Shown here piece after piece: positions 1 through 21,158 of a stretch of 21,158 nt of DNA (within the stretch, counting starts at the first letter, position 1; each line of letters begins with the position of its first letter). The notes below the pieces were generated by a model. The model saw nothing but the letters and a program-made list of their open reading frames with translations, was not told where the DNA came from and ran no database searches. The translations under genes and the position numbers were made by a program. The stretch comes from a virus, in IMG/VR virus record IMGVR_UViG_3300046787_000143, positions 1 to 21,158 of that record; one strand, given 5' to 3'.

Positions 1-1206
1 GAATTAATAAATTATTTTGAAAGAAATTTTCCAAAAAATGTAGTACCATTGAATAAAATTGAAAATGATGGTTTTATATACATTTATCCATTAGAAGTAA
101 AAGCAACTCTTAATGCAATATATGAACAAAATGGATTTACATTAAATGATACGGAACACACGTGGTATTTAAAAAATATTATACCAACCGAAATAATAGA
201 GTATGTAAAATCCGGCAAAGTAAAAATTTTAATTAGTTTAATACATGACCCGTTATACGATGATAATAGTATAAGAACATTTGAATTAGAAATGCAAAAA
301 TTAGGAATCGATGGTTCTAATATTATATTTTTAGGTGGTAGTAAATTTTTGGAATATTACGAAAAGCACCCATCAAGTAAAGTAAAAATATATAATGGTC
401 ATTTATTTATAAAAGGATATGTTGATGAAATAAATACATTTCCAGTTATTGGTAATTTGGGATATTTGTGTGAACTATTTGAAGAAAAAGATTTAGATTC
501 AACAAAAATTAGAAAACATAAATTTCTATCTCCAAATAGAACAATGGAAAAACCACAAAGAACTATGATGGCGTATTTTGCATTAAAATATAATTTATTA
601 AAAGATGGTTTATTTACATTTATTCAAAAATTACCAAAAGATAGAATAAAAAATATAATACAAAAAATATATGATGATTCTGATGAAAATATTGAAAAAT
701 ATGCATCTGAATTAGAAAATATGTTACCATATGAGGATGATACACATGAATTACCATCTGATAAAAAACAAGCATTTGGTGTTAGAAATAATAAAAAAGA
801 ATGGTATTCAAATTCATATTTTCATTTAGTAACCGAAACATTTTTTGGAGATAATGTATTCCTTTCAGAAAAAATATTTAAACCAATATCAAATTTACAA
901 CCATTTTTAGTATTTGGTGATTATTTAACTTTGGCAGAATTAAGAAAGTTGGGATTCAAAACATTTGAACCATTTATAGATGAAAGTTATGATTTAGAAA
1001 GAGACCCAAAGAAACGTATGTTACTTTTGGAAAAAGAACTACTTAAATTAAAAAATATGTCAATAGAAGAATTACATAATTGGTATTATTCAATAATTGA
1101 TATATTATTACATAATCAAAAGCACATATATACATTTGAAAACTATGAGTGTTTTGATGAAATATTTGGAAAAATAAAAATAGATTACACACCAAAATTT
1201 ATATAA
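1..1206 (+). CDS. Glycosyltransferase-like protein, 5'-truncated by the window
   Basis: The reading frame is open to the first base, so the true start lies outside the window. A TTG at 49 could serve as a start, but the sixteen codons before it are also open and protein-like, so I extend to base 1. The C-terminal third has the block LSEKIFKPI (about bases 865-891), then PFLVFGD, GFKTFEPFIDESYD and an Arg-rich helix. This arrangement (an EK..kPi nucleotide-sugar-binding-like motif, then PF...G and GF.tF...DESYD) recurs in phage and bacterial glycosyltransferase-like proteins related to the GT10/exostosin GT-B fold. The N-terminal part is not recognisable. The next gene starts one base after its stop and encodes a sugar-nucleotide SDR, which supports a role in glycan or nucleotide-sugar chemistry. 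Donor and acceptor cannot be told. It could also be a catalytically inactive relative. Confidence 0.6.
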   Translation, partial: ELINYFERNFPKNVVPLNKIENDGFIYIYPLEVKATLNAIYEQNGFTLNDTEHTWYLKNIIPTEIIEYVKSGKVKILISLIHDPLYDDNSIRTFELEMQKLGIDGSNIIFLGGSKFLEYYEKHPSSKVKIYNGHLFIKGYVDEINTFPVIGNLGYLCELFEEKDLDSTKIRKHKFLSPNRTMEKPQRTMMAYFALKYNLLKDGLFTFIQKLPKDRIKNIIQKIYDDSDENIEKYASELENMLPYEDDTHELPSDKKQAFGVRNNKKEWYSNSYFHLVTETFFGDNVFLSEKIFKPISNLQPFLVFGDYLTLAELRKLGFKTFEPFIDESYDLERDPKKRMLLLEKELLKLKNMSIEELHNWYYSIIDILLHNQKHIYTFENYECFDEIFGKIKIDYTPKFI

Positions 1207-1207
1207 A

Positions 1208-2206
1208 ATGGAATTTAAAGGAAAAAGAGTTTTAGTTACAGGGGCAAATGGATTGGTAGGTTTACCAACGGTTAGAAAATGTTTAGAAGAAGGTGCTGAT
1301 AAAGTATATGCGGTAGATTTAAGATTTAGTGAAAATCTAAATTTCTTAAAAGGTCAATATCAAGATAGATTGGAATTGGTTAAAACAGACCTTACCTATC
1401 TTTCACATTGTGAACAATTATTTACAATGGATGATATTAATATAGTATTACATATTGCAGGAGTTAAAGGTTCACCCGCTCGTTCATCTACACAACCTGC
1501 GGATTATTTATTCCCAATGTTAATGTTCAATACCAATATGATTAAAGCATCATTTGATGCAAAGGTTGATTGGTTTGTATATCTTTCATCGGTTGGAGTT
1601 TATAAGCCAGCAGATGTAATGAATGAAGAGGATATTTGGTCACAAGAAGAAACTTGGGCATCAACACCATCTCGTTTAGATTGGCATCCAGGTTGGACAA
1701 AGAGAATGGGAGAACTTACATTAGATTCATTGAGAGTTCAATATGGTTGGAATAATTGGACTGTAATTAGACCTTCTAACATCTATGGAACAAATGATAA
1801 CTTTGCACAAGATGCAACTGTAATCTCTTCTAACATTTGGAAGTTATTTAATGTTGAAGGAGATGACATGGTTTGTTGGGGTGATGGTTCATCTAAAAGA
1901 GATTTTGTATTTGGTGATGATGTGGCACAAGCATCAATTGATGTAGTTAAAAAAGAAGTTAGAGATATTATCAACTTTGGATGTGCAGAAGCAGTATCAA
2001 TCAAAGATACAATTGAAACGATTGTTGAATGCTACACCGAAATTACAGGCAAAACTAAAAACATAGTTTGGGATTCTACTAAAACAAACGGAGACCCTAT
2101 TAGATGTTTAGGTTCTAAAAAACAAAAACAATATGGAATTCTGCCACAAACAACATTGAAGGAAGGATTGACAAAATCAATTTTAGAATATAAAAGTAGA
2201 TTATAA
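1208..2206 (+). CDS. Extended SDR: NAD-dependent sugar-nucleotide epimerase/dehydratase-like, atypical active site
   Basis: A 332-residue protein of normal length for extended short-chain dehydrogenases. The Rossmann motif TGANGLVG lies at residues 11-18 (G12, G15, G18), the active-site strand YLSS at 125-128, the RPSNIYG substrate-domain strand near 188-194, and the WGDGSSKRDFVFGDDVA block after it. These features mark the GalE/RmlB/GDP-sugar epimerase-dehydratase group, which binds NAD(P) and oxidises or reduces nucleotide sugars in the cytoplasm. Oddly, the catalytic YxxxK reads PGWTK (161-165): Lys165 is kept and Tyr is replaced by Pro. The enzyme may therefore use another base, catalyse a different step, or be a binding partner. 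The ATG lies one base after the upstream stop, and the gene's own TAA overlaps the next ATG (TAATG), suggesting translational coupling. The exact substrate is unknown. Confidence 0.88.
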   Translation: MEFKGKRVLVTGANGLVGLPTVRKCLEEGADKVYAVDLRFSENLNFLKGQYQDRLELVKTDLTYLSHCEQLFTMDDINIVLHIAGVKGSPARSSTQPADYLFPMLMFNTNMIKASFDAKVDWFVYLSSVGVYKPADVMNEEDIWSQEETWASTPSRLDWHPGWTKRMGELTLDSLRVQYGWNNWTVIRPSNIYGTNDNFAQDATVISSNIWKLFNVEGDDMVCWGDGSSKRDFVFGDDVAQASIDVVKKEVRDIINFGCAEAVSIKDTIETIVECYTEITGKTKNIVWDSTKTNGDPIRCLGSKKQKQYGILPQTTLKEGLTKSILEYKSRL

Positions 2207-2919
2207 TGAAACTTTTTACGATAGGATGTTCATTTACGGAAGGGCAAGGATTGAAGAATCATACAATTGAATGCTATTCACATCAATTATCTGAAAAATT
2301 AAATTTAAAATATTATAATTTTGGTTCAAGTGGTGCATCAAATGATTATATTTTTAGAAAAATCTTTGAATTGATTTCAAATAATACGATATCAAAAGAA
2401 GATATTATAGTAATACAATGGACACATTATAATAGAAAAGAATTACCTGTAATTTATAAAAAAAGAAATTGGTATCATTATGCTCCAAATACATATTTTC
2501 CAATGTGGGATAAACAGATTAGTAATGACCATTTAAATGTTCAACCTGAATATATAGGAATTGAACTTCAATCAGAAATGCATGAATTGAAAGATAAAAA
2601 CGCAAAATTATTGGATACATATAGTTTTAATTTTTTACATAATGGATATCAAAAAACTACTACAAAAAATTATATAAAAGCATTATATACATATTTAGAA
2701 CATTTTGGATATAAACATTTACATTTTTTTGGTTGGGGTGATTGTGTTATAGATGGCATTATTGAAAATAAATCTTTATTATTAAAAGAAAATTTTGGTG
2801 AATTTACAAACACTATTGGAAATGAACATCCTAATAAAGAAGGGCATTTAAAATGGGCCGAACATTTGCATCAAAAATTAAAAGAAAATAATTACATAAA
2901 AGAAATCAATTATATATGA
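2206..2919 (+). CDS. SGNH/GDSL-hydrolase-like protein
   Basis: A 237-residue protein. It opens with the strand IGCSFT, where Ser9 is the likely SGNH block-I nucleophile. NFGSSGASND follows as the block II/III glycine and Asn loop, and the C-terminus has NEHPNKEGHLKWAEHL with His208 and His214. In SGNH hydrolases the last block is DxxH; here the residue three before His208 is Gly205, so the acid is not at its usual place. The family deacylates or acylates carbohydrates and lipids. Lying between two sugar-nucleotide SDRs, this protein could add or remove an acyl group on a sugar, but that is inference. The start ATG overlaps the preceding stop by one base and the stop overlaps the next start by four (ATGA). 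It has no signal peptide, so it probably acts in the cytoplasm. Confidence 0.7.
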   Translation: MKLFTIGCSFTEGQGLKNHTIECYSHQLSEKLNLKYYNFGSSGASNDYIFRKIFELISNNTISKEDIIVIQWTHYNRKELPVIYKKRNWYHYAPNTYFPMWDKQISNDHLNVQPEYIGIELQSEMHELKDKNAKLLDTYSFNFLHNGYQKTTTKNYIKALYTYLEHFGYKHLHFFGWGDCVIDGIIENKSLLLKENFGEFTNTIGNEHPNKEGHLKWAEHLHQKLKENNYIKEINYI

Positions 2920-3959
2920 AACACATAGTAGTATCAGGTTGTTCATTTACTAACAATTTTAGAATTAATATTGGAGATGAAAGAAGATGGGAAAGAGACC
3001 CGATTGAAGATTGGACTTGGGCACATTGGTTGCAACATAATTTAAAGGATACGCATCAATTGCATAATTATGGAACTGTAACAAATGATAATAAAACCAT
3101 TGCCCGTTCTATCATTTATAAAGTTTCTGATTTATTAAAACAAGGTGTAGACCCAAATGATATATCAGTAGTTGCTCAATGGACAACTTTGACTAGAAAT
3201 TCATTTTTCGTTTCACCGGAAAAATATGAAAATAATAAAAACCCACAATTAAGTTTTATTAAACAAAATGATAGTTGGCCTCATACTTGCGATTATTTAA
3301 TAAGAGGTAAAGATAAAGTATCAGAATACTCTCAGGGATATTTTCATTTAACAGGTGGATTTAATCCAACTAACAATCCATTAAACATTGACCCGGTTGT
3401 GTTTGAATGGTTAGATAAAGTTATGTCTCATGATGAAAGATATTTGGAATGGTTTGAGTATATTTTACTATTACTTAGTTTCTTAGAAGTAAACGGTATT
3501 ACAAAAATAAAATTTTTTAATATGAGTAACAACTTTTCTAAAAATTATTTAAGAGAAGGTAAAACTCCACCATTTTATCATACTCCATCTGATAAATCTG
3601 TATATGAATGTATAGTTACAAATAAAGATATATGCAATACTTGGGAACAAAAAAATTTAGAATTTGATAATTCATATGTAAAAAGTTATGCAGATAAAAT
3701 AAATTTTAGTAAATATTTTTGGTTTTTTGAAGAAAATTTCGTATCTTTATACGGAGGAATTATAGAATGGAGTATAAGAAACTTTAATTACGAATTAGAA
3801 ACTGATAATCTACCAAAAGTTCTATGGAGAGAAATGAATGGTATGAATATTGACGAACAAAAAGCATATTTAGAAAGAAGTTGGTATGGTCACACATCAT
3901 CCATATTAACCAATAAATTCGTAAATGATGTAGTATTGAAGTGGGATATTTTTAATTAA
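2916..3959 (+). CDS. Second SGNH-hydrolase-like protein, divergent
   Basis: A 347-residue protein beginning with VVSGCSFTNN (Ser10), the same block-I signature as the preceding gene, and HNYGTVTNDNKTIARSI as a probable block II/III loop. It is about 110 residues longer, with an insertion rich in Trp, Tyr and Phe. No HPNxxGH block is present near the end; the only candidate His there is in WYGHTSS (His326), so the catalytic dyad is uncertain. It could be a diverged or inactive SGNH-like protein. The first four bases overlap the previous stop (ATGA), and the next SDR gene begins five bases after its stop, so it belongs to the same transcript. Two adjacent GCSFT proteins suggest an old duplication followed by strong divergence. 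No export signal is seen. Confidence 0.6.
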   Translation: MKHIVVSGCSFTNNFRINIGDERRWERDPIEDWTWAHWLQHNLKDTHQLHNYGTVTNDNKTIARSIIYKVSDLLKQGVDPNDISVVAQWTTLTRNSFFVSPEKYENNKNPQLSFIKQNDSWPHTCDYLIRGKDKVSEYSQGYFHLTGGFNPTNNPLNIDPVVFEWLDKVMSHDERYLEWFEYILLLLSFLEVNGITKIKFFNMSNNFSKNYLREGKTPPFYHTPSDKSVYECIVTNKDICNTWEQKNLEFDNSYVKSYADKINFSKYFWFFEENFVSLYGGIIEWSIRNFNYELETDNLPKVLWREMNGMNIDEQKAYLERSWYGHTSSILTNKFVNDVVLKWDIFN

Positions 3960-3964
3960 ACAAA

Positions 3965-4957
3965 ATGAAAAAAACAGACAGAATTTTAGTTACTGGTGCA
4001 AGTGGTTTCATCGGTTCACATTTATTACGATTATTATATCAGAAAGGATATAGAAATCTTCGTGCAACATCGTATGTTAGAGGATTAAGAAAAGATTTTG
4101 AAGGAAGTGAAAGCATTCCTCATTACAAAGGTAATTTACAGGATGCTAAATTCTGTCAAGAAGTTTCAGAAGGAGTTGATGTAGTATTTCATTGCGCAGC
4201 AAACACATCAAATGCATTGGATACTAAATTCAATCCATTATTACACGTTACTCCAAATGTGGAGATGAATGTAAATCTAATGGAACAAAGTTGGAAAAAC
4301 AAAGTTAAGAAATTCTTATTTATTTCTTCTAACACAGTTTATCCTGATATGTTAAATGAGTTTTGCACAGAAGATATAAATGTCCACGCAACTCCATTAG
4401 TTCCTGTTTACAAAGCAGTAGGTGGCATGAAGAGATATGGTGAGCAACTTTGTGATTTCTTTTCAAATCAAATTCACGAACCAATGCAATGTTTGATTGT
4501 TAGACCTTCAAACGCATTTGGTCCAAATGATAAATACGATTACGAAAAGTGTCACGTTACTCCTGCAAACATCCGTAAGGTAGCAGATGGTTTGAATCCT
4601 ATTCCAGTTTGGGGTGATGGAACAGAGGTAAGAGATTTATTACACGTTGAAGATATGGCAGATGGTTTTATCTTTGTAGCAGAAAACAATGATACATACA
4701 ACATCTTTAATGTATGTTATGGTGAAGGAGCAACGGTAAATGAAACACTTGCATTAATTAAAGAATTGGATAATAATACAAATCCAATTGAATATGTGAA
4801 TAACAAAGCACCAATGATTCCAGTTAGATTATTATCATCTAAAAAGATAAACGATTTGGGTTGGAAACCAAAGAGAGATTTGAGAGAAGCACTTAAAGAA
4901 TCTTTGGAATGGTATAAAGAACATAAAAACGAATTTAACCCTAATTCAAAACCGTAA
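3965..4957 (+). CDS. Extended SDR: second NAD-dependent sugar-nucleotide enzyme, atypical active site
   Basis: A 330-residue protein with TGASGFIG at residues 10-17 (G11, G14, G17), the FISSNTVYP active-site strand (Ser121, Ser122), VRPSNAFGPND at 179-189 and WGDGTEVRDLLHVEDMADG, all standard for NAD-dependent epimerase/dehydratases of the GalE/RmlB type. The family isomerises, dehydrates or reduces nucleotide sugars in the cytoplasm. The YxxxK position reads VGGMK (152-156): Lys156 is present but the Tyr is Val. The nearest Tyr is Tyr149, seven residues before the Lys. The same substitution class as in the SDR at 1208, but with a different residue, argues against sequencing error. The SISS/SSN strand and Lys suggest NAD binding is retained. 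The stop overlaps the start of the TPP-domain gene (TAATG). The substrate is unknown. Confidence 0.88.
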   Translation: MKKTDRILVTGASGFIGSHLLRLLYQKGYRNLRATSYVRGLRKDFEGSESIPHYKGNLQDAKFCQEVSEGVDVVFHCAANTSNALDTKFNPLLHVTPNVEMNVNLMEQSWKNKVKKFLFISSNTVYPDMLNEFCTEDINVHATPLVPVYKAVGGMKRYGEQLCDFFSNQIHEPMQCLIVRPSNAFGPNDKYDYEKCHVTPANIRKVADGLNPIPVWGDGTEVRDLLHVEDMADGFIFVAENNDTYNIFNVCYGEGATVNETLALIKELDNNTNPIEYVNNKAPMIPVRLLSSKKINDLGWKPKRDLREALKESLEWYKEHKNEFNPNSKP

Positions 4958-5499
4958 TGAGTGCACCACAATTTTCTCCATATAAAGATGAACTAACAAA
5001 GGCAATGACATTTCTTGCTAAAAAGGAAGATACAATTTTTATTGGACAACAAATAGTTTATGCTGGAAACCCAATGAGCACAACTTTGGGTGAAGTTCCA
5101 AAAGAAAAAATGATTGAAGTGCCTGTTATGGAAGAAACACAAATGGGTATGAGTTTAGGATTGGCAATAACGGGTAAAACCGTTATTACCTTTTATCCTC
5201 GTTGGGATTTCCTAATATCAGCAACAAACCAATTGGTAAATCATGCTGATAAGTTTGAGAATATGACGGGTAAAAAAGCAAACATTATCATTAGAGTTGG
5301 TGTTGGTAGCACAAATCCATTAGACCCAGGTATTCAACATAGAAACGATTACACACAAGAATTTAAATCTATCTTACAATTTACAAAAATTTGGGAATTA
5401 AAAAATCCAAATGATATTTATAAGATATACACAAATGCGTATAACGACGGTGGTGTTCACATTATAGTAGAATGGCCTGAATTATACTATGAAAACTAA
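4957..5499 (+). CDS. Transketolase/E1-beta-type pyrimidine-binding (TPP) domain protein
   Basis: A 180-residue single-domain protein. It matches the Pyr domain of transketolase and 2-oxoacid dehydrogenase E1-beta: IFIGQQIVYAGNP, then the strand VPVMEETQMGMSLGLAITG and the helix FLISATNQLVNHADKF, then a strand IIIRVGVG. Glu59 is placed five residues before Gly64, as in the PxxExxxxG signature where Glu activates the thiamine pyrimidine. The family transfers two-carbon or acyl units through thiamine diphosphate. It lacks both the diphosphate-binding domain and the C-terminal transketolase domain, so it needs a partner subunit, not present in this window; one could lie left of base 1. The overlap with the SDR gene (TAATG) ties it to sugar modification, for example branched-chain or C2-extended sugars (inference). 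Confidence 0.75.
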   Translation: MSAPQFSPYKDELTKAMTFLAKKEDTIFIGQQIVYAGNPMSTTLGEVPKEKMIEVPVMEETQMGMSLGLAITGKTVITFYPRWDFLISATNQLVNHADKFENMTGKKANIIIRVGVGSTNPLDPGIQHRNDYTQEFKSILQFTKIWELKNPNDIYKIYTNAYNDGGVHIIVEWPELYYEN

Positions 5500-5504
5500 C
5501 TCAT

Positions 5505-5630
5505 ATGAAAAATTTACCTATTATTTCATTCTTTGTAAAATGGTATGAATCATACAAAACAAAGAAAAAAATCCAAAAAAAATTAGAAGAACTTAAAAAA
5601 AGAGACCCATTCGTTTATAAAAATTTCTAA
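5505..5630 (+). CDS. Small basic protein, 41 residues, unknown function
   Basis: The frame runs from ATG at 5505 to TAA at 5628, five bases after the TPP-domain gene. The N-terminus is hydrophobic-aromatic (MKNLPIISFFVKWYESY), followed by a charged Lys/Glu helix (KKKIQKKLEELKK) and the tail RDPFVYKNF. A short helix ending in a DPF(I/V)Y-type tail is a shape I associate with small uncharacterised T4-like phage proteins, but that resemblance is from memory. It fills what would otherwise be a 158-base gap, uses the same AT-rich codons and has the same A/T-rich leader as its neighbours. It may be a small regulatory or structural peptide; no function can be assigned. Confidence 0.5.
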   Translation: MKNLPIISFFVKWYESYKTKKKIQKKLEELKKRDPFVYKNF

Positions 5631-5646
5631 TCTGTCAAATTTAAGA

Positions 5647-5654
5647 TATTTATA
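5647..5654 (+). promoter_or_regulatory. TATTTATA box immediately before the 2026-residue gene
   Basis: Same octamer as the boxes upstream of 17170 and 18887, but its last base is four bases before the ATG at 5658, not about 21. If it is a true -10/-7 box, transcription would start at or inside the start codon, giving a leaderless mRNA. Otherwise it is a chance match in AT-rich DNA. No TTG at a -33 distance is seen. Confidence 0.25.
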
Positions 5655-5657
5655 TGT

Positions 5658-8600
5658 ATGAATTTGAAAGAAGTAGATAAACCAGAAGTAAAAAACACCG
5701 TTGTAGTTTATTCGGGTAGGTTTCAACCATTCCATAGTGGACATTATATTTCTTACTTAAAACTATGTAAAAAGTTTGGTAAGAATAATGTCTACATTGG
5801 CACGTCTAATGATACATCATATCCAAAATCTCCTTTTAACTTTAATGAGAAAGTAAAAATAATGACTAAAATGTTTGGTGTTCCATCAGACAAAATAGTT
5901 CAAGTTCGTAACCCATATGCTCCAAAAGAGATATTATCATCATTCGATGGTAAAACAACTCAATACATTGCAGCAGTTGGAGAGAAAGATGCAGATAGAT
6001 TAAAAGGCAAATACTTTAAACCATATAACGGTAAAGCTGGATATGGTTATGAAGAAATTGGTTATGTATATCCCGTTCCTGCTGAATCAAATGCAATTAG
6101 TGGAACTGATGTTCGTAATTGGTTAGGTAATGGGGGCGAAGAAGAAAAGAAAAAAGGATTTTTAAAAGCATATCCTAAATTTGATAAAGATATATTCAAT
6201 ATGATAACAGGTAAGTTAAATGAATCTGTAAACACAGAACCATCTTCTGCGTTGAGACCTGAACCACATCCAACGAGACATGAGACAGAACATCCAGAAG
6301 ATGAGAAAAAGGCATTTGATGGTAACAAAGCACCATATGACCCAATTGGAGAAATTATTAATGAATATATTACAAATGAAATGTTTGAGGAGTTTATCCA
6401 AAATTATTTAGGAGAAGCACCAAATGCAAATTTAGACCAAGATATATCATATACAGATACAAAAGGAAAACCTAAAAAAATAAAGGCAAGAAGTGCATTG
6501 AGATTACCAAAAGACCACCCTGCACATATTCAAGCTGCAAAGTTGGTTGGTAATGATAAAGGTGCAAAGATGGCAAAAGGACCAGCAGATGTACCTGCCA
6601 ATGAACCAAAGAAAAAAGAAGAACCTGGTAAAGCAGCAACACAAGCTGCAAAACCATCGGTTCCAGGTCAACCTGTAAAACAAGGACAAACTCCACAAGG
6701 TAAAGCAGATAAAGCAGGAACACCTACCGATAAAGGGGGAGCAGAAGCAGGTGGTTCACCACAACAAGCAGACCCACAAAAGTTAAAAGGTGCTGAATTA
6801 AAATCAGATGCTGAAAAGAAACAAGATAAAGAAAAAGGTTTCTTTGGTAAGTGGGGAGATAAATTTAAAGAAGAGGTTAAAGAAATTAACGATACCATTA
6901 AAAACTTTTTAGATGAAGATGAAGCTCATGCCGCAGAAGAAGGACATGACCCTCATTCTGAAACAAGAAAAGGTTGGAAAGAAAAAGCTACTGATTTCAT
7001 ATCAAAAATGCCTGCAAATATAGCAAAACATTTGTTAAAAGTTGCAAAAGATAAAGTTCATCAGGTAAAAAATACAGGCAGAGGTATTCAATCACTTGCA
7101 GTTTCTTTATCACAAGGTAAGGGATTGAAGTTGGGATACTTTAAAGATAGAGATGGGCAGTGGAAACATAGTGATAGAGAAGCCGAAAGACAGAAGAAAG
7201 CAATGAAATCTACTGCTTATGATATAGCAATAACTGCGGCAGCGGTTGTGGGAGCAGGAGCATTTGCGGCAGGTAAAACTGCATTTTTAGCAGGTAAAGG
7301 ATTAAGTGGTGTAGCAAGTTCGGCGGCTCATGGTGGTATAGAAACAATAGCACATGGTGCAGGAGCTTTTTTAAATCATATGGCAGTTGATTTTGGAAAA
7401 CATTGTTGGAAAGAATCAATTTTTATGGCAGCTGGTGCAGGACATGGTGAAGCAGCTAAATTGGCTATGGGAGCTGGTCTTGTAGGTGAAAGTGTTTACA
7501 AAAACTTTATAAACGAAGAAGAAGAGACGAAGCAAAATGCTATGGCATATGGTGAAATGTTGAAGCAAACTTTGGAAAGAATGAACACATTTGAACCATC
7601 TCCAAAGCAATATTTGGATATGTTGAAATCCTATGCAGCAACAAAGCAAAAAGGTAATTTAGATAAAATGATAGGTTCAGTAAATGAGAACCTTTCGGAT
7701 TCTAAAAAATCAAACATACAAAACTTTATAGAATACGGAACTAAGAGATTAAAATTAAAAGAACAACCTAGAATTTCATTTATAGAAGGAGAAGAATACG
7801 CTCACGCACAATCTTCATTAGGTGGATACAATCCTCAAACAAAAGAAATATATGTTGCAGTTGAAGGAAGATTGACAGCAGATATTTTAAGAACTCTTGC
7901 ACATGAAATGGTTCATAGAAAGCAAGATGAATTAGGATTAGTTGGAGACCCTGTAAAAGCAGGAGCAGATGGTTCACCAGTTGAAAATCAAGCACATGCC
8001 GTAGCAGGTATTCTTATGAGAGAATATGGTAGATTAAATAAACAAATCTACACAGAGGTTAGTAATGTAGGAACTGCAAATACGGCAGACGTTCCAGATG
8101 GTGCTTTTATAAAGAAAGGTAAGAAAAGAACATTGGATGCTGATAAAGGAGAAGCATGGTATTCAAACGGTGGATATACTCAAACCGATTTTCCAAAAGC
8201 AGATGCTATATTTGGAGATGAAGATGGCGAAGAAAGAACTGTAAAATACACTATAAAAAACTTACCAGATGTTGAGTATGTTGAAACCGATTTCTTTAAA
8301 GAAGACATTAATATAGATGTTGATAAAGGAGATACTGTTTTAATGGGTAAGTTTAAAAACAAAAAAACTACGGTTAAAGATATTGGAACTGATGACCATG
8401 GAATGCCAACAATCAACGGAAAGAAAGCAACCACATTCAGAATACCAAGAGGTTCAGACCAAAATGTATTTGATGAAGTAACTACCAATGATTGGCATTT
8501 TAAAGCAATTATGAAATTGTATGATAAATCAAATTCATTTGGTAAGAAGAAGATTGGAGTGGCGGTTTGTAAAGACCCAAATGCTAGCAGAAGAGATATT

Positions 8601-11600
8601 GTAGTTCAGTTGAGAGATACTGATTACGAAGAAGTAACTGCTATTACAGATAAATTGCGATTATCAGAATATATCGAAAAAAAAAAATTAAGTGAAAAGC
8701 TAACACATTCTAATTTAGATAGTGTTGAAAAATATGCAGATAGAGAATTAGACCCTGCTGATATTGAATTTAGTAATCACTTTTTCGATAGAGTAAATGA
8801 TACTCGTAATGGTAAAGAAATATCAGAACCAGAACTAACTGGTTTTTTTAAAAGATTAGCAAGACACAAAAAAGAATTCTTATCATTTTTAGATAAATAC
8901 AATCAAATTGTAGTTAAAGATGACAGAAGTAATATCAATATTCCATTTGTAAAAATGGCAAATAAAGTTATTGCTAAAACTGTAATGAGAAAAGGTGATT
9001 TTCAAACATCATCTCCTACAATCGTAAATGAAATTACACAAGGTTTATATGCAGGAACTCTTAAAATTGGTGGTAAGCCAGTTGAGATTGAAGTTGAATT
9101 GTTAGGAGCAGATAATAAAACAAAAGAGTTTTTAACAAAGATAATTCACATAGATAAAGAATATCAACACAAATTACCTATTGGTTCTACATTCAGAATA
9201 CCGGCAAGAATATTCAGATTACCTGGTGGCGGATGGCACAAAATCAAATCATCTGCATTTAATGAAGCAATAACATCAAAAACTCATAAAGCAGATACAA
9301 CTGCTGATAAACAGTTTACACAACATCATAAATCATCAATGTATGCACCAGATTACGGTTATCCTGCGGAATTTGATACTTACGATTTTGATGATAATGT
9401 TGGAAAAAAGAAACCAGGATTTCAAACGGACACAAAAGATAAAGAAGATAGAGGATACGAACCTGTAAAGGAAGAAACTGCACCTGAAATTATAAAAGAT
9501 TTAGATAAGGTAAGACACGATTTGATTAAAAAGGTAGATGTTTTAATTGCTAAAAAGAAAAAACTTTACTCTAATGTTGATATTGAATCACCGATGAGTG
9601 CAGAAGAAAAACAATTGGATAAAGATATACAATCTATATTTTCACAAATTCAACAGATAATTCTTAAAAAGAGAAGTTTAAAAGAATCTTTAAACGAAGG
9701 CATTCAATGGGAAGCTGATGTATTCACTCGTTGTATGCAAGGTCAATTACCACTTTCACTTAATATAGTAAAAAAATTAGTAGACCCAATAGTTACAAAA
9801 TCATTGCATGTAACGGATATTGCAAATTTACCAAAAGTAGCAGCATTAGAAGGAACTAAAAAATCAATTTCTACATTTAATAAAACTACTAAATGGGGAA
9901 AAATTGCGCAAGGTAAAGGATTATGGACGGAAGGTGGTGTAATTGTATCATTATCGGGTGTTGTATTAGCACAAAGTATAATGGACTTGTGGACTAGACC
10001 CGATAAGCAAGGTAGAAGATGGGTAGAGCCAGGAACTGTAATATCTGGCTTAGGAAGAAGTGTAGGGCAAGTATTTGAATTTGCACCACATTTAGAACCA
10101 TTTAAGAAAAGATGGTTGAATTTACAAAGATATGAAACGGCAGAAGAAAAGATTGAATTTACACCGGAGGAAAAAAATAAGTTCATAAGAGATTATTTTG
10201 AAGCAGCGGAAAAGTATATGCTGAGTAAGAAAAAAGAATTTCAAGACCAATATTTAAATTCTAACAAATTATATTATGATGTTGATTGGAATGAAGTAGT
10301 TCTTACGAATATTAAAATCGAAAAGATTTTAGTTATTCCATCGGTTGTAAAAACCAAAACAAAAGTTGGAACTTGGGAATGGGATACCAAAGATGAAGCA
10401 GATAAACAAAGAGAAATAGATAAAATAAAACAAAAATACAGAAATGTAGAGGTTGCTAAAAATGAGGCTGATATTGAAAACTTTATCAACAATAATGGTG
10501 GTCAAGTAATACATGAAAATATAAATAAAACCAAATCTATATTATCGGAAGGTGGTGCATACGGACACATGTCTCACCCGTTTGATGATATGAAATTAAC
10601 TTTCGGTGATTTAAAAAATATTATCAGAGGAGCACTTACAGGTAATTTAGAATTAACAAGAGAGAAAACAGATGGGCAAGCATTAGCAATCAGTTGGAAA
10701 AATGGTAGATTGATTGCAGCAAGAAACAAAGGACACTTACAAAATGCAGGAGCAAATGCTATGGGTATTGAAGATGTTGCATCAAAGTTTGCAGGTAGAG
10801 GTGGATTAACCGATGCTTACAACTTTGCTATGAAAGATTTATCAGCAGCAATTAGTGGTTTGACAGAGGCACAGAGAACGAAGATATTTAATGAAGGTAA
10901 GTGTTTTATGAACTTAGAAGTTATCTGGCCTACATCGGTAAATGTGATACCTTACGGACAACCCTTATTAGTATTCCACAACACAACTTGCTACGATGAA
11001 AGTGGTAAAGCAGTTGGTGCTGACCAATCGGCAGCTACCAAATTAGCAGGAATGATTAAGCAAATAAACGGAAACGTTCAATCGAAATATACGATACAAG
11101 GACCTCCGGTAACAAACTTACCTAAAACGGAAGAGTTGAGTTCTAAACAAAATAAATACATAACTCAATTACAAAGATTACAACACGTTTTCCAATTATC
11201 GGATAGAGCAGGTGTTGCAGAATATCATCAGGCTTGGTGGGAAGATTTTATAAATAAGAGTGGTGTTAAATTACAAAAGTTAGAAAAAGAAGCTCTTATT
11301 AGAAGATGGGCATTTGGAGATAAAGGTTTCCGTTTAAATACTATTTCTGATAAAGAAGCACAAGAATGGGCAATAAAAAATGATAAGGTAAATGTAGCAT
11401 CCCAACAAAAAGAAAATATCAGACCATTTGAAGAGATATTTTTAGGAGTAGGTGCAGATGTTCTTTCATTTATGAGTTCTGTTCTTACTGTAAATCCAGA
11501 AACGGCAATTCGTAGTATGGCAGATAGATTAGAAGCAACTGCTGAAAAAGTAAGAGGTAGTGGTGATGTATCTAAAATTGCTAAATTGGAAATGGAATTG

Positions 11601-11738
11601 ACTAGATTAGCTAGTATTGGTGGCAAGGATAAAATAGTTCCAAACGAAGGTATTGTGTTTGTTTACAAAGGAAACACTTACAAACTTACAGGAACATTTG
11701 CACCATTAAATCAAATTTTAGGTATATTTTACGAATAA
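5658..11738 (+). CDS. Giant multidomain phage protein: NMNAT-like, HExxH peptidase-like and KxDG ligase-like domains (probable polyprotein)
   Basis: A 2026-residue protein. Residues 14-185 form an HxGH nucleotidyltransferase domain: GRFQPFHSGH at 20-29 and ISGTDVR at 147-153, as in NMN adenylyltransferases. A region rich in Lys, Pro, Gln and Gly follows (about 190-400), then an Ala/Gly-rich hydrophobic stretch (about 518-611). A metallopeptidase-like motif HEMVH is at 749-753 with a possible third ligand Glu776 (VENQAHAVAG). The segments at about 870-960 and 1020-1110 are unassigned. A Lys-rich coiled coil is at about 1273-1345. Residues 1631-2026 carry the nucleotidyltransferase/ligase motifs KTDG (Lys1670), LEVIW (Glu1754), EGIVF (Glu1997) and YKLTG (Lys2009). 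LxE sites at 189, 253, 1347 and 1631 resemble T4 prohead-protease sites. It lies beside head genes, so packaging and processing in the head is plausible. The start at 5658 places Met 13 residues before the first strand. Confidence 0.85.
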   Translation: MNLKEVDKPEVKNTVVVYSGRFQPFHSGHYISYLKLCKKFGKNNVYIGTSNDTSYPKSPFNFNEKVKIMTKMFGVPSDKIVQVRNPYAPKEILSSFDGKTTQYIAAVGEKDADRLKGKYFKPYNGKAGYGYEEIGYVYPVPAESNAISGTDVRNWLGNGGEEEKKKGFLKAYPKFDKDIFNMITGKLNESVNTEPSSALRPEPHPTRHETEHPEDEKKAFDGNKAPYDPIGEIINEYITNEMFEEFIQNYLGEAPNANLDQDISYTDTKGKPKKIKARSALRLPKDHPAHIQAAKLVGNDKGAKMAKGPADVPANEPKKKEEPGKAATQAAKPSVPGQPVKQGQTPQGKADKAGTPTDKGGAEAGGSPQQADPQKLKGAELKSDAEKKQDKEKGFFGKWGDKFKEEVKEINDTIKNFLDEDEAHAAEEGHDPHSETRKGWKEKATDFISKMPANIAKHLLKVAKDKVHQVKNTGRGIQSLAVSLSQGKGLKLGYFKDRDGQWKHSDREAERQKKAMKSTAYDIAITAAAVVGAGAFAAGKTAFLAGKGLSGVASSAAHGGIETIAHGAGAFLNHMAVDFGKHCWKESIFMAAGAGHGEAAKLAMGAGLVGESVYKNFINEEEETKQNAMAYGEMLKQTLERMNTFEPSPKQYLDMLKSYAATKQKGNLDKMIGSVNENLSDSKKSNIQNFIEYGTKRLKLKEQPRISFIEGEEYAHAQSSLGGYNPQTKEIYVAVEGRLTADILRTLAHEMVHRKQDELGLVGDPVKAGADGSPVENQAHAVAGILMREYGRLNKQIYTEVSNVGTANTADVPDGAFIKKGKKRTLDADKGEAWYSNGGYTQTDFPKADAIFGDEDGEERTVKYTIKNLPDVEYVETDFFKEDINIDVDKGDTVLMGKFKNKKTTVKDIGTDDHGMPTINGKKATTFRIPRGSDQNVFDEVTTNDWHFKAIMKLYDKSNSFGKKKIGVAVCKDPNASRRDIVVQLRDTDYEEVTAITDKLRLSEYIEKKKLSEKLTHSNLDSVEKYADRELDPADIEFSNHFFDRVNDTRNGKEISEPELTGFFKRLARHKKEFLSFLDKYNQIVVKDDRSNINIPFVKMANKVIAKTVMRKGDFQTSSPTIVNEITQGLYAGTLKIGGKPVEIEVELLGADNKTKEFLTKIIHIDKEYQHKLPIGSTFRIPARIFRLPGGGWHKIKSSAFNEAITSKTHKADTTADKQFTQHHKSSMYAPDYGYPAEFDTYDFDDNVGKKKPGFQTDTKDKEDRGYEPVKEETAPEIIKDLDKVRHDLIKKVDVLIAKKKKLYSNVDIESPMSAEEKQLDKDIQSIFSQIQQIILKKRSLKESLNEGIQWEADVFTRCMQGQLPLSLNIVKKLVDPIVTKSLHVTDIANLPKVAALEGTKKSISTFNKTTKWGKIAQGKGLWTEGGVIVSLSGVVLAQSIMDLWTRPDKQGRRWVEPGTVISGLGRSVGQVFEFAPHLEPFKKRWLNLQRYETAEEKIEFTPEEKNKFIRDYFEAAEKYMLSKKKEFQDQYLNSNKLYYDVDWNEVVLTNIKIEKILVIPSVVKTKTKVGTWEWDTKDEADKQREIDKIKQKYRNVEVAKNEADIENFINNNGGQVIHENINKTKSILSEGGAYGHMSHPFDDMKLTFGDLKNIIRGALTGNLELTREKTDGQALAISWKNGRLIAARNKGHLQNAGANAMGIEDVASKFAGRGGLTDAYNFAMKDLSAAISGLTEAQRTKIFNEGKCFMNLEVIWPTSVNVIPYGQPLLVFHNTTCYDESGKAVGADQSAATKLAGMIKQINGNVQSKYTIQGPPVTNLPKTEELSSKQNKYITQLQRLQHVFQLSDRAGVAEYHQAWWEDFINKSGVKLQKLEKEALIRRWAFGDKGFRLNTISDKEAQEWAIKNDKVNVASQQKENIRPFEEIFLGVGADVLSFMSSVLTVNPETAIRSMADRLEATAEKVRGSGDVSKIAKLEMELTRLASIGGKDKIVPNEGIVFVYKGNTYKLTGTFAPLNQILGIFYE
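8677..8687 (+). other. Run of 11 adenines inside the 2026-residue gene (possible slippage site)
   Basis: The A-run encodes Lys1008-Lys1010 and the end of Glu1007, just before LSE (1011-1013). Adding one A gives Ile-Lys-stop; removing one gives Asn-stop. Either slip would therefore yield a roughly 1010-residue N-terminal product. Runs this long are known slippage sites for RNA polymerase in AT-rich genomes. It is the longest A-run I found in the window; function is inferred only. Confidence 0.3.
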
Positions 11739-11749
11739 AATTTAATATA

Positions 11750-11757
11750 TATAAATA
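11750..11757 (+). promoter_or_regulatory. TATAAATA in the AT-only gap before the Cys4/coiled-coil gene
   Basis: The 46-base gap between 11738 and 11785 is almost purely A/T and contains TATAAATA, identical to the T4 late-promoter box and the reverse complement of the boxes used elsewhere here. It ends 27 bases before the ATG at 11785. In such AT-rich DNA it may be chance, so confidence is low. Confidence 0.25.
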
Positions 11758-11784
11758 TATAAAAGGTTACTAACAAAATAAATT

Positions 11785-12453
11785 ATGGCAAAAAGAAAAA
11801 GTTTTGAAGAAACGAATAAGTTTATCCATCCAACCCGTAAAAAAATTATAGATACGGTATTTGGTAGAGATGATGATAATCAAAAAACTTTTGGTTACGA
11901 AAAACAAAGTGAAAAAAAGAGAGAAGTTGGTGAACGATGGGTAGATGCCGAAGGTAAAGAGTGGGAGCAAAAGGAAGGGTATAAAACCAATGTTACTAAA
12001 ATGGATGAGGTTAGAGCTTACTTACAGAAAATAAGTAAGTGTTCAGCAGAAGATTGTAAAACTATAAAATATAGTAGTGCTGATAAAAAGTTAATCGTTA
12101 AAACGGGTTTATGTGCAACTTGTTTGGCAAAGCAGGAAAGTGTTTTAAGGGCAGATGGAACTTGGCCTTTTTATGAGGATTACAAAATGACATTGAATAA
12201 ATTAGGTTATGTTAGAGATTTGAAAGCTCAATTTGAGGAGGCATTAAGTGGTATTAACACTCAATTACAAATGGTAAATGAGGATGGTTCACTTTCCAAT
12301 TGGCAATGGGATGTTGATATTGAGGAAGTAAAACAAAATCTACGAAATGATATTGATGGTGCTTACAACGCAATTGAAGAGTTGTTAGAACGTAGAATAG
12401 CATTAGAAGATAAGTTACGAGAGTTACATCACGCAGAACTTATAAAAAATTAA
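11785..12453 (+). CDS. Cys4/coiled-coil protein upstream of terminase, unknown function
   Basis: A 222-residue protein. The N-terminus is basic and polar (about 1-70). A possible zinc site has four cysteines at 86, 91, 110 and 113 (CX4C then CX2C in GLCATCLAK). The C-terminal half is helical, ending in a charged coiled coil (about 170-220, IEELLERRIALEDKLREL). T4 encodes its small terminase subunit just before the large one, and small terminases have coiled-coil oligomerisation regions, so a packaging or DNA-recognition role is possible. However, one gene separates it from the terminase and no helix-turn-helix is evident, so I leave it unassigned. The next gene begins five bases after its stop. 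Translation starts after an A/T-only leader without Shine-Dalgarno bases. Confidence 0.75.
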   Translation: MAKRKSFEETNKFIHPTRKKIIDTVFGRDDDNQKTFGYEKQSEKKREVGERWVDAEGKEWEQKEGYKTNVTKMDEVRAYLQKISKCSAEDCKTIKYSSADKKLIVKTGLCATCLAKQESVLRADGTWPFYEDYKMTLNKLGYVRDLKAQFEEALSGINTQLQMVNEDGSLSNWQWDVDIEEVKQNLRNDIDGAYNAIEELLERRIALEDKLRELHHAELIKN

Positions 12454-12457
12454 AACT

Positions 12458-13078
12458 ATGATGAAGTTATTTAGCTTTCAGAACATTATTATCATTGCAT
12501 TAGTATCGTTTGTGTTATACAAACAATGTAGTGTTGCAGATAAAGAAATCAAAACTATAAAAGTTGATGGTAAAAATTATGAATTGCTAAAACATCAAGT
12601 AGAAACTCTTACGGTTGTAAAACCTACTGTAAAATATTTAAAAGGTGATGAAATTTATCACGAAACAGTTGTAGAGAAAAATGTAGAAGTGCCAGTTTAT
12701 ATAAAAGCAGATACGGAGAGAATTTTAAAAGATTATCACGCAAAAGTTTTATACAAAGATAGATTGGTATTGAATGATGGATTAGGTGTAATTGATTTAG
12801 TTGATACTATATCCAAAAATAAAATCATCGGTAGAAAATGGAATGCTCAAATAAATGAGAGAACTATTACCGATACAAAAATTGTAAAAGAACTTCCAAA
12901 AAACCAAGTTTATATTGGGGCACAAGGTGTGATGGGTAATTCTACTGTAATGGTTGGACCTCAAATAACTTTTAAAACAAAGAAAGATAATTTATATGGT
13001 GTAAATTTCTTTTTAGATGCTAATGGTAACAAATACTACGGTGCATCTATTGGTTGGAAGATTAGATTGAAAAAATAA
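12458..13078 (+). CDS. Membrane-anchored exported phage protein, unknown function
   Basis: A 206-residue protein with one N-terminal hydrophobic helix (about residues 9-21, NIIIIALVSFVLY) preceded by one Lys, so it is likely a signal anchor with the rest outside the cytoplasm. Cys24 follows the helix, but YKQC is not a lipobox. The middle is a charged helix or coiled stretch (about 30-100). The C-terminus (about 150-206) has alternating Gly and aromatic strands (YIGAQGVMG, YGVNFF, YYGASIGWKI) that look beta-rich. A single membrane anchor plus a periplasmic part is the layout of an inner-membrane spanin or similar lysis or surface protein, but the beta-rich end is unlike typical i-spanins. Two start codons are adjacent (ATGATG). 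Its stop is one base before the terminase start. Confidence 0.75.
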   Translation: MMKLFSFQNIIIIALVSFVLYKQCSVADKEIKTIKVDGKNYELLKHQVETLTVVKPTVKYLKGDEIYHETVVEKNVEVPVYIKADTERILKDYHAKVLYKDRLVLNDGLGVIDLVDTISKNKIIGRKWNAQINERTITDTKIVKELPKNQVYIGAQGVMGNSTVMVGPQITFKTKKDNLYGVNFFLDANGNKYYGASIGWKIRLKK

Positions 13079-13079
13079 T

Positions 13080-14687
13080 ATGGCAGTTCAAGGACAACCA
13101 AAAAAGAGTCTGAAAGAGATAATATCAGACGAATATCGTAAATGTAGTTTAGACCCCATTTACTTTATGAAAAAGTATTGTGTTATCCAACACCCAACTA
13201 GGGGTAAAATACCATTTCACTTATATCCGTTTCAGGAAAACTGTTTAACAGATTTTAAACAAGACCGTTTTAATATCATCCTTAAATCTCGTCAGTTGGG
13301 TTTATCAACTCTATCTGCGGGATTTATTCTTTGGAAGATGTTATTTAATCAAGACTTTAATGCATTGGTTATTGCAACCAAAGTAACGGTTGCAAAGAAC
13401 TTGGTTGAAAAGGTTAGAGTAATGCACGATTTATTACCGGTTTGGTTGAGAGATGGTGGCAACTCTTCGGTTGAAGATAACAAACTATCACTTAAATTAA
13501 AGAACGGTTCGCAGGTTAAAGCAATTGCATCTTCACCTGATGCAGGTCGTTCGGAAGCCTTATCACTATTGGTTGTGGATGAGGCAGCATTTATTAGAGA
13601 TATTGATGAGATTTGGTTATCGGCACAATCTACTCTATCAACGGGTGGTTCGGCAATTGTATTATCTACACCAAATGGTATTGGTAACTGGTTTCACAAA
13701 ATGTGGGTAGAGGGAGAGAGTGGAACAAACGGTTTTAATTGTATCAATCTCCATTGGACAGTTCACCCAGAAAGAAATCAAGCTTGGAGAGATGAACAAA
13801 CTCGTATTTTGGGAGCAAAGGGTGCAGCACAAGAATGTGATTGTGACTTTGTTGGTTCAGGTGCTACGGTAATCGAACCCGAATTATTAACTTGGTATAA
13901 GAACACTTATGTTATGGAGCCAGTTGAGAAAGCAGGGTTCGATAGAAATCTATGGAAATGGGAATATCCAAACTACAATAAACAATATATGGTTGTAGCT
14001 GACGTTGCCCGTGGAGATGGAGCCGATTATTCAACTGCACAAGTTTTAGATATAGAGGATTGTTCTCAGGTTGCAGAATATAGAGGCAAGATTGACACAA
14101 AAGATTTTGGAAATTTCCTAACTGCATTGGCAACTGAATATAATAATGCACTTTTAGTAGTAGAAAACTCAAACATAGGTTGGGCATGTATTCAGCAGAT
14201 TATAGATAGAGGATACCAAAATCTATTCTATATGAGTAATGACCTAAAATATATAGATGTTGAAAGACAGATGAGTAACAAATATTACAGAGATGAAAAG
14301 CAAATGGTAGCTGGTTTCTCTACAACATCTAAAACTCGTCCTCTTATTATTTCGGCATTAGATACATATATGAATGATAGAGATATTCTCATTCGTAGTA
14401 GTAGATTGATTGATGAATTATTTACATTTGTTTGGCAAGGTGGTAGAGCAGAAGCAATGAAAGGATACAATGATGACTTGGTAATGGCATTGGGTATTGG
14501 ATTGTGGGTTCGTAATACCGCACTTCGTCTAAGACAAGAAGGAATAGATTTAACTAAAAATATGTTGAATTCCACAACGGTAAATCATTATCAGGGTGTG
14601 ATTTCAACTGGTTATTTAAAACAAAACCCATACGAAATGGAAGTGGGTAGAGGAGAGACTGAAAATTTAACTTGGTTACTTCGGTAA
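13080..14687 (+). CDS. terL: Terminase large subunit (T4 gp17-like DNA packaging motor)
   Basis: A 535-residue ATPase-nuclease that drives DNA into the prohead and cuts the concatemer. The ATPase domain has a Walker A variant SRQLGLST (70-77), Walker B LLVVDEA (164-169, Asp167 and Glu168) and the coupling motif STPNG (196-200). The RNase H-like nuclease domain shows the three acidic positions: Asp308 in VVADVARGDGADYS, Glu362 in LLVVENSNIG, and Asp465/Asp466 in YNDDLVMAL. This matches the order in T4 gp17 (Asp401, Glu458, Asp542), and the protein is close to its usual length. The gene begins one base after the preceding stop and ends before a probable promoter at 14672-14703. The T4-like set continues with portal and prohead protease downstream. 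Confidence 0.97.
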   Translation: MAVQGQPKKSLKEIISDEYRKCSLDPIYFMKKYCVIQHPTRGKIPFHLYPFQENCLTDFKQDRFNIILKSRQLGLSTLSAGFILWKMLFNQDFNALVIATKVTVAKNLVEKVRVMHDLLPVWLRDGGNSSVEDNKLSLKLKNGSQVKAIASSPDAGRSEALSLLVVDEAAFIRDIDEIWLSAQSTLSTGGSAIVLSTPNGIGNWFHKMWVEGESGTNGFNCINLHWTVHPERNQAWRDEQTRILGAKGAAQECDCDFVGSGATVIEPELLTWYKNTYVMEPVEKAGFDRNLWKWEYPNYNKQYMVVADVARGDGADYSTAQVLDIEDCSQVAEYRGKIDTKDFGNFLTALATEYNNALLVVENSNIGWACIQQIIDRGYQNLFYMSNDLKYIDVERQMSNKYYRDEKQMVAGFSTTSKTRPLIISALDTYMNDRDILIRSSRLIDELFTFVWQGGRAEAMKGYNDDLVMALGIGLWVRNTALRLRQEGIDLTKNMLNSTTVNHYQGVISTGYLKQNPYEMEVGRGETENLTWLLR

Positions 14688-14703
14688 TTTTTATATATTT
14701 ATA
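14672..14703 (+). promoter_or_regulatory. Probable promoter: TTG, 19-base spacer, TAtaTTTATA
   Basis: TTG (14672-14674) lies 19 bases before TATATTTATA (14694-14703), matching the Bacteroidota vegetative layout (TTG then TAnnTTTG) except that the last G is A. The start codon of the repeat protein lies 24 bases after the box. The TTG is inside the terminase coding end. Confidence 0.5.
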
Positions 14704-14727
14704 GGTTGGATATAACATATTTTTAAA

Positions 14728-15315
14728 ATGGATTTAACTAAAATACTCAAAGAATTAGAAAACCCTTGTTGGAAAGGATATGAGATGGTTGGAATGAAAG
14801 AAAAGGACGGTAGAGAAGTCCCTAACTGTGTTCCGGTATCAGAAGATAAAGGACCTTGTTGGAAAGGTTATCAGCAAGTTGGTATGAAGGAGAAAGATGG
14901 TAGACAAGTTCCAAATTGTGTGCCTGTAAGTGAAGATATTAATTCTGATGATGATGTAAACTATGGTATAGTTGAACCAGAAGAATATGATGTTGAGGAT
15001 GAAGATATGGAAGACTTCATTTCATTTATGAGAGGATATGATAAAAACTTAAATGAAGGATGTCAATGTTTAAGAGAAGCTGAATATCAAGGTAGAGAGG
15101 TTCAATTGGGTAAACCAATGGCAGGTGATGTGAAGAAATTCAAAGTATATGTTAAAAATCCAGCTGGTAACGTTGTAAAAGTAAACTTTGGTCAAAAGGG
15201 AGTTAAAATTAAAAAGAACAATCCGGATAGAAGAAGAAGTTTCAGAGCAAGACACAATTGTGACCAACCAGGTCCGAGACATAAGGCAAGATATTGGTCT
15301 TGCAGAAAGTGGTAA
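14728..15315 (+). CDS. Phage protein with CWKGY...VPNCVP repeats and C-terminal ARHNC...YWSC domain
   Basis: A 195-residue protein. Two 30-residue tandem units (residues 13-42 and 43-72) each contain PCWKGY, VGMKEKDGR, VPNCVP and SED. An acidic linker follows (about 70-105). The C-terminal domain (about 120-195) has VYVKNPAGNVVKVNFG, then a basic stretch ending in SFRARHNC, PGPRHKARYWSCRKW. The two Cys per repeat plus Cys, His and Trp at the end suggest metal-binding or disulfide-like knuckles. I recognise both parts as recurring in uncharacterised proteins of marine and other T4-like phages near the portal, but no function is established. The N-terminus MDLTKILKEL resembles short amphipathic leaders in neighbouring head genes. 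It is transcribed from the probable promoter just upstream. Confidence 0.85.
   Translation: MDLTKILKELENPCWKGYEMVGMKEKDGREVPNCVPVSEDKGPCWKGYQQVGMKEKDGRQVPNCVPVSEDINSDDDVNYGIVEPEEYDVEDEDMEDFISFMRGYDKNLNEGCQCLREAEYQGREVQLGKPMAGDVKKFKVYVKNPAGNVVKVNFGQKGVKIKKNNPDRRRSFRARHNCDQPGPRHKARYWSCRKW
14764..14943 (+). repeat. Two tandem 90-base coding repeats
   Basis: Units at 14764-14853 and 14854-14943 encode PCWKGY-to-VPNCVPVSED twice. The protein repeats differ at only a few positions, while synonymous third positions have diverged, so the duplication is maintained by selection on protein sequence. Confidence 0.85.
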
Positions 15316-15321
15316 TAATAT

Positions 15322-15354
15322 TTGGAAATTACAAAAAAAATTATTATCTTTATA
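15322..15354 (+). promoter_or_regulatory. Probable promoter of the portal gene: TTG, 20-base spacer, TAtcTTTATA
   Basis: TTG (15322-15324) lies 20 bases before TATCTTTATA (15345-15354), again the TAnnTTTG layout with A for the final G. The box ends 19 bases before the portal ATG at 15374. The change TA-to-TC falls exactly at the nn positions, which supports the TAnnTTTATA reading over a simple TATTTATA octamer. Confidence 0.5.
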
Positions 15355-15373
15355 GATACTTTACAAATTAAAA

Positions 15374-17122
15374 ATGGCAGATAAATCAGTATTTAGTAGA
15401 TTACAGAAACTCTTTTCAACTAACACAATTGTTAGACAAACACCGAGTGGAGTTAAGGTAATTGATACAGACGAGTACCAAAATATGACGACCAATCTTA
15501 TTGACCGTTATATGAAATTAAAGGTTACAAATTACGGTTCAGGTCAAATTGAATCTTCTATGGCATATGCGCAAGTTCGTATTGACCTATTTAGAGATTA
15601 CGATTCAATGGATATGGACCCTGTTTTGGCATCTGCATTAGATGTTTATGCCGATGAGTGCACTGCTAGAAATGAAATGGGTAATGTATTAAAAATACAT
15701 CACGAAGATGATAATGTCAAACAAATATTAGAAAATCTTTTCTATGATATTTTAAATGTTGAGTTTAATCTGTGGCCTTGGACAAGAAATTTAGTTAAAT
15801 ACGGAGATTTCTTTTTACAATTAGAAATGGCTGATAAATTGGGTATTATAAATGTAATGCCGTTATCTACTTACGAAATGAGTAGAGTAGAAGGTTTTGA
15901 TGCAGAAAATCCACAAAGAGTTAAATTTATCTATGCACCGTATCAAAATCCATATGGTGGAGCATTGAGTTCTCCTAAAAAAGAATTTGAAAACTATGAA
16001 ATTGCTCACTTTCGTTTGAATTCAGATTCAAACTTCTTACCTTACGGAAAATCTATGATTGAAGGGGCAAGAAGAGTTTGGAAACAATTGATGTTAATGG
16101 AGGATGCTATGTTGATTCACAGAGTGATGAGAGCACCTGAAAAAAGAATCTTCAAAGTAGATGTAGGTAATATTCCACCAAACGAAGTGGATAACTACAT
16201 GCAGAAGATTATAAATGCATCAAAGAAAGTTCCATTTATTGATGATAAAACCGGTGAGTATAACTTAAAATACAATATCCAAAACCTTATTGAAGATTAC
16301 TATATGCCAGTTCGTGGTAGTGATAATGGAACATCTATCGATACATTAAAAGGTTTAGAATATAATATGATTGATGACCTTAACTACTTAAAAGGTAAGT
16401 TAATGGCTGCATTGAAAATTCCAAAAGCATATTTAGGATATGAAGAAGATACAAACGGTAAGGCAACCCTTGCTGCTATGGATATTCGTTTTGCTAAAAC
16501 TATTGAAAGAATCCAAAGAGTAATCATTTCAGAATTAACTAAAATTGCAATCGTTCACTTATATGCACAAGGTATAGAGGATGAAAGATTAACAAACTTT
16601 TCATTAGAATTAACCATACCATCTAAAATCTATGAGCAAGAGCAAGTAGAATTATACAACTCAAAGGTTGCGTTAATTCAACAAATGCAAACTACAAAGA
16701 TGTTCTCCAAAGAATGGATGTATGAGGCAGTAATGAAGATGGCAAAGGATGAGCAAGATACAATGACATTACAAGTGTTAGAGGATACTAAACAAATGTT
16801 CCGTTTAACATCAATAGAAACACAAGGAACAGACCCTGCTAAACCAACTGGTGTAGAAGGTGGACCAACCAATGTTGAAGAAGAAATAGAAAGAATAAAT
16901 GCAGAATTGGAAGAAGACGGTAAAGTTGGAAGACCAAAAGACCCTGTTAGATACGGACACGATGACCACCCAGAGGGTAGAGACCCATTGGGAATAAAAA
17001 CTCTTAAACAAAAAGAAGACTCTGTTGGATACAAACCTAGAAAAAATTCTTATTTAGAAATATTTAAGGATATGAATGGAAATAAAAAAACTATTTTAAC
17101 AGAAGATTTAACAAAAGAGTAA
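15374..17122 (+). CDS. gp20: Portal protein (T4 gp20-like)
   Basis: A 582-residue protein forming the dodecameric vertex ring through which DNA enters, and to which terminase and neck bind. Family signatures are visible in order: RYMKLKVTNYGSGQIESSMAYAQVRIDLFRDYD-like N-terminal region, DPVLASALDVYADECT (about residue 82), PWTRNLVKYGDFFLQLE (about 135), YLKGKLMAALKIPKAYLGYEE (about 335) and IRFAKTIERIQRVIISELTKIA (about 375). The length is in the T4 gp20 range (524 residues) with an added acidic, Pro/Gly-rich tail (about 490-582) containing GRPKDPVRYGHDDHPEGRDP. The gene has its own probable promoter, and a second one follows its stop. It sits between terminase and head-core genes, as expected for T4-like phages except that tail genes 18 and 19 are not in between. 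Confidence 0.95.
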   Translation: MADKSVFSRLQKLFSTNTIVRQTPSGVKVIDTDEYQNMTTNLIDRYMKLKVTNYGSGQIESSMAYAQVRIDLFRDYDSMDMDPVLASALDVYADECTARNEMGNVLKIHHEDDNVKQILENLFYDILNVEFNLWPWTRNLVKYGDFFLQLEMADKLGIINVMPLSTYEMSRVEGFDAENPQRVKFIYAPYQNPYGGALSSPKKEFENYEIAHFRLNSDSNFLPYGKSMIEGARRVWKQLMLMEDAMLIHRVMRAPEKRIFKVDVGNIPPNEVDNYMQKIINASKKVPFIDDKTGEYNLKYNIQNLIEDYYMPVRGSDNGTSIDTLKGLEYNMIDDLNYLKGKLMAALKIPKAYLGYEEDTNGKATLAAMDIRFAKTIERIQRVIISELTKIAIVHLYAQGIEDERLTNFSLELTIPSKIYEQEQVELYNSKVALIQQMQTTKMFSKEWMYEAVMKMAKDEQDTMTLQVLEDTKQMFRLTSIETQGTDPAKPTGVEGGPTNVEEEIERINAELEEDGKVGRPKDPVRYGHDDHPEGRDPLGIKTLKQKEDSVGYKPRKNSYLEIFKDMNGNKKTILTEDLTKE

Positions 17123-17138
17123 TAAACGAATATAATAA

Positions 17139-17148
17139 TATATTTATA
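17139..17148 (+). promoter_or_regulatory. Promoter-like TATATTTATA box
   Basis: The box lies in the 47-base gap after the portal gene, 21 bases before the ATG at 17170, the same distance as at 18858. No TTG is found at a -33 spacing, so it rests on the box and its position. Confidence 0.4.
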
Positions 17149-17169
17149 TCTGACAAATTGTAAAAATTG

Positions 17170-18039
17170 ATGAAAAAAATTAAACATTCTAAATTTAAGA
17201 ATACTGGATTTATATTTGAATTATTAGTAAGACAAATTACATCTGAAATCATGTCTTCTAATAAATCAGTAGCAGAAACGATTTTAAAAGAACATTTTAA
17301 TTCAAAAAAGGAATTGTCCAGAGAATTAAAATTATATCAGTATTTGATAAATGAGAAATATAATTCGGAAACAAAGGCTGAAAAGTTTATTGATACGATA
17401 TTAGAAGCAAGAAAAAGATTAGACGAGAAAAAACTTACAAAAGAAAAGTATAATCTTATTAAAGAGATAAAAGAAACTTACAATATAGATGAGTTTATTA
17501 AATCTCCAATTTCAAATTACAAAACACTTGCATCTATCTATAAGGTATTTGAAGTAGCAACATTAGATGAGCAATTTGACCCAACGGATATTGTTTCATC
17601 TCGTTTTACAATTGCAGAAAACATAATCAGTTCTTCTATTCAAAACAAAGATGCAAAAATCAAAAATGCAGTTTTAGAAGAATATAGAAAACAAGATGAA
17701 GATTTGAGAGCAATCTCTTACAAAATCTTAGTAGAAAGTTTCAATTCAAAATATAAGAATTTAACAACAGAACAAAAAACTTTGTTAAAGGAATACATCA
17801 ACAACATTAACAACACCGGTAAATTAAACGATTATGTTGGTAATGAGGTAACTAAATTAGTTGCAAATCTAAAAGAGGTTGGTAGTAAATTGACAGATAA
17901 AGTAACAAGAATTAAATTGGCAGAAACAATTGCTAATGTAAAGAAAATCAAATCTGTTAAAAAAATCAAAGAAGAACACTTATCGGCAATGATGATGACT
18001 TATGAATTGTTAGGTGAGTTAAAAAATACTTTAAAATAA
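17170..18039 (+). CDS. Conserved T4-like phage head-region protein, helical, unknown function
   Basis: A 289-residue, almost entirely helical and lysine-rich protein. I start at the ATG at 17170; the TTG three bases earlier adds only one Met. The N-terminus KHSKFKNTGFIFELLVRQITSEI followed by an ELxRELKLYQYL segment is a signature I recognise from uncharacterised proteins next to portal genes in T4-like phages. Acidic and basic helices alternate to the end, with no transmembrane segment or catalytic motif. Position between portal and protease suits a core, scaffold or portal-associated protein. In T4 the equivalent positions hold small core genes 67 and 68, but I see no clear similarity to them. 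A promoter-like box lies 21 bases upstream of the start. Confidence 0.85.
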   Translation: MKKIKHSKFKNTGFIFELLVRQITSEIMSSNKSVAETILKEHFNSKKELSRELKLYQYLINEKYNSETKAEKFIDTILEARKRLDEKKLTKEKYNLIKEIKETYNIDEFIKSPISNYKTLASIYKVFEVATLDEQFDPTDIVSSRFTIAENIISSSIQNKDAKIKNAVLEEYRKQDEDLRAISYKILVESFNSKYKNLTTEQKTLLKEYINNINNTGKLNDYVGNEVTKLVANLKEVGSKLTDKVTRIKLAETIANVKKIKSVKKIKEEHLSAMMMTYELLGELKNTLK

Positions 18040-18045
18040 ATAAAA

Positions 18046-18291
18046 ATGGTAAATTATAGAGCATTTAACGCAAAATTGGTAAACTCTGGTTCATCTGCAT
18101 TAGTAGATAGAGCTTGGGGAGTATTACCGGTTAATGGTGTAACTGGCACAATTACATTAGAAGGATTTGGAACGGGTAGCACGGTTCATCCTACAATTGC
18201 ATTGGAACACTTGGTAGCAGGACAACCATTCCCTTGCCACGTTAGAAGTATAGCAGTGACCAATGGTGGTTCTGTTTATGTATTAGCTTAA
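18046..18291 (+). CDS. Small beta-rich phage protein, 81 residues
   Basis: A short protein with Gly, Thr and Val alternation (GVTGTITLEGFGTGSTVHPTIALEH) and the ending PFPCHVRSIAVTNGGSVYVLA, consistent with a compact beta fold. There is no charge bias, signal or membrane segment. Similar small proteins with a PFP...GGSVYVLA-type end occur among phage structural genes, from memory, and could be head-decoration or fibre-associated proteins; the evidence is only position and fold impression. The ATG is six bases after the preceding stop, with leader AATAAATAAAA, and the next gene begins 11 bases after its own stop. Confidence 0.75.
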   Translation: MVNYRAFNAKLVNSGSSALVDRAWGVLPVNGVTGTITLEGFGTGSTVHPTIALEHLVAGQPFPCHVRSIAVTNGGSVYVLA

Positions 18292-18302
18292 ACTAATTAG
18301 AA

Positions 18303-18854
18303 ATGCCAGCACAATCAAAAGCACAACAAAGATTTATGGGAATGGTTCATGCTGCTCAAAAGGGAGATATGGAAAATCCATCTCCGGAAGTTGAGAAAGC
18401 AGCCGATTCAATGTCTGATAAAGATGCTAAGGATTTTGCATCAACAAAGCACGATGGTTTGCCAGAAAAAATAAAAGAATTTATAATTAAAGAGGCAAGA
18501 GGTCTTAAAACTATCCATAAAGAGTATGGTGATGTTGTAGACCAAATTCAAAAACATTTAGAATTATACAAACAATCAAAAGGAACTCCTGCTGAAAAAC
18601 AACATATCCAACATCTTAAACAATTAAACGATAAGAAGAAGGAATTATCAGCAGAATTAGACCAAAAGATTAGTGGTATTTATAAAGATGCTGAATTGAA
18701 AGTTGATGAAATGAATACATCATCAGCTGCTGGTCCTTATAACACACCCTTTGCATTTAGTGGTAAAGATAGTGAGGAGAAGAAAGGAAAGAAGCAAGCA
18801 GATTTAACTGGATACACAGTAGTTAAAGAATCTAAAACTAAAAAGAAGAAATAA
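18303..18854 (+). CDS. DUF3008-like N-terminus with charged helical tail, head-region protein
   Basis: A 183-residue protein. The N-terminal 55 residues, MPAQSKAQQRFMGMVHAAQKG to DAKDFASTKHDGLPEK, match the DUF3008 type (SKAQQRfmGmv, then a Ser-rich FAsTkhxGLP block). A coiled-coil-like middle follows (about 70-135), then the segment VDEMNTSSAAGPYNTPFAFSG (about 136-157) and a Lys-rich tail. The AAGPYNTPFAFSG segment followed by a KKG-rich tail is a pattern I associate with phage head-core or scaffold proteins. The composition is highly charged and probably largely disordered at the end, as expected for a core or DNA-binding protein. No catalytic residues are seen. A promoter-like box directly follows its stop. 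Confidence 0.8.
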   Translation: MPAQSKAQQRFMGMVHAAQKGDMENPSPEVEKAADSMSDKDAKDFASTKHDGLPEKIKEFIIKEARGLKTIHKEYGDVVDQIQKHLELYKQSKGTPAEKQHIQHLKQLNDKKKELSAELDQKISGIYKDAELKVDEMNTSSAAGPYNTPFAFSGKDSEEKKGKKQADLTGYTVVKESKTKKKK

Positions 18855-18857
18855 TCA

Positions 18858-18865
18858 TATTTATA
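18858..18865 (+). promoter_or_regulatory. Promoter-like TATTTATA box
   Basis: The octamer lies in the 32-base gap after 18854 and ends 21 bases before the ATG at 18887, the same distance as the box before 17170. The two bases before it are CA, not TA, and no -33 TTG is present. Confidence 0.4.
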
Positions 18866-18886
18866 TAATATATAAGATTCTAAACA

Positions 18887-19372
18887 ATGAAATTAAATCA
18901 ACTAAGAGAATTCGTTAAGCAAGTTGTAAGAGAAGAGCAAGACTACCAACAACTTTTCAAACATATGTTAGATAAATCTGGCAAATCTATTCCAGATATG
19001 TCCGATGATGAAAAAAAGAAATTCTTTAATGCAGTAGATACGGCATATAAAGCAAAATCGGAAGGTAGACTAACAGGATACAACGAAGCAGAACTATCCG
19101 GTGGGCAAAAGAAATTGGATGTTGATAAAGATGGTGATATTGGTTCAGATGATTTAGCAGATTTGAGAGCTGGTAAAAAAGCAGATGAATCTATAAACGA
19201 AGAAGATATCAATTGGAGTGCAACCGAAAATGCAATCATTAACTTTCTAAAAGCAAATACAAAGATTTTAGATAAAAGAGTTAAAGATAGAGATACTGAT
19301 GGTGTTAAAAAAGGTTTACAATCAATTATTGATGGTTTAACTAACGCACAGAGAAGTTTAAAGTTAAAATAA
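18887..19372 (+). CDS. Head-core-type protein with EF-hand-like calcium loop
   Basis: A 161-residue, acidic, helical protein. The N-terminus MKLNQLREFVKQVVREEQ is an amphipathic helix rich in alternating Leu/Val and ending in Glu-Glu, like a capsid-targeting leader. Residues 78-89 (DVDKDGDIGSDD) form a canonical 12-position EF-hand or dockerin-type loop: Asp78, Asp80, Asp82, Gly83, Ile85 and Asp89. The remaining C-terminal half (about 108-161) is helical. No enzyme motif is visible. It ends with TAATG, overlapping the prohead protease start by one base, so the two are probably translationally coupled and made together. This fits a scaffold or core protein that the protease cleaves. That function is inferred. 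Confidence 0.85.
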   Translation: MKLNQLREFVKQVVREEQDYQQLFKHMLDKSGKSIPDMSDDEKKKFFNAVDTAYKAKSEGRLTGYNEAELSGGQKKLDVDKDGDIGSDDLADLRAGKKADESINEEDINWSATENAIINFLKANTKILDKRVKDRDTDGVKKGLQSIIDGLTNAQRSLKLK

Positions 19373-19962
19373 TGAACAAAGGATTACTAATAGAAACTCA
19401 CTTGTTCGAAGCCAAAATGGTAGAGCAAGACAATGGAACTTACCTAGTTAAAGGTGTTCTACAAAGAGCAGGTGCTCCTAACCAAAATCATAGAAGATAC
19501 CCAAAGCAAATCTTAGAAAGAGAGTGTAAGAAATACGAACAACTCATTAAAGAAAGAAGAGCATTGGGTGAATTAGACCATCCAGATTCTCCAATCATTA
19601 ACTTAAAGAACGTATCACACAACATTAGAGAAATCTATTGGGAAGGTGATGATGTATGTGGTGTGGTAGAAATCCTTTCAACTCCATCAGGAAACATTTT
19701 AAGAGAATTATTAAAAAACAATATTCGCTTAGGTATTTCATCCAGAGGATTAGGTTCAGTAAAAGAATTGAACGATGGAACTTTGATGGTTCAGGAAGAT
19801 TTTGAATTGGTAGGTTGGGATTTTGTATCTAACCCATCAACACATGGGGCATTTATGGCTCCGATGAATGAATCAAAACAATGGGCAAAAATTGCAGAAG
19901 AATGTGGAAAGTTCTGTAAAGCACAAGATTTAATGAGAGAAATTATCATAGAATTAAACTAA
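19372..19962 (+). CDS. gp21: Prohead core protease (T4 gp21-like serine protease)
   Basis: A 196-residue protein of the family that cleaves scaffold, core and capsid proteins during head maturation. Signatures are HRRYP (40-44), LGELDHPDSP with His70 as catalytic His, GISSRGLGS (121-129) with Ser123 or Ser124 as nucleophile, and VGWDFVSNPS (147-156) with Asp150 near the strand end. These match the T4 gp21 / herpes assemblin-like fold in order and spacing, and the length is close to the T4 protein (212). In T4 this enzyme cuts after Glu in (L/I)-x-E contexts. The gene overlaps the EF-hand protein stop by one base and precedes two small proteins. Confidence 0.93.
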   Translation: MNKGLLIETHLFEAKMVEQDNGTYLVKGVLQRAGAPNQNHRRYPKQILERECKKYEQLIKERRALGELDHPDSPIINLKNVSHNIREIYWEGDDVCGVVEILSTPSGNILRELLKNNIRLGISSRGLGSVKELNDGTLMVQEDFELVGWDFVSNPSTHGAFMAPMNESKQWAKIAEECGKFCKAQDLMREIIIELN

Positions 19963-19967
19963 CAAAT

Positions 19968-20231
19968 ATGAAATTAGTAGACTTAGTACCTGGCAAACCT
20001 ATCAACGAAAAGAAAGCAGTTAAAGAATCATTAGAAGATTTAGATACAACTTTACCACAAGCAGTAGATAGATATTTGGAAAAAATGGTATCTCAAATTA
20101 AGGGAATGAACCTTAATCGTAAAAAAGAAATGCTTGTATTGGCAAAAGTAATCGATTCTATGGGAATTGACAAACAAGAAATGATGAGATACATTCAGCA
20201 AATTAAGAAAAACGATATATTAAAGAAATAA
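19968..20231 (+). CDS. Small helical protein downstream of prohead protease
   Basis: An 87-residue protein starting MKLVDLVPGKPINEKKAVKE, then two or three helices (about 22-87) with a repeated Lys/Met/Leu pattern (IKGMNLNRKKEMLVLAKVIDSMGI). No cysteines, membrane segment or catalytic motif. The hydrophobic N-terminus followed by LxxxKPINE resembles the short leaders of neighbouring head-core proteins, so it may be a cleaved core component like T4 gp68 or an internal protein. That is inference from position beside the protease. It starts five bases after the protease stop and is followed by the next ATG one base after its own stop. Confidence 0.75.
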   Translation: MKLVDLVPGKPINEKKAVKESLEDLDTTLPQAVDRYLEKMVSQIKGMNLNRKKEMLVLAKVIDSMGIDKQEMMRYIQQIKKNDILKK

Positions 20232-20232
20232 G

Positions 20233-20670
20233 ATGATACGTTTAAAAGATTTACTTAAAGAATCAGAAGAGTTACAACAACTCCCAACTGAATTAAAAAG
20301 ACATTTCTTAGAAATCATTTCTACCTATGGACAACATAGAGAAGGAATGGCAAGAAAATCTGATATTAGACAAGTTGCTGAAACTTTGGGTGGTATTGCA
20401 GATGCGGCACAAGAATATACTTTGAGAGAAGGTGGTGATTGGTTCGATAGAGTTACGATTAAACGTAATATGGGTGAATTAAAGAAATTACAAGCTGCAT
20501 TTGAAAAAGAAGCAATTGAAGCAAAATCACAAGAACAAAGATTAGAATCTCTATATGAAGATATGGGGCATGTTTTAGGAAGATATTTTGAAATTGCAGA
20601 TGTATCCGAAGATGTTATGAAAAGCAGATTGGGATTGAGAGAATGTAAAGAATGTAAAACGATTAAATAA
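20233..20670 (+). CDS. Conserved helical phage protein with MIRLKDLLKESEEL leader
   Basis: A 145-residue protein with a leader MIRLKDLLKESEEL, whose LKE-Ser matches the T4 prohead-protease consensus (L-x-E, then a small residue) at residues 7-9. The core is helical, with GGDWFDRVTIKRNMGELKKLQAAF (about 77-100) and LYEDMGHVLGRYFEI (about 117-131), segments that look conserved in uncharacterised T4-like head-region proteins. It ends with RECKECKTIK, with Cys pair CKEC. No enzyme motif. Its stop overlaps the next start (TAATG). Function unknown; a core or scaffold-associated role is inferred from context. Confidence 0.78.
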   Translation: MIRLKDLLKESEELQQLPTELKRHFLEIISTYGQHREGMARKSDIRQVAETLGGIADAAQEYTLREGGDWFDRVTIKRNMGELKKLQAAFEKEAIEAKSQEQRLESLYEDMGHVLGRYFEIADVSEDVMKSRLGLRECKECKTIK

Positions 20671-21041
20671 TGGAAGAATTAGCATCATTATTATTACAAA
20701 GTAGAACACAAGCTCACTCATTTCATTGGGGAGTTAAAGGAATTGGCTCACATTCGGCACACGTTGCATTAGGTGAGTATTATGAAGCAATTGGTGGATT
20801 AGTAGATGATTTAGTCGAAGCATACCAAGGTAAAGAAGGTTTGATTCAAATTTCAGGAATCGGAACTTTGGATAAAAATAATGATATTAAAAACATTATT
20901 AAATATTTCGAAACCTTATGCAATTTAGTTGCAAAATTAAGAACAAATCCTAAATTGCAAGATAGTTGGATACAGAATGATATTGATACTGTTGTATCTT
21001 TATTATATAAAACTAAATATAAATTGGTTAATCACCAATAA
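20670..21041 (+). CDS. Minimal Dps/ferritin-like protein (DUF5856-like)
   Basis: A 123-residue helical protein. The segment SRTQAHSFHWGVKGIGSHSAHVALGEYYEAIGG aligns with the Dps helix A/B region (HWxVKG...H...), and VDDLVEAYQGK gives the acidic pair. His19, His31, Asp46 and Glu50 have the spacing 12, 15 and 4, as in the Listeria innocua Dps ferroxidase residues His31, His43, Asp58 and Glu62. The equivalent of Asp47 is Gly35, with Glu36 next to it. Dps proteins are about 150-180 residues, so this is short. I recognise it as a phage family of Dps-like proteins, where function is unproven. Its start overlaps the preceding stop by one base. A strong terminator follows 20 bases after its stop, so it is the last gene of the unit. 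Confidence 0.75.
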   Translation: MEELASLLLQSRTQAHSFHWGVKGIGSHSAHVALGEYYEAIGGLVDDLVEAYQGKEGLIQISGIGTLDKNNDIKNIIKYFETLCNLVAKLRTNPKLQDSWIQNDIDTVVSLLYKTKYKLVNHQ

Positions 21042-21061
21042 AAATACAAAAAAATATTAAG

Positions 21062-21090
21062 AATCCCAAAGAAATTTGGGATTTTTTTTT
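21062..21090 (+). terminator. Intrinsic terminator, 9-bp stem, GAAA loop, T-tract
   Basis: AATCCCAAA (21062-21070) pairs perfectly with TTTGGGATT (21075-21083) around the tetraloop GAAA (21071-21074), followed by nine T residues (21082-21090, partly overlapping the stem). It lies 20 bases after the Dps-like gene and is the strongest terminator in the window. Confidence 0.9.
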
Positions 21091-21102
21091 AGTTTTCTAA
21101 AA

Positions 21103-21155
21103 AATACTATACTTATTATCAAAATATCCCGTCTCATATGGGATTAAATAGTATT
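21103..21155. repeat. Inverted repeat downstream of the terminator
   Basis: AATACTAT (21103-21110) is the reverse complement of ATAGTATT (21148-21155). Inside it, ATCCC (21126-21130) pairs with GGGAT (21140-21144) around a nine-base loop. The paired arms enclose an ATG at 21138, so it could be a structured leader for the next gene, or chance in AT-rich DNA. It is distinct from the terminator stem, though both contain GGGAT. Confidence 0.35.
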
Positions 21156-21158
21156 GTT

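Follow-up and report, generated by a model that had tools for sequence, protein, structure and literature searches.

The window analysed here, a virus record of 21,158 bases (IMG/VR IMGVR_UViG_3300046787_000143), derives from a T4-like lake phage. It contains a single frame of 2026 codons, uninterrupted over its whole length exactly as the preliminary description had reported (Table 1). Sugar-nucleotide genes form the 5' flank of this gene, and the genes for the large terminase, the portal and an S77 prohead protease, all of T4 type, lie 3' of it on the same strand, in keeping with the earlier claim that it stands next to head genes. The capsid gene is absent from the record, which is a fragment, so the capsid cleavage site of this phage is unreadable. 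A search of bacterial genome contigs gave five matches only, all in metagenome bins, and for this reason no host was inferred.

Table 1. Features of the polyprotein gene and of the neighbouring head genes. A slash marks the candidate cut; residue numbers refer to the 2026-residue protein.
Feature	Position	Strand	Evidence
Modular polyprotein gene, 2026 aa	5658..11738	+	ORF and homologues
Leader MNLKE (LxE) ahead of nucleotidyltransferase	5658..5672	+	[LI]xE in 63/70 distinct leaders
NMNAT-like nucleotidyltransferase, residues 6-188	5673..6221	+	PF01467, phrog_395, NMNAT/PPAT structures by profile
HSGH active-site motif, residues 26-29 (H26-S-G-H29)	5733..5744	+	Alignment
ISGTDVR motif, residues 147-153	6096..6116	+	Alignment; S148, G149, T150, R153 invariant
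LNE/S candidate cleavage site after nucleotidyltransferase, residues 187-189	6216..6224	+	
LGE/A candidate site in EFIQNYLGE/APN, residues 251-253; resembles internal capsid targeting sequence	6408..6416	+	
HExxH metallopeptidase (predicted), residues 685-800, gluzincin/IrrE-like	7710..8057	+	Alignments, model, fold search, stand-alone homologue
HEMVH zinc-binding motif, residues 749-753	7902..7916	+	H, E, H invariant in alignment
E776 (ENQA), invariant, candidate third zinc ligand	7983..7985	+	E94 of alignment A5
Fourth conserved module, residues 1014-1128, tentative RegB-like endoribonuclease	8697..9041	+	PF10715 sub-threshold, weak hhalign
LKE/SLNE/GI double candidate site, residues 1341-1347	9678..9698	+	
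LSE/GG candidate site before ligase module, residues 1629-1631	10542..10550	+	[LI]xE in 108/109 distinct junctions
RNA-ligase-like covalent nucleotidyltransferase module (putative), residues 1632-2026	10551..11735	+	Motif conservation, model, fold search
KTDG motif I, K1670 putative adenylylated lysine	10665..10676	+	Alignment
EGIVF motif IV, residues 1997-2001	11646..11660	+	E367, G368, F371 of A4 invariant
Large terminase (terL)	13080..14687	+	PF03237, phrog_2
T4-type portal gp20	15374..17122	+	PF07230, 2.7e-70
S77 prohead protease, T4 gp21 type; proposed processing enzyme	19372..19962	+	PF03420, 1.3e-30

The three motif sets previously listed for this frame (HSGH with ISGTxxR, HExxH, and KTDG with EGIVF) are all present. 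They do not represent chance matches, as the first domain passes the PF01467 threshold and each of the three is retained, its catalytic residues nearly invariant, in tens to hundreds of relatives. The NMNAT-like domain is the most certain of the three. In the profile check of this N-terminal domain, residues 6-188 scored 24 bits against PF01467 (CTP_transf_like), above the curated cut-off of 21, and 4e-12 against PHROG 395, and the profile reached structures of NMN and phosphopantetheine adenylyltransferases. Together with the HxGH and ISxTxxR motifs, the Pfam score assigns the domain to the NMNAT/cytidylyltransferase superfamily. Against the NMNAT-specific equivalog TIGR01527, however, the same residues scored 22.4 bits with a cut-off of 181, and because this lies so far under the cut-off a substrate is not assignable from the family. 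A second HExxH string (HETEH, residues 207-211) sits in a linker and was dismissed as a chance occurrence.

The peptidase-like domain proposed in the preliminary description also holds, with less certainty than the nucleotidyltransferase. Residues 685-800 are predicted to form a small metallopeptidase of gluzincin/IrrE-like type. In the structure model that holds this module, confidence was good over most of the first 118 residues, and the best PDB matches in a fold search were IrrE/PprI-like proteins, CapP and minigluzincins (E 0.02-0.3). A stand-alone phage homologue scored just below the threshold for Pfam M78 (19.5, cut-off 22), and a PDB profile search with the module found nothing.

Of the three domains, the ligase-like one was retained with the least certainty. 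KTDG, RN, E, EGxxF and YK correspond to nucleotidyltransferase motifs I, Ia, III, IV and V of the RNA ligase superfamily and occur in this order, with K40TDG, R59, E124, E367G and K379 of alignment A4 nearly or fully invariant; the second lysine of motif V is replaced by Thr. In a fold search with the model, whose pLDDT was 81, RNA ligases took all of the first 15 places among PDB entries, including archaeal enzymes, T4 Rnl1 and T4 Rnl2, but each match was weak (E 0.04-0.7, TM about 0.24), perhaps because about 200 mostly helical residues separate motifs III and IV. Direct Pfam and PDB sequence searches with the domain gave no meaningful match, and hits to eS6 and to fusion proteins were discarded as noise. 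Inteins favour active sites, and in relatives L010 and L031 a split intein separates the K of motif I from its TDG (in L011 the same ORF split suggests it), which points to a working motif. For residues 1632-2026 the set of motifs is complete, but agreement of the predicted fold with RNA ligases is weak.

Three features had been overlooked previously, namely a fourth conserved module (residues ~1014-1128), the pattern of cleavage motifs and the swapping of modules. The fourth module is common to phages of Methylophilales, Flavobacterium and Sinorhizobium, and we tentatively regard it, from its sequence, as a RegB-like RNase. Its score against PF10715 (T4 RegB) was 20.3 bits with a cut-off of 27, a sub-threshold similarity seen in 10 of 19 members of the module. 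The hhalign comparison with T4 RegB was not significant (E 0.27), the structure model had pLDDT values mostly <50, and a PDB profile search found nothing. For residues 190-684 and 1130-1630 we did not find a credible annotation. The residue ranges given earlier for the domains were close, with the ligase-like start now placed directly after a conserved cleavage-like site at E1631.

Comparison of 192 related loci showed that the two end enzymes are kept, whereas the middle is missing, replaced or reordered and ranges in full-length relatives from almost nothing to about 1450 aa. Where enough flank was available, terL was found 3' of the polyprotein gene in 136 of 137 loci, and an S77 protease was nearby downstream in 40 of 44. 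At the short end of the range is the 'cytidylyltransferase like protein' of the cultured Microcystis phage Mel-JY01 (WWT39297.1), named after its first domain only. It shares the two end domains and the position upstream of terL but is 639 aa long and lacks the middle modules; a cut at its IIAE/GG junction would leave a ligase starting with GGLGGHMNHPFD. The modules also occur as separate genes in other T4-like phages, and in S-SRM01 a peptidase-like gene adjoins the nucleotidyltransferase gene.

The T4 prohead protease gp21 cleaves after L/I-X-E, and short N-terminal propeptides (capsid targeting sequences, CTS) direct internal proteins (IPs) into the head (PMC9026906). As expected of a phage using such proteins, the record encodes both a T4-type portal and a gp21-type (S77) protease, whose own N-terminus carries HLFE/A. 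In relatives, the major capsid proteins have LLE/G and LLDE/A in the N-terminal or propeptide region, near the position of FLTE/A in T4 gp23. Within the 2026-residue protein itself the LxE motif is not above chance (6 observed, 4.1 expected, P about 0.24), and for this reason we turned to comparative tests; the case for cleavage consequently rests on conservation and position.

The clearest signal lies in front of the ligase module, which is preceded by [LI]-x-E/GG in all but one of 109 distinct junctions (54/54 in the first set). P3 is L or I and P1 is Glu, while P2 can be any of 11 residues and the sequence further upstream is unrelated. Three distant ligase junctions (L208, L314 and L315) have C or M in place of E. 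The near-invariance of E and GG at a domain edge could also mean that this motif serves the structure or the catalysis of the ligase-like domain and is no protease site. We consider this very unlikely, given that P2 is free and P3 is restricted to L or I, that pLDDT stays below 50 over the first six modelled residues, that the distant homologue L125 has no GG yet carries LDE/S upstream, and that other modules are preceded by this motif as well and leaders end in it.

The motif is also enriched in the linkers. In 59 non-redundant fused proteins, [LI]xE[AGS] occurred 179 times in linkers (82 expected) and 43 times in domains (75 expected); these numbers are inflated by relatedness among the proteins, and the ligase junction itself accounts for as many as 59 of the 179. 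Eight control motifs had no such excess, the largest being that of [AGS]E.[LI] (101 observed, 81 expected). Sites of the [LI]xE type lie at the boundaries of the proposed mature modules, as in T4-type internal head proteins, and some further sites fall inside folded domains, such as LSE/AQ within the ligase of many members.

A similar pattern was observed at the N-termini. Between the start and the first domain, [LI]xE was found in all but seven of 70 distinct leaders, which reach about 30 aa in relatives (for example, MKGLAKFLVETILGE/A). The N-terminus of the 2026-residue protein, MNLKE/V, has no clear CTS; longer leaders occur in a second subfamily and on stand-alone homologues. T4 IPIII begins with MKTYQEFIAE/A, and in other T4-like phages the module relatives that are encoded on their own have leaders of this internal-protein type (MKxFxQFIxE/A). 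The cyanophage nucleotidyltransferase family starts with MKxFxQF[IL]xE/A, and [LI]xE[AGS] was present in 45 of its 48 distinct starts, compared with 2.4% of 586 unrelated ORFs, in a sample somewhat biased by one search pattern that covered the N-terminus. Stand-alone peptidases start with MNYKQFLRE/S or MLYKQFL[VL]E/S, except for the S-SRM01 copy, and stand-alone ligases with MKFLKSYEEFLNENLILE/GG in LR756500 and MIRLHKILNEVLLKE/GG in other phages.

One of these homologues has been detected in virions. The NMNAT of cyanophage S-SCSM1 (ORF91), which starts with MKSFLQFLKE/A, was found by mass spectrometry in CsCl-purified particles (PMC9602691), and a cytidylyltransferase was detected in virions of S-CREM2 (ORF154; PMC10665884), with the caution, voiced by the authors of both studies, that highly expressed proteins might carry over. 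These cyanophage proteins (phrog_395) belong to the same superfamily as our nucleotidyltransferase domain but differ in being encoded by stand-alone genes, in their C-terminal part and in sequence, the similarity of the NMNAT to our domain being remote (hhalign E 2e-6).

We consider it likely that the gene encodes fused T4-type internal head proteins that are packaged, cut by the S77 protease and ejected with the DNA. The earlier proposal of a polyprotein packaged in the head and cut is in this sense supported, by inference from the [LI]xE motifs at module joints, the S77 protease in the cluster, the leaders of stand-alone relatives and the virion mass spectrometry of a homologue. Alternatively, the protein could be produced late in the host cell and work there as one multifunctional enzyme, neither cut nor packaged, with fusion serving co-regulation only. 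A late-gene neighbourhood by itself does not prove packaging, and the LxE count in one sequence is ordinary, but a junction conserved despite its variable P2 and unrelated upstream sequence, the enrichment in linkers, the leaders on stand-alone homologues and the detection of a homologue in virions make this explanation unlikely. The multidomain architecture with a peptidase, adjoining head genes, would also suit a polyvalent protein (Iyer et al, 2017), that is, an effector injected as one chain or freed by its own HExxH peptidase instead of the prohead protease; embedded peptidases have been proposed to release domains in this class (PMC5512222). We find this improbable as well, since the cut-site motif fits gp21-type specificity and five fused relatives without a detected HExxH module (L002, L048, L053, L170 and L191) keep the [LI]xE/GG junction.

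If the gene does encode packaged internal head proteins, the 2026-residue precursor would enter the prohead core via its leader or CTS-like segments. The gp21-type protease encoded 8 kb downstream would then cut after [LI]-x-E in the linkers, as the conserved sites suggest, yielding at least the NMNAT-like enzyme (about residues 6-189), the small metallopeptidase, the RegB-like module and a 45-kDa RNA-ligase-like enzyme (residues 1632-2026). By analogy with the T4 IPs and Alt, and with a stand-alone homologue being a virion protein, the released enzymes may remain in the head and be ejected with the DNA. Judging from family membership, they might act before phage gene expression: the ligase most likely repairing or remodelling RNA, such as tRNA cut by a host defence, the nucleotidyltransferase making NAD or another dinucleotide of its kind, and the peptidase cutting a host regulator or defence protein.

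The T4 proteins IPI, IPII, IPIII and Alt share with this system the T4-type head cluster, the gp21-type protease, the [LI]xE sites and the CTS-like leaders (here on stand-alone homologues). In T4, however, each protein has one short leader, whereas here several enzymes are fused with multiple internal sites. The ejection proteins of phiKZ and SPN3US offer a further parallel, in that they are carried in the head and a protease related to gp21 cleaves them behind an xxE motif, but they have single long propeptides (with an AxE motif in SPN3US) and no chain of enzymes. Polyvalent proteins, compared by description only, also combine many catalytic domains in a single phage polypeptide, for which delivery into the host has been proposed (Iyer et al, 2017; PMC5512222), whereas in our case the prohead protease seems to do the processing. 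A limited literature search, which does not prove absence, found no publication joining a phage polyprotein with a prohead protease. By analogy, a fused multi-enzyme precursor is probably a variant of T4 internal-head-protein delivery and an unusual way to carry a swappable kit of enzymes. We also lean towards the view that this group of T4-like phages makes its virion cargo through a genuine polyprotein strategy. In it, the first and the last enzyme would be fixed and flank a cassette open to exchange, the prohead-protease sites would double as recombination joints, and a phage would alter its injected enzyme kit by exchanging segments of a single gene.

Proteins that phages inject are difficult to recognise, as they have no signature in common. 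Should [LI]xE joints and CTS-like leaders prove to be marks of head cargo, the enzymes that T4-like phages inject could be identified directly in sequence data, for hundreds of uncultured phages from lakes. Prohead proteases would then double as polyprotein-processing enzymes, and an NAD-type enzyme, an RNA ligase, a metallopeptidase and a possible RNase would become candidate tools for takeover of the host, or for counter-defence, in the first minute of infection.

The ligase part of the polyprotein gene is broken up by a split intein in relatives (L010:9992-16458, and also loci L011, L031 and L168), with the insertion point lying exactly within the KTDG motif. The intein N-part begins CIAGDTIIH..., directly after ...REK, and the C-part terminates in YYANDILVHN, followed by TDGQALAIS; between them lies a separate ORF containing EIDESHH, a putative homing endonuclease. 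In two distant relatives from metagenome bins, the junction ahead of the ligase module is LLM|GG (the bar marking the candidate cut point) instead of LLE|GG (L314:5001 and L315:3792).

Polyprotein residues 190-684 (window 6228-7710) include a Lys/Pro/Ala/Gln-rich stretch as well as a hydrophobic Ala/Gly-rich region at about residues 515-615; no family match was found for them.

Flanking genes and other possible head proteins in the window
Feature	Position	Description
180-aa ORF	4957-5499	similarity to transketolase pyrimidine-binding domain, slightly under cut-off
195-aa protein	14728-15315	between terL and portal
DUF3008 (PF11450) protein	18303-18854	DUF3008 domain at N-terminus
Small ferritin/Dps-like protein	20670-21041	DUF5856, phrog_858 (starvation-inducible)

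The 180-aa ORF adjoins an NAD-dependent epimerase gene, and the ferritin/Dps-like protein closes the head cluster at its end. Similar to the DUF3008 protein is ORF93 of cyanophage S-SCSM1, which is annotated as a virion protein; the extension of the window copy contains FIIKE|ARG. The 195-aa protein carries two CWKGYxxVGMKEKDGRxVPNCVP repeats and, after them, the sites LNE|G and LRE|A; it ends in a DUF5754-like part and is possibly another processed head protein.
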